Origin: Flavobacterium sp. 90
GTDB taxonomy: Bacteria; Bacteroidota; Bacteroidia; Flavobacteriales; Flavobacteriaceae
Assembly (NCBI RefSeq): GCF_004339525.1
Contig: NZ_SMGE01000001.1
Span: 5,704,001 to 5,768,000 of the forward strand
Length of the DNA stretch: 64,000 nt
Direction: 5' to 3'
A model generated the notes under the pieces. The model was given only the letters and a program-made list of their open reading frames with translations. It did not search any database and had not been told where the DNA came from. Positions 1 through 64,000 of this stretch are shown in pieces; positions within the stretch are counted from its first letter, which is position 1, and every line of letters starts with the position of its first letter. A program made the position numbers and the translations under genes.

Positions 1-632
1 TAATATTCCAGCGGAATTTTTGACTTCGCAGTTAATTCTGTTTTATCATATTTACCAATCGCAAGCATTGCCAGATAAGAACTCATTGGCTTCTCCATTT
101 CGTATTGCCATTGCGTTACGTCTCCATTTGCTGTTTTTTCCTTTAAGACTCCGTTTGAGATAACCTGATATTCTTTATTGAAAGTAATTCCGAAATTAAA
201 AATCAGTTTTTCGTTGACATCATCAAAACTCGGAAACCAATTACTCGTATATCTTCCCTGTCCTTGTGTCCAAATCTGAACTTCTGAATTTTCTATATTG
301 ATAAAATACAAAGCTTGTTTTGGTTTTGCCCAATAATCAAAAGTCAATACATTTTTTCCTTTCTGAAAATTATCAATAAGTTGTAATTCTTTACCTGTAT
401 TTACAAAATTGACTTCTTTTTGATTGATTCGGATTTTTGTAAATTCCATGTTTTTTGCATCAATTTTAATCGTATCAATTGGTTTCAAAACCTCAAACTG
501 ATATTCTACTGAACCGGCAATTGTTTTGTCCGATGTGTTTAATTTCAATTGCGCATTAACCGATTTGAAATCGACAAATTGAGTTTGTTGTGCAAAAATG
601 AAAGTGGTAAAAAATAGAAGAATATATTTCAT
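1..632 (-). CDS. M1 family metallopeptidase (aminopeptidase N-like), 5' part only
   Basis: The reverse strand reads from ATG at 632 to the window edge without a stop, giving about 210 residues. It starts with a short signal peptide (MKYILLFFTTFIFAQQ), so the protein is exported. The stretch QIWTQGQGRYTSNWFPSFDD around residues 135-155 is the characteristic N-terminal domain sequence of M1 (gluzincin) aminopeptidases. The catalytic HExxH zinc motif would lie beyond the window and cannot be checked. Its role would be to remove N-terminal amino acids from peptides in the periplasm or at the surface. The gene begins only 6 nt after the stop of the RAYT transposase gene on the same strand, so its promoter must lie in or upstream of that gene. 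Confidence 0.85.
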   Translation of the reverse strand, partial: MKYILLFFTTFIFAQQTQFVDFKSVNAQLKLNTSDKTIAGSVEYQFEVLKPIDTIKIDAKNMEFTKIRINQKEVNFVNTGKELQLIDNFQKGKNVLTFDYWAKPKQALYFINIENSEVQIWTQGQGRYTSNWFPSFDDVNEKLIFNFGITFNKEYQVISNGVLKEKTANGDVTQWQYEMEKPMSSYLAMLAIGKYDKTELTAKSKIPLEY

Positions 633-638
633 TGACGG

Positions 639-1559
639 TTAAAGTTTTATAGAATCCATTTCCCAAAGTCTTGGGTTGGTTTTTATATAATTATAAATAA
701 TTTCAAATCTTTTGTGATTTCGAACAATATGATCGTGATAATTGGATTGCCATATAGATTCGATTCCATTAATTTGTTTGGTTGTTACCGATTTAAATGC
801 CGCAACAAATGAAGATATTGAATTGGGTTTTCGTGACAATGTTGTGCTCAATGGATTTTGGTTGTCGTTTTCAATTCTACCATTTTTGTTTTCGTTTTTA
901 CGATTCATATTACTGATTTCAATTCCATCACAATTATCATGTAGAGGCGCACGGCAGTGCGTCTCGGCAATGTTTGTTCCATTGTTTGTGTTTTTATTTG
1001 TCGATATACTGGACGGAGACGCACTGCTGTGCGCCTCTACGATATGCGATCCTACAATATCTGTGTCGACGTTATACGCATTTACTGTGTCTAATCGATT
1101 TTCATTCTCATTTCTAATTCCATCCCAATTATCACGTAGAGGCGCACAGCAGTGCGTCTCGGCAATGTTTGACTCAATCTTTGTTTCAATGTTTGTTTCA
1201 ATGTTTGTGTTTTCATTTGTCGATATACTGGACGGAGACGCACTGCTGTGCGCCTCTACGATATCTGTGTCGATTATGGGAATTTGATTATTTTGAATTT
1301 CAATTAATAAATGAATATGATTGGGCATAACAACCCAATTATGGAAAAACCAATTTTTGCGAATTTTTATTGATTTTAAAAGCTCTGTTTCGATTATTTG
1401 TCCACTCTCATTCAAGATCATTTTATCATTCTTAATAGATCCAAAAATACATTCTCTGTTTTTTGCAACTAATGTAATAAAGTAAATTGCTTCACTCGAA
1501 TAATCCCAATTTTTCAATCTTTTAGAATCAATTTTATATTTATCTTTAAATAATGTCAT
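639..1559 (-). CDS. REP-associated tyrosine transposase (RAYT, IS200-like HUH family) with internal REP-derived insertion
   Basis: This 306-residue protein has the Y1 transposase fold seen in RAYTs: an N-terminal WDYSSEAIYFITL segment, the HUH motif in VVMPNHIHLLIEI (His81, His83), and a C-terminal part with SISSFVAAFKSVTTKQIN, YHDHIVRN (274-281) and YIKTNP (291-296). RAYTs are usually 150-200 residues. The excess is a low-complexity Asn/Ser/Thr-rich insert at about 97-235. It is made of two related copies encoded by DNA carrying inverted REP-like palindromes. Known RAYTs bind and move REP sequences as single-stranded DNA. The reading frame is open throughout, so the gene may still be functional, but an insert of this size could disturb folding. 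Confidence 0.85.
   Translation of the reverse strand: MTLFKDKYKIDSKRLKNWDYSSEAIYFITLVAKNRECIFGSIKNDKMILNESGQIIETELLKSIKIRKNWFFHNWVVMPNHIHLLIEIQNNQIPIIDTDIVEAHSSASPSSISTNENTNIETNIETKIESNIAETHCCAPLRDNWDGIRNENENRLDTVNAYNVDTDIVGSHIVEAHSSASPSSISTNKNTNNGTNIAETHCRAPLHDNCDGIEISNMNRKNENKNGRIENDNQNPLSTTLSRKPNSISSFVAAFKSVTTKQINGIESIWQSNYHDHIVRNHKRFEIIYNYIKTNPRLWEMDSIKL
941..1259. repeat. Two tandem modules, each holding an inverted pair of 25-bp REP-like palindromes
   Basis: A 25-bp sequence starting GTAGAGGCGCAC and ending GTGCGTCTC occurs four times: 941-965 and 1136-1160 in one orientation, 1016-1040 and 1235-1259 in the other. Each copy is itself an imperfect hairpin (GAGGCGCAC, short loop, GTGCGTCTC). 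Neighbouring copies face each other, as in a REPIN. The two modules are 195 bp apart (65 codons), so the duplication keeps the transposase frame. Three near-identical 12-mers (TTTCAATGTTTG type, about 1177-1215) expand the second module. Confidence 0.85.
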
Positions 1560-1649
1560 TTTTTGGCGTGTAAGAAATCCAAAGTTACAAAGGTTTCGTC
1601 AACAAATCGAACGAAATTTGTAAGTTTACCAACAGAAAATTACATTATC

Positions 1650-2402
1650 GTGTCAATACCCAAAAAAGCCATATTTAACTGGAGCAGCGGAAAAGATTCT
1701 GCACTTGCTTTGTATAAAATTTTACAAAATCCTGATTTTAAAATCGAATGTTTATTGACGAGTGTCAACCAACAATTCCGGCGTATTTCGATGCATGGCG
1801 TTCGTGTTGAATTACTTGAAAAACAGGCAACAAGTATTGGTTTACCTTTGAAAATTCTGCAAATTCCCGAAATGCCAACAATGGAAGTTTACGAAAATGT
1901 AATGACCAAAACCTTAACAGAATTAAAAGAACAAGGTATAACACATTCAATTTTTGGAGATATTTTTCTGGAAGATTTACGAAAATACCGTGAAGATCAA
2001 TTGGCTAAAATAGGATTTGAAGGCGTTTTTCCAATCTGGAAAGTCCCGACTCACGACTTGATACAGGAATTTATTTCCTTAGGATTCAAAACTATTGTGG
2101 TTTGTGTAAACGAGCGTTATCTTGATAAAAGCTTCGTTGGACGCGTAATTGATCAGAGTTTCATAAATGATCTACCTGAAAATGTAGATGTTTGTGGTGA
2201 AAACGGCGAATTTCATACTTTTACTTTTGATGGGCCAATTTTTTCGGAACCTATAAACTTTGAAATCGGAGAAATCGTTTATCGAAAATATGAAAAACCA
2301 AAAACAGAAAATTCTTCAAATACTGCTTGCGACACCAATTCTACTGATGCTTTTGATTACGGATTTTGGTATTATGATTTGATTCCTAAAAACGAAAAAT
2401 AG
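1650..2402 (+). CDS. PP-loop ATPase, diphthine--ammonia ligase family (COG2102)
   Basis: The protein carries the PP-loop AIFNWSSGKDSALALYKIL near its N-terminus (SSGKDS at residues 12-17), which binds ATP for adenylation. The rest (FGDIFLEDLRKYRE, CVNERYLDKSFVGR, VCGENGEFHTFTFDGPIF) is typical of the COG2102 family. The eukaryotic and archaeal members amidate diphthine on EF2. Bacteria lack diphthamide, so the bacterial substrate is unknown. I chose GTG at 1650 because family members start just before this segment. The frame is open back to a TTG at 1563, but those 29 residues look unlike coding sequence. It is divergent from the RAYT gene and converges with the DUF1697 gene. Confidence 0.75.
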   Translation: MSIPKKAIFNWSSGKDSALALYKILQNPDFKIECLLTSVNQQFRRISMHGVRVELLEKQATSIGLPLKILQIPEMPTMEVYENVMTKTLTELKEQGITHSIFGDIFLEDLRKYREDQLAKIGFEGVFPIWKVPTHDLIQEFISLGFKTIVVCVNERYLDKSFVGRVIDQSFINDLPENVDVCGENGEFHTFTFDGPIFSEPINFEIGEIVYRKYEKPKTENSSNTACDTNSTDAFDYGFWYYDLIPKNEK

Positions 2403-2404
2403 CC

Positions 2405-2451
2405 AATTAGATAATGAGATAATTTATAGAGAGTTCTAGAATTATCTAATT
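2405..2451. terminator. Inverted repeat between convergent genes, possible bidirectional terminator
   Basis: AATTAGATAAT at 2405-2415 is exactly complementary to ATTATCTAATT at 2441-2451. It lies between the stop codons of two convergent genes. The stem is AT-rich, the loop is long, and there is no clear U-tract. Confidence 0.35.
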
Positions 2452-2992
2452 ACTCAGCGTACATATTCAACAAATTAGTCACCGTATTCCAGTTTCTAAT
2501 TGTTGCTGTAACGTTTAGTTTTTTCTCAATATATTTTTGATCAAATCTTGTTTTTCCAGCGCCAACAGCATATTTAATAAAGATTCTGTTGCCGTCAATA
2601 CTAGCTTCATCAGGTTTAAACTGACTTATTTTTAAATCGTTGATGTTTTCGCTTTTTAGAGAAATCGAAACAAAAGCGACATATAGTTTTTTAGTGTCAA
2701 CTTCTTTTTCTTTTAAAAACGGACTGTTTTTAAAACATAATTCTAAATCTTCTTTTGTGATCACAATCGTAGGAACTTCGTGTCCAAAAACTTTAAAAAT
2801 TTCCTGTTTGATCATAAAACCAACTTTCGACGCACTTTCTTCATCAGTATCTACAAAAACATTTCCGGATTGAAGATATGTTCTCACATTTTTAAAACCA
2901 ATATTTTCTAACATTGCTTTCAAAGCTTCCATTTTCATCATATTGTGTCCCGAAACGTTGATTCCTCTTAAAAGTGCTAAATGTGTTGTCAT
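2450..2992 (-). CDS. DUF1697 family protein
   Basis: This 180-residue protein has the full family signature: HLALLRGINVSGHNMMKMEAL at the start, then GFKNVRTYLQSGNVFVDTDE and the C-terminal RNWNTVTNLLNMY. No signal peptide or membrane segment is present, so it is cytoplasmic. DUF1697 proteins are common in Bacteroidota and Firmicutes and have no established biochemical role. The length is usual for the family and nothing is truncated. The gene stands alone, with terminator-like hairpins on both sides. Confidence 0.85.
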   Translation of the reverse strand: MTTHLALLRGINVSGHNMMKMEALKAMLENIGFKNVRTYLQSGNVFVDTDEESASKVGFMIKQEIFKVFGHEVPTIVITKEDLELCFKNSPFLKEKEVDTKKLYVAFVSISLKSENINDLKISQFKPDEASIDGNRIFIKYAVGAGKTRFDQKYIEKKLNVTATIRNWNTVTNLLNMYAE

Positions 2993-3013
2993 TTTATTTT
3001 TTTATTTAAAAAC

Positions 3014-3048
3014 AAAAAGTATTCAATTTTAAAAATTGAATACTTTTT
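3014..3048 (-). terminator. Rho-independent terminator of the lipoprotein gene
   Basis: A 16-bp stem (AAAAAGTATTCAATTT with its complement) has a 3-nt loop and is followed on the reverse strand by a T-rich tract. It lies directly after the lipoprotein gene. Confidence 0.7.
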
Positions 3049-3073
3049 TTATTCTTTAGCAAATTTACGATTT

Positions 3074-3487
3074 TTATTTCGTTTTCTCGTATGTTGACTC
3101 AGCATCACACATACGCCCGTCATTGTCCAGAAGACCTGCTTTAGTTATCGTTAAAGTTTCTATTAAACTATTCGAACAATTTAATATTAGCATGTTATCA
3201 GTAGGATAAGTTAATTTTAAATTTGTTCCTATTTCGTTAGCCGAGACTTCAAATGTCCCTGATGCTGTTGTGGTTACGTTTCCGTGAATTCTGGTTTTTG
3301 TAAAAGTTTTATCTCTGTTAAATTTATAAGACTCTCTAAAAACATACGGGTTATCAATATCTTTCGCATCAACGACATTAATCCAATTTCCATAATAATT
3401 ATAAACGACAGGCTTATCATCTGAATCATGAGACGAACAAGAAATAGCAACAAACAGTACTGTAAATAAAAGTGCGGTTATTTTCAT
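3074..3487 (-). CDS. Hypothetical lipoprotein
   Basis: The 137-residue product starts with a type II signal peptide: a short basic start, a hydrophobic stretch, then the lipobox VAISC with Cys17 as the lipidation site. The mature part has a GNWINV segment near residue 33 and alternating polar and hydrophobic stretches (SYKFNRDKTFTKTRI, TASGTFEVSANEIGTNLKLTY). This fits a small beta-rich fold such as the lipocalin-like proteins common in Flavobacterium. I do not recognise the family firmly. It has its own terminator and no evident operon partner. Confidence 0.7.
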   Translation of the reverse strand: MKITALLFTVLFVAISCSSHDSDDKPVVYNYYGNWINVVDAKDIDNPYVFRESYKFNRDKTFTKTRIHGNVTTTASGTFEVSANEIGTNLKLTYPTDNMLILNCSNSLIETLTITKAGLLDNDGRMCDAESTYEKTK

Positions 3488-3737
3488 TTTTAAAAAGTTT
3501 TTTTTTAAGGTTACTATTATTAAGATTTCACTTTCTTAAAATGGTTGCGTCCTAACTTACTAAATTTACGATATTTGTATTCAATAATTTATGGCAAACA
3601 ATAGATTTTCAAATTTCCCAATTAAAATCTATCTTCGCTTTTCTAAAAAGAACAGATTATAGAACATAGAATATAGATAAAATTATACTGCTTGTTACTA
3701 TAATCTAAAGTCTAAAATCAAAAATCTAAAATAATTA

Positions 3738-5846
3738 ATGTCCTATAATCTCCTTGAAACTCAAATCGAATACTTAAAAGGTGTTGGTCCAAGTCGTGGT
3801 CAATTGCTTCGTAAGGAATTGGGGATTCATAAATATGGGGATTTAGTTAATTTTTTTCCGAATAGATATATTGACAGAACTCGTTATTATAAGATAAACG
3901 AACTTCAAAATACGGGTTCAGAAGTTCAGATTATTGGGAAAATCATCAACATAAAAACGGTTGAATTTGCCAAAAACAAAAAACGTCTTGTAGCTACTTT
4001 CGTGGATGATACGGGACAAATGGACTTAAACTGGTTTCAGGGACATAAATGGGTTCGTGAAAGTTTAAAGCTGAATGAAGTGTGTGTGATTTTTGGAAAA
4101 TGTTCCCTTTACGGAAGTCAGTTTAGTATGGCGCATCCGGAAATTGAGTTGTTTAGCGAGCATGAAAAAAGTCTTCGTTCTGCCATGCAGCCTGTTTATC
4201 CTTCGACCGAAACTCTAGCAAACAGAGGAATTTCAAATCGAACGATTAACAAGATAATGGAGCAATTGTTTATTGAAACTCAAGCTTTATTCACAGAAAC
4301 ATTTCCACCTTATTTGATCGCTGAGCTAAATTTAATGTCCAAAAGAGCGGCATTATTCAACATACATTTTCCTAAAAGCACTGAGATTTTAGCAAAAGCC
4401 CAATTCCGACTTAAATTTGAAGAATTGTTCTTTATTCAGTTGCAATTAATTACCAAAAATCTGATCAGGAAACATAAAATAAAAGGGCATCCATTTTCAA
4501 AAGTGGGTGAATTTTTCGGTGAGTTTTATCAGAATCATTTGCCTTTTGAGCTTACAAATGCACAAAAGAGAGTTATCAAAGAAATCCGTTCAGATATGGG
4601 CAGTAATGCTCAAATGAACCGTTTATTGCAAGGTGATGTTGGTTCAGGAAAAACTATTGTGGCTTTTATGAGTATGCTTCTGGCAATGGATAATGGTTTT
4701 CAGGCTTGTTTAATGGCGCCGACAGAAATTCTCGCTAATCAACATTTTATTGGTTTGTCAGAATTAGCAGAAACCTTAAATATAAATATCAAAATACTTA
4801 CGGGTTCAACTAAAACTTCGGCTCGAAAAATCATTCACGAAGAACTTGAAAACGGAACTTTAAATATCTTAATTGGAACGCACGCTTTACTCGAAGACAA
4901 AGTAAAGTTCCTTAATCTGGGCTTGGCGGTAATCGATGAGCAACATAGATTTGGCGTAGAACAACGTTCTAAATTATGGAAGAAAAACGAGATTCCTCCA
5001 CACGTTTTGGTGATGACCGCCACCCCTATTCCGCGAACTTTGGCAATGAGTTTATACGGTGACCTGGATATTTCGGTAATTGATGAATTGCCACCTGGTC
5101 GAAAACCTATTCAAACTGTGCATCGTTTTGACAGTAATCGTTTGAAGGTTTGGAAATTTCTAAGAGATGAAATCGCTCTTGGAAGACAAATTTATATCGT
5201 TTATCCGTTGATTCAGGAATCAGAAAAAATGGATTACAAGGATTTAATGGACGGTTACGAAAGTATTTCTCGTGATTTTCCGTTGCCTCAATATTCGATT
5301 TCAATCTTACACGGAAAAATGAAACCCGCTGATAAAGATGCCGAAATGAAACGCTTTTCTGAAGGCAAAACCAATATAATGGTCGCAACAACTGTAATCG
5401 AAGTTGGTGTAAATGTGCCAAATGCGAGTGTAATGATTATCGAAAGTGCGGAACGTTTTGGATTGTCTCAGCTTCACCAATTACGAGGTCGTGTTGGTCG
5501 TGGCGCTGAACAGAGTTATTGTATCTTAATGACAAGCCACAAATTAAGTGCCGACAGCAAAACCCGAATGGAAACGATGGTTCAGACGAATGATGGTTTC
5601 GAAATTGCCGAAGTTGACCTAAAACTTCGTGGTCCCGGAGATTTAATGGGAACGCAACAAAGTGGTGTTTTAAACCTTCAAATTGCAGATATTGTCCGTG
5701 ATCGTGATATCCTGAGTCTTGCCCGAAATTATGCCATGAAAATTCTTAAAGAAGATGGTCCGCTGCAAAAACCGGAACACGCGGTTTTGAAAGCTGTATT
5801 TCTTGAGCTGACTAAAAAGAAAAGTATCTGGAATTATATTAGTTAA
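3738..5846 (+). CDS. recG: ATP-dependent DNA helicase RecG
   Basis: The 702-residue protein is full length for RecG, the SF2 helicase that remodels stalled forks and branch-migrates Holliday junctions. The N-terminal wedge/OB-fold region is at about 60-150 (LNWFQGHKW). Helicase motifs follow: Walker A GDVGSGKT at 299-306, DEQH box starting at residue 400, MTATPIPRT soon after, and QLRGRVGRG at about 580. The RecG C-terminal motif GPGDLMGTQQSG is present. The start ATG follows an A/T-rich leader made of short repeats of the CTAAAATCAAAAATCTAAAA kind. Confidence 0.97.
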   Translation: MSYNLLETQIEYLKGVGPSRGQLLRKELGIHKYGDLVNFFPNRYIDRTRYYKINELQNTGSEVQIIGKIINIKTVEFAKNKKRLVATFVDDTGQMDLNWFQGHKWVRESLKLNEVCVIFGKCSLYGSQFSMAHPEIELFSEHEKSLRSAMQPVYPSTETLANRGISNRTINKIMEQLFIETQALFTETFPPYLIAELNLMSKRAALFNIHFPKSTEILAKAQFRLKFEELFFIQLQLITKNLIRKHKIKGHPFSKVGEFFGEFYQNHLPFELTNAQKRVIKEIRSDMGSNAQMNRLLQGDVGSGKTIVAFMSMLLAMDNGFQACLMAPTEILANQHFIGLSELAETLNINIKILTGSTKTSARKIIHEELENGTLNILIGTHALLEDKVKFLNLGLAVIDEQHRFGVEQRSKLWKKNEIPPHVLVMTATPIPRTLAMSLYGDLDISVIDELPPGRKPIQTVHRFDSNRLKVWKFLRDEIALGRQIYIVYPLIQESEKMDYKDLMDGYESISRDFPLPQYSISILHGKMKPADKDAEMKRFSEGKTNIMVATTVIEVGVNVPNASVMIIESAERFGLSQLHQLRGRVGRGAEQSYCILMTSHKLSADSKTRMETMVQTNDGFEIAEVDLKLRGPGDLMGTQQSGVLNLQIADIVRDRDILSLARNYAMKILKEDGPLQKPEHAVLKAVFLELTKKKSIWNYIS

Positions 5847-5900
5847 TTCTTCTTAAGGTTCTGAGGGACTGAGGTTCTAAGGTACTAAGTTTTTTTTCAA

Positions 5901-5988
5901 TATTGTCATTTCGAAGAACGAGACCCGAGCGATAGCGAACAGACGGAGTAAATCTTCGCTAGAAACTCGACAAAGATTGGTGACAATA
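5901..5988. repeat. Short intergenic element with 8-bp terminal inverted repeats
   Basis: The 88-bp stretch starts with TATTGTCA and ends with TGACAATA, an exact 8-bp inverted pair. It contains the GAACGAGACCCGAGCGATAG and CTCGACAAAGATTGG type sequence that is scattered between genes of Flavobacterium genomes. It looks like a miniature non-autonomous repeat. No coding capacity is evident. Confidence 0.5.
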
Positions 5989-5991
5989 TAG

Positions 5992-6045
5992 AACGCGGAT
6001 GACGCGGATTCGCTTTGCGAAAACACAGATTAAAACGGATTTTCA
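5992..6045. repeat. Dispersed intergenic repeat (GCGGATTCGCTTTGCGAAAAC type), copy 1
   Basis: GCGGATTCGCTTTGCGAAAA followed by CAGATTAAAACGGATTTTCA resembles, in reverse orientation, the sequence at about 35,070-35,150. The core TTCGC..GCGAA is a small palindrome. Both copies lie in spacers without genes. Confidence 0.5.
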
Positions 6046-6114
6046 TCAGCTTAATATTTTCATTTTGAACGAGAAATGACAAACTATACGAAAATATTTT
6101 TATGAAAATAATTG

Positions 6115-6212
6115 ACCTAGCCCCGATAGAAGTGGAAATCCTTTTGTGGCGGTCCCGATAGCTATCGGGAGCCATAAAAGATTGAAACGGATAGCGGGAT
6201 TAGCTCCTAAAA
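6115..6212 (+). ncRNA. Structured RNA element resembling the Flavo-1 motif
   Basis: The sequence runs TAGCCCCGATAGAAG...ATCCTTTT...GGATAGCGGGATTAGCTCCTAAAA. This matches my memory of a conserved flavobacterial RNA motif (Flavo-1) found in spacers. Pairing can be seen directly: AGC with GCT and CCCG with CGGG as outer helices, ATCC with GGAT, then a 10-bp stem CTTTTGTGGC with GCCATAAAAG (one G-T pair). That stem is capped by an 18-nt perfect palindrome, TCCCGATAGCTATCGGGA (6153-6170). The function of the motif is unknown. The family name is from memory and was not checked by search. Confidence 0.55.
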
Positions 6213-6371
6213 AAATATACTTCACTGTGTCATACCCAAACTTATGTTTAGGATTCGAATATTCAATTACCATTTCTAAGGGTGATTCAGATTTGTTGGG
6301 GGTCAAATTTTAAATTTTGAATATTCTGTCTGATGCAATGAAGCATATTGTTAGAGTTAGTTGTTGTATTA

Positions 6372-6974
6372 TTATTTTTTGGGAGGTGCTTTCTTTTCAA
6401 ATAAACCATTGAACAAACCTTTACTTACTTTGTTTTTATCATCTTTTTTTGTTGCGATAAGATGATCTATATATTCCATATAAGTTTTCTTGCGTTCTTC
6501 GAGAAAACCCACAAGGTATTCTTCAGAAGCGTGAAGTCCACTTACTTCTTCAATATGCAGAAGTTTTTTGTACAAAGGCTCTATAAACTTTACGATAATA
6601 TCCTCAGGAACTGATTTTCTGGTTCCAAAGTATCCAACGATTTCTCCATCAGCATCAGCTATGATTTTAAAATCGGTGACAACCCAATAAAACCTTCCGG
6701 TTTTGGACATATTCTTGATAATCACATGAATATTTTGGCTTGACTTAATACTATCCCACAAGAATTTAAAAATAACTTTTGGCATATCAGGATGACGTAT
6801 AATATTATGAGGTTGTCCAACAAGCTCAAACTCATCATATCCTGATACATCTATAAAATCTTCATTGGCGTATAGAATCGTCCCTTTTGTATCTGTTTTA
6901 CTGAGTAATACTTTACTCTTATTCCAATCAACTTCGCGATCTGATGGAGTTGGACGGTTAGTTCTGGTATCCAT
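6372..6974 (-). CDS. Single PAS-domain sensory protein (Aer-like PAS)
   Basis: The 200-residue protein has one PAS domain at about residues 18-120. The segment TDTKGTILYANEDFIDVSGY, then LVGQPHNIIRHPDMPKVIFKFLWDSI, is the pattern of redox-sensing PAS domains of the Aer type. The C-terminal 80 residues are helical and charged, with no kinase, HTH or methyl-accepting domain. There is no signal peptide or membrane segment. It probably senses redox state or a small ligand and acts through protein contact. It is the last gene of a leftward group with a membrane sensor and a thioredoxin-fold protein, although about 200 bp separate it from the next gene. Confidence 0.8.
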   Translation of the reverse strand: MDTRTNRPTPSDREVDWNKSKVLLSKTDTKGTILYANEDFIDVSGYDEFELVGQPHNIIRHPDMPKVIFKFLWDSIKSSQNIHVIIKNMSKTGRFYWVVTDFKIIADADGEIVGYFGTRKSVPEDIIVKFIEPLYKKLLHIEEVSGLHASEEYLVGFLEERKKTYMEYIDHLIATKKDDKNKVSKGLFNGLFEKKAPPKK

Positions 6975-7180
6975 AATTTTTGTCTTTAAAATTAATATAC
7001 AGTTCGATTTCTGCGTATAAAATTCAATTCTTTTAAAGCGTTATTTTAATTAAGCTCTAGTTCTAAAATCATTAATATGCTTTTGCAATCAGCACATTGG
7101 ACTGGTCGATTAAAAATCATACTGACAAATAAAATAAAATAGATTTAATAGTTGATTTGGAAGTTGGTTTCTATTAAATT

Positions 7181-8035
7181 TTATCCCCTGCTGTTTGTTG
7201 ACTTAACATGAATATCGTTTACTAAATCGTCAATTTTTTTAGCACTTTCACGCATCATTTCTAAGTAACTAAGCAGTTTATCATTGTCAGTATGTCCTTT
7301 TGAAACATCGATAAGTTTTAAAACCGAATTTACAGGTAGTTTTAAATCTAAAGTTGTTCTGTGAATAAAATCATTATAGTCTTTTGTAGCACTTTGAGAG
7401 CTATATTTTGCAGATGCCAATTTGATGTTCTCTAATTCATATTCATCAGAAATTTTAGAAATATGATTTTGGCTGTGTTTCTTAAAATAATACGCCCAAT
7501 ATCCATTCATAAAAAATACAACTGCTGCTAAAACTACGTGAATTACAAAAGTTTCAAGATCGAAATTAACCTGCGAAAAATACAATTGTAAACCTTTTGG
7601 ATCACTGAAAACAAAATTTTGCATATAAGCCAAAGCTCCGTGATGCAATACCACCAATAATGTAAGCGGAATTTGAAGCTTCCAATTCTGATAAATAATT
7701 AAGATTGTACTTGCAATGAAAACCGTAAAATGCATCTCAAACAATCCGTGCATTTGATAGATATACTGCGCCATAAATATTGCTAAAACCACAGACAATA
7801 CATATTGGTAAAAAGTAGATCTTTTGACAAAAAACTTTGCCGAATAATACAGTAATAAATTCAAAGTACCAACGCCTACTCCTATTTCAAAAGTATCGTA
7901 TTTAAAGGCTAAGGCTATTCCAAAAAGGAAATAAGCGGCAAGAACATAGTTGATAATTGTATCTGATTTTTGTGTCATTGTAGACGTAAAATTGTACAGA
8001 TAATCTTGTTCATTCAAACTGGCTTTTGTTTTCAT
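7181..8035 (-). CDS. Membrane sensor protein with degenerate histidine-kinase-like tail
   Basis: The first 190 of 284 residues hold about six hydrophobic segments with a MHGLFEMHFTVFIA and LLVVLHHGALAY pattern. This is the kind of membrane sensor module found in front of chemoreceptors and GGDEF proteins. The cytoplasmic tail has FIHRTTLDLKLPVNSVLKL followed by LLSYLEMMRESAKKIDDLVNDI. It looks like a dimerisation helix pair of a histidine kinase, but the usual SHELRTPL box is degraded and no ATPase domain follows. It therefore probably does not phosphorylate anything itself. It may signal by contact with the neighbouring PAS protein; that is inference. Confidence 0.6.
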   Translation of the reverse strand: MKTKASLNEQDYLYNFTSTMTQKSDTIINYVLAAYFLFGIALAFKYDTFEIGVGVGTLNLLLYYSAKFFVKRSTFYQYVLSVVLAIFMAQYIYQMHGLFEMHFTVFIASTILIIYQNWKLQIPLTLLVVLHHGALAYMQNFVFSDPKGLQLYFSQVNFDLETFVIHVVLAAVVFFMNGYWAYYFKKHSQNHISKISDEYELENIKLASAKYSSQSATKDYNDFIHRTTLDLKLPVNSVLKLIDVSKGHTDNDKLLSYLEMMRESAKKIDDLVNDIHVKSTNSRG

Positions 8036-8063
8036 AAATTAAATAATTAGGTTAAGGATAGAT

Positions 8064-8660
8064 TTATTTAGTGCATTTTGGTAACGAACATCCATAAGCT
8101 CTAAGAGCTAAAGCATCAAATGAAGGGGAATGATTTTGTTTCAGCAAAGCCTCAATTGCCTGTTGGGCATAATTGCTGTCGGCATTGGTGCAATACCTTG
8201 TTTTATTATAATTTCCGCGGTAATATAAATTTTGAGAATCATCGAGAAGAACTGCTTGAGGAGTCGAAAAAACGCCACAACTCTTTGCCATTCCTTCATC
8301 AAAATAAACGGGAATATTAGCGTCAAATTTTTTCTGGATTTCTTCGATTGTAAAACTCTTCTGCTTGTTGAGAACCACAATTTTAAAGTTGATACGATCT
8401 CCGTATTTCTTAATCAATCCGCTTACATGAGGTATATTAAAGCGGGAACATGGGCAGTCAGGATTAAAGAAATGAATAAAAACCGGTCTGTGATCTGTTG
8501 TGCAGCATTTTAGATCAATTTTACTTCCCATGGCTATCTCATGATAATCACGAGGAATTGGCGTTGGTAAACTATATTTAAATTCGTTTTGCCAAAACAA
8601 GAAAGAAATTGCAACAAGTAATAATGAAAACCATAAGACTAAAAGTATTTTTTTCTTCAT
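8064..8660 (-). CDS. Membrane-anchored thioredoxin-fold protein with CPC motif
   Basis: An N-terminal membrane segment (about residues 5-23) anchors a periplasmic domain. The domain has the thioredoxin-fold order: strand FIHFFNPDC, redox motif Cys69-Pro-Cys71, NFKIVVLNKQ, and FSTPQAVLL with the cis-proline. The active site is CPC and not the usual CxxC, so the reaction may be disulfide isomerisation or reductase activity with altered potential. Extra cysteines lie at 52-53 and at the C-terminus (YGCSLPKC). It starts a leftward group with the membrane sensor 28 nt downstream, which hints at a redox signal. Confidence 0.7.
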   Translation of the reverse strand: MKKKILLVLWFSLLLVAISFLFWQNEFKYSLPTPIPRDYHEIAMGSKIDLKCCTTDHRPVFIHFFNPDCPCSRFNIPHVSGLIKKYGDRINFKIVVLNKQKSFTIEEIQKKFDANIPVYFDEGMAKSCGVFSTPQAVLLDDSQNLYYRGNYNKTRYCTNADSNYAQQAIEALLKQNHSPSFDALALRAYGCSLPKCTK

Positions 8661-9136
8661 AAATTGATTATTTTCTTAGTGAGGGAATAAAAAAAGATAA
8701 ACACTTGTTAACGCAATTACTTGCAAAATTAAGAGTTTTGATTAAAAAAGGGCGCCAATTCTCATGTCTGAACAATTTATGAATTAAAAATATAGGTTTT
8801 TTTGTATCAAAAATTATATTTTGTTTAACCTTATCAATGTTACAAATAAAATCGATAAAGTGCAACATAAATAAGATAAAATACTTTAAATAGTAATATT
8901 GAAAGATTTTTCTGTAATTATAAATAGGTAATTATACTCAAATAAAAAGTAAAAACTTACAAAACAAGAGAAAAACAGAAAAAAATGACGTTTTTTTTAC
9001 TATTTTTAAATCCAAAAAAAGAGCTGCAAAAAAACTTTTTTTTTAGCAACATTAAACCATTGTTAATTACAATAGTCTAACGGATGTATTAATTAAAAAA
9101 CTTGTACATACAAGTGTTAAATAAAAGCTAAGCGCT
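8661..9136. other. AT-rich spacer between divergent transcription units
   Basis: About 475 bp with poly-A/T tracts and no convincing gene. It must hold the promoter of the thioredoxin-fold gene on the reverse strand; I could not place its -7 box with confidence. Confidence 0.5.
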
Positions 9137-9165
9137 TTTGTTTTCAGTACAAAAAGTTAAATTTG
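9137..9165 (+). promoter_or_regulatory. Bacteroidota-type promoter of the RND efflux operon
   Basis: TTTG at 9137-9140, 17 nt, then TAAATTTG at 9158-9165 match the TTTG/TAnnTTTG consensus. The start codon is about 45 nt downstream. An AAGCGCTT palindrome sits immediately upstream of the -33 element. Confidence 0.5.
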
Positions 9166-9210
9166 TAAGCTTACTAAAAACACAGACCAAAACACATTCA
9201 CCCTAATTTT

Positions 9211-10272
9211 ATGAAAGTAAAAAACCTGATTTACGCCCTTCTAATTATCGTTTTAGGAGGTTTTATTGCCTACAGAGTGGTATCTAACAAAAGTAAAAAC
9301 GACGAATCTAAAAAATTTGGTGATAAAGATACTCCAACAACTGTAACGGGAATTGTAGTAAACACTTCTACTTTTGATAATAATCTATCATTATCAGGAT
9401 CAATTGAAGCAAATGAACAAATTGAAATCCGCAGTGAAGTTTCAGGAATTGTTGAAGGTATTTACTTTAATGAAGGTAGTTATGTAAACAAAGGTCAGGT
9501 ACTTTTTAAAGTAAATGATATCGAACTAAAAGCCCAATTAAGACAAGCGGTTACCAAAGAAGGTTTGGCTGCTGAGAATGAAAGAAGAGCTAAATTACTA
9601 CTTCAAAAAGAAGCGATAAGTCAGGAAGAATTTGATGTTGCAAAAGCAGATCTCGCATCCTCTCAGGCGCAAAGCCAATTGATAAGAGCTCAAATCGCTA
9701 AAACTTCTGTTAAGGCTCCGTTTTCAGGAAAAATTGGTTTGCGTTCAATCTCACCGGGAACTTATATTACTCCAACTATTTTGGTCGCAAAATTAGTTAA
9801 TACAGGAAAATTGAAGATTACATTTTCTATTCCTGAAAAATATGCATCACAAGTAAAATCAGGATCAACAATAGATTTTTCGGTTTCCGGATCTGATAAA
9901 GTTTATTCGGCAAAAATTTATGCAATCGAGCCGGAAGTAGCCGTTGCAACACGTACTTTGCAAGTTCGCGCTATTGCTGATAATATCGACGGAAAACTTT
10001 TCCCCGGAACATTTGCCGATGTAAAATTACCGTTAAACATTATAAAAGATGCGATCGTAGTTCCTTCTGAAGCTATTGTACCAATACAAGATGGTAAAAA
10101 AGTATTTATCGCTAATATGGGCAAAGCCAAAGAAATTAAGGTTGACGCAACGACAAGAACAGATGCTTCTATTTTGATTTTGTCAGGATTAAAAGCGGGA
10201 GACACATTAATTACTAGTGGCGTTATGTCATTAAAAGATGAAGCCCCAATAAAAGTTGTAGTAAAAAAATAG
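9211..10272 (+). CDS. RND efflux periplasmic adaptor (membrane fusion protein)
   Basis: The 353-residue protein is anchored by an N-terminal hydrophobic segment (residues 5-22) with no lipobox cysteine. The biotinyl-lipoyl halves are visible (IEIRSEVSGIVEGIYFNEGSYVNKGQVLFKV and APFSGKIGLRSISPGTYI), split by a helical hairpin at about 105-165. A beta-barrel domain follows, with LQVRAIADN and LFPGTFADVKL. The adaptor links the inner-membrane pump to the outer-membrane channel encoded downstream. It is the first gene of a three-gene operon. No local regulator is adjacent, so the substrate cannot be deduced; multidrug efflux is likely. Confidence 0.93.
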   Translation: MKVKNLIYALLIIVLGGFIAYRVVSNKSKNDESKKFGDKDTPTTVTGIVVNTSTFDNNLSLSGSIEANEQIEIRSEVSGIVEGIYFNEGSYVNKGQVLFKVNDIELKAQLRQAVTKEGLAAENERRAKLLLQKEAISQEEFDVAKADLASSQAQSQLIRAQIAKTSVKAPFSGKIGLRSISPGTYITPTILVAKLVNTGKLKITFSIPEKYASQVKSGSTIDFSVSGSDKVYSAKIYAIEPEVAVATRTLQVRAIADNIDGKLFPGTFADVKLPLNIIKDAIVVPSEAIVPIQDGKKVFIANMGKAKEIKVDATTRTDASILILSGLKAGDTLITSGVMSLKDEAPIKVVVKK

Positions 10273-10376
10273 TTTTTTTTGAGTTATGAGTTTTGAATTA
10301 TGAATTTAGAAAATCTATTTTCTTTATTCTATAATCTAAATATCTGCACTCAAAAATCTAAAATCTAAAATCTCAC

Positions 10377-13300
10377 ATGAGTTTATCAACCACAAGTATA
10401 AGAAGACCCGTTTTAACGATTGTACTGAATCTTTTAATTATTTTATTCGGTTTCATTGGTTATACGTTTTTGGGTGTTCGTGAATTTCCTTCTATTGATC
10501 CGGCACAGGTTTCTATCAGAACCAATTATACGGGAGCCAATTCTGATATTATCGAATCACAAATTACAGAACCTCTTGAAAAAGCTGTAAATGCCATTGA
10601 CGGAATTCGAAATATTACATCATCAAGCAATCAGGGAAGCAGTAATATCACTATTGAGTTTAACTTAGATAAAAACCTTGAAGAAGCCGCAAATGACGTT
10701 CGTGACAAGGTTTCGCAAGCTGTTAGGAGTTTACCGCAGGATATAGACGCTCCGCCGGTAGTTTCTAAAGCCGATGCTGATAGTGAATCTATTATTTCGA
10801 TGACAGTTCAGAGTGATACTAGAAGCTCTTTAGAGTTAAGTGATTATGCTGAAAATGTTATTTCGCAACGTCTGGAAACGATTCCGGGAGTGAGCGGTGT
10901 TCAAATTTGGGGACAAAAACGTTACGCTATGCGTTTGTGGATTGATCCCGTAAAATTAAATGCCTACAATTGTACGGTTTCTGACGTTAGAGATGCCTTG
11001 AACGCGCAAAACGTAGAATTGCCATCGGGAAAATTAACTGGTAACAATACCGAATTGACCGTAAAAACAATTGGAAATCTTTCTAAACCCGAAGAATTCA
11101 ATAATATTATCATTCGTACCGATGGAGATAAAATTGTTCGTTTGAGCGATGTTGGTGGCGCTGAATTAGGTCCTGAAAACATTGAAACTTCGTTAACATC
11201 ATCAGGACTTCCAATGATTGGTTTGGCTATCGTGCCAATGCCCGGAGCCAATTACCTCGATATTTCAAAAGAGTTTTATAAAAAATATGACGCTTTAAAG
11301 AAAGATCTTCCAAAGGATATCAAACTAAATATTGCACTTGACAATACACTTTTCGTAAAAAAATCAGTACTTGAAGTAGCAGAAACGTTAGGAATTTCGA
11401 TTATTCTGGTAATCATTATTATTTATTTGTTTTTTAGAGATTGGGCAATTGCATTCAGACCTTTAATTGATATTCCGGTTTCGTTAATTGCTACGTTTTT
11501 TATCATGTGGCTTTTCGGGTTCTCAATCAACGTATTGACCTTATTGGCAATTGTTTTAGCGACAGGTTTGGTTGTCGATGACGGAATTGTAGTTACCGAA
11601 AATATCTTTAAGAAAGTTGAAGAAGGAATGTCGCCAATCGAAGCGGCAATCAAAGGATCTAATGAAATTTTCTATGCCGTAATTTCGATTTCTGTTACAC
11701 TTGCAGCAGTATTTTTACCGGTAATTTTCTTAGAAGGTTTCGTAGGCCGACTCTTTCGGGAATTTGGTGTTGTAATTGGTGCTGCGGTATTAATTTCCGC
11801 CTTTGTTTCCTTGACTTTAACGCCAATGTTGAATGCTTATTTAATGAAAGGCGGAGAACAAAAAAAGTCGAAATTCTACGTTAAAACAGAGCCTTTTTTC
11901 GAAAGTTTAAATAGTGGTTATGCTGATGCTTTAGAGCGTTTCATGGCCAAAAAATGGATTAGTTTCCCGATCTTGATAGCGTGTTTTGGATTGATTTACT
12001 TATTCTTTACTATCCTTCCAAAAGAAACTGCACCATACGATGACCGTAGTTCTGTAACGATGCGTATGACAACTCCTGAGGGATCTTCTTATGAATATAC
12101 CAATCGTTTTATGCAGGAAATGTCAAAATTGGTTGATGATTCTATTCCGGAGAAAAAAGTAAGTTTAGTAATTACAGCCGGAGGTTCCGGAGGTTCTGCG
12201 ACCAATTCAGGTTTTATCAGACTTTCATTGAAAGAACCCGATGAAAGAAAACGATCTCAAAAAGATATTGCTGATAAATTAACCAAATGGACCAAAAAAT
12301 ATCCAAATGCTAAAACTTCTGTAATTCAGCAACCTACAATTGCTGTAAACAGACGTGGAGGTTTACCGATTCAGTATATTATTCAGGCTCCGACTTTTGA
12401 AAAACTAAGAGAAAAGATTCCGGTTTTCATGAATGAAGTTGGTAAAAGTGAAGTTTTCTCAACCACAGATGTCAACCTTAAATTTAATAAGCCTGAAATC
12501 AACGTAAGTATTGACCGTGCAAAAGCCGAGAGTTTAGGAATATCAATTATGGATATTGCCCAAACTTTACAACTTTCTTTAAGCGGACAACGTTTTGGTT
12601 ATTTTATTAAAAACGGAAAACAATATCAGGTAATTGGTCAGTTTGATCAAAAAGACCGATCTAAACCATTGGATTTAACCTCTATGTTTGTTAGAAACAA
12701 ATCAGGTCAGTTGATTCAGATGGATAATGTGGTAAAAGTGGAAGAACAAAGTAATCCGCCGCAATTGTATCACAATAACCGATATATGTCTGCAACAGTT
12801 TCGGCAGGTTTAGCTCCGGGGAAAAGTATTAGTGATGGTATTGAAGAAATGGACCGAATTAAAACTAAAGTTTTAGATCAAAGTTTCACAACCGATTTAA
12901 GTGGAGAATCACGAGATTTTGTCGAAAGTAGCTCTAATACTTCTTTTGCATTTGGACTGGCTTTATTATTGATCTTTTTGATTCTTGCAGCACAATTTGA
13001 GAGTTTTATAGACCCGCTTATTATCATATTAACTGTACCAATGGCGGTTGCGGGAGCATTATTCTCCTTATGGTTATTCAATCAAACCTGGAATATTTTT
13101 AGTCAGATTGGTACTGTAATGCTTATTGGTCTGGTTACCAAAAATGGTATTTTGATCGTCGAATTTGCGAATCAGTTACGAGAACAGGGAAAACCAAAAT
13201 TAGAAGCAATTCTGGAAGCATCAGAAGCACGTTTACGTCCAATTTTGATGACGAGTTTGGCAATTGCTTTAGGAGCTTTACCAATTGCAATGTCACTTGG

Positions 13301-13475
13301 AGCAGCATCTACAAGTAGAATTGGAATGGGAGTTGTAATCGTTGGAGGAACTATTTTCTCATTAGCATTAACCCTATTTGTAATTCCTGCTATTTATTTG
13401 ATGTGGTCTAAAGCCAGAAAACATTATCCGGAATTTGATCATATTGAAGAATATGAAAGAGATAGCAAAGTATAG
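10377..13475 (+). CDS. RND efflux pump, inner-membrane permease (HAE family)
   Basis: At 1032 residues this is a full RND transporter: TM1 near residues 10-30, a large periplasmic loop, a TM cluster, a second loop and a final TM cluster. The TM4 signature VVDDGIVVTENIFKKVEEG has the two acidic residues (about 400-401) of the proton relay in drug exporters of the AcrB type. PSIDPAQVSIRTNYTGA at the start of the first loop is typical of the hydrophobe/amphiphile exporter group. It uses proton import to push substrates through the adaptor and TolC-like channel. The 104-nt spacer before it contains short tandem TCTAAAA-like repeats. Confidence 0.95.
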   Translation: MSLSTTSIRRPVLTIVLNLLIILFGFIGYTFLGVREFPSIDPAQVSIRTNYTGANSDIIESQITEPLEKAVNAIDGIRNITSSSNQGSSNITIEFNLDKNLEEAANDVRDKVSQAVRSLPQDIDAPPVVSKADADSESIISMTVQSDTRSSLELSDYAENVISQRLETIPGVSGVQIWGQKRYAMRLWIDPVKLNAYNCTVSDVRDALNAQNVELPSGKLTGNNTELTVKTIGNLSKPEEFNNIIIRTDGDKIVRLSDVGGAELGPENIETSLTSSGLPMIGLAIVPMPGANYLDISKEFYKKYDALKKDLPKDIKLNIALDNTLFVKKSVLEVAETLGISIILVIIIIYLFFRDWAIAFRPLIDIPVSLIATFFIMWLFGFSINVLTLLAIVLATGLVVDDGIVVTENIFKKVEEGMSPIEAAIKGSNEIFYAVISISVTLAAVFLPVIFLEGFVGRLFREFGVVIGAAVLISAFVSLTLTPMLNAYLMKGGEQKKSKFYVKTEPFFESLNSGYADALERFMAKKWISFPILIACFGLIYLFFTILPKETAPYDDRSSVTMRMTTPEGSSYEYTNRFMQEMSKLVDDSIPEKKVSLVITAGGSGGSATNSGFIRLSLKEPDERKRSQKDIADKLTKWTKKYPNAKTSVIQQPTIAVNRRGGLPIQYIIQAPTFEKLREKIPVFMNEVGKSEVFSTTDVNLKFNKPEINVSIDRAKAESLGISIMDIAQTLQLSLSGQRFGYFIKNGKQYQVIGQFDQKDRSKPLDLTSMFVRNKSGQLIQMDNVVKVEEQSNPPQLYHNNRYMSATVSAGLAPGKSISDGIEEMDRIKTKVLDQSFTTDLSGESRDFVESSSNTSFAFGLALLLIFLILAAQFESFIDPLIIILTVPMAVAGALFSLWLFNQTWNIFSQIGTVMLIGLVTKNGILIVEFANQLREQGKPKLEAILEASEARLRPILMTSLAIALGALPIAMSLGAASTSRIGMGVVIVGGTIFSLALTLFVIPAIYLMWSKARKHYPEFDHIEEYERDSKV

Positions 13476-13502
13476 ATTCTAATTTTTTTGAAATAAAATA
13501 AA

Positions 13503-13541
13503 AGCTTTGAATTTTAAGTTAGTAAACTGAAATTCAAAGCT
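13503..13541. repeat. Intercistronic inverted repeat between pump and channel genes
   Basis: AGCTTTGAATTT (13503-13514) is complementary to AAATTCAAAGCT (13530-13541) with a 15-nt loop. There is no T-tract. It could stabilise or process the transcript between the pump and channel genes. Confidence 0.45.
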
Positions 13542-13554
13542 AATCCTTCATAAT

Positions 13555-14865
13555 ATGAAAACTAAGATAGTATTAAAAAGTCTCGTTTTATTTTTGTTTT
13601 GTATAGCAAAAAGTAATGCGCAAGAAGTTCTAACGATCGAAGATGCTATGAAAATAGCTCTGGAAAATAATTTTGAAATTAAGATTGCTAAGAACAACAC
13701 AAAAATTAGTGAGACAAATGTAACGGTTGGAAATGCTGGAATGCTGCCACAAGCCACTGCTTCTATCACGGACAATAACAGCGTTACAAACTCCTCTCAA
13801 ACACGTCAGGATGGAACTTCTACACAATTAAACAATGCCAAAAATAATAACCTAAATTATGGTGTAAGTTTAGGTTGGACTGTATTTGATGGTATGAAAA
13901 TGTTTGCCAAATTAGATCAATTAAAAGAGTTGCAAAAATTAGGCGATTCTGAATTGAAAAGAACGATTCTTGTAAAAATTGGTCAGGTAAATTCGGCTTA
14001 TTATGACTTAGTTCAGCAACAGCATCAATTATCTGCATTAGATACTACAATCGTAATTTCTAAGCAAAGATTGACATTGGCACAAAACCGTTTCAGTATT
14101 GGAAAAGCTTCAAAATTAGAGGTTTTAAATGCTCAGGTAGATTTAAATTCCGATCAGGTTGCTTTCTTGAGACAAAAGGAATCGTATGCAAATGCAAAGA
14201 TTTTATTGAATCAGTATTTAGCTCGTGATCCAAAAATAAATTTTACCGTAACTGATTTGGTTAAAGTAGATGACAAATTAGTTTTGGCAGATTTAATGGA
14301 TTTGGCGCAGAAACAAAACCCTGGTTTAGAATCTCAAATCATCAACAAACGAATTGCCGAATTAGAACTTAAACAAATAAAAGCAGATCGTTATCCTGTT
14401 GTAAATCTGACATCTGGCTATAATTTTACAGAAAGTCAGTCTAGTTTAGGTTTTACAAGTTCAGCTTCTTCAAAAGGTTTTAATTATGGTTTTAATGCGA
14501 CTTTAAACATTTTTGACGGTTTTAACCAACACCGAAATGAAAAAGTAGCAAAACTGCAAATTGAGAACTCTCAGATCGCAATCGAACAACAAAACATGAT
14601 TTTGAATACACAATTAAGTACTGCTTTTCAAACCTATTTAACCAATCTTGAATTGATTGGTTTAGAAGAAGATAACGAAGCAATAGCAAAACAAAACCTT
14701 GATATTACGCTGGATAAATTTAGAATTGGAACCATTACAACACTTGATTTTAGAACAGCTCAGCTTAATTATGTTAACGCAAAAGTACGTTACAGCAACG
14801 CTCAATATGAAGCAAAATTATCTGAAATTGCTTTGAAAGAATTAGCTGGAAATATTAATTTTTAA
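13555..14865 (+). CDS. TolC family outer-membrane efflux protein
   Basis: The 436-residue protein begins with a signal peptide (MKTKIVLKSLVLFLFCIAKSNAQ) and has the two-fold repeated architecture of outer-membrane efflux proteins. Long helical stretches contain LGDSELKRTILVKIGQVNSAYYDLVQQQ and the repeat motif RFSIGKASKLEVLNAQVDL, matched later by KFRIGTITTLDFRTAQLNY. It forms the trimeric exit duct for the upstream RND pump and adaptor. The 79-nt spacer to the pump gene holds an inverted repeat, so channel expression may be tuned separately. Confidence 0.93.
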   Translation: MKTKIVLKSLVLFLFCIAKSNAQEVLTIEDAMKIALENNFEIKIAKNNTKISETNVTVGNAGMLPQATASITDNNSVTNSSQTRQDGTSTQLNNAKNNNLNYGVSLGWTVFDGMKMFAKLDQLKELQKLGDSELKRTILVKIGQVNSAYYDLVQQQHQLSALDTTIVISKQRLTLAQNRFSIGKASKLEVLNAQVDLNSDQVAFLRQKESYANAKILLNQYLARDPKINFTVTDLVKVDDKLVLADLMDLAQKQNPGLESQIINKRIAELELKQIKADRYPVVNLTSGYNFTESQSSLGFTSSASSKGFNYGFNATLNIFDGFNQHRNEKVAKLQIENSQIAIEQQNMILNTQLSTAFQTYLTNLELIGLEEDNEAIAKQNLDITLDKFRIGTITTLDFRTAQLNYVNAKVRYSNAQYEAKLSEIALKELAGNINF

Positions 14866-14893
14866 AGTATTTTTGTTTTCAAAACAAACTTAA

Positions 14894-15757
14894 ATGATCT
14901 CGTACAATACCAAAGAGTGGTTTACTTTTATATTCCATTTTCATAAATCAGATACTGTTAGAAAGTTGTTTCCGATAATGATTGCTATCGGATTTTACTC
15001 TGCACTTATCGGATATCTTGAAGTTTCCTATTTCAAAGTTGGTAAAAATGATTACATCCATAATATTCCAATAATGCATGGAATGTTAGGATTTGTAATT
15101 TCATTATTGCTTGTTTTTAGAACCAATACCGCTTATGATCGTTGGTGGGAAGGCCGTAAATTATGGGGCAGTCTTGTAAACAATAGTCGCAATCTGGCGA
15201 TTAAACTTTCAGCAATTCTAAAGGATGAAAATGATCGCAAATTCTTTAGAAAGTTCATTCCTGCTTACGCTTCAATTTTGCACAAACATCTTCATGATGA
15301 AGATACTGGTAAACAGCTTTTTGATGATGTAGATTTAGAAATTGATCATCATAAACATAAGCCAAATCAGATCAAGAGAATGATGTATCATAAAATCAAT
15401 GATTTATATGATTCAAAAAAAATCAGCGGAGAACAACTTATAATATTAAATGACGAATTACAAGCTTTTACAGATATCTGTGGCGCTTGTGAGCGAATAA
15501 AAAACACACCTATTCCCTACTCTTACAGTGCTTTTATAAAAAAATTCATTTTCTTTTATACCATGACATTGCCTTTTGGTTATTCTGTTAGTTTAGGATA
15601 TCTTGTTGCTCCGGTGGTTGTTTTTATCTTTTATGTTTTAGCCAGTTTAGAGCTAATTGCCGAAGAAATTGAAGATCCGTTTGGTAATGATGAGAACGAC
15701 TTACCAACGAAGAAGATTGCAGAAAACATCAAAAAACACATCGAAGAACTGATTTAA
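14894..15757 (+). CDS. Bestrophin-family anion channel (UPF0187)
   Basis: The 287-residue protein starts close to the channel gene and has the bacterial bestrophin pattern. It has WFTFIFHFHKSDTVRKLFP at the N-terminus, two hydrophobic segments, and the strongly conserved RTNTAYDRWWEGRKLWGSLV region at about residues 76-95. Near the end, FGYSVSLGYLVAPVVVFIFY precedes AEEIEDPFG. Bacterial homologues form pentameric ion channels in the inner membrane. The 28-nt gap to the upstream TolC-like gene suggests co-transcription with the efflux operon, but a functional link is not established. Confidence 0.9.
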   Translation: MISYNTKEWFTFIFHFHKSDTVRKLFPIMIAIGFYSALIGYLEVSYFKVGKNDYIHNIPIMHGMLGFVISLLLVFRTNTAYDRWWEGRKLWGSLVNNSRNLAIKLSAILKDENDRKFFRKFIPAYASILHKHLHDEDTGKQLFDDVDLEIDHHKHKPNQIKRMMYHKINDLYDSKKISGEQLIILNDELQAFTDICGACERIKNTPIPYSYSAFIKKFIFFYTMTLPFGYSVSLGYLVAPVVVFIFYVLASLELIAEEIEDPFGNDENDLPTKKIAENIKKHIEELI

Positions 15758-15817
15758 TTAAAAATAATTCTTAATTATATCCATATATTTTCTAATTTTT
15801 ATAAATTAGTAAGATAT

Positions 15818-18004
15818 ATGATAAACAAATACCTCTTTTTACTATTTATTCTATTTGCAAATTTAGGATTCAGTCAGTCTGAATGCTATAATTCAGATTT
15901 TTCAGAAGGAACTTTCTCTGGTTGGGAAGGTTATACAGGTACATACAATCGCCCTAAAAAAGATAAAGGTTTTAAAGAAACCAGACAAACAATCATCACT
16001 GAATCCACATTAGATCCAAGGACTGGTAATATGCTGGCTACACTACCGCCCGGAGAAAAATTTGCGGCTAAACTAGGAAATGAAAGCGCGGGCGCTGAGA
16101 CGGAAGTGCTAATTTATTCCATGAATGTTACACCGGAAAACAGCATTTTTTTATACAAATACGCTGTTGTCGTTGAAGACCCCGATCATACTCCAAAAGA
16201 ACAGCCTCAATTTAGTGTTACAATTACAGATGTAAATGGCCAAACTATTGATCCTTTATGTGGCGATTATAATGTCTATGCTGGTCAGCCTGATCAAAAT
16301 TTTAATACTTATGAATACATAGATCTTAAAACGCACCGCACAAGGATTGTAAAATGGACCGACTGGAAAACAGTTGGCGTGAACTTATCTGCTTATATTG
16401 GAACGACTGTAAAGATCGAATTCACTACAAAAGATTGTGCTTTAAAAGAGCACTTTGGTTATGCTTATATTTCAGCGAAGTGTAATAAATTAAAAGCCGA
16501 TTTAAAAGTATGTTCAAATACTCCAACCTTTGATTTAATTGCTCCATTTGGATTCAACAAATATCTTTGGACTTATTTAGGAAAACCAGTTGGTACAAAT
16601 TCATCAACTACATCTTTGCCCGTTGCAGATTATCCTAAAGGCGCAATTTTTGAATGTACAATGACAGCTTATAGTAATTCTAATCTTTGTGAATCAAAAA
16701 TTGAGATCATTCTAACAAAACCAACAAAAATTACTCCTCTATTTGAAGCAATAACATCTTGTAATACATCTCAAACTACGTTTAATCCAATAGTTTTTGA
16801 AAATCAGTCTATTACAACCGAAACAAATGTAAAATGGAATTGGGATTTTGGTGATGGATCAACTTCAATTGAAAAGTCTCCTAAACACGTTTATACAAAT
16901 TCCGGACGATATATTGTAAATCTTACAGCAACAAGTGAAAGCGGATGTACCTTTAATTCTAGCGAACCCATTTCGATCAATAATAATCCTATTTTAGAAC
17001 CTATTTTAAATCCGGACCAAAATTTCTGCAATCAAAATGCAACAATTGGCAGTATAAATGTTGGTAGCCAAAATCTAAAATGGTATAGTTCTTTAACATC
17101 AACAGAAGAATTAGCACTCTCAACCGCTTTGGTAGACAAAACAATATATTATGCTGCTGTATACGATAATGGATGCACAGGTAAACGAATCGGTTTTACT
17201 GCTTCAGTATCAAATTTTTCTCCTCCAACTGGCGATGCAATTCAATATTTCTGTACAATTAACAAACCGACAATTATCGATCTAGACGCAAAAGGCGATG
17301 GAATAAAATGGTTTAAAAACCCAACAGATAAGAACGCTTTAATTACATCAACAGCATTAACCAATGCTACTTATTATGCAGCACAAACGGATTTAAAGAC
17401 GGGATGCGAAAGTAAAGAGCGTCTGAAAGTTACTGTCGTTCTTGAAGATCCCGAAAATATTTTACCCGCAAGTTATACTAAGCAATTATGTTTAGACGAC
17501 GAATTGCTCATAAGTTCTTTAAAAGATAATAATACTGAAATGATTTTTTATAGTTCAGAAAATGCTACCATTCCTCTTTCAGAAAATACTCCTGTTAAAA
17601 ATGGTTCTACCTATTATGCTTCTATATCTGATTCTAAAACCAATTGTGAAAGCGCAAAAAGAGCTGCTATTTTAGTTTCTGTAGTTCCATGTCAATTAGT
17701 TGTTTTTAATTCAATTACAATTGACGGAAATGATTTAAACGATCACTTTGTTGTAAAAAATATAGAATTCTTTCCTGAGAATACAGTCGAAATTTATAAT
17801 CGTTTTGGTCAGTTAGTTTATCACACCGCAAAATATGGCGTAAATGAGAATTATTTTTATGGTGAAGCAAACGCCGGAGAAGTATTTCAAAAAAGCAAAA
17901 AACTACCAACCGGTTCTTATTTTTATGTAATAAATTTTAAAAAGAACATTTCATCAGAAAATAATTTGCAAAAAGGTTTTCTATATATCAGCAACAATGA
18001 ATAG
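15818..18004 (+). CDS. Secreted PKD-domain protein with type B T9SS sorting domain
   Basis: A signal peptide (MINKYLFLLFILFANLGFSQ) is followed by a lectin-like N-terminal region. A PKD domain at about 330-395 contains WNWDFGDGSTSIEKSPKHVY. Ig-like repeats with the WYSS and YYAA patterns follow. The last 100 residues are the gliding-motility type C-terminal domain: FNSITIDGNDLNDHFVVKNI, VEIYNRFGQLVY and LPTGSYFYVINF. This type B signal directs export through the type IX secretion system. The role is probably adhesion or glycan binding at the surface. The gene overlaps the next one, a PorP/SprF protein, by 8 nt, the usual pairing for type B substrates. Confidence 0.92.
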   Translation: MINKYLFLLFILFANLGFSQSECYNSDFSEGTFSGWEGYTGTYNRPKKDKGFKETRQTIITESTLDPRTGNMLATLPPGEKFAAKLGNESAGAETEVLIYSMNVTPENSIFLYKYAVVVEDPDHTPKEQPQFSVTITDVNGQTIDPLCGDYNVYAGQPDQNFNTYEYIDLKTHRTRIVKWTDWKTVGVNLSAYIGTTVKIEFTTKDCALKEHFGYAYISAKCNKLKADLKVCSNTPTFDLIAPFGFNKYLWTYLGKPVGTNSSTTSLPVADYPKGAIFECTMTAYSNSNLCESKIEIILTKPTKITPLFEAITSCNTSQTTFNPIVFENQSITTETNVKWNWDFGDGSTSIEKSPKHVYTNSGRYIVNLTATSESGCTFNSSEPISINNNPILEPILNPDQNFCNQNATIGSINVGSQNLKWYSSLTSTEELALSTALVDKTIYYAAVYDNGCTGKRIGFTASVSNFSPPTGDAIQYFCTINKPTIIDLDAKGDGIKWFKNPTDKNALITSTALTNATYYAAQTDLKTGCESKERLKVTVVLEDPENILPASYTKQLCLDDELLISSLKDNNTEMIFYSSENATIPLSENTPVKNGSTYYASISDSKTNCESAKRAAILVSVVPCQLVVFNSITIDGNDLNDHFVVKNIEFFPENTVEIYNRFGQLVYHTAKYGVNENYFYGEANAGEVFQKSKKLPTGSYFYVINFKKNISSENNLQKGFLYISNNE

Positions 18005-18926
18005 TAAATCAAAAAAAATAATAGTTTCTGCCGGAATCTTCCTTTTATCATTAATAGCAAGATCACAAAACGATTCTAAATTATCCATATTCAACTATAA
18101 TCCTTTGATTTATAATCCAGCTTTTGCAGGTGCAGCTGACGGATTAAATGTAGCGGGAATTTATTCCAGTCAATGGTATGGATTTGATGGCGCTCCAAAA
18201 ACACAATACTTATCTGTAGATACAAAATTACCATATAATAAAATTGGTCTTGGACTAAGTTTGTATCATGACGCTATTGGTCCGGCAAGAGAATATAATA
18301 TCGAAGGAAATTTTGCTTATTACATTGATGTAAACGACAAATACAAACTTGCGTTGGGACTAAAAAGCGGATTGCATTCTTATAAAGTCGACATCAATCA
18401 GCTAGATGTTTACCAGCCTGGCGAACACGTTTTTAATTCAAATTTCGAGAACAATTTATCATTTATATTAGGATTGGGGCTGAACTTGTATTCTGACAAA
18501 TTCTTTATCGGACTTTCAACTCCGAATCTATTGGTTTCAAAATATTACAATGCCAATAATTCCAGTACTCTTTCGAAAAGTAAAAACAATTATTACCTTA
18601 ATACCGGATATAAATTTGAGCTGCAACGAGATGTTACGTTAACTCCTGCAGCTTTGGTCAGAGTTACAGAAGGCGCTCCAATTAGTGTTCTGACTTCTCT
18701 AAACCTCAATTGGTACGAAAAATATATTGCCAGTTTAAATTTTGACTACAATTCAAGTGTTGGACTTCTTTTTGGAGTTCGTTTATTTGATAATTTCAAA
18801 GTGGGTTATGCTTACGATCAATCCATAACCAAGTTCAGCCGTTACAACAATGGTACACATACCTTTTTGCTGACCTATACTTTATTAAATGAAAATAGCG
18901 AAAAATGCAGCTGCAAGATTTATTAA
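17997..18926 (+). CDS. PorP/SprF family type IX secretion membrane protein
   Basis: The 309-residue protein has a signal peptide and the family's opening pattern, FNYNPLIYNPAFAGAADGLNVAGIYSSQW, followed by alternating beta-strand segments ending in SITKFSRYNNGTHTFLLTY. It is an outer-membrane beta-barrel of about 14 strands. In Flavobacterium, SprF-like proteins are needed for secretion of the type B substrate encoded next to them. Here the two genes overlap, so translation is likely coupled. It is followed by a 280-bp AT-rich spacer. Confidence 0.93.
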   Translation: MNSKSKKIIVSAGIFLLSLIARSQNDSKLSIFNYNPLIYNPAFAGAADGLNVAGIYSSQWYGFDGAPKTQYLSVDTKLPYNKIGLGLSLYHDAIGPAREYNIEGNFAYYIDVNDKYKLALGLKSGLHSYKVDINQLDVYQPGEHVFNSNFENNLSFILGLGLNLYSDKFFIGLSTPNLLVSKYYNANNSSTLSKSKNNYYLNTGYKFELQRDVTLTPAALVRVTEGAPISVLTSLNLNWYEKYIASLNFDYNSSVGLLFGVRLFDNFKVGYAYDQSITKFSRYNNGTHTFLLTYTLLNENSEKCSCKIY

Positions 18927-19148
18927 CTTCATAAAAAAGTTTTAATGACGCCATTTTATCTCATTTTAAACATTTATAAATTAGCTGAAGCTTTTCTTCT
19001 TGTTTGTTTTTTTTTAGCCAAAAAATCATATTAATCCATACTAGTTTCATTTAATGCCTAATTCATAAAATAATGATTCTAAAATGAATAAAAATCAGAA
19101 ATAATTAATTTTCAGCCGATTAAAATCACTTTAAAAAAACCAAATAAA
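18927..19148. other. AT-rich spacer
   Basis: No gene or strong hairpin is visible between the PorP/SprF gene and the pheT promoter. Confidence 0.5.
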
Positions 19149-19183
19149 TTGTTTCTTACTACAACACGCAATCCTTATATTTG
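19149..19183 (+). promoter_or_regulatory. Promoter of pheT
   Basis: TTG at 19149-19151, 24 nt, then a perfect TATATTTG -7 box at 19176-19183. The box overlaps a possible upstream TTG start, which supports the ATG at 19214 as the real start. Confidence 0.55.
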
Positions 19184-19213
19184 TATCCTCATACTAGAAT
19201 AATAAAGTTACAC

Positions 19214-21634
19214 ATGAAAATATCTTACAACTGGTTAAAACAATTCATCAAAACAGACTGGACATCGGAGCAAACTTCAGAATTACTTACAGATTTAGGA
19301 CTGGAAGTTGAAGTTGTCGAAAAATACCAATCGATTAAAGGCGGTTTAGAAGGAGTTGTTGTAGGACACGTACTTACTTGCGAAAAACACCCTGATGCTG
19401 ACAGATTAAGAGTTACGACTGTAAATATTGGTCAGGAAGCGCCTATACAAATTGTTTGCGGTGCGGCGAATGTTGCTGCCGGACAAAAAGTGCCTGTTGC
19501 AACTATTGGAACCATTTTATACGATAAAGACGGCGGTGAATTTACCATCAAAAAAGGAAAAATTCGCGGAATGGAAAGCCACGGAATGATTTGTGCCGAA
19601 GATGAATTAGGTTTAGGTACAAGCCACGACGGAATCATGGTTCTTGATGATGCTTTGGTACCGGGAACAGCTGCTTCTGAGGTTTTTCAGATTGCTAATG
19701 ATGAAGTTTTCGAAATTGGATTAACGCCAAATCGTGCCGATGCAATGAGCCATTTTGGTACTGCGCGTGATTTAAGAGCAGGAATGCTTCAACGTGGTGT
19801 TAATATCGAATTGATTACGCCATCTGTAAGTAATTTCAGAGTCGAAATGCGTACTTTAAAAATTGACGTTAATGTCGAGGAGCCTTTGTTGGCGCCAAGA
19901 TATTGCGGTGTTACCATTTCTGGAATTTCTGTTCATGAATCTCCAAGCTGGTTACAAGATCGTTTGAAAGCTATTGGATTAACTCCGAAAAATAATATTG
20001 TTGACGTTACTAATTATGTTTTACATGAATTAGGACAGCCTTTGCATGCATTTGACGCTGCAAAAATCAACGGAAAAATTATCGTAAAAACACTTCCGGA
20101 AGGGACAAAATTCACCACTCTTGATGATGTCGAAAGAACATTGCACAAAGAAGATTTAATGATTTGTGACGAAAAAGGACCGCTTTGTATTGCTGGTGTT
20201 TTTGGTGGAAAAAAATCGGGTGTTACCGAAGGAACAACTTCTATATTCTTAGAAAGTGCTTATTTTGACGCTGTAAGTATTCGTAAAACAGCAAAACGTC
20301 ACGGATTAAATACAGATGCTTCTTTTAGATTTGAAAGAGGAATTGACCCAACAATTACGGAATATGCGCTAAAACGTGCAGCACTTTTAATTCAGGAAGT
20401 TGCTGGTGGAAAACTAACATCTGATGTTGTTGAAGTTTATCCTAAAAAAGTAGAAGATTTCTCTGTTCTATTGAATTTCAGTCACGTTTCGAAAATCATC
20501 GGACAAGAAATTCCGAAAGACACTATCAAGAAAATCTTGGTTTCTTTAGATATTAAAGTAAACAGTGTTTCTGATTCTGGTTTAGGTTTAACAATTCCGG
20601 CATATCGTGTTGATGTTCAGCGTGAAATTGATGTAATCGAAGAAATTCTAAGAGTTTACGGTTATAACAACATCGAATTTTCTAAAAAATTCAATGCAAC
20701 GGTTGCAAATTCGCCAAGAACTGAAGATTATAAAGTTCAGAATGTAATTGCAGGACAATTGAATTCTCAAGGGTTTCACGAAATGATGGCGAACTCTTTG
20801 ACAACAGCTGCTTACGCGAAATTATCGACTGTTTTAAAAGAAGAACATAATGTTACGATGTTGAATCCTTTAAGTAGTGATTTGGCAACAATGCGTCAGT
20901 CTTTATTGTTTTCTGGTTTAGAAGCAATCTCGTATAATATCAACAGAAGAAATTCTGATTTGAAATTATTCGAATTCGGAAAATCATACCATAAATACCT
21001 TAACGGATACGAAGAGCACAAACACCTTACTTTGTTGATTTCCGGTAACAGAAACAAAGAAAGCTGGACAAATCCTCAAAAAGTAACTGATTTCTTTTTA
21101 TTGAAAGGATACGCAAAAGGAATTCTTACTCGTTTAGGAATTGAAAAAATCTCAAATGCTCCGGTACAATCTGATATTTTCTCAGAAGGAACTGCGATTT
21201 GCTACAACAACGATACTTTAGTTGAAATGGGTGTGGTTAAAAAATCGATACTAAAGCATTTCGGAATCAAACAAGATGTTTATTATGCTGATTTCAACTG
21301 GGATTTAGTTCTGAAAATCATTACCGGAAAAATCAAATATACCGAAATCCCTAAATACCCAGAAGTTCGTAGAGATTTAGCCTTATTAATCGATCAAAGC
21401 ACAACTTATGAGCGTATTTATAATTTGGCTAAACAAACAGAAAAAACGCTTCTAAAAGACGTTAATTTATTTGATGTTTATGAAGGTGATAAACTTCCGG
21501 AAGGTAAAAAATCGTATGCTTTGAGTTTCACTATTCAAGATAATACTAAAACACTTACCGATTCTCAAATTGATAAAATCATGTCGAAATTGCAACAAAC
21601 TTTTGAGACTGAAATTGGAGCTGTTTTAAGATAA
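19214..21634 (+). CDS. pheT: Phenylalanyl-tRNA synthetase, beta subunit
   Basis: The 806-residue protein is full length for PheT. It starts MKISYNWLKQFIK, then has a tRNA-binding domain (GHVLTCEKHPDADRLRVTTV, about 60-140), the B3/B4 editing domain (IGLTPNRADAMSHFGTARDL; GVFGGKKSGVTEGTTSIFLES), the B5 domain, and the C-terminal ferredoxin-like anticodon-binding domain (YPEVRRDLALLIDQSTTYE). With PheS it charges tRNA-Phe and hydrolyses mischarged Tyr-tRNA. The gene is monocistronic; pheS is not in the window. The start is fixed by the family N-terminus and by the promoter immediately upstream. A strong terminator follows. Confidence 0.97.
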   Translation: MKISYNWLKQFIKTDWTSEQTSELLTDLGLEVEVVEKYQSIKGGLEGVVVGHVLTCEKHPDADRLRVTTVNIGQEAPIQIVCGAANVAAGQKVPVATIGTILYDKDGGEFTIKKGKIRGMESHGMICAEDELGLGTSHDGIMVLDDALVPGTAASEVFQIANDEVFEIGLTPNRADAMSHFGTARDLRAGMLQRGVNIELITPSVSNFRVEMRTLKIDVNVEEPLLAPRYCGVTISGISVHESPSWLQDRLKAIGLTPKNNIVDVTNYVLHELGQPLHAFDAAKINGKIIVKTLPEGTKFTTLDDVERTLHKEDLMICDEKGPLCIAGVFGGKKSGVTEGTTSIFLESAYFDAVSIRKTAKRHGLNTDASFRFERGIDPTITEYALKRAALLIQEVAGGKLTSDVVEVYPKKVEDFSVLLNFSHVSKIIGQEIPKDTIKKILVSLDIKVNSVSDSGLGLTIPAYRVDVQREIDVIEEILRVYGYNNIEFSKKFNATVANSPRTEDYKVQNVIAGQLNSQGFHEMMANSLTTAAYAKLSTVLKEEHNVTMLNPLSSDLATMRQSLLFSGLEAISYNINRRNSDLKLFEFGKSYHKYLNGYEEHKHLTLLISGNRNKESWTNPQKVTDFFLLKGYAKGILTRLGIEKISNAPVQSDIFSEGTAICYNNDTLVEMGVVKKSILKHFGIKQDVYYADFNWDLVLKIITGKIKYTEIPKYPEVRRDLALLIDQSTTYERIYNLAKQTEKTLLKDVNLFDVYEGDKLPEGKKSYALSFTIQDNTKTLTDSQIDKIMSKLQQTFETEIGAVLR

Positions 21635-21657
21635 AAACAATTTCTTTATACTACATA

Positions 21658-21697
21658 AAACCCGACAGGTCTAAAAACTTGTCGGGTTTCTTTTTTG
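21658..21697 (+). terminator. Rho-independent terminator of pheT
   Basis: AAACCCGACAGGT pairs with ACTTGTCGGGTTT (21658-21689) with one G-T pair, followed by CTTTTTTG. Confidence 0.88.
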
Positions 21698-21721
21698 TTT
21701 CAGGTTGTTGGGGTGTTTTTC

Positions 21722-21812
21722 TTAACCGCAAAGGACGCAAGGATTTACGCAAAGAACGCTAGAAAAAGCTTTGCGAAACTTTGCGTAAATCTTAGCGTAC
21801 TTTGCAGTAAAT
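21722..21812. repeat. Long imperfect hairpin of the CGCAAAG repeat family
   Basis: The left arm (21722-21754, TTAACCGCAAAGGACGCAAG and on to ACGCAAAG) is nearly complementary to the right arm (21779-21812, CTTTGCGTAAATCTTAGCGT and on). Related sequence lies at 62,457-62,550. It sits between a terminator and the next promoter. The short open frame through it is not gene-like. Confidence 0.65.
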
Positions 21813-21863
21813 TATGCTCAAAGCGAAGAAACCTTATTCAACCAAAAAAGGGTGTTTTCCCCC

Positions 21864-21894
21864 TTGTTCTAATAAAACGATTGAAATAATTTTG
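21864..21894 (+). promoter_or_regulatory. Promoter of the kinase/regulator operon
   Basis: TTG at 21864-21866, 20 nt, then TAATTTTG at 21887-21894, fitting TAnnTTTG. The first ATG of the operon is at 21956. Confidence 0.5.
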
Positions 21895-21955
21895 ACATGA
21901 ATATTTTAAAGTATTCACCAACTAATTTTTAACCAACCAATAAAAACAAAAAGTC

Positions 21956-22387
21956 ATGAAAAATCCACCCGCAAAACCGAGTCAGTTAATTACTAAGGAA
22001 TTCGCAAAAGAACTGAATCAGAATTACAATAAAACAAGAGCTGGTCTGGCCGCCAAAGCTGCTAAAAAAGAAGATGCAAATGCGATTTGGTATTCCTTAG
22101 AAGAATTGGAAAACTACATTCATTATATAAAAACTCAAGGATTAGAAGATGGTTATACAGTAGATGGTATCCGTTTTTATTTTGGAGTTTATCCAAATGA
22201 TAAAAAACACGGAGAAAAAGCCGGATTAACCACTTTATTTTTGGTGCCAACCGGAAAAAAAGCTGTAAATTCCACTGCAAAAGTGCAAAGTTTTGCAACG
22301 GATCAAGAACAAACCTCAAGCGATGTAGAAAGTCTTTCACCAATGAATTATGGAAATATTGGAAGACCGCCTAGCTTAACATATTAA
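21956..22387 (+). CDS. Hypothetical protein, first gene of a sensory operon
   Basis: I do not recognise this 143-residue family. It has no signal peptide or membrane segment. The N-terminus is basic and helical (ITKEFAKELNQNYNKTRAGL). A middle region with YSLEELENYIHYIKTQGL and VDGIRFYFGVYPNDKKHGEKAGLTTLFLVPTGK looks like a small alpha/beta domain. The tail, Ser/Gln-rich and then NYGNIGRPPSLTY, looks disordered. It stands 8 nt before the membrane-protein gene and shares its promoter, so it probably belongs to the same sensory pathway. Confidence 0.65.
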   Translation: MKNPPAKPSQLITKEFAKELNQNYNKTRAGLAAKAAKKEDANAIWYSLEELENYIHYIKTQGLEDGYTVDGIRFYFGVYPNDKKHGEKAGLTTLFLVPTGKKAVNSTAKVQSFATDQEQTSSDVESLSPMNYGNIGRPPSLTY

Positions 22388-22395
22388 AAAAAATT

Positions 22396-23043
22396 ATGTT
22401 TGAATTTTTAAGATCTTATATCGTCTATTTAGCTTTATTATCAGGTATTATTGGTTTGTTCTCACTGAACAAACTGCCTGGTAAAAAAGCTAAATTTTTA
22501 GTTGTTTTAATTTGGTTTTCGGTTCTTATAGAAATAGTTGGGTACTACTTTACGCAATGGACAGGTTTATTAAACTATTATGTTTATAATTTCTATATGT
22601 TCGTCAGTTTTTCTGCCTATATACTACTTATTCGAAGTGTTTTATTAAATCGATCCTACAGATTTGCCGGTTATTTATTTTTGATATTGTTTATCGCTTC
22701 TTTTTTTCTGAATATTTGGTACTTCAAAGAGAACGTTAATCACTCTTTTATTTATAGCTTTGCAACTGGAGTTCTGGTAGTTATGTTATTATCTTGCCTA
22801 TATTTGGTAGAGATTTTCAATTCAGACAAAATTTTAAATTTCAAAAAATCAGTTTTTTTTTGGTACATCTTAGGTATTCTGGTATTTCACGTACCATTTT
22901 TGCCTTTTATGCTGGCAATCAACTGGTTTTTAATAAGACAAGACGAATCCATATTTAGCTTGGTTTTGTTTATCCTGAATTTTCTGGCGCATAGTTGTTT
23001 TATAATTGGATTTATATGGAGCGAAAAGAAATACAATTATTAG
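22396..23043 (+). CDS. Polytopic membrane protein, operon partner of histidine kinase
   Basis: The 215-residue protein consists of about seven hydrophobic segments with short loops (YIVYLALLSGIIGLFSL, VVLIWFSVLIEIVGYYF, NFYMFVSFSAYILLI, and others), ending in FIIGFIWSEKKYNY. No catalytic motif is visible. Its 3' end overlaps the kinase gene by 28 nt, so the two are probably translated together. It may be the sensory or stabilising membrane partner of that kinase, which has only one short membrane anchor of its own. No better-defined family comes to mind. Confidence 0.7.
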   Translation: MFEFLRSYIVYLALLSGIIGLFSLNKLPGKKAKFLVVLIWFSVLIEIVGYYFTQWTGLLNYYVYNFYMFVSFSAYILLIRSVLLNRSYRFAGYLFLILFIASFFLNIWYFKENVNHSFIYSFATGVLVVMLLSCLYLVEIFNSDKILNFKKSVFFWYILGILVFHVPFLPFMLAINWFLIRQDESIFSLVLFILNFLAHSCFIIGFIWSEKKYNY

Positions 23044-23801
23044 TCATCTCATTAGGTATTGTTTTCTTAACTTTACTAGTGACTTTGCTTGTTATATTCT
23101 TTTACTTTTTGAAGAAAAAAAACAGCTATCTGGTTGATAAAATGGAATCTGAACTTTATTTTCAGTCTGAATTAGTAAAAACCCGAATAGAAATAAAGGA
23201 TCAGACGCTCTCTGAAATCAGCAAAGAACTACATGACAATATAGGCCAAATAATCTCTGTTGGAATTATGCAACTCAATATGCATATCAATAATGAGAAA
23301 GTAATTCAGCCAAATGAACTGCGTGATCTTAAAGAAATTTTAGCCAAATCTCTGGACGAAATAAGAATTTTGTCCCGAATTATAAATAAAGACAACTTAC
23401 TGCAAAGCAATTTTATCGAAGCCATTAAACAGGATTTAGAGCGAATAAAAAAGCTTAAAAAAATTCAATATAAATACACTCTTTCAGGTGAAATCCCTCA
23501 TATTTGCGAGGAACATGATTTGTTTATTTACCGAATTTTTCAAGAAGCACTGCACAATAGTTTAAAACATTCGCACAGCGATTTGTTTGAAGTAAAAATT
23601 AACACAACCGATGATTTATTTTGTTTAAAAATTAAAGATTTCGGAATTGGTTATGATCCGCTTCAGACAAATTCAGGAATTGGTTTAAACAACATGAAAT
23701 TGAGGGCCAAATTAATTGGTGCAACATTAATTATGAATTCAGATTCGTCTGGAACCGCTGTAACACTAGAATATCCTTTAACTGAACCCGATGAAACCTA
23801 A
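23016..23801 (+). CDS. Sensor histidine kinase, NarX/DesK type (HisKA_3)
   Basis: A single membrane segment (about residues 7-31) is followed by a short coiled coil. The dimerisation/phosphoacceptor box is LSEISKELHDNIGQIISVGI with His73. The ATPase domain contains FQEALHNSLKHSHSDLFEV (N box), IKDFGIGYDP (G1) and NSGIGLNNMKLRAKLIGATL (G2). This is the kinase class that pairs with LuxR-type regulators, and such a gene follows with an 11-nt overlap. The ATG at 23016 is preferred over a TTG 21 nt earlier. The signal is unknown; the kinase has almost no sensory region outside the membrane. Confidence 0.9.
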   Translation: MERKEIQLLVISLGIVFLTLLVTLLVIFFYFLKKKNSYLVDKMESELYFQSELVKTRIEIKDQTLSEISKELHDNIGQIISVGIMQLNMHINNEKVIQPNELRDLKEILAKSLDEIRILSRIINKDNLLQSNFIEAIKQDLERIKKLKKIQYKYTLSGEIPHICEEHDLFIYRIFQEALHNSLKHSHSDLFEVKINTTDDLFCLKIKDFGIGYDPLQTNSGIGLNNMKLRAKLIGATLIMNSDSSGTAVTLEYPLTEPDET

Positions 23802-24435
23802 AAACAAAATTATTATTGTAGATGATCATTTATTATTCTCACAATCACTAGAACTTTTAATCAATAGTTTTAAAGATTTTGAAGTAATCAATCGCTTTGA
23901 AAACGGAAAAGTATTCATTTCATACTTACAGGAAAATATCGACTTAGAAGTTGATTTAATATTATTAGATGTAAATATGCCTGTTTTAGATGGCTTAAGC
24001 GCCATGAAATGGATCAAAGAAAACAGACCTTCACTTAAAGTAATCGCTTTATCTGTAAATGATGACGAAGAAGTCATTATTAAGATGTTGACCAATGGTG
24101 CCAAAGGTTATCTCCTTAAAGACACATCTCCTGAAATTTTTAGAACCGGTATTACATCTGTTATCGAAAAAGGTTTTTACTTTACTGAATTGGTATCCGG
24201 AATGTTGGTCAAAAAAGCCAACAGTGATTCGACTAAAATAAATTTGAAGGATAAAGAAATCATTTTTATAAAACACGCCTGCACAGAAAAAACATACAAA
24301 GAAATCGCTTCAGAAATGTGTTTAAGTCCTAAAACAATTGATGGTTATCGTGAATGTCTATTCGATAAACTAGAAATTAAAACCCGAATAGGTTTAGTAT
24401 TATATGCTATTAAAAACAAAATTGTCTTAGTTTAA
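23791..24435 (+). CDS. LuxR/NarL-family response regulator
   Basis: The receiver domain (1-125) has acidic Asp11-Asp12, the phosphorylation site Asp60 in DLILLDVNMPVLDGL, and the GAKGYLLKD lysine region. The C-terminal helix-turn-helix (about 150-214) reads EKTYKEIASEMCLSPKTIDGYRECLFDKL, the GerE/LuxR recognition pattern. It is the output partner of the kinase encoded with overlap just upstream. Targets are unknown. The transcript ends in a perfect hairpin that starts in the last codons of the gene and also serves apt. Confidence 0.93.
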   Translation: MKPKNKIIIVDDHLLFSQSLELLINSFKDFEVINRFENGKVFISYLQENIDLEVDLILLDVNMPVLDGLSAMKWIKENRPSLKVIALSVNDDEEVIIKMLTNGAKGYLLKDTSPEIFRTGITSVIEKGFYFTELVSGMLVKKANSDSTKINLKDKEIIFIKHACTEKTYKEIASEMCLSPKTIDGYRECLFDKLEIKTRIGLVLYAIKNKIVLV

Positions 24436-24460
24436 AAGTAACTAAGACAATTTTATTTTT
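24418..24460. terminator. Bidirectional terminator between the response regulator and apt
   Basis: AAAATTGTCTTAGTT (24418-24432) is perfectly complementary to AACTAAGACAATTTT (24440-24454). A T-tract follows on the forward strand and an A-run precedes it for the reverse strand. Confidence 0.85.
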
Positions 24461-24478
24461 TGATTATTCTGATTTTGC

Positions 24479-24991
24479 TTAGTAAGTGATTGCAGTAAAA
24501 ATTGGATTCTCCTTAATTTTTTCTCTTCCGTTCAGGAAACTTAATTCCATTAGGAAGTTACATTGCACAATTTCACCGCCTAATTTCTCAACCAATTCAC
24601 AAACTGCTTTTGCGGTCCCTCCTGTCGCCAAAACATCGTCATGGATCAAAACCTTGTCTCCTTTTTTTATTGCGTCTGTGTGCATTTCTAAGCTATCTGT
24701 GCCGTATTCTAATTCATACGATGCAGAAATTGTTTCATACGGTAGCTTTTTTGGTTTCCTTACGGGAATAAAACCTGCATTTAATTCCTGCGCTAACAAC
24801 ATTCCGAAGAAAAAGCCACGACTTTCTGCTCCTACTACCTTGTCGATTTTTTGTCCGTTTAGAGATTCAACCAGAATTTTAAGGCATTCTTTAGTCGCAA
24901 TTGGGTCATTTAGTAGCGGAGTTATATCTTTAAACAAAATTCCTTCTTTTGGAAAACCCTGAATATCACGTATATACTTTTCTAACTGCAT
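24479..24991 (-). CDS. apt: Adenine phosphoribosyltransferase
   Basis: At 170 residues the protein has the usual length for this enzyme, which converts adenine and PRPP to AMP and pyrophosphate in purine salvage. It starts with the N-terminal pattern YIRDIQGFPKEGILFKDITPLL. VVGAESRGFFFGMLLAQEL is the substrate-binding loop, and VLIHDDVLATGGTAKA is the PRPP-binding motif. It is cytoplasmic. The gene is monocistronic, converges with the response regulator gene, and shares the hairpin terminator. Confidence 0.96.
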   Translation of the reverse strand: MQLEKYIRDIQGFPKEGILFKDITPLLNDPIATKECLKILVESLNGQKIDKVVGAESRGFFFGMLLAQELNAGFIPVRKPKKLPYETISASYELEYGTDSLEMHTDAIKKGDKVLIHDDVLATGGTAKAVCELVEKLGGEIVQCNFLMELSFLNGREKIKENPIFTAITY

Positions 24992-25019
24992 TTTTTTTTA
25001 ATTTTATGTTATTTTTCTC

Positions 25020-25049
25020 TTGTTTATCTCACATTTGTTCCTATCTTTG
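25020..25049 (+). promoter_or_regulatory. Promoter of tRNA-Arg
   Basis: TTG at 25020-25022, 19 nt, then TATCTTTG at 25042-25049 match the consensus exactly. The tRNA begins about 58 nt downstream. Confidence 0.6.
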
Positions 25050-25106
25050 CACCCGCAATAAGCAATCAACAAAGCTACAAAAAATAGCTGAATTGATAAC
25101 AAAAAA

Positions 25107-25180
25107 GGCCTCGTGGCGCAACTGAATAGCGCACTTGATTACGGCTCAAGAGGTTACTGGTTTGAATCCAGTCGAGGTCA
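25107..25180 (+). tRNA. tRNA-Arg (anticodon ACG)
   Basis: A complete cloverleaf can be folded by eye: acceptor stem GGCCTCG with CGAGGTC (one G-T pair), D-stem GCGC with GCGC, anticodon stem CTTGA with TCAAG around the loop TTACGGC, T-stem ACTGG with CCAGT around TTTGAAT, and discriminator A. The anticodon ACG decodes CGN arginine codons after deamination to ICG. CCA is not encoded. A strong terminator follows at once, so it is a single-gene transcript. Confidence 0.96.
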
Positions 25181-25181
25181 C

Positions 25182-25218
25182 AAAAATCCCATTTCTAACG
25201 AAATGGGATTTTTTTTTT
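25182..25218 (+). terminator. Rho-independent terminator of tRNA-Arg
   Basis: AAAAATCCCATTTC pairs perfectly with GAAATGGGATTTTT around a 4-nt loop, followed by a run of T. Confidence 0.92.
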
Positions 25219-25290
25219 AATTTTTGAAACTCAGGGTTTTAATTCAAAAAATGGTTTTATCTTTAAGCCTATAGAAAATCGATATTCATT

Positions 25291-25695
25291 ATGGAACAGA
25301 AAATACATCAGGGAAAAAACGTGAAACGTTTTAGAGAAATGCTTAACATAAAGCAGGAAGCATTAGCTTATGATCTGGGAGAAGACTGGAACCAAAAGAA
25401 AATTTCTCTACTGGAGCAAAAAGACGTAATTGAAGAAAATCTATTAAAACAAATCTCAGCTGTATTAAAAATTCCAGTTGAAGCTTTTCAGAACTTTGAT
25501 GAAGAACATGCGATAAATGTTATTTCTAATACTTTTGGAGATAATGCTTGTGTTGGAAATCCAAATTCTTCATTCAACTTTAATCCTATCGAAGAGTTAA
25601 AAAAACTTCATGAAGAAAAGATTGCATTGTACGAACGTATGTTGAAAGAGAAAGATGAAATGATGTTGAGACTTGAAAACTTAATTAATAAATGA
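25291..25695 (+). CDS. XRE-type helix-turn-helix regulator with coiled-coil tail
   Basis: The 134-residue protein has an N-terminal HTH (GKNVKRFREMLNIKQEALAYDLGEDWNQKKISLLEQKD, about 8-48) of the XRE/Cro kind. A linker contains NFDEEHAINVISNTFGDNACVGN, and a charged C-terminal helix (EELKKLHEEKIALYERMLKEKDEMMLRLENLI) probably forms a dimeric coiled coil. Proteins of this layout are frequent in Bacteroidota; their targets are mostly unknown. The gene is monocistronic, bounded by terminators, and convergent with a gene of unknown function. Confidence 0.85.
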   Translation: MEQKIHQGKNVKRFREMLNIKQEALAYDLGEDWNQKKISLLEQKDVIEENLLKQISAVLKIPVEAFQNFDEEHAINVISNTFGDNACVGNPNSSFNFNPIEELKKLHEEKIALYERMLKEKDEMMLRLENLINK

Positions 25696-25718
25696 TTATT
25701 TAAAAAGATATATTAAAA

Positions 25719-25747
25719 CAAAAAGAGACTCGAAAGTCTCTTTTTGT
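25719..25747. terminator. Bidirectional terminator between convergent genes
   Basis: CAAAAAGAGACT pairs perfectly with AGTCTCTTTTTG around a CGAA tetraloop. T-tracts are available in both directions. Confidence 0.9.
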
Positions 25748-25783
25748 TTGTTTTGTGGTATCTTTTCAATTATAAACTTTTTA

Positions 25784-26848
25784 TTATAATAAAGATTGGT
25801 ACGAATTATATTGTTCACAAAAATGTTTAGCTTTTTTAAAATCACTTGTGTAATATAATTCATTAATTCCTGATTCTGTTTTAATATGAATTGAACCATA
25901 TAATACAATTGGAATTTTATAATTACCTACAAATCTTTTATCTGGTGAACCATCTTTATTTACTCTATACCAAGTCTCTCCAATAATTTCGGTATCAGAT
26001 GCTATATCTTTAGCTTCTTCTAGAAACCGAGCTTCAGAATAATTCAGTTGGAGATCATTGTAATCAAGGATCGCTATATCTTCTTCGTTTTTAAAATAAA
26101 TTATAAAACTAGGATAAAAATAAAAATCTCCTCCATTAAAATTTTCGAAATGAAAATTCTTTTCAGTTGTTTGTATTGCTGGAATTGACTTAAATGAAAA
26201 ATTCACTTTATTTCTTCTCATGACCGTTTGCGCTGCTGCTTTCGTCTCAATATTTGCCTCGGAATAAGTCATGTCCCAAATTACATCAGAGTTTTTTAAG
26301 GTTGTAAATGAACTGATAAGATCGGAATATTTTTGTTTAAATTCATTAGTTTCATAAACACACTTTATACTTAAATACGATTCTTCTTCAACATTCTTTA
26401 CTGACTCTAAATCATTTTTGCTGTCCTCTAATTGCTCTGTCAATTTTTGGATTTTCTTTTTTAAAAGAAATTTAAAAAAAGAGTTACTAGTCTTGAAGTG
26501 TTGCGCTTGAATCCTCTCGTAATTTAGAGAAAATTTATTAGCTTCATTAGATATAACTTCTCTTTGGAAATAAAGATTAACTATTTGTTCTCTAATGCTA
26601 TCAAAATTTTTAGAATTTAAGCGTTCCGTATTAAAATGACTTTCGATTTTACCATATTCAACTTTATTAAAAAGTTGTTTTAGAATATCATTTGCAGATT
26701 CTCTCCCTTTGTTTTTTGCTTTTTCAAATTTTACAGGATCCAAAGTGGTTTCTTTATTTGGATCGGTACTTTTCCCTATAGTTATTAAAATTTCGGGATG
26801 CACAAAAGGCATATTCTCTATAATATTAGCTTCTGGTTCTGTTTTCAT
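25784..26848 (-). CDS. Hypothetical protein with central coiled coil
   Basis: This 354-residue cytoplasmic-looking protein has three parts. The N-terminal part holds ESANDILKQLFNKVEYGKIESHFN. A long coiled coil follows at about 95-165, rich in Lys/Glu/Leu. The C-terminal domain has FHFENFNGGDFYFYPSFIIYFK and ETWYRVNKDGSPDKRFVGNY followed by KIPIVLYGSIHI. The GSPDKRFxxNxxIPxxxYG pattern looks familiar from other bacterial proteins of unknown function, but I cannot name the family. No signal peptide is present. The gene is alone between terminators and repeats, consistent with an accessory gene. Confidence 0.7.
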   Translation of the reverse strand: MKTEPEANIIENMPFVHPEILITIGKSTDPNKETTLDPVKFEKAKNKGRESANDILKQLFNKVEYGKIESHFNTERLNSKNFDSIREQIVNLYFQREVISNEANKFSLNYERIQAQHFKTSNSFFKFLLKKKIQKLTEQLEDSKNDLESVKNVEEESYLSIKCVYETNEFKQKYSDLISSFTTLKNSDVIWDMTYSEANIETKAAAQTVMRRNKVNFSFKSIPAIQTTEKNFHFENFNGGDFYFYPSFIIYFKNEEDIAILDYNDLQLNYSEARFLEEAKDIASDTEIIGETWYRVNKDGSPDKRFVGNYKIPIVLYGSIHIKTESGINELYYTSDFKKAKHFCEQYNSYQSLL

Positions 26849-27320
26849 ATTTTTACATTTTAAGAACCAAATATATTCAAGCTAATTACAATCTTTTTAT
26901 GGAAAACCGTAATACAAAATTTATATAGTGAAGAAAAAAAGTAAACAAATTTATTGAACACATTCAGAAAAGTATAATTACGTCTTCCCCGCTCTACGAA
27001 GTATTCTTCTTTACGCTGCGCAATCCCGAAAGCCTTCGGGATTGACTTTGCGCCATTTTAAACAAATATAATTGAAAAACAGAAATTTCATAAAGTCTCT
27101 GACTTTAAAATTAATTCTCCAAGAATATTTTTCCTGAATGTAAAAAAATCCAAGACAATAATAAGAACTAACAGTAAGAAAGTCGGCAGACTTCTATCAG
27201 ATTTATAGTTTCTAAGGAACAAAAAAATTGCGCAAAGTCAGTCCCGAAGGCTTTCGGGATTGCGCGGCTTTCATGAGAACATTTTAAAGAGTTCGAGGGA
27301 TTAGAAATTAAAAATCATCC
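26849..27320. repeat. Spacer holding an inverted pair of palindromic repeats
   Basis: The unit GCGCAATCCCGAAAGCCTTC, continuing to GACTTTGCGC, lies at 27,019-27,052. Its reverse complement, with minor changes, lies at 27,230-27,265. Each unit contains the palindrome CCCGAAAGCCTTCGGG or its relative. The roughly 180 bp between them is AT-rich and shows no gene. The arrangement resembles a REPIN or a miniature element of about 250 bp. Confidence 0.65.
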
Positions 27321-28013
27321 CTAAAGAAATAGATTTTTGTCAGCATCCCAGTTCTTCTCCAAAGCTTCAAAATATTCGTTTTTCACACCATCAATTTTTT
27401 GATAAATCTCCCTGCTTACTTTATCCGGAAAAGTGTTTAATTCTGAAAAATTAGCCGTTAAAATCATTCTTCCGCATCCAAACAACACAGAAGCAATACC
27501 AAGCAGTATATCTGTATTTCCCCAATCACTTACTATCATAAATAAAGCTGATGCCGATACTAAAATTACAACCCAGTTTAAATTCCTAAAACGGCTCCAA
27601 TCTATCATTCCGTATTGCGCCAGTGAACTTGCCAGGATAAGATTAAAGAAACCAGCTATAAAAAAGTAAGATAAAAGAACTTCATTTACATTTAGAATAT
27701 TTACAAGATCAAATAAAATTAAAATTCCAGTAATTATTGTAAAAATTCCAGACTGTATAAACAATCCCCAAGCTTCTAATTTTCTTTTATTGGCAATAGA
27801 GAAAAAAATCTCGCAGACACCGTTTATAATCAGCAAAAAAGCAGAGAACCCAATGATGTAAAACTCTATAGCATGCGTAATTAATAATGAGATACACCAT
27901 GTAATGTTAAATAGCAAACCGCTGATGAAAAATATAGAATTAAAGCGAAGTTTTTCAATCATAAATTTAGGAACGCTTTGAACATTGTTTCTTTTTGCCA
28001 TTTTAAGTTTCAT
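27321..28013 (-). CDS. Membrane protein, HdeD/DUF308-like
   Basis: Six hydrophobic segments in three pairs fill residues 20-190 of 230: FFISGLLFNITWCISLLI, FYIIGFSAFLLIINGVCEIFF, GLFIQSGIFTIITGILILF, then VLLSYFFIAGFFNLILA, and so on. The repeated 'SG..GI..G' rhythm resembles HdeD/DUF308 acid-resistance membrane proteins, although similarity is only by pattern. A charged C-terminal tail (EIYQKIDGVKNEYFEALEKNW) is cytoplasmic. An alternative start at the internal ATG 12 nt downstream is possible. No operon partners are obvious. Confidence 0.55.
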   Translation of the reverse strand: MKLKMAKRNNVQSVPKFMIEKLRFNSIFFISGLLFNITWCISLLITHAIEFYIIGFSAFLLIINGVCEIFFSIANKRKLEAWGLFIQSGIFTIITGILILFDLVNILNVNEVLLSYFFIAGFFNLILASSLAQYGMIDWSRFRNLNWVVILVSASALFMIVSDWGNTDILLGIASVLFGCGRMILTANFSELNTFPDKVSREIYQKIDGVKNEYFEALEKNWDADKNLFL

Positions 28014-28134
28014 TGAGTGATTTCTTTAAAATTTAACCTATTATTTTTTACTTGCAAATTTAGCGTTTTGAATGAGAATGCTAAAAATAAAATGTCGCAT
28101 AAACAGGGCTTAAAGTCGCTTTTAAAATCAAGCA

Positions 28135-28165
28135 TAAAAAAATCTGCACCGAAAGATGCAGATTT
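28135..28165 (-). terminator. Rho-independent terminator of the ohr operon
   Basis: On the reverse strand AAATCTGCA pairs with TGCAGATTT around an 8-nt loop, followed by TTTTTTATG. It lies 23 nt past the ohr stop codon. Confidence 0.8.
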
Positions 28166-28187
28166 ATATAATTTGAAGAAATTAATC

Positions 28188-28610
28188 TTAATTATTAGTT
28201 ACCGATAGCTTAACTTCAATATTGGATCTTGTCGCATTTGAATAAGGACAAATCTGATGTGCTTTTTGGGTTAATTCCTGAGCTTCTTCAATAGAAACTC
28301 CTGGAATATTCACATCGAGTTCTGCTGCAAGACCAAAACCACCATCTTCATTCTGTCCGATGCTTACTTTTGCAGCTACCGAAGTTTCACCAGTTTGAAT
28401 TTTCGATTTACCAATGATCAAATTTAATGCGCTGTCAAAACACGCTGCATATCCTGCTGCGAAAAGCATCTCCGGATTAGTAAAGTCATCATTGGCTCCG
28501 CCTAAAGCTTTCGGCATTCTCACCTCAAGGTTCAAAATTCCGTTTTCACTTTTTACCTGTCCGTTTCTTCCGCCTTTTGCAGTAACGCTTGTTGTATATA
28601 ATGTTTTCAT
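28188..28610 (-). CDS. ohr: Organic hydroperoxide resistance protein (Ohr)
   Basis: The 140-residue protein is a typical Ohr. It starts LYTTSVTAKGGRNGQV, has the catalytic cysteine in LFAAGYAACFDSALNL (Cys57) and the second in HQICPYSNATR (Cys121), and keeps the NPEM glutamate at 47. Ohr is a lipoyl-dependent thiol peroxidase that reduces organic hydroperoxides in the cytoplasm. The gene follows ohrR with one base between stop and start, and the nitroreductase gene is the promoter-proximal member. The operon ends in a clear terminator. Confidence 0.95.
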   Translation of the reverse strand: MKTLYTTSVTAKGGRNGQVKSENGILNLEVRMPKALGGANDDFTNPEMLFAAGYAACFDSALNLIIGKSKIQTGETSVAAKVSIGQNEDGGFGLAAELDVNIPGVSIEEAQELTQKAHQICPYSNATRSNIEVKLSVTNN

Positions 28611-28611
28611 T

Positions 28612-29046
28612 TTATTTTTGAATTTTATTTAAAATTTTCTGAACTGTTTCTTTAAGTTCTAATAAATCTTCAGTTGTTAAATTTAATTTTTCCTGCATTT
28701 TTAAGGGAATTTCGCACGCTTTTTGCTGCAAATTTCTTCCTTTATCAGCTAAAAAAACTTCAACGACTCTTTCGTCTTCTTTTTTTCTTTTTCTAATGAT
28801 AAACCCCTTAACTTCAAGTCTTTTCAATAACGGTGTTAACGTACCGCTGTCAAGAAACAGTTTTTCGCCAATTTGATTTACAGTCAATCCATCTTTCTCC
28901 CAAAGTACCATCATCGCAAGATACTGCGGGTAGGTAATATCAAGTTCATCAAGAAATGGGCGGTACAAACCGATAACTTCTTTTGAAATAACGTAAAGCG
29001 GAAAACAAAGCTGGTTTCCCAATATGAGTGGATTATTATCTTCCAT
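28612..29046 (-). CDS. ohrR: MarR-family organic peroxide sensor OhrR
   Basis: The 144-residue protein is a MarR winged-helix repressor. The N-terminal NQLCFPLYVISKEVIGLY holds the peroxide-reactive cysteine (Cys14, the equivalent of Cys15 in known OhrR). The DNA-binding part is TVNQIGEKLFLDSGTLTPLLKRLEVKGF, and the wing is RKRKKEDERVVEVFL. No extra C-terminal cysteine is seen, so it fits the one-cysteine type. Oxidation should release it from DNA and induce ohr. A 30-bp palindrome upstream of the operon is the probable binding site. Confidence 0.93.
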   Translation of the reverse strand: MEDNNPLILGNQLCFPLYVISKEVIGLYRPFLDELDITYPQYLAMMVLWEKDGLTVNQIGEKLFLDSGTLTPLLKRLEVKGFIIRKRKKEDERVVEVFLADKGRNLQQKACEIPLKMQEKLNLTTEDLLELKETVQKILNKIQK

Positions 29047-29070
29047 AATTTATTAAAAAAAAGTAAAAAA

Positions 29071-29703
29071 CTATTTTCTAATGATAAATTCCTCCATAGG
29101 AATTCTTACTTTCTTCATTTGAGAAAGCCAGTCCTTTTCTGTGTCTCTGTAACCCAGATATAAAAGCGTAACACTTTTTAAACCTAATTCCTTTAGATTC
29201 AAAATCTCATCTACTACTTCATTGCTAAAACCTTCAGCAGGAGTTGAATCAATCTTAAGTTCAGCAGCCTGAGCCATTGCCAAACCTAATGCGATATAAG
29301 ATTGTCTTGCTGTGTGTGCAAAATGCTGCTCAGGAGTTTGAGCTCCGTAGATTTGCTTAATCTGATCTGTGTAACTGCTGAAACGACCTCTTGGTAATTC
29401 TCTAACATCTGTATGATGATCATAAACTTTATCGATTTTCTCATTAGAGTAACTGTCCCATGCAGCAAAAACCAATACATGAGAACAATCTCTCATAACT
29501 TCCGGATTTAAGGCACCTTTTACCATTTTCTCTTTCAATTCCTGATTTTCAACTACAATCACACGAAAAGGCTGTAAACCAGATGAAGTCGGAGCTAATC
29601 TTGCAGATTCTAAAATTTTATCTAAATCTTCTTCTGATACTTTTTTTGTTGAGTCATATGCTTTTACGGCATGTCTCCAGTTTAAATCTTCTATTAACGA
29701 CAT
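29071..29703 (-). CDS. NAD(P)H-dependent oxidoreductase, nitroreductase family (NfsB-like)
   Basis: The 210-residue protein is a small FMN-dependent nitroreductase. RHAVKAYDSTKKV (FMN phosphate contacts) and ARLAPTSSGLQPFRVIVVEN start the fold. SYIALGLAMAQAAELKIDSTPAEGF and LKSVTLLYLGYRDTEKDWL end it. It reduces nitroaromatics, quinones or flavins with NAD(P)H. It is the first gene of the ohr operon, 24 nt before ohrR, so it should be induced by organic peroxides. A paralogue lies at 48,123. Confidence 0.9.
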   Translation of the reverse strand: MSLIEDLNWRHAVKAYDSTKKVSEEDLDKILESARLAPTSSGLQPFRVIVVENQELKEKMVKGALNPEVMRDCSHVLVFAAWDSYSNEKIDKVYDHHTDVRELPRGRFSSYTDQIKQIYGAQTPEQHFAHTARQSYIALGLAMAQAAELKIDSTPAEGFSNEVVDEILNLKELGLKSVTLLYLGYRDTEKDWLSQMKKVRIPMEEFIIRK

Positions 29704-29765
29704 TTCTTCTTATTTTATAAATTAAAAATTCTAATACTAAAATTGTTTGAATCAAAACAACAGTA

Positions 29766-29806
29766 CAAATATAGCTAACAATTAAATTGCACACAATTTA
29801 ATTGTT
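29766..29806 (-). promoter_or_regulatory. Promoter and OhrR-like operator of the nitroreductase-ohrR-ohr operon
   Basis: On the reverse strand a TTG -33 element (29794-29796), 20 nt and a TATATTTG -7 box (29766-29773) form a standard promoter. A perfect palindrome lies over the spacer and -33 element: AACAATTAAATTG, 4 nt, CAATTTAATTGTT (29777-29806). Its half-sites, ACAATTAAATTG, resemble known OhrR operators of AT-rich type. Binding there would block RNA polymerase. Confidence 0.75.
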
Positions 29807-29889
29807 GGTTTTTTTTTAAAGTTGAATGTAAAAGTATCTCACAAACACCTAAGTTATTTAATTTCAATAAATTAAACTAGTAATTAAAT

Positions 29890-31029
29890 CTATTTCTTCT
29901 TTTTATTTCTTCCCCACCAAATCAAGAAACCGCTTACAGGAAGCAATGCGCAAAACAGCGCAATAAACGAAGCTAAAATTTTGGTTGGTAAACCATAAAT
30001 AGTGCCTGTATGAATGGCGTAATTACTGTTTCGCCATTTTGCTCCAAGTGTTTTATCGTTATGTGTTACTTTATAATAATTTTCCCCCGAGTGACTATTA
30101 TAAGTATAACTATCAGATTCATCCCAGCCGGAATTCCTTTCATGCTTTACAAAAGTGGTAACAGGAACTGCTTCTTTAGAGATTTTTTCAGGTAGTGAAA
30201 GACCAATAGAAATCCAATTTGGAATTTTATCTTTTGTGTCTTTTACAATATATTCAAACGGATTTAAGGTTTTAATACTACTTTCTTTCGAAATTTCCGG
30301 AGCTTTGTTCCAAACCTTTTCAGGATCATTTCCTAAGATTTTGTAAATTCCGTTTGTCCACCAGTCAAACGTCCAGACCAATCCTGTAATAGCAAAAATC
30401 AGAATAAAGATAAAAGTATAAATACCACCAATATTATGAATATCGTAGTTTTTACGTTTCCATTTTGTGGTATTTTTCCATCTAAACCAAACCCTTTGTT
30501 TTAATGCTGCTTTATTTTTGGGCCACCATAAATAGATTCCGGTCAAAATCAGCATAAAAATAATTAAGGTCGAAAATCCAACGATATAATGACCTATTTC
30601 ATAAGTCAGCAGCAAATTTTGATGCAATATTCTAAGATTAAAAATCCAATCGTATCTTAAATCAACTTCTCCTAATTCTTTACCTGTATATTGATCGATA
30701 TAAATATTACTGTAATTTTCATAATCTGAAAATGCTGTCCAATGTGGTTTTGTATTCTCTTTATAACTGCTAAAAACATAACTTTTTTCTGGATTCTTGT
30801 CAATTATGACATAATCAGCAAGCGGATGCTTTTGCTTAATCACAGCAATAAGACTGTCAAGCGGCACAACATTAGTCTTGACTTCTGGCACAAAAATTTT
30901 ATCGTGATGATACCAAGAAGTTAATTCTGCGTCCCAGACAAAAATACTCGCCGCCAACATGCTTATAAATACAACAAGCCCGGACACAAGTCCGAGCCAT
31001 AAATGTATTTTATTTAAAGTTTTTCTCAT
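29890..31029 (-). CDS. PepSY-associated transmembrane protein (siderophore-iron reductase type)
   Basis: The 379-residue protein has four hydrophobic segments (about 12-34, 145-168, 200-222, 352-372) and the family opening KIHLWLGLVSGLVVFISML. The DRYDWIFNLRILHQNLLL and ITGIYLWWPK regions and the C-terminal SGFLIWWGRNKK are typical of PepSY_TM proteins. Conserved histidines in the membrane segments could bind haem. Such proteins often sit next to TonB-dependent receptors and are proposed to reduce ferric siderophores in the periplasm. The gene follows the receptor gene by 17 nt in the same operon. Confidence 0.88.
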   Translation of the reverse strand: MRKTLNKIHLWLGLVSGLVVFISMLAASIFVWDAELTSWYHHDKIFVPEVKTNVVPLDSLIAVIKQKHPLADYVIIDKNPEKSYVFSSYKENTKPHWTAFSDYENYSNIYIDQYTGKELGEVDLRYDWIFNLRILHQNLLLTYEIGHYIVGFSTLIIFMLILTGIYLWWPKNKAALKQRVWFRWKNTTKWKRKNYDIHNIGGIYTFIFILIFAITGLVWTFDWWTNGIYKILGNDPEKVWNKAPEISKESSIKTLNPFEYIVKDTKDKIPNWISIGLSLPEKISKEAVPVTTFVKHERNSGWDESDSYTYNSHSGENYYKVTHNDKTLGAKWRNSNYAIHTGTIYGLPTKILASFIALFCALLPVSGFLIWWGRNKKKK

Positions 31030-31046
31030 CTAATAATTGTAAAAAA

Positions 31047-33389
31047 TTAGAATGTATAACCAACATTCACAAGGAAATTACTTGGTGCTCCGGTAAAATT
31101 TCGCTGATAATTATAACCGCCAACTAAGTATTTCTTATCAAAAATATTATTGAAATTAACACCAATCGTAAAACGATCTACTTTATAATAAGTCGCAGCA
31201 TTAAAAACTATATAGGAAGGAAGTTGTAATGTACGTACAAATGTTTCTCTTTTAGAAACCTGACTATGACCAATTGCAAGACCTAATCCTTTTATTTTAC
31301 CTTCTGTAAAACTGTATTTTATCCAGCTTCCGCTAATGTTTTTTGGTGCATTTTCTTTTGCAAGTCCTACTTTATTATCAGAATCATCTTTTGTAGACTT
31401 AGTAATTATCGCATTATTGTAAGCATAACTTAGATTCAAACTCCAGTTATTATCAATTCTTCCTGTGGCTTCAACTTCAAAACCTCTTGCTCTCTCCTGC
31501 CCTCTTTGTTCTAACAAATCAGGGTTTGAAGCATCATTAGCACTTACCAATATATTATTCTTTGTAATTTGATATACTGCAGTTCCTACAAAAAGCCTTT
31601 TATTAAAGAATTCTCCTTTTGAACCTACTTCATATAAATTACTCGTCATAGGATCAAAAGGTCCTCCTGAATTTGCGCTGCCAAATATCGAAGCATCCTG
31701 AGCTTCAAATCCAGTGGCATACGTTCCATAAACATTGATATTATCGGCAACACTATAAGTAAGTCCGACTTTTGGCAGTAATGCTTTTTCAGATTTTTTA
31801 CCATCTGTAATTCCTGCCGCTTTATTTTCAGGAAAAGTATAAAACTCTTGTCTTAAGCTTAACAATAACTGAATCTTTTTGTATTTGATTAAGTCCTGAA
31901 CGTAGAATCCGTTAGTGTAATATTCACTTATTTCATTTTCTGATGCAGTAAACTTATACGTTTCAATTGGTCGTATTAGATATGTTGGATTTAATAAATC
32001 AAAATTACTCACATTCCCGGATTCGTTCTCTGCATCTCTTTCATACTTATTAATTTCGCCATTAATATAATCGTAACCTAAAACTGCCTGATGCTGTAAT
32101 TCTCCTGTTTTAAATTTTGAAGAAAAATAGGTCGAAAGGTTATTTCCCTGCTGAATCGTTTTTCGATCATTAAAATACATGGCAATCATTGTAGGCGTAA
32201 TATAACCGTTGAAACCGTGTTCATTCAATTCTTCATCATATCTTACTTTTAAATAAGAAGCATTAAAGGTCAAATGCTCATTAATTACCTGACTGAAAGA
32301 CAAAGTCAATGCTAATGTTTTACTCTTCAGATAATCATTTGGCTGAGCGATATTAAAACCAATTGGAGTCGCAAAAAGATCGGTAGTTCCCTGAATAATA
32401 GTTCTTCCTCTGTCTAGTTTCGTGTCCAGATTAGTATAAACTAAATCGGCATTAAAACGAGTTCCTTCTTTTGGAATAAAGGAAATAGAAGGTGCAATTA
32501 CAATGGATTTATTACTGATTTGATCTCTGTAAGTATCGGCATTTTCATATCCTAAATTCAATCTGTACAAAAGCGTTTTATCATCATTTACAGGGCCTGT
32601 AAAATCAGCAGAAGTTCTAAAAGTATTGAAACTTCCGGTTGTAAACTGAATCGCTTGTCTTGCTTCGTCCAACGGTTTTTTGGTAATCATATTGATTGTT
32701 CCACCCGGACTTGAATTTGCAAAAACAGCAGATGCCGGTCCTTTTATGTATTCTACCCTTTCGATATTTACAAGAAGCGGACTTGTCCAAAAACTGTTTA
32801 CGCCTCGAAGACCGTTGATTAACCTTCCGTTACTATCATTATTTCTAAAACCTCGAATGGTAATATCATCATAAGTACTAAATTCGTTTACACCCGCAAC
32901 GTTTTTCCCAACATCTTTTAAGCGCAATGCCTGTTGATCCTGAATCAATTCTTTGGTTACAAACGATATACTTTGCGGTACATCTATAACTCTCATTTCT
33001 AACTTGGTTGCCGAAAAAGTATTATCGTTTTTATACGATGATTTCTTTCTTCCTGTAACTTCTACAGACTGAAGTTCATTTGTTGTTTCTACTAAAAAAA
33101 CTTCAGGAACCAGAGTAATTTCATTTTCTTTAAGTTCTACGGCAATTTGCTGTGTTTCAAAACCAACAGCCGATATTATTACTATTTTATTTCCGGCTGA
33201 GAGATTTTTTAAGATATACTCTCCACGACTGTCTGTTACAGTTGCTGCCGCATTTTCTTTAATTTTTATATTAACCGTTTCAGAACTGCTGTTTGCAGTT
33301 TTAACTGTACCTGAAATACCTGAGGTTTGGGAAAATATAAAATTACTAACTAAGCAGAAAAAACTACTTATTACAATTTTTTTCTTCAT
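31047..33389 (-). CDS. TonB-dependent siderophore receptor
   Basis: The 780-residue protein has a signal peptide and then a carboxypeptidase-regulatory-like domain (SGISGTVKTANSSSETVNI, about 22-100). A plug domain follows (TFSATKLEMRVIDVPQSISFV, TIRGFRNNDSNGRLINGLRG, GPASAVFANSSPGGTINMIT), then a 22-strand barrel ending in FLVNVGYTF with the C-terminal aromatic residue. It imports a ferric siderophore across the outer membrane using TonB energy. It is co-transcribed with the PepSY protein. A possible Fur-like site upstream would fit iron repression. Confidence 0.94.
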   Translation of the reverse strand: MKKKIVISSFFCLVSNFIFSQTSGISGTVKTANSSSETVNIKIKENAAATVTDSRGEYILKNLSAGNKIVIISAVGFETQQIAVELKENEITLVPEVFLVETTNELQSVEVTGRKKSSYKNDNTFSATKLEMRVIDVPQSISFVTKELIQDQQALRLKDVGKNVAGVNEFSTYDDITIRGFRNNDSNGRLINGLRGVNSFWTSPLLVNIERVEYIKGPASAVFANSSPGGTINMITKKPLDEARQAIQFTTGSFNTFRTSADFTGPVNDDKTLLYRLNLGYENADTYRDQISNKSIVIAPSISFIPKEGTRFNADLVYTNLDTKLDRGRTIIQGTTDLFATPIGFNIAQPNDYLKSKTLALTLSFSQVINEHLTFNASYLKVRYDEELNEHGFNGYITPTMIAMYFNDRKTIQQGNNLSTYFSSKFKTGELQHQAVLGYDYINGEINKYERDAENESGNVSNFDLLNPTYLIRPIETYKFTASENEISEYYTNGFYVQDLIKYKKIQLLLSLRQEFYTFPENKAAGITDGKKSEKALLPKVGLTYSVADNINVYGTYATGFEAQDASIFGSANSGGPFDPMTSNLYEVGSKGEFFNKRLFVGTAVYQITKNNILVSANDASNPDLLEQRGQERARGFEVEATGRIDNNWSLNLSYAYNNAIITKSTKDDSDNKVGLAKENAPKNISGSWIKYSFTEGKIKGLGLAIGHSQVSKRETFVRTLQLPSYIVFNAATYYKVDRFTIGVNFNNIFDKKYLVGGYNYQRNFTGAPSNFLVNVGYTF

Positions 33390-33413
33390 TACTTTTGGTT
33401 GTTAAATTTTGCC

Positions 33414-33445
33414 CAAAAATAAATTTATTTTTATTCATTCTAAAT
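33414..33445 (-). promoter_or_regulatory. Promoter of the siderophore receptor with possible Fur-like box
   Basis: On the reverse strand TATTTTTG (33414-33421) is a good -7 box 25 nt before the start codon. Just upstream, ATTTAGAATGAATAAAAAT (33427-33445) is an imperfect palindrome. Its left half resembles the TTTAGAAT half-site of Fur boxes; the right half matches at 6 of 9 positions. Confidence 0.35.
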
Positions 33446-33555
33446 AAAAATTGAAATTAATTTTAGCAAAAATAACTCACAAATAAAATTGAAAGACTTT
33501 AATTATAGCACATTAAAAAAGAGTTAAGATATATCATACAAACTAGTATTATCTT

Positions 33556-34974
33556 CTATTTTAAAACTAATTTATTTATCATTCCTTCAAAAATAAAACC
33601 GTGAAAAGGAAGCACAGAATACCAATAAAGTTTACCAAATATTCCTTTAGGTTTAAAAGTTGCCGCCTGATATAACGTGTCGTTAAAAATTTTAAACTCT
33701 AGCCATGCTTCTCCGGGAAGTTTCATCTCGGCATACAAAATTAATTTTCCCTGTTCTTTATTAGCATAAACCACGCGCCAAAAATCGAGTGCATCGCCGG
33801 CATGAATCTCATGTTTGTTTGTTCTGCCACGTCTTGCGCCAACCCCTCCAAAAAGTTTATCAATAAAGCCACGCAAACTCCACAGCCAATCTCCATAATA
33901 CCAGCCGGTTTCTCCGCCTATAGACCAAATTTTGGCAATCGTAGCATCACGGTCAATGATTTTTCTTTTTCTCCTGTCAATAAAACAATCCTTTTTAGGA
34001 ACTTTAAGATAATAAGAAACACTTCCTTTAAACTGTCCGCTGATTTGTGAATCTTTCCAGCTTGAAGCTACAGCATCTTCATCAATCTTTACAAGTGCCT
34101 TTTGCAACGCCTGATTGTAACTAATAGGTTTTACATCTAATAAATCATTAATTCTATTATCACTGCAAACAACTTCAACTTTCATACTGCTCACTAATGC
34201 CGAAGCCAGTTTAAAAGAGGTAGAAGTAATAAAATACAACCAATACGATGATAATTTTGGCGTCATTACCGGAAGCGTATAAATGTATCTTTTAAGGTTT
34301 TTAGCTTCAGCAAATCTCAATAACATTTCTTTGTAGGTCAGAATATCTGGTCCGCCAATATCAAAACTTTCGTTGTATGTTTTAGGATTTAGCAATGCTT
34401 TTATCAAAAATTCCAAAACATCAGTAATAGCAATGGGTTGACATTTGGTATTAAGCCATTTTGGAGTAATCATTACAGGGAGTTTATGAATCAAATCGCG
34501 AATAATTTCAAAAGAAGCGCTTCCGGATCCTACAATAATTCCCGCTCTTAAAGTGGTAGTTGGAGTTTTTCCGGATTTTAGAATTTCTTCTACTGCTTTT
34601 CTCGAAGACAAATGTTTAGATAAGGATTTATCATTGACAATTCCGCTTAAATAAATAATTTGTCTGGCGTTTGTTTTGTTTATTTTTTCCTTGAAATTGT
34701 TAGCCGAAATTCTTTCCAGTTCATCATAATTATCTGCAGCAGACATGGAATGAATAAGATAATAAGCAGCATCAATATCATCCGGGATTTTTTCTACACT
34801 TTCCTGATTTAAAAAATCAACTTCAATAAGTTGTATGTTTACTGAAGTTTTTTCAGGATAATAAAATCGGTTTTTATCCCGAACACAACAAATTACTTCA
34901 TGTCCCTGATTTAGCAATAAAGGCAAAAGCCTTTTACCAATATATCCTGTTACGCCTGTTAATAGAATTCTCAT
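33556..34974 (-). CDS. NAD(P)-binding SDR protein with C-terminal DUF2867 domain
   Basis: The 472-residue protein has an N-terminal Rossmann domain (MRILLTGVTGYIGKRLLPLL, GxxGxxG at 7-13; AGIIVGSGSASFEIIRDLI) of the atypical SDR group, in which the catalytic tetrad is poorly kept. The C-terminal part is DUF2867 (IWSIGGETGWYYGDWLWSLRG; GVGARRGRTNKHEIHAGDALDFWRV), a SRPBCC-like fold. The combination is typical of proteins found near photolyase genes in Bacteroidota and Proteobacteria. The substrate is unknown. It is followed upstream by a second SDR gene on the same strand. Confidence 0.88.
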   Translation of the reverse strand: MRILLTGVTGYIGKRLLPLLLNQGHEVICCVRDKNRFYYPEKTSVNIQLIEVDFLNQESVEKIPDDIDAAYYLIHSMSAADNYDELERISANNFKEKINKTNARQIIYLSGIVNDKSLSKHLSSRKAVEEILKSGKTPTTTLRAGIIVGSGSASFEIIRDLIHKLPVMITPKWLNTKCQPIAITDVLEFLIKALLNPKTYNESFDIGGPDILTYKEMLLRFAEAKNLKRYIYTLPVMTPKLSSYWLYFITSTSFKLASALVSSMKVEVVCSDNRINDLLDVKPISYNQALQKALVKIDEDAVASSWKDSQISGQFKGSVSYYLKVPKKDCFIDRRKRKIIDRDATIAKIWSIGGETGWYYGDWLWSLRGFIDKLFGGVGARRGRTNKHEIHAGDALDFWRVVYANKEQGKLILYAEMKLPGEAWLEFKIFNDTLYQAATFKPKGIFGKLYWYSVLPFHGFIFEGMINKLVLK

Positions 34975-35069
34975 GCTTTTATTGTTTATGACCCGTTGGG
35001 CAATGTCATTAAGTTAAGAGGAAATCTGTAAAATTACTTAACAGTTTAATTAAGAAAGTAATTATAAAG

Positions 35070-35150
35070 ATCCGTTTTTATCAGCGTTTTCGCTTTAGCG
35101 AATCAGTAAAATCAGTGTCTAATTTTTACGCGGATAAACACGGATTGGGT
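35070..35150 (-). repeat. Dispersed intergenic repeat, copy 2
   Basis: On the reverse strand CTGATTCGCTAAAGCGAAAA followed by CGCTGATAAAAACGGATC resembles the sequence at 5,992-6,045. It fills the spacer between the two SDR genes. Confidence 0.5.
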
Positions 35151-35153
35151 TGC

Positions 35154-35837
35154 TTACATTTTAAAACTAACCAAACCATAATCCATTTGAAAAATTTGTC
35201 CAGAGATTGATCCGGCGCTTTTAGAAATCAAATAATCTGCCATTTGCGCCACTTCCTGAGGTTTTAAATAATTCTTAAGCGGATGACGCTCGATCATATT
35301 TTCTTTCATACGATCATTTCGTAAAATGGAAGCTGACAATGAAGTTTCGGTAATCGTGGGTGCAATTCCATTAATACGAATTGTGGGAGCCAGTTCTGCG
35401 CCAAACGATTTTACAAGACCTTCTACTCCACCTTTTGCTACAGCAATACTGGCATGATAAGGCATTCCGAGTTTTACGGCAACTGTACTAAAAAGAATAA
35501 TCGACGGATTTGTTCCTTTTTTTAAAGCCGGCAAATAATGCTGTATCACTTTTACAGCGCCAATGACATTGATTTCGAAATCATTTCGAAAATCATCAAT
35601 ACTTAAATTCAAAATAGGTTTCAAATTTATAGATCCGGGACAATAAATAAGAGCATCGATACTTTCAATTTCAGGAAGTGTATCAAGTAAAACATCTGCT
35701 TTATAATGAATTAAATTAGGATGCGAAATATCAGGAGCATTTCTGCTAATGTTGTAAACCTGCTTATTTTCTAATTGCTGCAACACTATTGTACTGCCAA
35801 TTCCTTTGCTTCCTCCAATAACTACTACTTTTTCCAT
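35154..35837 (-). CDS. SDR family oxidoreductase with shifted active-site motif
   Basis: The 227-residue protein is a short-chain dehydrogenase with the cofactor motif VVIGGSKGIGSTIVLQ and the C-terminal ISGQIFQMDYG. The usual YxxxK active site reads YHASIAVAKGGVEGLVKS. The lysine is at position +8 from the tyrosine and not +4, a pattern I recall in an SDR subgroup near photolyases. The activity may therefore differ from classical SDRs. It is divergent from the TIGR03643/photolyase pair. The shared spacer has an inverted TTGTTTAA/TTAAACAA pair. Confidence 0.85.
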   Translation of the reverse strand: MEKVVVIGGSKGIGSTIVLQQLENKQVYNISRNAPDISHPNLIHYKADVLLDTLPEIESIDALIYCPGSINLKPILNLSIDDFRNDFEINVIGAVKVIQHYLPALKKGTNPSIILFSTVAVKLGMPYHASIAVAKGGVEGLVKSFGAELAPTIRINGIAPTITETSLSASILRNDRMKENMIERHPLKNYLKPQEVAQMADYLISKSAGSISGQIFQMDYGLVSFKM

Positions 35838-35928
35838 TGTAATATCTTTAAATTAAAAATGCTTTCTAATTGCTCAATATTCACAATCAACTTTAATAAA
35901 AAGCTGATTTACAGCTTAAAGATAGTTA

Positions 35929-35960
35929 TTGTTTAACTTTTATGCAATAACATTAAACAA
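35929..35960. promoter_or_regulatory. Inverted repeat in the divergent promoter region
   Basis: TTGTTTAA (35929-35936) and TTAAACAA (35953-35960) are exact complements separated by 16 nt, centred between the SDR and TIGR03643 genes. It could be an operator controlling both directions. No regulator is encoded nearby. Confidence 0.35.
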
Positions 35961-36028
35961 AATAAATTTTAATTAAGTATCTTAGCCTTACAATTATTCC
36001 ATTTAATAGTTCAAAAAAACTTATTTAT

Positions 36029-36319
36029 ATGAATGTAAAACATAGCAACTTTTCTGTAATTGAACTGGATCGTATCATTGAAATGGCTTGGGAAGACAGA
36101 ACCACATTTGATGCTATAAAATTTCAATTTAATTTATCAGAAGCTGATGTGAAGGTTTTAATGAAAAAAGAATTGAAATTTAGCAGTTATAAACTATGGC
36201 GTAAACGTGTAGAGAATTGCAAAACCAAACATTCGGCAAAACGTTCCGTCGAAATAGATCGTTTTAAATGCAGCAGACAACGTGCGATTTCAAACAATAA
36301 AATTTCAAAGAGAAGATAA
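36029..36319 (+). CDS. TIGR03643 family protein (DUF2805)
   Basis: This 96-residue basic protein has the full family signature: VIELDRIIEMAWEDRTTFDAIKFQFNLSEADVKVLMKKELK then SSYKLWRKRVENCKTKHS. The first part resembles a helix-turn-helix. It is nearly always encoded close to photolyase/cryptochrome genes, and its function is unknown. The C-terminal tail is rich in Arg/Lys (VEIDRFKCSRQRAISNNKISKRR), compatible with nucleic acid binding. The photolyase gene follows 45 nt later. Confidence 0.88.
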   Translation: MNVKHSNFSVIELDRIIEMAWEDRTTFDAIKFQFNLSEADVKVLMKKELKFSSYKLWRKRVENCKTKHSAKRSVEIDRFKCSRQRAISNNKISKRR

Positions 36320-36364
36320 TAATCTCTGTTTAACAAAGGCATTGACTTCATTACAACTTAAAAA

Positions 36365-37792
36365 TTGAACAAAAAAGAGATCAATATTATATGGTTCAAA
36401 CGTGATCTTCGTTTTACAGATCACGAACCTCTTTTTATGGCACAGCAAGAAAATATTCCACTGCTTTTGGTTTATATTTTTGAGCCTTCAATAATGGCGC
36501 ACGATGATTCGGATGTTCGTCATTGGAGGTTTGTTTATGAATCTTTGAAGGAAATGCAATCTAAGTTAAAGGCAATTGGAGCACAACTTTATTATTTTCA
36601 TAATGAAGTCGAACCTGTTTTTGAGCAATTATGCAGCATTTATGATGTTAAAACCGTTTTTTCGTATCAGGAAATTGGCAATAAAACCACCTTTGAACGC
36701 GATATTTCCATGCAGTCTTTTTTTAATAATCATAAGATTATCTGGAAACAATCACAATTACATGGCGTAATCAGAAAACTGAAATCCAGACAAAATTGGG
36801 ACGAACGCTGGGAAAAAGTAATGCGTGCAGATCCCAGAATAATTGATCTGAATACGATTAAATTTGAAAGTTTAGATGCTGATTTTTATCTGAATTTAAA
36901 AGGAAAAACACTTTCTAAAGAAATTACGGAACGCAATGAAAACTTTCAGCAAGGTGGTGAATATTGGGCTTGGCGTTATTTAAAAAGTTTTGCAGAAGAA
37001 CGTCACGTAAATTACAGCAAACACATTTCTAAACCTAGTTTAAGCCGAAAAAGCTGTAGCAGACTTTCGCCTTATCTCACCTACGGAAACATCAGTATGA
37101 GAATGGTATATCAGTATACCAATCAGTTTTATGAAGCGTCTCCAAACCAAAAAGCGATGCTTAATTTTGTTTCAAGACTGCATTGGCATTGTCATTTTAT
37201 GCAGAAATTTGAAAGTGATTGCCGTATTGAGTTTGAAAATATCGATCATAGCTTTGATGTACTCATAAAACCTAAAAATGAAATCTATATAAAAGCCTGG
37301 CAAGAAGGGAAATCCGGTGTTCCTATTGTTGATGCCTGTATGCGATGTTTAATTGCAACCGGATTCATCAACTTTAGAATGCGTGCTTTGGTAGTTTCCT
37401 TTTTTGTTTTTAATCTTTGGCAAGACTGGCGCGATCTTCATTTTTTAGCCCGACAGTTTCTGGATTATGAACCCGGAATTCATTATCCGCAGTTGCAAAT
37501 GCAGGCGGGCGTTACAGGAACAGGAACAATTAGAATCTATAATCCGATTAAAAATTCTGAAGAACATGACAGCGACGGAATCTTTATTAAAAAATGGATT
37601 CCCGAATTAGCCAATATTCCGCCTCACTTACTTCATGAACCGTGGAAATTAGGCTTGATAGATCAGCAATTGTATGAATGTGAAATTGGAAAGGATTATC
37701 CGTTTCCGATCGTAGATATTGAAGAAACCAGAAAACATGCAAGCGCCATCATTTGGAACATCAGAAAAAATGGAGAAATTAATATTAAATAA
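36365..37792 (+). CDS. Cryptochrome/DNA photolyase family protein
   Basis: The 475-residue protein has the N-terminal photolyase domain (NIIWFKRDLRFTDHEPLFMA; WKQSQLHGVI) and the FAD-binding domain (SRLSPYLTYGNISMRMVY; FVSRLHWHCHFMQKFE; GVPIVDACMRCLIATGFINFRMR; LDYEPGIHYPQLQMQAG). These enzymes use blue light and FAD to split cyclobutane dimers, or act as light sensors. The frame has no ATG before residue 25, and a stop lies immediately upstream. The start is therefore TTG at 36365. Confidence 0.92.
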   Translation: MNKKEINIIWFKRDLRFTDHEPLFMAQQENIPLLLVYIFEPSIMAHDDSDVRHWRFVYESLKEMQSKLKAIGAQLYYFHNEVEPVFEQLCSIYDVKTVFSYQEIGNKTTFERDISMQSFFNNHKIIWKQSQLHGVIRKLKSRQNWDERWEKVMRADPRIIDLNTIKFESLDADFYLNLKGKTLSKEITERNENFQQGGEYWAWRYLKSFAEERHVNYSKHISKPSLSRKSCSRLSPYLTYGNISMRMVYQYTNQFYEASPNQKAMLNFVSRLHWHCHFMQKFESDCRIEFENIDHSFDVLIKPKNEIYIKAWQEGKSGVPIVDACMRCLIATGFINFRMRALVVSFFVFNLWQDWRDLHFLARQFLDYEPGIHYPQLQMQAGVTGTGTIRIYNPIKNSEEHDSDGIFIKKWIPELANIPPHLLHEPWKLGLIDQQLYECEIGKDYPFPIVDIEETRKHASAIIWNIRKNGEINIK

Positions 37793-37830
37793 AACTTTCC
37801 TCCCGATTACTAAATACGATTATTGCTTTT

Positions 37831-38014
37831 TGGTTTCAACTACAGGGACATAATATATTGTCAAAACCGTTTCCCATGGTTGAAACCCCGGGCTATATTG
37901 AATTATTATTGAGGAATTATCTAAAACCATAGCCTGTGGTTTCAACCACAGGAACACAATATATTACCACAACCGTTTCCCATGGTTGAAACCAGGGACT
38001 ACATTGAATTATCG
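37831..38014. repeat. Two tandem copies (106-bp period) of a GTTTCAACC palindromic repeat
   Basis: TGGTTTCAACTACAGGGACA at 37831 recurs with few changes at 37937. The downstream parts (CCGTTTCCCATGGTTGAAAC and TTGAATTAT) recur at the same 106-bp spacing. Each unit is itself an inverted repeat: GGTTTCAACCA against TGGTTGAAACC. The element fills the spacer between the photolyase and LacI genes and has no coding potential. Confidence 0.75.
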
Positions 38015-38086
38015 AAAAATTATTAGCGCTACAACTTGCAATCAATTGCTTATCTTTTCGAAAACATAAATTATTTTTTAAATAAA

Positions 38087-38117
38087 TTTGCTTAAACGTT
38101 TAACTTTATTATATTTG
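38087..38117 (+). promoter_or_regulatory. Promoter of the sugar locus with LacI-type operator O1
   Basis: TTTG (38087-38090), exactly 19 nt, then TATATTTG (38110-38117) form a perfect consensus promoter. The palindrome TTAAACGTTTAA (38092-38103) lies between the two boxes, with the central CG typical of LacI-family sites. Repressor binding would block this promoter and give autoregulation. Confidence 0.8.
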
Positions 38118-38137
38118 CCCTTCAAGAAAACGTTATA

Positions 38138-39160
38138 GTGAAAAAAGTTTCCATAAAAGATGTAGCATTAAAAGCGGGTGTGTCTATCGCCTCGGTTTCT
38201 TATGTGCTTAATAATAAGCCTAACGGCCGCATTGGAAAAGAAACTGCAGAAAAGGTTATCAAAGCAGCCGAAGAATTAAATTATCGTGCCAACACTGCTG
38301 CAAAAAATCTAAAAACACAACGAACCAATATTATCGGATTAATTGTGGCTGATATTGCCAATCCTTATTTCTCGCAAATTGCGCGAATAATTGAAAACGA
38401 AGCTACTAAAAAAGGATATACACTTATTATAGGAAGTTCTGACGAAAATAAAGAAAAATTTGAAAGTCTTGTCAGTATGTTTTATCACCGTCAAGCGGAA
38501 GGATTAATTATTGCGCCTGTTGAAAATTCAGAAGCTTGTTTGCAAAGATTACAAAAACAAAATATTCCGTTTGTGTTTATAGACCGTTATCTTCCAAAGA
38601 TTAAGGCAGACAATATTCAGATCAATAATTATGATATTAGTTATAATGTTACGCAGCATCTTATCAAAGAAAAACGAAGCAATATACTTATTGTAGCTTA
38701 TGATTCAACGCTGGATCATTTGATGCAACGAACTCAGGGTTTTAAAGATGCTTTAGAGAAATACAATATACCGTACAACGCAAATAACATATTGAATATT
38801 AACAAGGATCAAATTGATCAGGATATTGATAAAGGCTTCAATACTATATTTCAAGGCAATAACAAACCTGATGCTGTATTTTTTGTAAGTAATAAATTGG
38901 CGGTTTCAGGCTTAAAAAAAATCATGAAACTTGGAATTGCTGTACCTACAGATCTTGCAGTTGTGGCTTTTGACGAAACGGAAGCATACGAACTTTTCAG
39001 CGTGCCATTATCTTATGTAAGTCAGCCTTTGACCGATATTGGAATTGAAGCAGTTGAACTCCTTCATAATAAAATTAAAGATCCGCTGCTTCCTGTACAA
39101 AATATTACTCTCGAAGCTCAAATGCACATTAAAGCCTCTTCAAAAATCAATAATTTATAA
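38138..39160 (+). CDS. LacI-family transcriptional regulator
   Basis: The 340-residue protein starts with GTG at 38138. It has the LacI helix-turn-helix (VSIKDVALKAGVSIASVSYVLNN, 4-26) and hinge helix (YRANTAAKNLKTQR). A periplasmic-binding-protein-like effector domain follows, with IIGLIVADIANPYFSQIARIIE, IPFVFIDRY and VAVVAFDETEAYELFSVPLSYVSQP. The effector is likely the sugar or sugar phosphate handled by the downstream kinase, permease, porin and epimerase. Identical TTAAACGTTTAA sites lie before this gene and twice before the kinase gene, so it probably represses itself and the operon. Confidence 0.93.
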   Translation: MKKVSIKDVALKAGVSIASVSYVLNNKPNGRIGKETAEKVIKAAEELNYRANTAAKNLKTQRTNIIGLIVADIANPYFSQIARIIENEATKKGYTLIIGSSDENKEKFESLVSMFYHRQAEGLIIAPVENSEACLQRLQKQNIPFVFIDRYLPKIKADNIQINNYDISYNVTQHLIKEKRSNILIVAYDSTLDHLMQRTQGFKDALEKYNIPYNANNILNINKDQIDQDIDKGFNTIFQGNNKPDAVFFVSNKLAVSGLKKIMKLGIAVPTDLAVVAFDETEAYELFSVPLSYVSQPLTDIGIEAVELLHNKIKDPLLPVQNITLEAQMHIKASSKINNL

Positions 39161-39184
39161 TAACTTTTTTATTTAGCATTTTGC

Positions 39185-39196
39185 TTAAACGTTTAA
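39185..39196 (+). promoter_or_regulatory. LacI-type operator O2
   Basis: A perfect TTAAACGTTTAA preceded by TTTGC, exactly as in O1. It lies just after the regulator gene. Confidence 0.75.
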
Positions 39197-39206
39197 TCTA
39201 ATCTCA

Positions 39207-39287
39207 TATGAAATTACTCATTCCACTTATTACGATACAAAACAGCATACAAGAAATTCAAATGCACTTTAATATTTTCAAAATTTA
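39207..39287 (+). other. Tandemly duplicated leader with a 26-codon open frame
   Basis: The end of the LacI gene plus O2 (about 39,120-39,200) is followed 137 bp later by a similar stretch (39,260-39,340) carrying O3. Shared pieces are AATGCAC, TTTTTATTTAAA and TTGCTTAAACGTTTAA. Between them an ATG at 39207 opens 26 codons ending at TAA. I see no known leader peptide, and it may be only a by-product of the duplication. Confidence 0.4.
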
Positions 39288-39321
39288 ATAATCTATAATA
39301 CTTTTTTATTTAAAACTTTGC

Positions 39322-39333
39322 TTAAACGTTTAA
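39322..39333 (+). promoter_or_regulatory. LacI-type operator O3
   Basis: A third perfect TTAAACGTTTAA, again after TTTGC, ends 11 nt before the kinase start codon. Binding here would block elongation or translation start. Confidence 0.75.
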
Positions 39334-39344
39334 CCTAACCACTT

Positions 39345-40268
39345 ATGAAAGAACAAACAACTAAATCGTCCATATATTGCTATGGAGAAGTACTTTGGGA
39401 TATATTCCCTGACGGAGCACGTGCTGGAGGAGCGCCTTTTAATGTAGCTTACAATTTGATGAGAATGGGAGTCGACGCCCACATGATTAGCCGAATTGGA
39501 AATGATAAACTAGGCAGCGATCTTATGAAACAGTTATCTGACTGGAATATCGCTACTGAAAACACTCAAATCGATAATCAATATCCTACCGGAACTGTAC
39601 TGGCTCATATCGATGAACATAACGAGGCACATTATGACATTACAGAACCTGTTGCATGGGATTTTATTGAATATAGAGACGACCAAATTAATAAAGTAAG
39701 TAATGCCGCTGCCTTTGTTTTTGGAAGTCTGATTACCAGAGGAGAAAAATCTCGAAATACACTTTTTCAGCTTTTGGAAATAGCAAAATTTAAAGTTTTT
39801 GATGTCAATATCAGACCTCCATTCTTTTCTGTTCCTGTGGTTAAAGAACTTCTTTATAAAGCAGATTTGGTTAAGATGAACAAAGCTGAACTACGTTTGA
39901 TACTGGACTTTTTAGGAAGAGATTATGTCAATGAAGATGACAGTATTCGCTACATACAAGACGAGTTCAATATAAATGAAGTTCTCATAAGTAAAGGCAG
40001 TAAAGGTGCTATTTATTATAATGGTGACGATCATTATCAGGCTTTGGCAGTTCCTGTTAAAATAGCAGATACCGTAGGAAGCGGTGACGCATTTCTGGCA
40101 GGATTTCTTTCTAAGAGAATTACCAATTCAAGTCCGGAAGAAATTATGGCGCAAGCCGTTGCATTAGGAGGTTTTATTACTTCTAAAGAAGGCGCTTGTC
40201 CTTCTTATACCTTAACGGATTTTAATGCTTTTCGCCAAGATCACAAACTAATTTCTTCTTCAATTTAA
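39345..40268 (+). CDS. PfkB-family sugar kinase (fructokinase-like)
   Basis: The 307-residue protein has the fructokinase opening YCYGEVLWDIFPDGARAGGAPFNVAYNL and the anion-hole motif DTVGSGDAFLAGFLSKR, with the catalytic Asp in GSGDAF. ATP plus a ketose, most likely fructose, would give the phosphate. It is cytoplasmic. It is the first gene of the sugar operon after the regulator and starts 11 nt past operator O3. The permease gene follows 11 nt downstream. The exact sugar is inferred from the neighbouring ketose epimerase. Confidence 0.9.
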   Translation: MKEQTTKSSIYCYGEVLWDIFPDGARAGGAPFNVAYNLMRMGVDAHMISRIGNDKLGSDLMKQLSDWNIATENTQIDNQYPTGTVLAHIDEHNEAHYDITEPVAWDFIEYRDDQINKVSNAAAFVFGSLITRGEKSRNTLFQLLEIAKFKVFDVNIRPPFFSVPVVKELLYKADLVKMNKAELRLILDFLGRDYVNEDDSIRYIQDEFNINEVLISKGSKGAIYYNGDDHYQALAVPVKIADTVGSGDAFLAGFLSKRITNSSPEEIMAQAVALGGFITSKEGACPSYTLTDFNAFRQDHKLISSSI

Positions 40269-40279
40269 TTCACTATCTG

Positions 40280-41542
40280 ATGTCACAAGCTAAATTTACA
40301 GAGAAAAAATATACTATTACGTTCATATTTGTAACCTCACTATTCCTGTTTTGGGCGATTGCTATTACAATGGGCGATGTACTGAACAAACATTTTCAGA
40401 ATGTTTTACACATTAGTAAATCAGAATCCGGATTGGTACAATTATCCATTTTTGGCGCTTATGCCGTTATGGGAATTCCGGCTGGTTTGTTCATGAAAAA
40501 ATACGGCTATAAAAAAGGAGTTTTACTAGGGCTTATTTTATATGCTTTGGGTGCTTTTTTATTCATTCCGGCTGCTCAAAACGAATCATTTTCTTTTTTC
40601 AGAGCTGCTTTATTTATACTGGCTTCCGGACTTGCAACTCTTGAAACGGTAGCGCATCCTTTCGTCGCTTCCCTTGGAGACGAACGCACAAGCGACCAGC
40701 GAATCAATTTTGCACAATCATTCAATGGTTTAGGTGCTATAATTGGACCTTTGGTAGGTGGTTTTTTCATACTAAATACAAAAGGTGCTGAAGGTCTGGA
40801 ATCTGTTAAAACACTTTACATGATTATTGGATTTGTAATTCTTGCTATCGCATTGGCTTTTTGGTTTGTAAAAGTACCAACTCTAAAAGATCCGCATGCA
40901 GAACAAGCAGAAAACACAACTGATTCCGTAAACCACGATGTAATACCTAATGCGCCATTATATCGTCAGCGTCATTTTATGTGGGCAGTAGCAGCACAGT
41001 TCTTCAACATTGGAGCACAAGGCGGAACTTGGGCTTACTTTATTAATTATGGTGTAGAAAAAACAGGTCTTCCTGACAATCAGGTGGCTTATTACTTTTC
41101 GCTAAGTATGGCAATGATGATGATTGGACGTTTTATTGGTACATTTTTAATGCGTTACATTGCGCCAAACAAATTATTGGCAGTATATAGCATTTGTAAT
41201 ATGTTACTTTGCGTGATCATTTCACAAAGTTTCGGATGGGTTTCGTTTGGAGCCTTAATCATGCTTAACTTCTTTTTAAGTGTAATGTATCCAACTATTT
41301 TCAGTCTGGGATTAAAAAAACTGGGAAATAAAACGGAACAAGCTTCTTCTTTTTTAGTAATGGCAATGTTTGGCGGAGCGGTGTTCCCTCCTATTATGGG
41401 ATTTGTAGCCAATACAAATATTGCTTATGCTTATCTTTTACCAATAGTTTGTTATGTGGTTATACTTTTATTTGCTGTCAAATATTACAAGCCAAAAACA
41501 CTTGGATTAGGAGAACTTGCAATAAACAAAAGCAGTATATGA
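40280..41542 (+). CDS. Sugar MFS permease (FucP/GluP-like)
   Basis: The 420-residue protein has 12 hydrophobic segments and the FHS-type MFS pattern: FIFVTSLFLFWAIAITMGDVLNKHFQNVL in TM1, SGLVQLSIFGAYAVMGIPAGLFMKKYGYKKG, and FFNIGAQGGTWAYFINY in TM7. Relatives are proton symporters for fucose, glucose/galactose or fructose. It moves the sugar across the inner membrane to the kinase. Its stop codon overlaps the start of the porin gene (ATGA), so translation is coupled. Confidence 0.93.
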   Translation: MSQAKFTEKKYTITFIFVTSLFLFWAIAITMGDVLNKHFQNVLHISKSESGLVQLSIFGAYAVMGIPAGLFMKKYGYKKGVLLGLILYALGAFLFIPAAQNESFSFFRAALFILASGLATLETVAHPFVASLGDERTSDQRINFAQSFNGLGAIIGPLVGGFFILNTKGAEGLESVKTLYMIIGFVILAIALAFWFVKVPTLKDPHAEQAENTTDSVNHDVIPNAPLYRQRHFMWAVAAQFFNIGAQGGTWAYFINYGVEKTGLPDNQVAYYFSLSMAMMMIGRFIGTFLMRYIAPNKLLAVYSICNMLLCVIISQSFGWVSFGALIMLNFFLSVMYPTIFSLGLKKLGNKTEQASSFLVMAMFGGAVFPPIMGFVANTNIAYAYLLPIVCYVVILLFAVKYYKPKTLGLGELAINKSSI

Positions 41543-42951
41543 TACCTGCTGTTTTTTACAGGTTTATAACATTAACAGTCTTAGTTTTATGCTCTATTTC
41601 TGCTAAGAGTCAGATTGTTATCAGTAATAAAAACTTCTCATTTGGTACTACCGGAAGAATCGGATTTGGTTATTCTCCGGATATTGAAGGTCATACAGGT
41701 CGCCAATTGAATCTTTTAAATCAGGGTTCTCTTGGCGGAAGAATGGATCAGGGAGATTATCTAGATTTACTGCCGGCCTTTCATTTTATGCCGGTAAATG
41801 CCAATAAAGATGAAACGGCTATTGACTTTCAGGTAAGACTTGCTTTTTATTCTTCTAATGGTACATTTTTAGGCAATGTAAATACAGGTTCCACAGATGG
41901 TATGATTGTTAGTTTACCGGAAGCATTTGTAGAAGCGCGTAATATTGTTGGAAGTCAATGGAGCGTTTGGGCGGGAGCAAGATATATGCGTTACGATGAT
42001 GTTCACATAGCCGATTATTTTTATTTTGACGATCACTCTTCACAGGGATTTGGTATAAAATATAAAAAAAGCTCGTTTTCTATGTTTTTTCCGGCTGCTA
42101 TAGATACTACATCTTCTGGAACGGGAACACCTTATTCTTATTCTAATATTATAACAGGCAATAAATCACTAACCTATCGTCAACGCGAAGTTATGGTTGC
42201 CGAACATAGTTTTAATTTATCGAGAAAACATATTGTAAAAATATTGGCAGAATATCACCATGTACCGGCAGTGACTAAAAATGCAACTCCCACCTTTCCA
42301 TCTGATAATGGTTTTGTGGCAGGTTTTAAAATAAATTCGGAGCTTGAAACCAGAAAGATAGGATCTTTCAATCAGTTTTCTATGCGTTATGGAACCGGAA
42401 TTGCCAATGGTGGAGACAATGGAAATACTCAAACCTGGCGTACTTTTGGCGCACCGGGAACTGATGACAAAACCTATAAAGGAGCTTATTCTTTTACAAT
42501 GGTAGAACATCTTATGCTGAATCTTTCTGACAGAATAAGTGTTAATCCGTATGCTGTTTACACGAAAAGTAAAGGAGGCGCTGATACAATGGATAAAGCG
42601 CCTGATTTTTATAACCGGGATATTTACAACTATAAAACAGATTTAGCAGTTGGAACAAGAGTCATTTATTACATGACAAATTGGTTTCATCTCGTCTCTG
42701 AATTGCATTATACAGCGCGCCAAGATGGTAATAATCCCACAGCTTCAATGGTAAAATTTGCATTAGCGCCCACTATTGTACCAACTGCCGAGCGAAGTCC
42801 ATGGGCGCGACCGCATTTGAGATTTATTGCCGAAGTTTCCCGTTATAATGATTATGCCAAAAATGCTATGTATTCACCGTTTTTACAACAAGCAGGACAA
42901 AAAAGATTCGGAACTTATTTTGGTGTGCGATCTGAATGGTGGGTATTTTAA
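41539..42951 (+). CDS. Outer-membrane carbohydrate porin (LamB-like)
   Basis: The protein of about 470 residues starts at ATG 41539, overlapping the permease stop. An N-terminal signal peptide (FYRFITLTVLVLCSISAKSQ) precedes a beta-barrel. FGTTGRIGFGYSPDIEGHTGRQLNLLNQGSLGGRMDQGDYLDL resembles maltoporin N-terminal strands. SQWSVWAGARYMRYDDVHIADYFYFDDHSSQGFGI is also porin-like, and the protein ends in FGVRSEWWVF with the terminal aromatic residue. It presumably lets the sugar diffuse through the outer membrane. A dedicated LamB-like porin, and not a SusC/SusD pair, is less usual for Bacteroidota and suggests a small free sugar. Confidence 0.82.
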   Translation: MIPAVFYRFITLTVLVLCSISAKSQIVISNKNFSFGTTGRIGFGYSPDIEGHTGRQLNLLNQGSLGGRMDQGDYLDLLPAFHFMPVNANKDETAIDFQVRLAFYSSNGTFLGNVNTGSTDGMIVSLPEAFVEARNIVGSQWSVWAGARYMRYDDVHIADYFYFDDHSSQGFGIKYKKSSFSMFFPAAIDTTSSGTGTPYSYSNIITGNKSLTYRQREVMVAEHSFNLSRKHIVKILAEYHHVPAVTKNATPTFPSDNGFVAGFKINSELETRKIGSFNQFSMRYGTGIANGGDNGNTQTWRTFGAPGTDDKTYKGAYSFTMVEHLMLNLSDRISVNPYAVYTKSKGGADTMDKAPDFYNRDIYNYKTDLAVGTRVIYYMTNWFHLVSELHYTARQDGNNPTASMVKFALAPTIVPTAERSPWARPHLRFIAEVSRYNDYAKNAMYSPFLQQAGQKRFGTYFGVRSEWWVF

Positions 42952-42966
42952 TTTAAAAATAATACA

Positions 42967-43809
42967 ATGAAAATAAAATTTGGAGCTTCTCTCCTATCCT
43001 GGATAACACCTCTTTGGAATGCCGAAGCAGGACATTATGCTATAAAAAAAACAGCTCAAACAGGTTTTGACATGATTGAAATCCTTCTGCCTAATAGCAT
43101 GGATTTTGATACAGAAACAGTTAAAAAACAGCTTAAAGAAAATAATCTTGATGTTGCCTGTTCCTTAAACCTGCCCAAAGAAGCGCATATTCCTTTTTAT
43201 CCCAAAGAAGCATTAACATTGATTTGTAAAGCATTGGATAAAACCGCTGCTTTGGATGCTACTTTTTTAGGAGGTGTACTTCACGGAGGAATTGGAGTTT
43301 TTACAGGAAATCCAATTACAGATAATGAAAAAGAGATTATCGCAGATGTTTGGCAGGAAGCTGCTCAATATGCTCAAAAACTTGGAGTTACTATTGGTAT
43401 AGAACCCATAAATCGTTATGAAAGCTATTGCTGTAATACTGCAGAAAATGTACTCGAACTCATAGAAAAAACAAATGCAGCAAATCTTGCAGTTCATCTG
43501 GATACCTTTCATATGAATATTGAAGAAAGTAATTTTTATGATCCGATTTTAAGTTCCGGAAAATTACTAAAACACATGCACATTACCGAAAGCAATCGTG
43601 GAATGCCCGGAGAAGGAAATGTTAATTGGAATGAACTCTTTAAAGCTCTTAAAGAAATTGATTTTGAAGGAAATCTTGTTCTGGAAAATTTTTCATCAGA
43701 TGTACCAGGAATGCAGCAAGCGGTTTCTTTATGGCAAAAATCTCCGCATAATGCAGAAGAATTGGCTAAAGGAAGTCTTCATTTTCTAAAACAGCATTTG
43801 GAAGTCTAA
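42967..43809 (+). CDS. Ketose 3-epimerase (D-tagatose/D-allulose 3-epimerase family)
   Basis: The 280-residue TIM-barrel protein keeps the metal ligands of D-tagatose/D-psicose 3-epimerases: Glu146 in IGIEPINRYE, Asp179 in HLDTFHMN, His205 in HITESNRG, and Glu240 in VLENF. Their spacing equals that of the characterised enzymes (known positions 152, 185, 211, 246 in the Pseudomonas enzyme, a constant shift of 6). The enzyme inverts C3 of ketohexoses, for example allulose to fructose or tagatose to sorbose. It is the last gene of the operon and supports a rare-ketose route. A 20-bp stem terminator follows. Confidence 0.9.
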   Translation: MKIKFGASLLSWITPLWNAEAGHYAIKKTAQTGFDMIEILLPNSMDFDTETVKKQLKENNLDVACSLNLPKEAHIPFYPKEALTLICKALDKTAALDATFLGGVLHGGIGVFTGNPITDNEKEIIADVWQEAAQYAQKLGVTIGIEPINRYESYCCNTAENVLELIEKTNAANLAVHLDTFHMNIEESNFYDPILSSGKLLKHMHITESNRGMPGEGNVNWNELFKALKEIDFEGNLVLENFSSDVPGMQQAVSLWQKSPHNAEELAKGSLHFLKQHLEV

Positions 43810-43838
43810 CTGTCAGTATTTTCATTAACATCTATTTC

Positions 43839-43880
43839 AAAAAAGAACTCCAAAATCTTCAGATTTTGGAGTTCTTTTTT
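43839..43880 (+). terminator. Strong terminator of the sugar operon
   Basis: A 20-bp perfect stem (AAAAAAGAACTCCAAAATCT and its complement) ends in TTTTTT. Confidence 0.95.
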
Positions 43881-44050
43881 GAATTGCATAATTGTTTATA
43901 AACCATTTTATTGCAGAAATTAAACCTTATTACATTTATTGTAAAATCATATTTTACATCAATCCCCAACAAGATATAAAAACCAAAATATTAAAGTCTA
44001 AAACAGATAAAAAAGCTTTGCCAATTTCAAATAAATAAACCATCGCGGAA

Positions 44051-44503
44051 CTATCCGTACAAATTTTTTATCTCCGACATGACAAAGGTGCTTTGAGTAC
44101 TCCCTATACTTTCAACTGATCCCAATTTATTAAATACAAAATCCTGATAATGCTTCATGTCTTTGGCAGAAACTTTCATTAAAAAATCGTAATCACCAGA
44201 GATATTGTAACATTCCACAACTTCTTCTATTTTCATAATATCACTAACAAACTGATTCCCAATATTACGATCGTGCTGTTTAAGTTTGATATTACAAAAA
44301 ACAATGAAGCCTCTGTTTAATTTTTCTGCATCAAGCAGGGCAATATATTTTTTAATATAACCGCTGTTTTCTAATCTTTTAATACGCTCAAAAACAGGCG
44401 ATGCCGAAAGATTTACCATTTTAGCAAGCTCTTTTACAGTGTATTTAGAATTATCGTGTAGTATATTTAATAACTGAAGATCAATATCGTCTATTTGTTC
44501 CAT
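44051..44503 (-). CDS. Lrp/AsnC-family transcriptional regulator
   Basis: The 150-residue protein has the N-terminal HTH (DIDLQLLNILHDNSKYTVKELAKMVNLSASPVFERIKRLENSGYI, 5-50) and the C-terminal RAM domain, with VVECYNISGDYDFLMKV and GSVESIGSTQSTFVMSEI. These regulators usually sense amino acids. It lies next to the transporter and methionine synthase genes on the same strand but with about 190 bp between, so it may have its own promoter. A methionine- or leucine-responsive role in that locus is possible but unproven. Confidence 0.9.
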   Translation of the reverse strand: MEQIDDIDLQLLNILHDNSKYTVKELAKMVNLSASPVFERIKRLENSGYIKKYIALLDAEKLNRGFIVFCNIKLKQHDRNIGNQFVSDIMKIEEVVECYNISGDYDFLMKVSAKDMKHYQDFVFNKLGSVESIGSTQSTFVMSEIKNLYG

Positions 44504-44689
44504 AGCTTTTTTTACTTTAAACAGGTTTAATTTATTTCTAAAAAAGAATAAAATTCTTCAAATATAACCAGAAACAACATAAAAATCTTATTTTATAAAA
44601 AATAAAAAGACAACATACTGCAAAGTTTATTTTCACAGCATAAAAATCTAAAGCACACTATTTTATGACAGGGAATGTTATAAATAAAA

Positions 44690-45682
44690 TTATACTTCTT
44701 TTCGTCGAGCCATACCCTGAGCGATGATACTAGCGGCAATCAATTGCAAGGCATGATAAAGCATGAGTGGCAACAATACGATGCCGGTGATAGTACTGTG
44801 CTGAAAAAGTACTTTTGACATAACGGTGCCATGAACCAATGATTTTTTAGACCCGCAGAATAAGACAGTAATACGGTCTTCTTCTGAAAAACCAAGCAAG
44901 CGGCTTATTAATCCGACACAAAAGAATACGGCAAAAAACAACGTCATCATCCCTGCAGCGAGTCCAGCAAGTTCAAGAGCGGTGAAGCCTTCAAAAAGAT
45001 GTTCGGAAAATGACTTGCAAAACGATGTGTAAATAATCGTTAGAATAACTGACTGATCGAAATATTTGAGCTGTTTCTTGTATTTTTCGGCAATGGCGCC
45101 TAAACGGGAATTGAGGCTTATGCCAATGATGACAGGTAGCAAGACTTGCAGAATCAACTTTATGACGATTTGAGTGACATCAAAATCGCCTGTCGCAGAA
45201 GCTATAAACAGTCCAACCCAGAGCGGCGTAACCACTACTCCAATCAAACTGGAAATACTCGCATTGAAAATAGCTGCGGGAATGTTTCCCTTGGCGATGG
45301 AAACCATGACCACAGAAGAGGATACTGTAGACGGTAAAGCTGCCAGAAAAAATACACCAAGCCAAATCAGCTCGAAGCCGTTATTGACAAACAACGGGCG
45401 AAATGCCAAAACAATAAGCGGAAAAAATAAAAAGGTTGTCAATTGAACGACAATGTGCATTTTCCAGTTGGAAAGTCCGGCTTTTAGTTTCGCAACACTC
45501 AGTCGCATGCCGTAAAACAAGAAAATAAAAGAAACGCCAGCATTGGCAATCTCCTCCAGCGAAACAGGTTCTTTGACCATGCCTGGCTTTGGCAAAAAAT
45601 AAGCCATCAGAATCATGGTGGCTATCATTAACAGGAAACCGTCGAACCCTGCTTTTTTTAATACTTCTAATAATTTATTCAA
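44690..45682 (-). CDS. Bile acid:sodium symporter family (BASS, SLC10A7-like) transporter
   Basis: The 330-residue protein has about ten hydrophobic segments and the family pattern: SFIFLFYGMRLSVAKLKAGL, FFLAALPSTVSSSVVMVSIAKGN and LFCGSKKSLVHGTVMSKVLF. Members import organic anions with sodium; many bacterial substrates are unknown. Codons such as GCG, CTG and GGC are more frequent here than in flanking genes, which hints at transfer. It follows the methionine synthase gene by 58 nt on the same strand and may carry a precursor or product of that pathway. Confidence 0.88.
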   Translation of the reverse strand: MNKLLEVLKKAGFDGFLLMIATMILMAYFLPKPGMVKEPVSLEEIANAGVSFIFLFYGMRLSVAKLKAGLSNWKMHIVVQLTTFLFFPLIVLAFRPLFVNNGFELIWLGVFFLAALPSTVSSSVVMVSIAKGNIPAAIFNASISSLIGVVVTPLWVGLFIASATGDFDVTQIVIKLILQVLLPVIIGISLNSRLGAIAEKYKKQLKYFDQSVILTIIYTSFCKSFSEHLFEGFTALELAGLAAGMMTLFFAVFFCVGLISRLLGFSEEDRITVLFCGSKKSLVHGTVMSKVLFQHSTITGIVLLPLMLYHALQLIAASIIAQGMARRKEV

Positions 45683-45740
45683 TGTCTTTTAAATATTATT
45701 CCTCCGTGGAGGCACGGATTCCATTATTAATATATTGAGA

Positions 45741-46772
45741 CTAAATCCCAAGTTCTTTGCGTATAATTTCTGCTCCTGCGCTTAAAGCATTTAACTTGCC
45801 TCTGGCTATGTTTCGAGATAACGGCGCCATACCGCAGTTTGTAGAAGGGTAAAGATTTTCGGCATCTACAAACTCAAGAGCTTTACGCAGAGTATCAGCT
45901 ACTTCTTCTGGTGTTTCTATAGTGTTGGTTGCTACATCAATGGCACCGACCATTACTTTTTTACCGCGAACAAGTTCCATTAAATTTAAAGGCACATTGG
46001 AGTTGTGACATTCTAAAGACACAATATCAATTTTAGATTTTTGAATTTTCGGAAAAATTTCTTCGTATTGTCGCCACTCTGAGCCTAATGTCTTTTTCCA
46101 ATCAGTATTTGCCTGTATTCCATAACCATAGCAAATATGAACCGCAGTTTGACAGTGTAAACCTTCAATGGCTCTTTCTAATGCTGCCATTCCCCAATCG
46201 TTTACTTCATCAAAGAACACATTAAATGCAGGTTCATCAAACTGGATAATATCTACCCCTGCATCTTGAAGTTCTCTTGCTTCTTCATTGAGTGCTTTCG
46301 CAAATTCCCACGCCAATTTTTCCCTGCTTTTATAATGGTCGTCGTACAAGGTATCTACCATTGTCAGCGGACCTGGCAATGCCCATTTTATAGGCTTATT
46401 AGTCTGTTTACGTAAAAATTTAGCGTCTTCAACAAAAACTGCTTTTTGACGTGCAACATCACCTACAACCACTGGAACACTCGCGTCATAGCGGTTACGG
46501 ATTTTTACTGTTTTACGATTTTCAAAATCTACACCGCTTAAATGCTCGATAAAAGTCGTTACAAAATGCTGGCGTGTCTGCTCGCCGTCACAAATGATAT
46601 CCAGATCTGCCAATTGTTGTTCCTGCAGAGAAATGCGTAAAGCATCTTGTTTTCCTTCAAGTAGCTGATCGCCTTCTAATTTCCATGGTGACCAAAGTTT
46701 TTCGGGTGGTGCAAGCCAGGCAGGTTTGGGTAAACTTCCAACAATAGAGGTAGGTAATAATAATTTCTTCAT
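45741..46772 (-). CDS. mesD: Core methionine synthase, MesD type (MetE catalytic-domain homologue)
   Basis: The 343-residue protein corresponds to the C-terminal catalytic half of cobalamin-independent methionine synthase (MetE) without its N-terminal folate-binding half. PTSIVGSLPKP starts it. Zinc ligands are visible: His212 and Cys214 in AVHICYGYG, Glu254 in SLECHNS, and Cys313 in STNCGMAPLSR. It should methylate homocysteine. The MesD subfamily is known to work with MesX (DUF1852) and not with methyl-folate, and to need oxygen. The adjacent DUF1852 gene makes this assignment firm. The true methyl donor is unresolved. Confidence 0.88.
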   Translation of the reverse strand: MKKLLLPTSIVGSLPKPAWLAPPEKLWSPWKLEGDQLLEGKQDALRISLQEQQLADLDIICDGEQTRQHFVTTFIEHLSGVDFENRKTVKIRNRYDASVPVVVGDVARQKAVFVEDAKFLRKQTNKPIKWALPGPLTMVDTLYDDHYKSREKLAWEFAKALNEEARELQDAGVDIIQFDEPAFNVFFDEVNDWGMAALERAIEGLHCQTAVHICYGYGIQANTDWKKTLGSEWRQYEEIFPKIQKSKIDIVSLECHNSNVPLNLMELVRGKKVMVGAIDVATNTIETPEEVADTLRKALEFVDAENLYPSTNCGMAPLSRNIARGKLNALSAGAEIIRKELGI

Positions 46773-46802
46773 AGTAGTATAATGTTAATGCGTTGTAATC
46801 AA

Positions 46803-47888
46803 TTAAAGAGTAAAATTAGCAGACCATTGTTCCAGGAGACTTTTGTAGGGCTTAATGAAATGCTCTTCTGCATATTTACCTTGTTCAATAGCTAATCGGC
46901 TGCGCTCTTCACGGTCATAATCCACGCGAGTCAGTGAATAATCTTCGTGTTTAAGAGTAGGTTGATAGATTTTCCCAGCCACTGAATTTGCATTGTAAAT
47001 TTCAGGGCGATAAATCTTCTGAAAAGTCTCCATCGTACTAATTGAGCTGATTAGTCCAAGATCAGTATAATCAGCAAGCAGATCTCCGGAATGATAAAAA
47101 GCCATCGGTGCCACACTATTCGAAGGCATGAAAAAACGAACTTTTAAGCCCATTTTAGAGAAATATTCATCTGTGATAGAATACTGATCCTGCAGATACT
47201 CAAAACCCAGAACCGGATGCTGATACTCCGTACGAGTATAAGTTTTGTTACTCGATACACTTAGACAAATGATCGGTGACATCTTAAAATGCTCTTTATA
47301 AGTGACTGAATTCACAAAGCACTTATAAAGTTTTCCGTGCAAATCACCAAAATTTTCAGGGATACAAAAATTAGATTTATTTTTATTGTGCTCGATTAAT
47401 AAAATACTGAAATCATAATCACGAACATAAGACGAAAAATTATTCCCGGCAATACCTTCGATACGCTGGCTAGTCTTGCGGTCAAAAATATTCGTTTTTA
47501 AAACTTCAATCAACGGCAAATTGTTAATACCATTCTTATCATCAATACGCATCGTTACTGTGATGATTTCAAGTTCTACAAGGTAACGATCAGCTTTTGG
47601 ATTATCTAGATGAGCCAATGCATTGAATCGATTGTTAATCATATTTAATGCATTACGTAAGTTTTGTTGGCGATTACCTCCTCTGGCCAGGTTTGCAAAA
47701 TTGGTTGTCAAACGCGTTTGACTTGACGGGTGATAGTTTTCATCTAAACAAGTGCTCTTTAGTGTGAATGCAAAATCATTCTGGATTGTATTCTGGGTAT
47801 TTTCAATATCCTGCTTTTCGTTTATTCCCCTATCTTCTTGTATGTTCGCTCTCATCTGATGATAATGTTTAGTTTTTTTACCCTGCAA
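46803..47888 (-). CDS. mesX: DUF1852 protein, MesX (partner of core methionine synthase)
   Basis: The 361-residue protein has the DUF1852 sequence pattern DENYHPSSQTRLTTNFANLARGGNRQQNLRNALNMINNRF at about 50-90, followed by VELEIITVTMRID and VRFFMPSNSVAPMAFYHSG. It shows no signal peptide. In Acinetobacter, the DUF1852 protein MesX is required together with MesD for methionine synthesis. The two genes here are 30 nt apart and co-oriented, so they form one unit. The start could be the ATG at 47888 or the one 33 nt further in. Its own chemistry is not established. Confidence 0.9.
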   Translation of the reverse strand: MQGKKTKHYHQMRANIQEDRGINEKQDIENTQNTIQNDFAFTLKSTCLDENYHPSSQTRLTTNFANLARGGNRQQNLRNALNMINNRFNALAHLDNPKADRYLVELEIITVTMRIDDKNGINNLPLIEVLKTNIFDRKTSQRIEGIAGNNFSSYVRDYDFSILLIEHNKNKSNFCIPENFGDLHGKLYKCFVNSVTYKEHFKMSPIICLSVSSNKTYTRTEYQHPVLGFEYLQDQYSITDEYFSKMGLKVRFFMPSNSVAPMAFYHSGDLLADYTDLGLISSISTMETFQKIYRPEIYNANSVAGKIYQPTLKHEDYSLTRVDYDREERSRLAIEQGKYAEEHFIKPYKSLLEQWSANFTL

Positions 47889-47981
47889 ATTTGAATATAA
47901 AAGATTAAATATTTTTATTTGTACGTAAAATCAGTTAATTATTCTTTTATTTAATATCTTAAAAGATTATTAATCTTTAAA

Positions 47982-47989
47982 CAAATATA
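47982..47989 (-). promoter_or_regulatory. Probable -7 box of the mesX-mesD operon
   Basis: TATATTTG on the reverse strand, with a weak ATTT at the -33 position. The leader of about 85 nt is AT-rich and shows no riboswitch-like fold. Confidence 0.4.
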
Positions 47990-48090
47990 ATAAGGAAGGA
48001 AAACAGATAAATATTCTTTAGTGAACTAAGATGATTGATTTGGAGTTTCCGTGAGCACTTCAAAAACTCAAAAAAGAAAACAATATCATC

Positions 48091-48098
48091 TATATTTG
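48091..48098 (+). promoter_or_regulatory. -7 box of the nitroreductase gene, fixing its start
   Basis: TATATTTG lies 25 nt before ATG 48123 and inside the longer possible frame that starts with GTG at 48051. This favours the shorter protein. Confidence 0.45.
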
Positions 48099-48122
48099 TC
48101 AAAATTTAAGATAGACATAGTA

Positions 48123-48752
48123 ATGAATTTGATAGAAAATTTAAAATGGCGCTACGCCACAAAAGCTTACAATAACATTAAAGTAACAGAAGATAAGGTC
48201 GATCAGATCTTAGAGGCTATAAATCTTTCAGCATCTTCTTGCGGTCTGCAATCTTACCGTGTTTTTGTTGTAAGCAACCCGGAAATTCAGCAAAAATTAG
48301 GTGCTGATTCGTATAATGGACAGATTAGCTCTTGCTCTCATTTGTTGGTTTTTGCTGCATTCACTGACATGTCTTCGACTTACATTGACGATTATATGGC
48401 AATGACAGAAAAGCAAAGAGGTCTTGATTCTGGTGCCTTATCAGGATTTAGAAATGGATTGCATTCCTATTTTAACAATATTAACGCAGAACAAAAAGCA
48501 CTTTGGGCTGCCAAACAGGCTTATATTGCGCTAGGAACTGCACTTATTGCTGCGGCAGAATTGAAAGTGGATGCCACTCCTATCGAAGGATTTAATGCCG
48601 CCACTATCGATGCCGTTTTGGGTTTGAAAGAAAAAGGATTGCATTCTACCGTTATCCTTGCTTTAGGATACCGTGATTCGGAAAAAGACTATATGGCGGC
48701 TACGAAAAAAGTTCGTTTGCCTATAAATGAAATGATAACGAAAGTTTATTAA
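48123..48752 (+). CDS. NAD(P)H-dependent oxidoreductase, nitroreductase family
   Basis: The 209-residue protein is a paralogue of the one at 29,071. It starts MNLIENLKWRYATKAYNNIK, then has INLSASSCGLQSYRVFVVSN and ends with ILALGYRDSEKDYMAATKKVRLP. It is an FMN enzyme that oxidises NAD(P)H. The gene is divergent from mesX, 234 bp away. MesD/MesX systems need oxygen and are often found with flavin-reducing enzymes, so this protein may supply reduced flavin. That is inference from position. Two cysteine-containing changes (ASSCG for PTSSG) distinguish it from its paralogue. Confidence 0.9.
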   Translation: MNLIENLKWRYATKAYNNIKVTEDKVDQILEAINLSASSCGLQSYRVFVVSNPEIQQKLGADSYNGQISSCSHLLVFAAFTDMSSTYIDDYMAMTEKQRGLDSGALSGFRNGLHSYFNNINAEQKALWAAKQAYIALGTALIAAAELKVDATPIEGFNAATIDAVLGLKEKGLHSTVILALGYRDSEKDYMAATKKVRLPINEMITKVY

Positions 48753-49183
48753 TGTTATAAGAATGCATATGTCTTAACATTTTAAAACTAACATTCCATT
48801 AAACCTATTGACCAAATTGGTTGTAGTAACTGTAAATGAAAGTCTATCTATTTAATAGAAAGAGTGTCTCGAATCAATTCATCAACGCTTCTACGCTCGG
48901 TTTCTCTTGGATAGATAATATTCCATTTCTTTAAAACAAATTTTTATAATCTACTAAACAAACTCCAAAATCAGCACTAAAGAATTAATAATGCTTTAAA
49001 GGAAAAACAGTATTTTTGAAAAACAATATTAGAAATTTTTATCTCTTTTTAACTATATTTCAAGTTTTCAAAACTACATAAATCAGAAATTATTATTTCT
49101 AAAAAAGAACTTAATAAAATATGTACAGGCTTTTATTATCCTTGAATAATTATTTTGTTTTCATTTATTATATCCCAATCTTA
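48753..49183. other. AT-rich spacer before the metal-response genes
   Basis: About 430 bp with no gene. It contains a small TCTATCTATTTAATAGA repeat near 48,842 and no clear terminator. Confidence 0.45.
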
Positions 49184-49191
49184 TAACTTTG
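49184..49191 (+). promoter_or_regulatory. -7 box of the two-component/efflux locus
   Basis: TAACTTTG fits TAnnTTTG but ends only 5 nt before the ATG at 49197. If used, the transcript would be almost leaderless. The -33 element is uncertain; a TTTG lies 26 nt upstream. Confidence 0.4.
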
Positions 49192-49196
49192 CATAG

Positions 49197-49877
49197 ATGA
49201 AAATTTTAATAATAGAAGATGATCAAAGAGTTGCTGAGCTGATCCAGAGAGGTCTTACAGAGCACGGATTTATTCCAACATTAGCTTATGATGGTCTATC
49301 GGGAAAAAAATTAGCACTTAATAATCAATATGATCTGATTATAACCGATATTATATTGCCAAAACTTGACGGGCTGGATCTCTGTAAAGAAATACGCCAA
49401 ATCAAACCCGACTTACCCATAATAATGCTCACCGCACTTGGTACAACTGATGATAAAGTAGAAGGATTTGATGCCGGAGCAGATGATTATTTAACAAAAC
49501 CTTTTGAAATGAGAGAGCTTCTAGTTCGTATCAGATCCTTATTAAAACGAAGCAATAGCACTTTAAATAATATTGGTTTTATTTTAAAATATGCTGATCT
49601 TGAAATGAACCTCCAGACCAAAAGTTTAAAAAGGAATAATACCGAAATAAATCTTACACCCAAAGAATTTAAACTTTTAGAATATATCCTTCAAAATCCG
49701 GAGCGTGTCTTATCCCGAACTGAAATTGCAGAAAAAGTCTGGGATACTCATTTTGATACCGGTACAAATTTTATTGATGTATACATTAATTATCTGAGAA
49801 AGAAAATTGATAAAAATTTTGATAAAAAACTCATTCATACCCGATCAGGAATGGGATTTATTTTGAAAACAGAATGA
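49197..49877 (+). CDS. OmpR/CusR-type response regulator
   Basis: The 226-residue protein has a receiver domain with Asp8-Asp9, phosphorylation site Asp51 in LIITDIILPKLDGLDL, and the ADDYLTKPFEMRELLVRI region. A winged-helix DNA-binding domain follows (LTPKEFKLLEYILQNPERVLSRTEIAEKVW; FIDVYINYLRKKID). It belongs to the OmpR/PhoB group, close to metal regulators such as CusR/CzcR. The downstream kinase gene overlaps by 4 nt. The metal efflux genes that follow are its likely targets. Confidence 0.94.
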   Translation: MKILIIEDDQRVAELIQRGLTEHGFIPTLAYDGLSGKKLALNNQYDLIITDIILPKLDGLDLCKEIRQIKPDLPIIMLTALGTTDDKVEGFDAGADDYLTKPFEMRELLVRIRSLLKRSNSTLNNIGFILKYADLEMNLQTKSLKRNNTEINLTPKEFKLLEYILQNPERVLSRTEIAEKVWDTHFDTGTNFIDVYINYLRKKIDKNFDKKLIHTRSGMGFILKTE

Positions 49878-51241
49878 AAACCCGAACTCGACTAACCATA
49901 TTATTTACATTAATTACAGCTACTATTTTATTAGTGTTTGCTGGTATTATCTTAATTTCTGCAAAGCAAAACAGAGAAAAAGAATTTTATACACTATTAA
50001 AAAAAGAAGCCGTTACCAAAGCTAATTTATTTTTTAATGCCAAAGTAAACAGCAAAACATTACAAGATATTTACAGAAACAATAGAGCTACATTAAATGA
50101 AGTCGAAGTTGCTATTTATACAACCTCTTTCCGATTATTATATCACGATGCTGTTGATATAGATGTTGTAAAGGAAACCAAACCAATGATTGATGAAATT
50201 GCCCTAAAAAGCGAAATCCAATTTTATCAAAATGATTGGCAAGTAATTGGAATGAAGTATAAATTTCAAGGAAAAGAATATGTCATTACTGCAGCTGCGT
50301 ATGACGGATTTGGGTATATTAAACTAAATAATTTACTTAAAACCTGTATTATTGTTTTCATTATATCCATTTTACTGTTGTATATCGCTGGTCGTTTTTT
50401 TTCAAAAAAAGCATTTGAGCCTATTGTTAAAATGACAAGCAAGGCAAAAAATATTTCTGCCACAAATCTTGATCTCCGATTAGATACTAACCAAAGTAAA
50501 GATGAAATATCAGAACTGGCTTCCACTTTTAATACAGTGTTAAACCGTCTGGAAAATTCCTTTGATTCGCAAAAGCAATTTGTCTCTAATATTTCTCACG
50601 AATTACGAACGCCTCTTTCTGCTATTATTACAGAACTGGAACTATCTACTAATAAAGAACGCAATAATGAAGAATATAAAGTTGTAATTTCAAACACACT
50701 GCAAGATGCTAAAAAGATAGCCAAACTATCCAATAGCTTGCTGGATCTTGCCAAAGCAAATTATGATCCTTCGGAAATAGCATTCAAACAAGTTCGCATC
50801 GATGAAATTTTACTTGATGCCCAACAACAGGTTCAAAAATCAAATCCAAATTATAATATAGCAATTCATTTCGAAAATGATTTTGAAGATGAAGATCAAA
50901 TTACAATCAATGGAAACGAATATCTGCTAAAAGTTGCCTTTGTAAACTTGTTTGAAAATGGCTGTAAATTCTCAGAAAACAAACAAAGTAAAGTTATTAT
51001 CAGACTTGAAAAAGAGCAGATTATTTTGGAATTTGTAGATAAGGGCATTGGAATTTCAGAAGAAGATTTAAAGCAAATTTTTAAACCATTTTACCGCGGA
51101 TCAAATAAACTCTATGCCGACGGAAATGGTATTGGATTGTCTTTGACCCAAAAAATCATCTTACTTCACAAGGGAACTATAGCTATTACATCCGATAAAA
51201 AATCAGGAACGATATTTACTGTGAGCCTTATCATGTCTTAA
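49874..51241 (+). CDS. Membrane sensor histidine kinase (CusS/CzcS-like)
   Basis: The 455-residue kinase has TM1 (about 8-29), a periplasmic sensor region of some 120 residues and TM2 (155-175). HAMP is at 176-230 (FSKKAFEPIVKMTSKAKNI). HisKA has His242 in FVSNISHELRTPLSAI. The ATPase domain has NLFENGCKFSEN, DKGIGISEEDL and GNGIGLSLTQKI. It phosphorylates the regulator encoded with overlap upstream. The gene order with a metal RND system suggests sensing of periplasmic metal ions. Confidence 0.93.
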   Translation: MKTRTRLTILFTLITATILLVFAGIILISAKQNREKEFYTLLKKEAVTKANLFFNAKVNSKTLQDIYRNNRATLNEVEVAIYTTSFRLLYHDAVDIDVVKETKPMIDEIALKSEIQFYQNDWQVIGMKYKFQGKEYVITAAAYDGFGYIKLNNLLKTCIIVFIISILLLYIAGRFFSKKAFEPIVKMTSKAKNISATNLDLRLDTNQSKDEISELASTFNTVLNRLENSFDSQKQFVSNISHELRTPLSAIITELELSTNKERNNEEYKVVISNTLQDAKKIAKLSNSLLDLAKANYDPSEIAFKQVRIDEILLDAQQQVQKSNPNYNIAIHFENDFEDEDQITINGNEYLLKVAFVNLFENGCKFSENKQSKVIIRLEKEQIILEFVDKGIGISEEDLKQIFKPFYRGSNKLYADGNGIGLSLTQKIILLHKGTIAITSDKKSGTIFTVSLIMS

Positions 51242-51299
51242 AAAATAGTACCAATTAGATCTTTCTAATAAAATTCTAATTTTTTTCTAAAACATCTCT

Positions 51300-51331
51300 A
51301 ACAGCCCCTCTTCAGGGGTTGTTTTATTTTT
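51300..51331 (+). terminator. Rho-independent terminator after the kinase gene
   Basis: AACAGCCCCT pairs fully with AGGGGTTGTT (one G-T) around a CTTC loop, followed by TTATTTTT. Its T-tract overlaps a TATTTTTG sequence (51325-51332) that could serve as a -7 box for the efflux genes. Confidence 0.85.
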
Positions 51332-51607
51332 GCACCATTCTAAACGAAAATTATTTTACTAAATAAAAATCTAAAATGGACATACCTCCTCTTCCCAGTA
51401 AACAAAAACTATAAATTTCGCTTCTGCAGAGATGTCATTGACTTTTTCGCCAGCGAATTAAAATCAAAAAAAAAACATATCTGAATTCTTTTTTGATCCC
51501 AAAACTCAATATTTAATTTGACTTGTTTCTCTAATCTATTTGAGATACAGCCCTGTTATTGTTTGTACATACAAATCGTAAAATATCTAAATAATATCAA
51601 TACTACC

Positions 51608-52780
51608 ATGACACATAAAACAAAATGCAACAGCAGAATTCTACTATTTAATGCTCCAAGTAAAAAAATAGAATATCCGAATATTATACTTTTTCTACTA
51701 ACAATAACAATTCTTACTGCTTGTAATGATAACAAGATTGTAACCGAAAAAGAAAATTACGCCATCAAAGGAGATACGATTATTGTTCCTTCAACATCTG
51801 TAATTGCATCGAAACTAAAACTCGAAACAATAAAAAATCAGCCCTATCAATCAGAATTAATAACGGCAGGTACAGTAAAAGCTATTCCAAATTTTTATGC
51901 TGAAATTGCACCTCCATTTTCTGGAAGGGTTACCAAAGTACATTTAAAACTAGGGATGAAAACCCAACCCGGCAAACCTCTTTTTGAGATGGTTTCACCT
52001 GATTTTATCGATGCTCAAAAAAACTTCTTTCAGGCAAAATCAGCTTATCAGGCTGCCAGACTTTCATTAAAACGCCAGCAGGATTTAAAGGCAAATGGTG
52101 TGGGTTCACAAAAAGATCTGGAAGAGGCACAAACCAATTTCGAAGTCAACGAAAAAGAATATCAAAATACAATTGCAAGCCTAAAAATATTTGGGGTAAA
52201 TGTAAATAAACTAATTTTTGGTCAACCACTAATAGTCACTTCTCCTATCGCCGGAGAAATCATTACAAACGAAGTTGTAATGGGACAATACATAAAAGCA
52301 GATGATACTCCCAGAGCTAAAGTTGCCGATTTAAAAAAGGTTTGGGTTGCAGGACAGGTGAAAGAAAAAGACATTCATTTTATACATGAATTAGATGGTG
52401 CCGAAATTCAGGTTGGCTCTTATCCTAACAAAAAAATTACTGGAAAAATTTACCATGTCGATGAAATCGTTGACGAGACCACCAGAAGTATACAAGTATT
52501 AATCGAATGCCTCAATAGTGATCATGCCCTAAAGCCCGGAATGTATGTAACTGTGAAATTTACTGACACTCCAAAAAACACTTTGTTTGTTCCTGCCAAA
52601 GCCGTACTACAATTTAATGATAAAAGTTTTGTACTTGTCCAAATTGCTAAGGGAGAATATACCAGACGTTATGTAGAAACAGGAATTTCCAATAATGGAA
52701 AAATAGCAATCCTTTCCGGATTAAAACCAAATGAAACAATCATAAGCCAAGGAGCATTTTATCTCCTGGAAGTAAAATAA
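51608..52780 (+). CDS. RND efflux periplasmic adaptor, CzcB/CusB-like lipoprotein
   Basis: The protein of about 390 residues starts at ATG 51608. Its hydrophobic stretch ends in the lipobox ILTAC (Cys39), so it is a periplasmic lipoprotein. The lipoyl halves are AEIAPPFSGRVTKVHLKLGMKTQPGKPLFEMVSP and VTSPIAGEIITNEVVMGQYI, with a helical hairpin between. The barrel domain has VWVAGQVKEKDIHFI and LKPGMYVTVKF. It belongs to the metal-efflux adaptor group and precedes the pump gene. A TTG 90 nt earlier opens the same frame but would add residues unlike a signal sequence. Confidence 0.88.
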   Translation: MTHKTKCNSRILLFNAPSKKIEYPNIILFLLTITILTACNDNKIVTEKENYAIKGDTIIVPSTSVIASKLKLETIKNQPYQSELITAGTVKAIPNFYAEIAPPFSGRVTKVHLKLGMKTQPGKPLFEMVSPDFIDAQKNFFQAKSAYQAARLSLKRQQDLKANGVGSQKDLEEAQTNFEVNEKEYQNTIASLKIFGVNVNKLIFGQPLIVTSPIAGEIITNEVVMGQYIKADDTPRAKVADLKKVWVAGQVKEKDIHFIHELDGAEIQVGSYPNKKITGKIYHVDEIVDETTRSIQVLIECLNSDHALKPGMYVTVKFTDTPKNTLFVPAKAVLQFNDKSFVLVQIAKGEYTRRYVETGISNNGKIAILSGLKPNETIISQGAFYLLEVK

Positions 52781-52917
52781 GTTAAAAAGTATTCAGTCTC
52801 ATTGAACAGTCTCAGTCTCTTATACTTTACAATAAATATTTTTAATCTGTGGCAAAAAAACAACTATAAAGGTCAACTTACAACCTTAGTTCCTCAGCGC
52901 CTTTAAATCTTAAAAAA

Positions 52918-55900
52918 ATGAAACAAAATATATTTGAAGCAACAATTGCAAAACGCTGGTTAATCTTGGCGTTATTTTTACTCCTTTCCCTATTTGGCTA
53001 TTATTCCTGGACACAGCTTTCAGTTGAAGCCTATCCGGACATCGGCGATGTAACCTCGCAAGTGGTCACGCAAGTTCCGGGTCTGGCAGCCGAAGAGATC
53101 GAACAGCAAATTACAATTCCTATTGAGCGTGCTATAAATGGTTTACCTGGAATGCATGTTATGCGTAGCAAAAGTACTTTTGGCTTATCTATGGTCACTA
53201 TTGTTTTTGATGATGGCATCGAAGATTATTTTGCCCGAACAAGAATTCAGGAGCGTCTAAATGATATTGAATTACCTTATGGAGCAACACCCGGTTTGGA
53301 TCCTCTTACCTCTCCTACAGGCGAAATCTACCGTTACATTATTGAAAGTAAAAATCATGATTTACGTGAATTGAGTCAATTACAAGAGTATACTATTATT
53401 CCTCGAATCAAACAGGTTTCGGGTGTTGCCGATGTTACAAATTTTGGAGGAATCACAACGCAGTATCAAGTTGAACTTGATCCTTTAAAAATGGAACAAT
53501 ATGGTTTATCGCTCAGTGAAGTAACCCAAACTATTGAAAAAAACAATGCAAATGTAGGCGGAAGTGTCGTTGATCGCGGAGATCAATCTTATGTCGTGCG
53601 CGGAATAGGTTTGGTGAAAAACCTGGATGATATAGGTCGTATTGTAGTAAAATCTGTAAATGGTATTCCTATTTATCTGAGTGATATTGGCACATTAAAA
53701 TACGGAAATCTTGAGCGTAAAGGCGCGTTGGGATATACAGACAAACGTGGAATTGATTATTCGGATAACATCGAAGGGATTGTGCTGCTGTTAAAAAACC
53801 AAAACCCATCAGTTGTATTAAAAGGTGTAAATGAAGCCGTTGATGATTTAAACAAAAACTATCTTCCTAAGGGAGTTCAGATTCATGCTTTTTTAGACAG
53901 AACCGATTTGGTAAACACAACACTTTCAACCGTTTCGCATACTTTACTCGAAGGAATGATACTGGTAATTATAGTATTAATTGTTTTTCTGGGTAGCTGG
54001 AGAGGTGCATTATTAGTCGCTATTACGATTCCTATCTCGCTTTTAATTGCATTTATCTTAATGAAATTCACCAATATTCCTGCCAATTTGCTTTCTCTGG
54101 GAGCGATTGATTTTGGAATTATTGTCGACGGTGCCATTGTAATGATGGAAACTATCCTAAAGAAGCGAGAAGACAATGAAGATGCGGAGCTCACTGAAAA
54201 AAGTATTGCCGAGAGGGTAAAAAGTGTTGCGCGTCCTATCTTTTTTGCCACTCTTATTATCATTACGGCATACCTGCCATTGTTTGCTTTTGAAAGAGTG
54301 GAGAAAAAATTATTTACGCCCATGGCTTTTACTGTTGGGTATGCGCTTTTCGGTGCTTTATTAGTTGCCTTATTGCTAATTCCCGGATTGGCTTATTTTA
54401 TCTATCGCAAGCCACAAAAAATGTATCATAATAAATGGCTGGATAAACTCACTAACTCTTATTATAATCGCATTCAAAAAATAATGCAATCTCCTAAAAA
54501 AGTATTTGCTCCTTTGATGGGTGTATTAACGCTTGCTTTTATTCTTACGCTATTGGTTGGAAAAGATTTTTTACCACCGCTGGATGAAGGATCAATTTGG
54601 CTACAGGTTTCATTACCGCCGGGTATCACTTTAGAGAAGTCCAAAGAAATGAGTGATACACTGCGCCATCGAACTTTAAAACATGATGAAGTAACCTATA
54701 TGATGGTACAGGCCGGACGCAATGATGATGGAACTGATGCCTGGACTCCTTCGCACTACGAATGCAGTATTGGTTTAAAACCCTATAGCGAGTGGAAATC
54801 AGGAAAAACCAAAGCCGATTTAATCAAAGAACTTGCTGCAGAATATGATACTATGCCAGGTTACAATGTTGGTTTTTCGCAACCCATGATTGATGGCGTA
54901 ATGGATAAAATTTCCGGGGCACACAGCGAATTGGTTGTAAAAGTATATGGAGAAGATTATAAAGAAACTCGTCGAATTGCCGAAGATATTATCAAAACCC
55001 TTCAGAATATAAAAGGTGCAGTTGATCTTGCCATAGATCAAGAGCCGCCATTACCGCAAATACAAGTCATTGCCAACCGCCAGAAAATTGCTCAGTATGG
55101 ACTGAATGTAGATGATGTTTCAGAGTTGATAGAAGTTGCGATGGGCGGAAAAGCCGTTTCTCAAATTTTTGTAGGCAATAAAGTCTATGATATCACTGCA
55201 CGTTACAATGAAGAGAACCGCAATACTCCTGAAAAAATAGCAAACCTAATGTTGACTAATGCTCAGGGAATTAAAATTCCTTTATCGCAAGTATGCGATA
55301 TCAAACTCAATACAGGAGAAAGCACAATTGCCCGAGAAATGAACAAACGTCATCTAACTGTTCGCCTAAATTTAAGAGGTACAGATCTAAGTTCTTTCCT
55401 GAGTGAGGCTCAATCCAAAATTGAAAACAAAGTAAAATACGATCACCAGCAATTTAAAATAAAATGGGGCGGACAATTTGAAAACCAAGAGCGAGCTTAT
55501 AGTCATCTGTCAATAATTGTTCCGTTGGCTTTAGCACTCATGTTTGTATTATTATATGGTGCATTTGGAAAATTCCGTCAGGCTGGATTACTAATGAGTA
55601 TCGTTCCACTGGCATTATTTGGAGGAATGCTGGCACTTAATATACGCGGTATGACGCTCAATGTATCCTCTGCAGTAGGTTTTATAGCCTTGTTTGGAGT
55701 TGCTATACAAAATGGAGTTATAATGATTTCACACATTAATCAGCTTCGCAAAAACGGAATGGATTTACTTGGCGCAGTAACAAATGGTGCCAAACAACGC
55801 TTTCGACCTGTATTAATGACTGCTACTGTTGCTGTATTAGGGTTATTGCCTGCATCATTAGCAACCGGCATTGGTAGCGATGTACAAAGACCTTTGGCAA

Positions 55901-56028
55901 CGGTAATTGTCTACGGATTGTTGTTTTCTACAATCCTGACCTTATTTGTTTTACCCTCTCTGTATTATCTGATCGAGAAAAGATTTGGTTTGAAAAATGA
56001 AGTCATTCAAGATAAAATCGATAATTAA
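52918..56028 (+). CDS. Heavy-metal RND efflux pump (CzcA/CusA family)
   Basis: The 1036-residue protein is a full-length heavy-metal exporter. The first loop starts LSVEAYPDIGDVTSQVVTQVPGLAAEEIEQQITIPIERAINGLPG. TM4 reads IDFGIIVDGAIVMMETILKKRED. This DFG..DGA pattern is the one associated with divalent-cation pumps (Co, Zn, Cd, Ni). Cu/Ag pumps of the CusA type have a VDAAIVMIEN type sequence instead. It exports metal from periplasm or cytosol using the proton gradient, together with the adaptor and TolC-like protein encoded alongside. Confidence 0.93.
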   Translation: MKQNIFEATIAKRWLILALFLLLSLFGYYSWTQLSVEAYPDIGDVTSQVVTQVPGLAAEEIEQQITIPIERAINGLPGMHVMRSKSTFGLSMVTIVFDDGIEDYFARTRIQERLNDIELPYGATPGLDPLTSPTGEIYRYIIESKNHDLRELSQLQEYTIIPRIKQVSGVADVTNFGGITTQYQVELDPLKMEQYGLSLSEVTQTIEKNNANVGGSVVDRGDQSYVVRGIGLVKNLDDIGRIVVKSVNGIPIYLSDIGTLKYGNLERKGALGYTDKRGIDYSDNIEGIVLLLKNQNPSVVLKGVNEAVDDLNKNYLPKGVQIHAFLDRTDLVNTTLSTVSHTLLEGMILVIIVLIVFLGSWRGALLVAITIPISLLIAFILMKFTNIPANLLSLGAIDFGIIVDGAIVMMETILKKREDNEDAELTEKSIAERVKSVARPIFFATLIIITAYLPLFAFERVEKKLFTPMAFTVGYALFGALLVALLLIPGLAYFIYRKPQKMYHNKWLDKLTNSYYNRIQKIMQSPKKVFAPLMGVLTLAFILTLLVGKDFLPPLDEGSIWLQVSLPPGITLEKSKEMSDTLRHRTLKHDEVTYMMVQAGRNDDGTDAWTPSHYECSIGLKPYSEWKSGKTKADLIKELAAEYDTMPGYNVGFSQPMIDGVMDKISGAHSELVVKVYGEDYKETRRIAEDIIKTLQNIKGAVDLAIDQEPPLPQIQVIANRQKIAQYGLNVDDVSELIEVAMGGKAVSQIFVGNKVYDITARYNEENRNTPEKIANLMLTNAQGIKIPLSQVCDIKLNTGESTIAREMNKRHLTVRLNLRGTDLSSFLSEAQSKIENKVKYDHQQFKIKWGGQFENQERAYSHLSIIVPLALALMFVLLYGAFGKFRQAGLLMSIVPLALFGGMLALNIRGMTLNVSSAVGFIALFGVAIQNGVIMISHINQLRKNGMDLLGAVTNGAKQRFRPVLMTATVAVLGLLPASLATGIGSDVQRPLATVIVYGLLFSTILTLFVLPSLYYLIEKRFGLKNEVIQDKIDN

Positions 56029-56042
56029 TAAAAGAAATAATT

Positions 56043-57335
56043 ATGATTAAAAATATAAAATATAAGTGGGTCGCGCTTACAATACTGTTAGCTATAGCAA
56101 CACCGTCAAATGCTCAAATTGACACCCTATTTGGAGCAATAAAAATAAAATATCCTCAATTTTTATCATTAGTCAATAAAAACAATTTAGAATATGCTGC
56201 CGAAAAATTTAATGTAAATATAGCCGAGGCCAATGTCGAAGCTTCAAGGGTATTCCCAGATCCACAAATCACCATTGGAGCAAATGATAATGGGCAACAC
56301 AGAATGCAAATGGGATATGGTTTTTCATCAGAACTAAGTTGGACAATGGAACTTGGCGGAAAACGAAAAGCCCGAATAAATCTGGCAAAAAGTACAAGCG
56401 AGCTAACCAAAGCTTTACTTGAAGATTATTTTCGGAATCTTCGAGCCGACGCAACTTTAAATTATCTGGCAAGCTTAAAGCAAAAAGAAATCTATGAGGT
56501 ACAATCAAATTCCTACACTATTCTTAAAAATATAGCTGTAACGGATAGTATTCGGTTTAAATTAGGGAGTATAACCCAGATTGATGCACAGCAAAGTAAA
56601 CTGGAAAGCAGTTCTATGCTAAATGAGGTGCATCAAAGTGAAGCCGATTGGAAAACATCACTATTGCAGCTCGGCATAATTGTAGGGAATCAAAAAGCAG
56701 ATTCGTTGTATTTACCTTCAGGAGATTTAACCAAATTCGACCGTTTATTTGATTTGAATGAACTTATAACTTCTGCTCAAAATAATAGAGCCGACTTATT
56801 AGCAGCTCTTAAAAACAAGAATGTCTCACAAGATATTTTAAAGCTAGCCAAAGCAAACAGAGTATTGGATTTAGGATTAAGTTTAGGGGTGGAAAGTGCA
56901 GCTGTAGTTACCAATATTGTTGCTCCTACTCCATCTTCAAATGCTGTATCTGCAGGTATTACTATTCCGCTTAAATTTTCAAATCGAAATAAAGGAGAAC
57001 TAAAAGCTGCCGAATTTAGTTTGCAGCAAGCCGATGTTCTGTATCAGCAAACAGAACTGCAAATTCAGGTAGAAGTACGAAAAGCGTGGTTTAATTATCT
57101 CACTGCGCAAAAACAAGTTCGCCAATTTAATACCGGTTTATTGGCTGATGCCCAAAGAATACTTGATGGAAAAGTGTACAGCTATAAACGAGGAGAAACC
57201 AGTTTGCTTGAAGTATTAAATGCACAGCGAACCTACAATGAAACACAACTTAATTATTATCAAACCCTATACAATTATGCCGCCGCACTAGTCGAACTAG
57301 AAAAGACGGCTGGAATTTGGGATATTAATTTTTAA
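56043..57335 (+). CDS. TolC family outer-membrane channel of the metal efflux system
   Basis: The 430-residue protein has a signal peptide (VALTILLAIATPSNAQ) and long helical segments. RVFPDPQITIGANDNGQHRMQMGYGFSSELSWTMELGGKRKARI is the typical CzcC/CusC entry. The repeated helical motif RFKLGSITQIDAQQSKLES is matched by SYKRGETSLLEVLNAQRTYNET near the end. It provides the outer-membrane exit for the RND pump, whose gene ends 14 nt upstream. The gap to the following small barrel gene is 16 nt, so all form one operon. Confidence 0.92.
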   Translation: MIKNIKYKWVALTILLAIATPSNAQIDTLFGAIKIKYPQFLSLVNKNNLEYAAEKFNVNIAEANVEASRVFPDPQITIGANDNGQHRMQMGYGFSSELSWTMELGGKRKARINLAKSTSELTKALLEDYFRNLRADATLNYLASLKQKEIYEVQSNSYTILKNIAVTDSIRFKLGSITQIDAQQSKLESSSMLNEVHQSEADWKTSLLQLGIIVGNQKADSLYLPSGDLTKFDRLFDLNELITSAQNNRADLLAALKNKNVSQDILKLAKANRVLDLGLSLGVESAAVVTNIVAPTPSSNAVSAGITIPLKFSNRNKGELKAAEFSLQQADVLYQQTELQIQVEVRKAWFNYLTAQKQVRQFNTGLLADAQRILDGKVYSYKRGETSLLEVLNAQRTYNETQLNYYQTLYNYAAALVELEKTAGIWDINF

Positions 57336-57351
57336 AATAATAACAAACAAA

Positions 57352-58017
57352 ATGAAAAATACATTTACAATTTGCATCGTGCTTTTTTTTATACTAAAAA
57401 TTAGTGCGCAACAAGAAGGTCTTACTTTTGGAATAAATGGAGGCATAAACTGGACATCATTAACAGGCAAAAATATAGATAACTTCTCTAATGGTGGCTC
57501 TTCAAGAAGTTTAACCGGACAAACAATAGGCATCACTTTGGATAATAAAACTTCTAAATACTTTGGATTAAAACATGAAATATTCTTCACCCGAAAACTA
57601 ATGACAATCCAAATCGATGATGGCATTAATCCTATTTTTGCAAGCAAACTAAAACGTCAGTCTATTGATCTGTTTCCTGCAAGTCCCAGCTTTTATTATA
57701 AAGGATTGCAAGTTTATGCAGGGCCTTACGTAGGTATCTTACTAAATGCTTCTATACAACGAAAAGACGCTAATGGGAATTTATATACAGATAAATCCTT
57801 TTATGGCAATGGAGAAACTCAAAGCAATTACAGTCAGAAAATAGATGCGGGATTTGTAGCAGGTTTAAATTATGAATTACCAAATGGCATTAATATAGGC
57901 GGAAAATTTATTCGAGGATTTATTCCTCTTATAGAAAATGCAAATACCAAGCAGCAATGGAAAATTTATAACGAAAGTTTTTTTGTTACAGTAGGATATG
58001 CTTTTAAAGCACCATAA
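57352..58017 (+). CDS. Outer-membrane beta-barrel protein (PorT-like)
   Basis: The 221-residue protein has a signal peptide (FTICIVLFFILKISAQ) and alternating beta-strand segments starting GLTFGINGGINWTSLTG, then KYFGLKHEIFFTRK, LQVYAGPYVGILLNASI, and ending FFVTVGYAFKAP. This is the eight-stranded PorT-like barrel fold common in Bacteroidota. Its function is unknown. Its place as last gene of a metal-efflux operon suggests a supporting outer-membrane role. No metal-binding cluster is evident. Confidence 0.8.
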   Translation: MKNTFTICIVLFFILKISAQQEGLTFGINGGINWTSLTGKNIDNFSNGGSSRSLTGQTIGITLDNKTSKYFGLKHEIFFTRKLMTIQIDDGINPIFASKLKRQSIDLFPASPSFYYKGLQVYAGPYVGILLNASIQRKDANGNLYTDKSFYGNGETQSNYSQKIDAGFVAGLNYELPNGINIGGKFIRGFIPLIENANTKQQWKIYNESFFVTVGYAFKAP

Positions 58018-58282
58018 TAATTGTTCTTTCTTATCTGCATGTTAAAAATATTTATCCCTTATATTAGGTACTAAGTCCAATTAGGAAGCGTTATGGATAA
58101 TGATTATTGACCTATAAGCTGTATAGCCAATATCAAATCATAGAAATCATAAGTAACAACCTTGAAAAAACTGTAAATTTACCGTTATTAATAATCTATT
58201 TATGAGTTTAATTTTAAACTACTCTGTAAATGATATCTTAAATTAGGTTTCTTAACATTTTTATTCAGGCGATTTAGAAAGA
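58018..58282. other. AT-rich spacer
   Basis: No gene, promoter or strong hairpin is visible directly after the efflux operon. Confidence 0.4.
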
Positions 58283-58476
58283 ATGAAAATTTTAAGTTTT
58301 CACTTCTATTTATATTGTGCATTTCTACCTATTACTCTTTTTATTTTGAATATTACCTACCACAAAATAACTCACGATACACTTCTGATATAATTGATGT
58401 TTTACTTTATTTTTCTGGTGGAATTCTTTTTTATTTATTTACAAAGCCAATGAAAGACAGACATTACATATGGTAA
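58283..58476 (+). pseudogene. Possible frameshifted small membrane-protein gene
   Basis: From ATG 58283, 32 codons read MKILSFHFYLYCAFLPITLF and on to YHKITHD, then a stop comes. A one-step frame change gives a continuous TSDIIDVLLYFSGGILFYLF and on to KDRHYIW before TAA at 58474-58476. The two parts together would make a two-helix membrane protein of about 64 residues. A strong terminator follows at 58,540. I cannot match a family, so this is tentative. Confidence 0.3.
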
Positions 58477-58539
58477 GCCAATTTCTTTAAATCATTCGTA
58501 AAATGATTTTTGAATTGTGAAGTAAGACTCACAAAGCCA

Positions 58540-58577
58540 AATGGCGTCAATTGAAGACAATTGACGCCATTTTTTTA
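58540..58577 (+). terminator. Rho-independent terminator
   Basis: AATGGCGTCAATTG pairs perfectly with CAATTGACGCCATT around an AAGA loop, followed by TTTTT. No intact gene lies immediately before it. Confidence 0.88.
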
Positions 58578-58692
58578 TTTACACTATTAGATAAAGTAAG
58601 TTTGGCTTGGAAAAAGAATTAAAATAAAAATATCGATAACATGGTTTACTTTAAATTTTCTGCGATGCTTTTTTTTATGATGCAAGCCATGT

Positions 58693-58756
58693 AGTGCAAA
58701 TTGATAAGCAGTAATGCGCATTGATAGCACTTAGCAAAGCCTTTGAAATACCTTTG
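58693..58756 (+). promoter_or_regulatory. Promoter with direct repeats, possible AraC-type activator site
   Basis: AGTGCAAATTGATAAGCA (58693-58710) and AATGCGCATTGATAGCAC (58713-58730) share A.TGC..ATTGATA and lie exactly 20 bp apart, two helical turns, in the same orientation. The -7 box TACCTTTG (58749-58756) follows. AraC-family activators bind such direct repeats, and an AraC gene closes this gene cluster. Confidence 0.5.
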
Positions 58757-58785
58757 TATTATAATTGATAAAAACTTTAAATACA

Positions 58786-59604
58786 ATGGAAAATCAACTC
58801 CCACCGGCTAAAATTTATTTAGTCAAAGATACCGGACTGGTTAAAGTACATACTTTAGTTTCTCCAGCTCCAATGTTTGCTAATGCAACGCATATTATTG
58901 AACTTCCTGATGAATTAATATTGATTGACGGACAGTTCTTTGCCCAGTACGGAAACGAATTCCGTAATTTAGCAGATAGCCTTCAAAAACCAATTTCCCG
59001 TTTTTACGTAACACATGATCATCCTGATCATTATCTAGGAATGGGTGATGCATTTGCAAATGTGCCTGTTTACGCTCTTGAAGAAATTAAAGCATCTTTG
59101 GAGAAAAATGCTCCAAAAGAATTGAAAGAAAAACAACATCACATGGGCAATCTAATTGCTGGCAGACTTTCACTTCCTACACAAATAGTTGAGCCGGGCG
59201 AAGAAAATATCGGCGGGGTTAAATTTATTTTTGAACGTGTCCTTGATACAGAAAGTCCGTCAACTTTAGTAATTAAACTGCCTGAGCTTAAAATTGCTAT
59301 TGTTCAGGATATTCTTTATCATAATACACACGCTTTTGTTACAGGCCCAATTGACGGATGGAAAACTGCACTTAGAAAACTCCGTGAAGACACTGCTTAT
59401 GACATTTTTCTTCCAGGACACGGAAAACCGGCTAACAGTTCAGATCTTGATAATGCATTGATATACCTGGATCAAATTGAAACAGTTAAAAACGACGCTA
59501 TTAATGCAGAAGAGTATAAAAATGAGGTGCTAAAACTTTATCCTAACTATGCTGGTGCTAAATTAATCGATATTTATCTGCCAATTTTGTATGCTGCTAA
59601 ATAA
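58786..59604 (+). CDS. Metallo-beta-lactamase-fold hydrolase, cytoplasmic
   Basis: The 272-residue protein starts at ATG 58786 and has no signal peptide. The MBL metal motif is HDHPDH (His77, His79, Asp81, His82) in RFYVTHDHPDHYLGMGDAF. Asp175 (VQDILYHNTHAF) and His212 (LPGHGKP) complete the site. The usual third histidine (GHTPG type) is replaced by a TESPSTLVIKLP segment, a pattern recalling alkylsulfatase relatives. The substrate is unknown. A close paralogue with a signal peptide follows 43 nt downstream, so related substrates may be handled on both sides of the membrane. Confidence 0.85.
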   Translation: MENQLPPAKIYLVKDTGLVKVHTLVSPAPMFANATHIIELPDELILIDGQFFAQYGNEFRNLADSLQKPISRFYVTHDHPDHYLGMGDAFANVPVYALEEIKASLEKNAPKELKEKQHHMGNLIAGRLSLPTQIVEPGEENIGGVKFIFERVLDTESPSTLVIKLPELKIAIVQDILYHNTHAFVTGPIDGWKTALRKLREDTAYDIFLPGHGKPANSSDLDNALIYLDQIETVKNDAINAEEYKNEVLKLYPNYAGAKLIDIYLPILYAAK

Positions 59605-59647
59605 TTTAAAAAAAGAAACTTTACTATTAATTCAATAAATTACTCAA

Positions 59648-60532
59648 ATGAAATATTTTTCTAAAACAGCTGTTGCATTTTTATTGGCAATTGCCACAAT
59701 GACAGCGCAGGAATTGCCAAAAGCCAGTATTATAAAAGCTTTGAAAACTAAAAAAATCAGCATTTATACCGTTGTTGCTCCACCTGAAATGTTTACCAAT
59801 ACTACACACGTTATTGAACTGCCGCATGAATTAATTGTAGTTGATGGTCAATTTTATGCTCCCTATGCGCAGCAAGTCAAAAAATTAACCGACAGCCTAA
59901 AAAAACCAGTTACCAGATTTTATATCTCACATGACCATCCTGATCATTATCTTGGTTTTGGAGATGCTTTTCCGAATGTTCCGGTTTATGCCCTCGAAGA
60001 AACAAAGGAAGGAATCGAAAAAGCAGGACAACAGGTTTTAGAACAAAGGCAAAAACAATTTGGCAGCATCATTGCTACCTCACTTAACAAACCATCTCAT
60101 GTTCAAAAAACAGGAAAAGAAGTTATCGATGGCGTTACTTTTATTTTTGAAAAATCATTGAATAATGAAGATGCTGTTTCACTTGTAATTAAAATTCCAG
60201 AAGTAAAAACCAATATTTTACAAGATATTGTCTACAACAAAACACATCTATTTATAGCTGGAAATACTGATGGATGGCGAAAAGCAATTAAAAAAGAAGA
60301 AAGCAATAAAAAATATACTTTGATTTTGCCAGGACATGGAAATCCAACTGATCGAAGTATATTTGAAACTGATCTTAAATATCTTGATTTTGTAAACAAA
60401 ACACTTTCCGAGTCAAAATCAAAAGAAGAGTATAAAGCAAAAATATTAGCAGAATATCCAGATTACGGAGGTGAGCATTTGATTGACATTTACCTGGCTT
60501 ATTATCTAAAATGGGACTGGGCAAAAAAATAA
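59648..60532 (+). CDS. Metallo-beta-lactamase-fold hydrolase, exported paralogue
   Basis: The 294-residue protein is a paralogue of the preceding one (shared THVIELPHELIVVDGQFYA, RFYISHDHPDHYLGFGDAF, LPGHGNPTD) with an added signal peptide, MKYFSKTAVAFLLAIATMTAQ. It is therefore periplasmic. The metal ligands HDHPDH, the aspartate in LQDIVYNKTH and the last histidine in PGHG are kept. As in its neighbour, the middle GHTPG histidine is missing. A terminator just after it separates it from the propeller gene. Confidence 0.85.
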   Translation: MKYFSKTAVAFLLAIATMTAQELPKASIIKALKTKKISIYTVVAPPEMFTNTTHVIELPHELIVVDGQFYAPYAQQVKKLTDSLKKPVTRFYISHDHPDHYLGFGDAFPNVPVYALEETKEGIEKAGQQVLEQRQKQFGSIIATSLNKPSHVQKTGKEVIDGVTFIFEKSLNNEDAVSLVIKIPEVKTNILQDIVYNKTHLFIAGNTDGWRKAIKKEESNKKYTLILPGHGNPTDRSIFETDLKYLDFVNKTLSESKSKEEYKAKILAEYPDYGGEHLIDIYLAYYLKWDWAKK

Positions 60533-60533
60533 A

Positions 60534-60563
60534 AAAAAAACGGTCTTTAAGACCGTTTTTTTA
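60534..60563 (+). terminator. Rho-independent terminator after the MBL pair
   Basis: AAAAAAACGGTC pairs with GACCGTTTTTTT around TTTAA. Confidence 0.9.
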
Positions 60564-60645
60564 ATAACTGCTATTTAAAGTTTTCAAATATTTAAATTAT
60601 CTTCATAACCAAAAGAATAATATTCAAATTCATAAAATAAACACT

Positions 60646-61503
60646 ATGGAAAAATTCTTTTTGATAGTCGCTTTTACAATACTTTCAGCAGGCATAAAAG
60701 CACAAACTATTAAAGATTTTGCACAGCCTGAGAGCATAAATTCTGACGGAAAGTATTTTTATATAACTAATATTGGTACAAATCCTGATCCAGCAGCGGC
60801 GGATGGAGATGGATATATCAGTAAAGTAGATTGCAATGGAAAAATTATAGTAAAAAGTATTACCACTGAAAAACTAAATGCGCCAAAAGGTACGGCTGTA
60901 CTCAATAACATTTTGTACACTGCCGATTTGGAAAGAATTGTCGGGATTGATTTAAGAACTGGTAAAAAAGTAAAAGAAATAAGTCTTGCAAAATATCATA
61001 CTGTATTTACTAATGATCTGACTGTAAAAAACAGTACTACTTTGTTTGTTTCTGCTACTGATACAGGAGCTATTTTTGAAGTCAATCTAAAAACAGGAAG
61101 AGCAACTGAAATAGTCAATCTAAAAGGCGTTAATGGAATTTTTTATGATACGAAAAAGAACCAATTGTTTGTCTGCAGTTTTATATTCGAAAATCCTAAT
61201 GCAGGACAGATTGGTGTTGTAAAATGGAAAAAAAACAAAGCTGTTTATGAAAGAATTGGAAATTTTAGCGGAGCTTTTGACGGATTGTGGCTTTTGGATG
61301 AAAATACACTGCTGGTTTCAAATTGGGCTGCACTAGATCATGCAGCAGGTTTTTTGGAAAAAATTAATTTGAAGAAAAATACAGCTGTAAAACTAGAATT
61401 GCCTCTTGTGTACGGTCCTGCAGATTTTTTTGTTGATGTAAAACAAAAAAGCATTATAATTCCGATCGTTTTAGAAGGAAAAATAGTGATTGCAAAATAT
61501 TAA
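60646..61503 (+). CDS. Exported SMP-30/beta-propeller-like protein
   Basis: The 285-residue protein starts with a signal peptide (FFLIVAFTILSAGIKAQ). The mature part shows repeated four-strand blades: ITTEKLNAPKGTAVLNNILYTADLERIVGIDLRTGKKVKEI, FTNDLTVKNSTTLFVSATDTGAIFEVNLKTGRATEI, and so on. This is the layout of a six-bladed SMP-30/gluconolactonase-like propeller. Calcium or metal-binding acids are possible (NDLTVK, PADFFVD) but not certain. The cluster context (two MBL proteins and an AraC regulator) suggests a lactone or ester substrate; this is inference. Confidence 0.7.
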   Translation: MEKFFLIVAFTILSAGIKAQTIKDFAQPESINSDGKYFYITNIGTNPDPAAADGDGYISKVDCNGKIIVKSITTEKLNAPKGTAVLNNILYTADLERIVGIDLRTGKKVKEISLAKYHTVFTNDLTVKNSTTLFVSATDTGAIFEVNLKTGRATEIVNLKGVNGIFYDTKKNQLFVCSFIFENPNAGQIGVVKWKKNKAVYERIGNFSGAFDGLWLLDENTLLVSNWAALDHAAGFLEKINLKKNTAVKLELPLVYGPADFFVDVKQKSIIIPIVLEGKIVIAKY

Positions 61504-61532
61504 ATTGGTTTAAATTCCTTTATACAATAAAT

Positions 61533-62390
61533 ATGTTAAAAGTTAATTTTGAGAAAAATAAATATGGTGCAGAATTACTGCTTGATTGTGTTGAACTCTC
61601 TGAAATTTCAGATCAGAGTATTGGCATGAAAGAACTGCATATTACTAATTTTTATGAGATTTTCTTTTTTATGGAAGGCACAGGAAGTATTCTTCTTGAA
61701 GAAAAACATATCGAGATTAATGCGCCTTGTGTTCTTTTCCTTCGTCCGGGTCTGCCGCGTCAATGGGAATTAGGTGCAGTAAAAAAATGTATGGTAATTT
61801 TTTTCGAAGGTGCTTTTATAGAAACTTTTTTAAAAGACCCTCTTTTTCTTCATCGTCTTTATTACTTTTTAGGAGGAACATTTTCATCAATACTTTCGCT
61901 ATCAGAAAATGAAATACAAATGTTTGAAAACCTTTTATTGGCAGTAAAAAAAGAAATTAGCAATCTTAAAAATGACAGCCATCAGCTTCTTAGGGCCTAT
62001 TTGTACCAATTATTGATACTTTTAAACCGAGATTATACTAAAAATTATGATTTGAGAGGCAATCTTTATGAAAACTTAAATATGCTAAAATTCAAGGAAT
62101 TAATAAAACAAAATATCAAAGAAAAGCAAACCGTAAAAGAATATGCTGCACTTTTGAATATAAACCGGAATAAACTTAACCAGCTCTGCCACGAAATATT
62201 TGCCAAAGATGCAAGTGATATTATTAAAAATGAATTGGTAGAATCCTGTAAATATGATTTACTGACAACAGACAAAACTATTACTGAGATTAGTTATGAT
62301 CATAATTTTTCTGCTCCATCTAATTTTGTCCGTTTTTTTAAAGCAATGGCGAATGTTTCACCGGCAGTTTATCGTACTCAATATATTTAG
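61533..62390 (+). CDS. AraC-family transcriptional regulator
   Basis: The 285-residue protein has an N-terminal cupin-like sensing domain (FYEIFFFMEGTGSILLEEKHIEINAPCVLFLRPGLPRQWEL, about 40-85). A C-terminal double HTH follows: KQTVKEYAALLNINRNKLNQLCHEIFAKDASDIIKNELV, then KTITEISYDHNFSAPSNFVRFFKAMANVSPAVYR. It starts 29 nt after the propeller gene and probably shares its transcript. The direct repeats upstream of the first MBL gene are a plausible target. The effector is unknown. Confidence 0.9.
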   Translation: MLKVNFEKNKYGAELLLDCVELSEISDQSIGMKELHITNFYEIFFFMEGTGSILLEEKHIEINAPCVLFLRPGLPRQWELGAVKKCMVIFFEGAFIETFLKDPLFLHRLYYFLGGTFSSILSLSENEIQMFENLLLAVKKEISNLKNDSHQLLRAYLYQLLILLNRDYTKNYDLRGNLYENLNMLKFKELIKQNIKEKQTVKEYAALLNINRNKLNQLCHEIFAKDASDIIKNELVESCKYDLLTTDKTITEISYDHNFSAPSNFVRFFKAMANVSPAVYRTQYI

Positions 62391-62456
62391 TTTAAAGAAA
62401 GTAGAAATAATTAACTACACTTCTATGCTTTTTATTCTGTTTTAATTCTTAAGTAT

Positions 62457-62602
62457 TAACCGCAAGTACACTAAGATTCTTATCTAATAGTAAGTTTAAA
62501 AAACACAAAGTTCGCAAAGCTGTATCAACACAAAGCTTTGCGAACTTTGTATTTTTATAAAATCCGATATGTATAAAAAAACTTTGCTCACGATAGCTAT
62601 CG
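62457..62602. repeat. Hairpin repeats of the CGCAAAG family plus a CGATAGCTATCG palindrome
   Basis: ACAAAGTTCGCAAAGC (62505-62520) is exactly complementary to GCTTTGCGAACTTTGT (62535-62550). The sequence before it, TAACCGCAAGTACACTAAGA, is like that at 21,722. The hairpin is followed by ATTTTTAT and could end the AraC transcript. CGATAGCTATCG at 62591-62602 matches the palindrome at 6,155-6,168. Confidence 0.65.
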
Positions 62603-63059
62603 GGATTGCAGTTAAAATAATTAGTCAATACAAAATATTTTAAATTTCTCCACAGGTTTTTGTGTTGATTCGTTTACTATCTAATATTTTATGGTTCAAA
62701 TTTTTTCAACTCAAATTCTGGATGGATGGTACAACCAAAATTCTAACGTAAGCTATATGAATTTTGAGCTACAGTAAGCAATTGATTCGATAAAAGAAAT
62801 ATCACTGTTTTCTTAGACTTTTCTATTGTCATAAATTTATTCAGATAAATAACAATATCGAAGGTGATATTCGCATAGATTTTTACAAGAACTCTTTGGA
62901 GAGCGAGGGATATTATTGGATGTGCTAGTTTAGCTTGTGCTCTGAATTTTGCTTAAAATTCAGTTCGGAATTTTTATTTGTAATCTTTTATTATACATTT
63001 ACGCAACTGTCACAAAAGGCAAACCGTTAGTTAGAATTCAATAAAAAGTCAAAAAAAAC
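62603..63059. other. Spacer with no recognisable gene
   Basis: About 450 bp, many stop codons in all frames. The stretch near 62,890-62,990 (GGATGTGCTAGTTTAGCTTG, AATTTTGCTTAAAATTCAG) looks like decayed mobile or repeat sequence but cannot be assigned. Confidence 0.4.
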
Positions 63060-64000
63060 ATGAAATCAATTCAATCAATAACTTTTATTTTATTATTTAT
63101 AACACAATTAGGTTTTACACAAAGCAAGAAAGAAAAATTAGAACAACTTTTTGAATTTTACAATCAACAAAATCTATTTAACGGTTCTGTTTTTATTTCT
63201 GAAAAAGGAGAAACTTTACTAGATAAAGGTTATGGATTATCAAATGTAGCTTTAAAAAAGGAAAATAGCGCTAACAGCATTTTTCAAATATATTCCATTA
63301 CAAAAACTTTTACAGCAACGGTAATTTTAAAATTAGTAGAAGAAAAAAAACTTTCATTACAGGATAAGCTTTCAAAGTTTTATCCAGATTATCCCGATGC
63401 AAGTGCTATTTCAATTGAAAGTTTGTTAACCCATACCTCTGGAATTTATGACTATACCAGAGGAAATGATATGAAAGACCAAACGGAAAAATCATTTATT
63501 GAATTTCAAAAAACAAAACCTTTGGATTTTCCAGTTGGAACTGATTGGAGTTATTCTAACTCGGGATATTATTTTCTAGGCTATATAATTCAAAAAGTTA
63601 CTGGAATAAGCTACGAAAAAGCAGTTGAAAAATACATATTTAAACCATTGAAAATGACACAAAGTGGTTTTGCTTTTAAAAATCTAAAAAGTGAAAATAA
63701 AACCATTGGCTATGAGATTTTTACAGAAAAAGAACAAAAACCATCAATTGTTTATGATCCACCTATGCCTTTTGCAGCTGGTGGAATATACTCAACTGTT
63801 GAAGATTTAAACAAATATTATAATGGACTAAAAAATTACAAAATTATCTCCAAACAAAGTTTAGAAAAAGCATATACGCCTTTCAAAAACAATTATGGTT
63901 ATGGCTGGATTACAATGCCAATGTTTAAAAAAATGACAGTTGGTCATAGTGGTTATGCAGCTGGTTTTTGTAGCAATTTTGTTCAAATTCCCGAAGATGA
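63060..64000 (+). CDS. Serine hydrolase (class C beta-lactamase/DD-peptidase fold), 3' end outside window
   Basis: The gene starts at ATG 63060 and runs off the window after 313 residues without a stop. A signal peptide (SITFILLFITQLGFTQ) precedes the domain. The catalytic motifs are SITK (Ser79, Lys82) in FQIYSITKTFTATVI, YSN in TDWSYSNSGYYFLGYII, and HSG in GHSGYAAGF in place of KTG. LLTHTSGIYDY is also typical. These proteins hydrolyse esters or peptides in the periplasm; true beta-lactamase activity is uncommon. Confidence 0.92.
   Translation, partial: MKSIQSITFILLFITQLGFTQSKKEKLEQLFEFYNQQNLFNGSVFISEKGETLLDKGYGLSNVALKKENSANSIFQIYSITKTFTATVILKLVEEKKLSLQDKLSKFYPDYPDASAISIESLLTHTSGIYDYTRGNDMKDQTEKSFIEFQKTKPLDFPVGTDWSYSNSGYYFLGYIIQKVTGISYEKAVEKYIFKPLKMTQSGFAFKNLKSENKTIGYEIFTEKEQKPSIVYDPPMPFAAGGIYSTVEDLNKYYNGLKNYKIISKQSLEKAYTPFKNNYGYGWITMPMFKKMTVGHSGYAAGFCSNFVQIPED

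Follow-up and report, generated by a model that had tools for sequence, protein, structure and literature searches.

Did the REP elements inside a RAYT gene of Flavobacterium sp. 90 arrive there as insertions, or do they belong to the gene? The question arises from the window, by which we mean the whole 64,000-nucleotide stretch analysed here (positions 5704001-5768000 of the closed, 6.65-Mb genome). A sequence-only reading of this DNA had described four 25-bp hairpin units in two inverted pairs within a RAYT-type HUH gene with an intact frame, which our analysis confirmed (Table 1), and had taken them for an element inserted into the gene of the enzyme that mobilises it. It also held that RAYTs normally lack internal REPs. 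This is wrong for subclass 2.4 (Bertels group 4), where such REPs are published as typical: the part of Quentin et al. 2018 (PMC6006769) that deals with this subclass describes tnpAREP genes with in-frame REPs between HuH and Y, unique to the subclass. A REP inside a RAYT is therefore not new, and the window gene belongs to this already described kind, with which it has in common an in-frame, in-gene REP placed between HUH and Y, and from which it differs in its duplicated pair (four units) and in having no flanking unit in the window. The sections of that paper on internal REPs treat them as insertions and contain neither genomes in which the in-gene REP is the sole copy nor codon-level conservation.

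The window gene has an intact RAYT reading frame

The window protein matched NF047646 (REP_Tyr_transpos) with 63.6 bits, below the cut-off of 80, in two stretches because the linker splits the match. PF01797 gave 25.3 bits (cut-off 23) on the window RAYT and 21.8 bits, below cut-off, in the genome search. Both the HUH motif and the YxxxNP motif are present, as judged from an alignment (A1) of 27 proteins, and the REP pairs sit after MPNHIHLL and before YIKTNP, the tyrosine motif that we take to be catalytic as in the RAYT family. The majority form of this motif in A1 is YIKNNP. Compared with the subclass 2.4 signature (NH[IFV]H, WQ, YIxNNP), the window gene has NHIH and IWQ, and its Y motif is YIKTNP. 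Like the enzymes of IS200/IS605 transposons, it is an HUH/Y1 enzyme of a kind that acts on hairpins; unlike in those elements, the hairpins lie inside the ORF rather than at element ends, and NF033573 scored only 19.7 against a cut-off of 55.

Table 1. Features of the RAYT gene and its REP units (window coordinates)
Feature	Position	Strand	Remarks
RAYT (REP-associated tyrosine transposase) gene	639..1559	-	306 aa, intact ORF; NF047646 and PF01797 matches
Tyrosine motif YIKTNP, residues 291-296	672..689	-	Y291, I292, N295 and P296 invariant in A1
Linker, predicted disordered, residues 99-241	837..1265	-	AlphaFold2 pLDDT below 50
Internal duplication of REPIN-like unit (1116-1264 and 921-1045)	921..1264	-	direct repeats D1, D2
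REP unit 4	941..965	+	inverted, 1 mismatch; encodes ETHCRAPL
REP unit 3	1016..1040	-	GTAG-first on coding strand; encodes VEAHSSAS
REP unit 2	1136..1160	+	inverted, CTAC end in gene sense; encodes ETHCCAPL
REP unit 1	1235..1259	-	GTAG-first on coding strand; encodes VEAHSSAS
HUH motif NHIH, residues 80-83	1311..1322	-	N80, H81 and H83 invariant in A1 (27 proteins)

The AlphaFold2 model of the protein has a mean pLDDT of 52.7, with most of the core at 70-93, and runs from a strand (81-88) through the low-confidence stretch (99-241) to a helix (248-264). A search of PDB sequences with the family profile gave no match at E up to 0.01. Antisense to the RAYT gene, window 742-1287 (plus strand) holds an ORF of 181 aa; it has a sole Pfam match, below cut-off, and is probably due to chance.

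Against 26 orthologues, the core of the window RAYT has a dN/dS of 0.05-0.21 at a dS of 0.47-2.43; three broken close loci (L058, L062 and L065) were left out of both A1 and this set. On these sequence comparisons, the RAYT core is under purifying selection. The sequence-only reading had offered a stage in decay as one possibility, that is, a dying transposase gene being broken up by its own repeats. The three broken loci among the 30 close ones speak for it, but given the low dN/dS and intact core motifs of the window gene, this idea, already unlikely, is unsupported and deserves very little credence.

Two inverted REP pairs in frame

The linker holds four 25-bp REP units in frame, arranged as two inverted pairs with their GTAG ends outward and with spacers of 50 and 74 nt. 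Bertels and Rainey reportedly described the REPIN in 2011 as two inverted REPs with a short spacer; the window pairs have this form and differ in lying, in frame, inside the ORF of the enzyme. The distance is 195 bp between the outer units (941 to 1136) and 219 bp between the inner units (1016 to 1235), both multiples of 3, so that the single distance of 195 bp first given for the pairs holds for the outer units only; the two distances differ because the spacers are unequal. The inverted pairs are 96-100% mutually complementary, and single units are imperfect hairpins with a G-T or A-C pair in the stem. Direct repeats between the two pairs (96% identity over 78 nt and 84% over 81 nt) bear out the internal duplication that had been proposed. 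With its in-gene REP pair duplicated, the window copy is a variant form.

A chance origin of these units was ruled out, as none is expected in the shuffled window (100 shuffles) and the genome holds 102 copies. The 25-mer occurs in the window only at the four places inside the RAYT gene, and the probability that at least 4 of 102 randomly placed copies would land in the 921-bp ORF is about 1.5e-9. As RNA, the in-gene REP stretch folds strongly (z -12.2), which does not discriminate between readings because any inverted repeats would do the same. An Rfam search of window positions 1-6000 gave no match.

A REP family in the same genome

The 25-mer has 102 matches at up to 3 mismatches in the 6.65-Mb genome (56 forward, 46 reverse), and the reversed 25-mer, used as a control, has none. 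The genome search thus upheld the expectation of a real REP family, and the window gene has, like a RAYT/TnpAREP, an associated REP family (102 copies) in its own genome. In a sample of 30 of these copies, 3 lie in the RAYT ORF and 27 are without a covering ORF of more than 111 aa. Rickettsia palindromic elements and other intragenic REPs, as treated in parts of Di Nocera et al. 2013 (PMC3733652), which describe such REPs in other genes, are likewise in-frame palindromic units, encoding 20-30 residues, but they sit in many unrelated genes, unlike the 27 sampled copies here. The in-gene spacer was not found beside other genomic copies (27 loci inspected), which therefore give no direct trace of seeding from the window gene. 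Elsewhere in this genome, at about 111619-112463, a longer unit is arrayed in tandem: five REPs with similar flanks follow one another in the same orientation at distances of about 195-230 bp.

Linker REPs throughout the close relatives

We searched 299 genomes of the genus and found matches in 103. In each of the 30 best RAYT loci (L036-L065, the window's own included), this linker, which separates the HUH motif from SRKPNSISSFVA, holds one or more units. The insert is therefore not unique to the window gene, and the proposal that REPs had inserted into it is unsupported. Of the 68 units in the close loci, 64 share one frame. The other four (in L045, L054, L057 and L060) use a different frame and occupy a second linker that precedes IWQSNYHDHI; the genes that carry them also have units in the first linker.

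Two of the close loci showed further arrangements. In L058 the RAYT frame stops at ORF position 423, and the stop codon overlaps the foot of a second REP unit. Upstream of the RAYT gene in L048 (genome G091), a long array in which REPs with TGCT and TGCG loops alternate, in opposite orientations, extends up to 1.3 kb.

The main rival to a built-in site is tolerated insertion, which is close to the view taken in the sections of Quentin et al. 2018 (PMC6006769) noted above. The enzyme, acting locally, would often cause REPs to land in or near the RAYT gene, and survival would be limited to those in the flexible linker, where the protein is spared. Such an origin would suit a linker that is variable and predicted to be disordered, the units in the second linker of four genes, the flanking hairpins and arrays (as in L048) and the REP-associated stop that terminates L058. 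It fits poorly with a unit in every one of the 30 close loci, and with the 27 other sampled copies in the window's own genome, which hit no long ORF (longest covering ORF, 111 aa). With the evidence of the following sections, we consider it somewhat unlikely.

Conservation of the hairpin at the nucleotide level

Within the REPs, codon choice is nearly fixed despite a core dS of 0.47-2.43 to the window gene. Glutamate is encoded by GAG in 62 of 63 cases (82/429 elsewhere in the same ORFs), histidine by CAC in 60 of 61 (78/248 elsewhere) and alanine by GCG in 68 of 78 (42/154 elsewhere), in a test that is biased toward fixed codons because the REPs were picked by their match to a consensus. The two single-copy clades showed a modest excess of identical same-residue codons in the hairpin, from pairs that are not independent: 71/78 versus 1208/1520 in clade B and 45/48 versus 761/935 in clade G. 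Two further counts were set aside, namely the hairpin codons of the A-TGCA set (90/90), whose rows were chosen by exact match, and pairing in automatic 28-mers, which were chosen for pairing and of which several are AT-rich junk.

Paired changes in the stem, within the gene, were seen in L088 versus L090, L091 and L094, in L080 and L085 versus the other E genes, and in all four units of L040, whose stem also occurs at 5 other places in its genome. The sequence-only reading would have yielded to an insert shared by all homologues as an ordinary protein linker. The insert is indeed clade-wide, but what is conserved in it is the DNA and not the peptide. Nearly fixed REP codons also argue against tolerated insertion.

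Distant RAYTs and their stem families

We fetched 40 more distant Flavobacterium RAYT loci, part of those listed by the genus search, and applied a strict hairpin rule (8 or more perfect pairs, loop 3-8). Of the 40, 32 have a linker hairpin, compared with none of the 38 ORFs tested elsewhere in the window (45 kb). In a set reaching beyond the genus, a linker hairpin was present in 53 of 79 additional loci that had an ORF (one more locus, L184, was dropped for want of an ORF). Flavobacterium and its family accounted for 22 of the 79, with a hairpin in 18, and several of these come from genomes already in the 299-genome search; among the 57 others, 35 have a hairpin. By record title the others include Bacteroidales, Ignavibacteria, Chlorobiota, Chloroflexi, cyanobacteria, Patescibacteria and more, names that are less sure since most of these others are metagenome bins. 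The counts of 32/40 and 53/79 are conservative because the strict rule fails the window gene itself and passes only 21 of 29 clade-A ORFs.

Among the eight distant loci that failed the rule, L074 has a near-perfect palindrome in the gene, five (L081, L087, L093, L095 and L101) have GTAG-type hairpins in their flanks, L077 has its linker hidden by a gap, and in L070 neither a linker nor a flanking hairpin was found. One distant gene, L104 (genome G028), has in its linker about a dozen tandem, hairpin-bearing units of 16 codons (ETRLIASNNIESIDNK) in an ORF of about 361 aa.

Flavobacterium RAYTs have at least eight stem families, and the encoded peptide differs wholly from one to another (VETHCSAS, EPHGRAVL, VETGLKPVC, ETRLIASL, VETGHALSLP). 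Stem type tracks the enzyme clade: on a tree of 68 core sequences, 14 groups required 16 changes (least possible, 13), compared with a mean of 39.9 for shuffled stem types, and none of 200 shuffles was as low. The tree omits L065 (no usable ORF), L058 and L062. It leaves 29 of 65 inner forks open and has a long branch at L105, which makes individual placements uncertain. Stems that change in step with the enzyme clade are not what tolerated insertion predicts. Selection on the encoded linker peptide could be argued from the nearly constant frame (64/68 units) and from VET, which recurs at the start of many units. Against it, the peptide changes wholly with the stem family while pairing is kept, and synonymous positions are as fixed as others; we regard a peptide function as highly improbable.

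Some genomes have no detected hairpin outside the gene

In 11 genomes (G146, G036, five B-type and four G-type) the only detected copies are inside the RAYT gene, a count that depends on mismatch limits, since worn copies may exist. A 22-mer at up to 3 mismatches occurs once in G146 and twice in G036, all in-gene units, and the status of G036 rests on this total of 2 matches. At up to 1 mismatch of 18, the B stem has one copy in each of the five B-type genomes and no match in the other 29 of the 34 genomes searched, and the G stem has one copy in each of the four G-type genomes and no match in the other 30; all nine places are within the RAYT gene. The G-type gene of G091 is unmatched by the G stem because its stem has paired changes. 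Every one of the 11 E-type genomes has the E stem, as does a single genome among the other 23; in 5 of the 11 (G057, G049, G109, G083 and G276) every match is in the gene or 11-311 bp away.

Because matches are confined to the gene or its neighbourhood in several genomes, the hairpin can apparently be the RAYT gene's private copy. Self-targeting, another suggestion of the sequence-only reading, gains somewhat from the genomes where the only detected copies are in the gene, and tolerated insertion loses by them, as there is one copy or one locus in genomes without another detected copy. A literature search that took in neither the 2017 RAYT survey (Bertels and others) nor the supplement of PMC6006769 turned up no report of genomes whose sole REP is the in-gene one, and we make no claim that the observation is unpublished.

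An intact, conserved gene kept in genomes where it holds the only detected copies would also suit autoregulation, the next rival. The RAYT or a host factor would target the hairpin, either in the RAYT mRNA or in the gene's DNA when single-stranded, and so limit the gene's own expression, with genomic REPs as a by-product. The strong RNA fold is in keeping with this, though any inverted repeats would fold likewise. A position in the middle of an ORF is unusual for an mRNA operator, and we know of no RNA binding by RAYTs, which counts against the idea; we consider it distinctly unlikely.

Loop types in the gene and in the genome

Loop types were counted in 40 genomes. In 25 of the 27 genomes with at least 3 other copies (G036, G146 and G110, with fewer, were left out), the in-gene loop letter is the main type of the other genomic copies, compared with a mean of 10.2 and a maximum of 19 in shuffles, of which 0 of 10,000 reached 25. 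The exceptions are G102 and G187, and G015 is a near tie (13 vs 12). On the tree, loop type changes only 6 times. The independent pairs number 3, of which 1 is on starred branches, and do not suffice to test co-change, so shared descent could account for most of the match. Genome G004 has 40 TGCG-type REPs (contigs C1-C34) without a RAYT match of this family, and no RAYT motif was found near them in the 7 stretches fetched; thus, REPs can occur without a detected enzyme.

Discussion

The reading that we prefer, at a probability of roughly 0.5, is that the in-gene REPs, held in frame in a linker predicted to be disordered, serve the enzyme as a permanent, built-in recognition site, and that this site seeded the REPs scattered over the genome and keeps them in register with it. 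In the relevant passages of PMC8266576, E. coli TnpAREP is reported to recognise REP in single-stranded form and to cut close to it; binding and cleavage of REP as single-stranded DNA have been shown for E. coli and others, and activity is decided by GTAG and, in some enzymes, also by the loop. By analogy, the in-gene unit would be a cognate site of the enzyme that it helps to encode.

Under the built-in-site reading, the enzyme would bind its in-gene copy in single-stranded form, in the way that E. coli TnpAREP binds its REP, and may copy it outward, making it the seed of the genomic families. Selection would act on the DNA or RNA hairpin and not on the peptide, and enzyme and substrate would travel and evolve as one indivisible gene. 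The RAYT gene is conserved even in genomes without another detected copy. This makes it more likely that the site is an integral component of the gene than that it came as a guest from a repeat population, and for the same reason the genomic families are more likely progeny of the in-gene site.

A broader proposal, which we put forward tentatively and at less than even odds, is that the hairpin is first of all a part of the gene. Every RAYT lineage of the subclass would encode its own substrate in the ORF under nucleotide-level selection, and genomic REP families would be escapees of the in-gene copy. If so, RAYT and REP would form one unit that gene transfer cannot separate, and a 'repeat' could be present just once in a genome.

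RAYT genes persist as single genes and yet spread non-autonomous repeats, a puzzle to which this reading speaks. Should the cognate hairpin be fixed in the gene, and at times present nowhere else in the genome, the enzyme would be maintained where no repeat population is detected, and whether the gene came first and the repeats later could be tested by recoding one linker. The stem families, at least eight in one genus, would offer natural enzyme/substrate pairs from which to read the recognition code.
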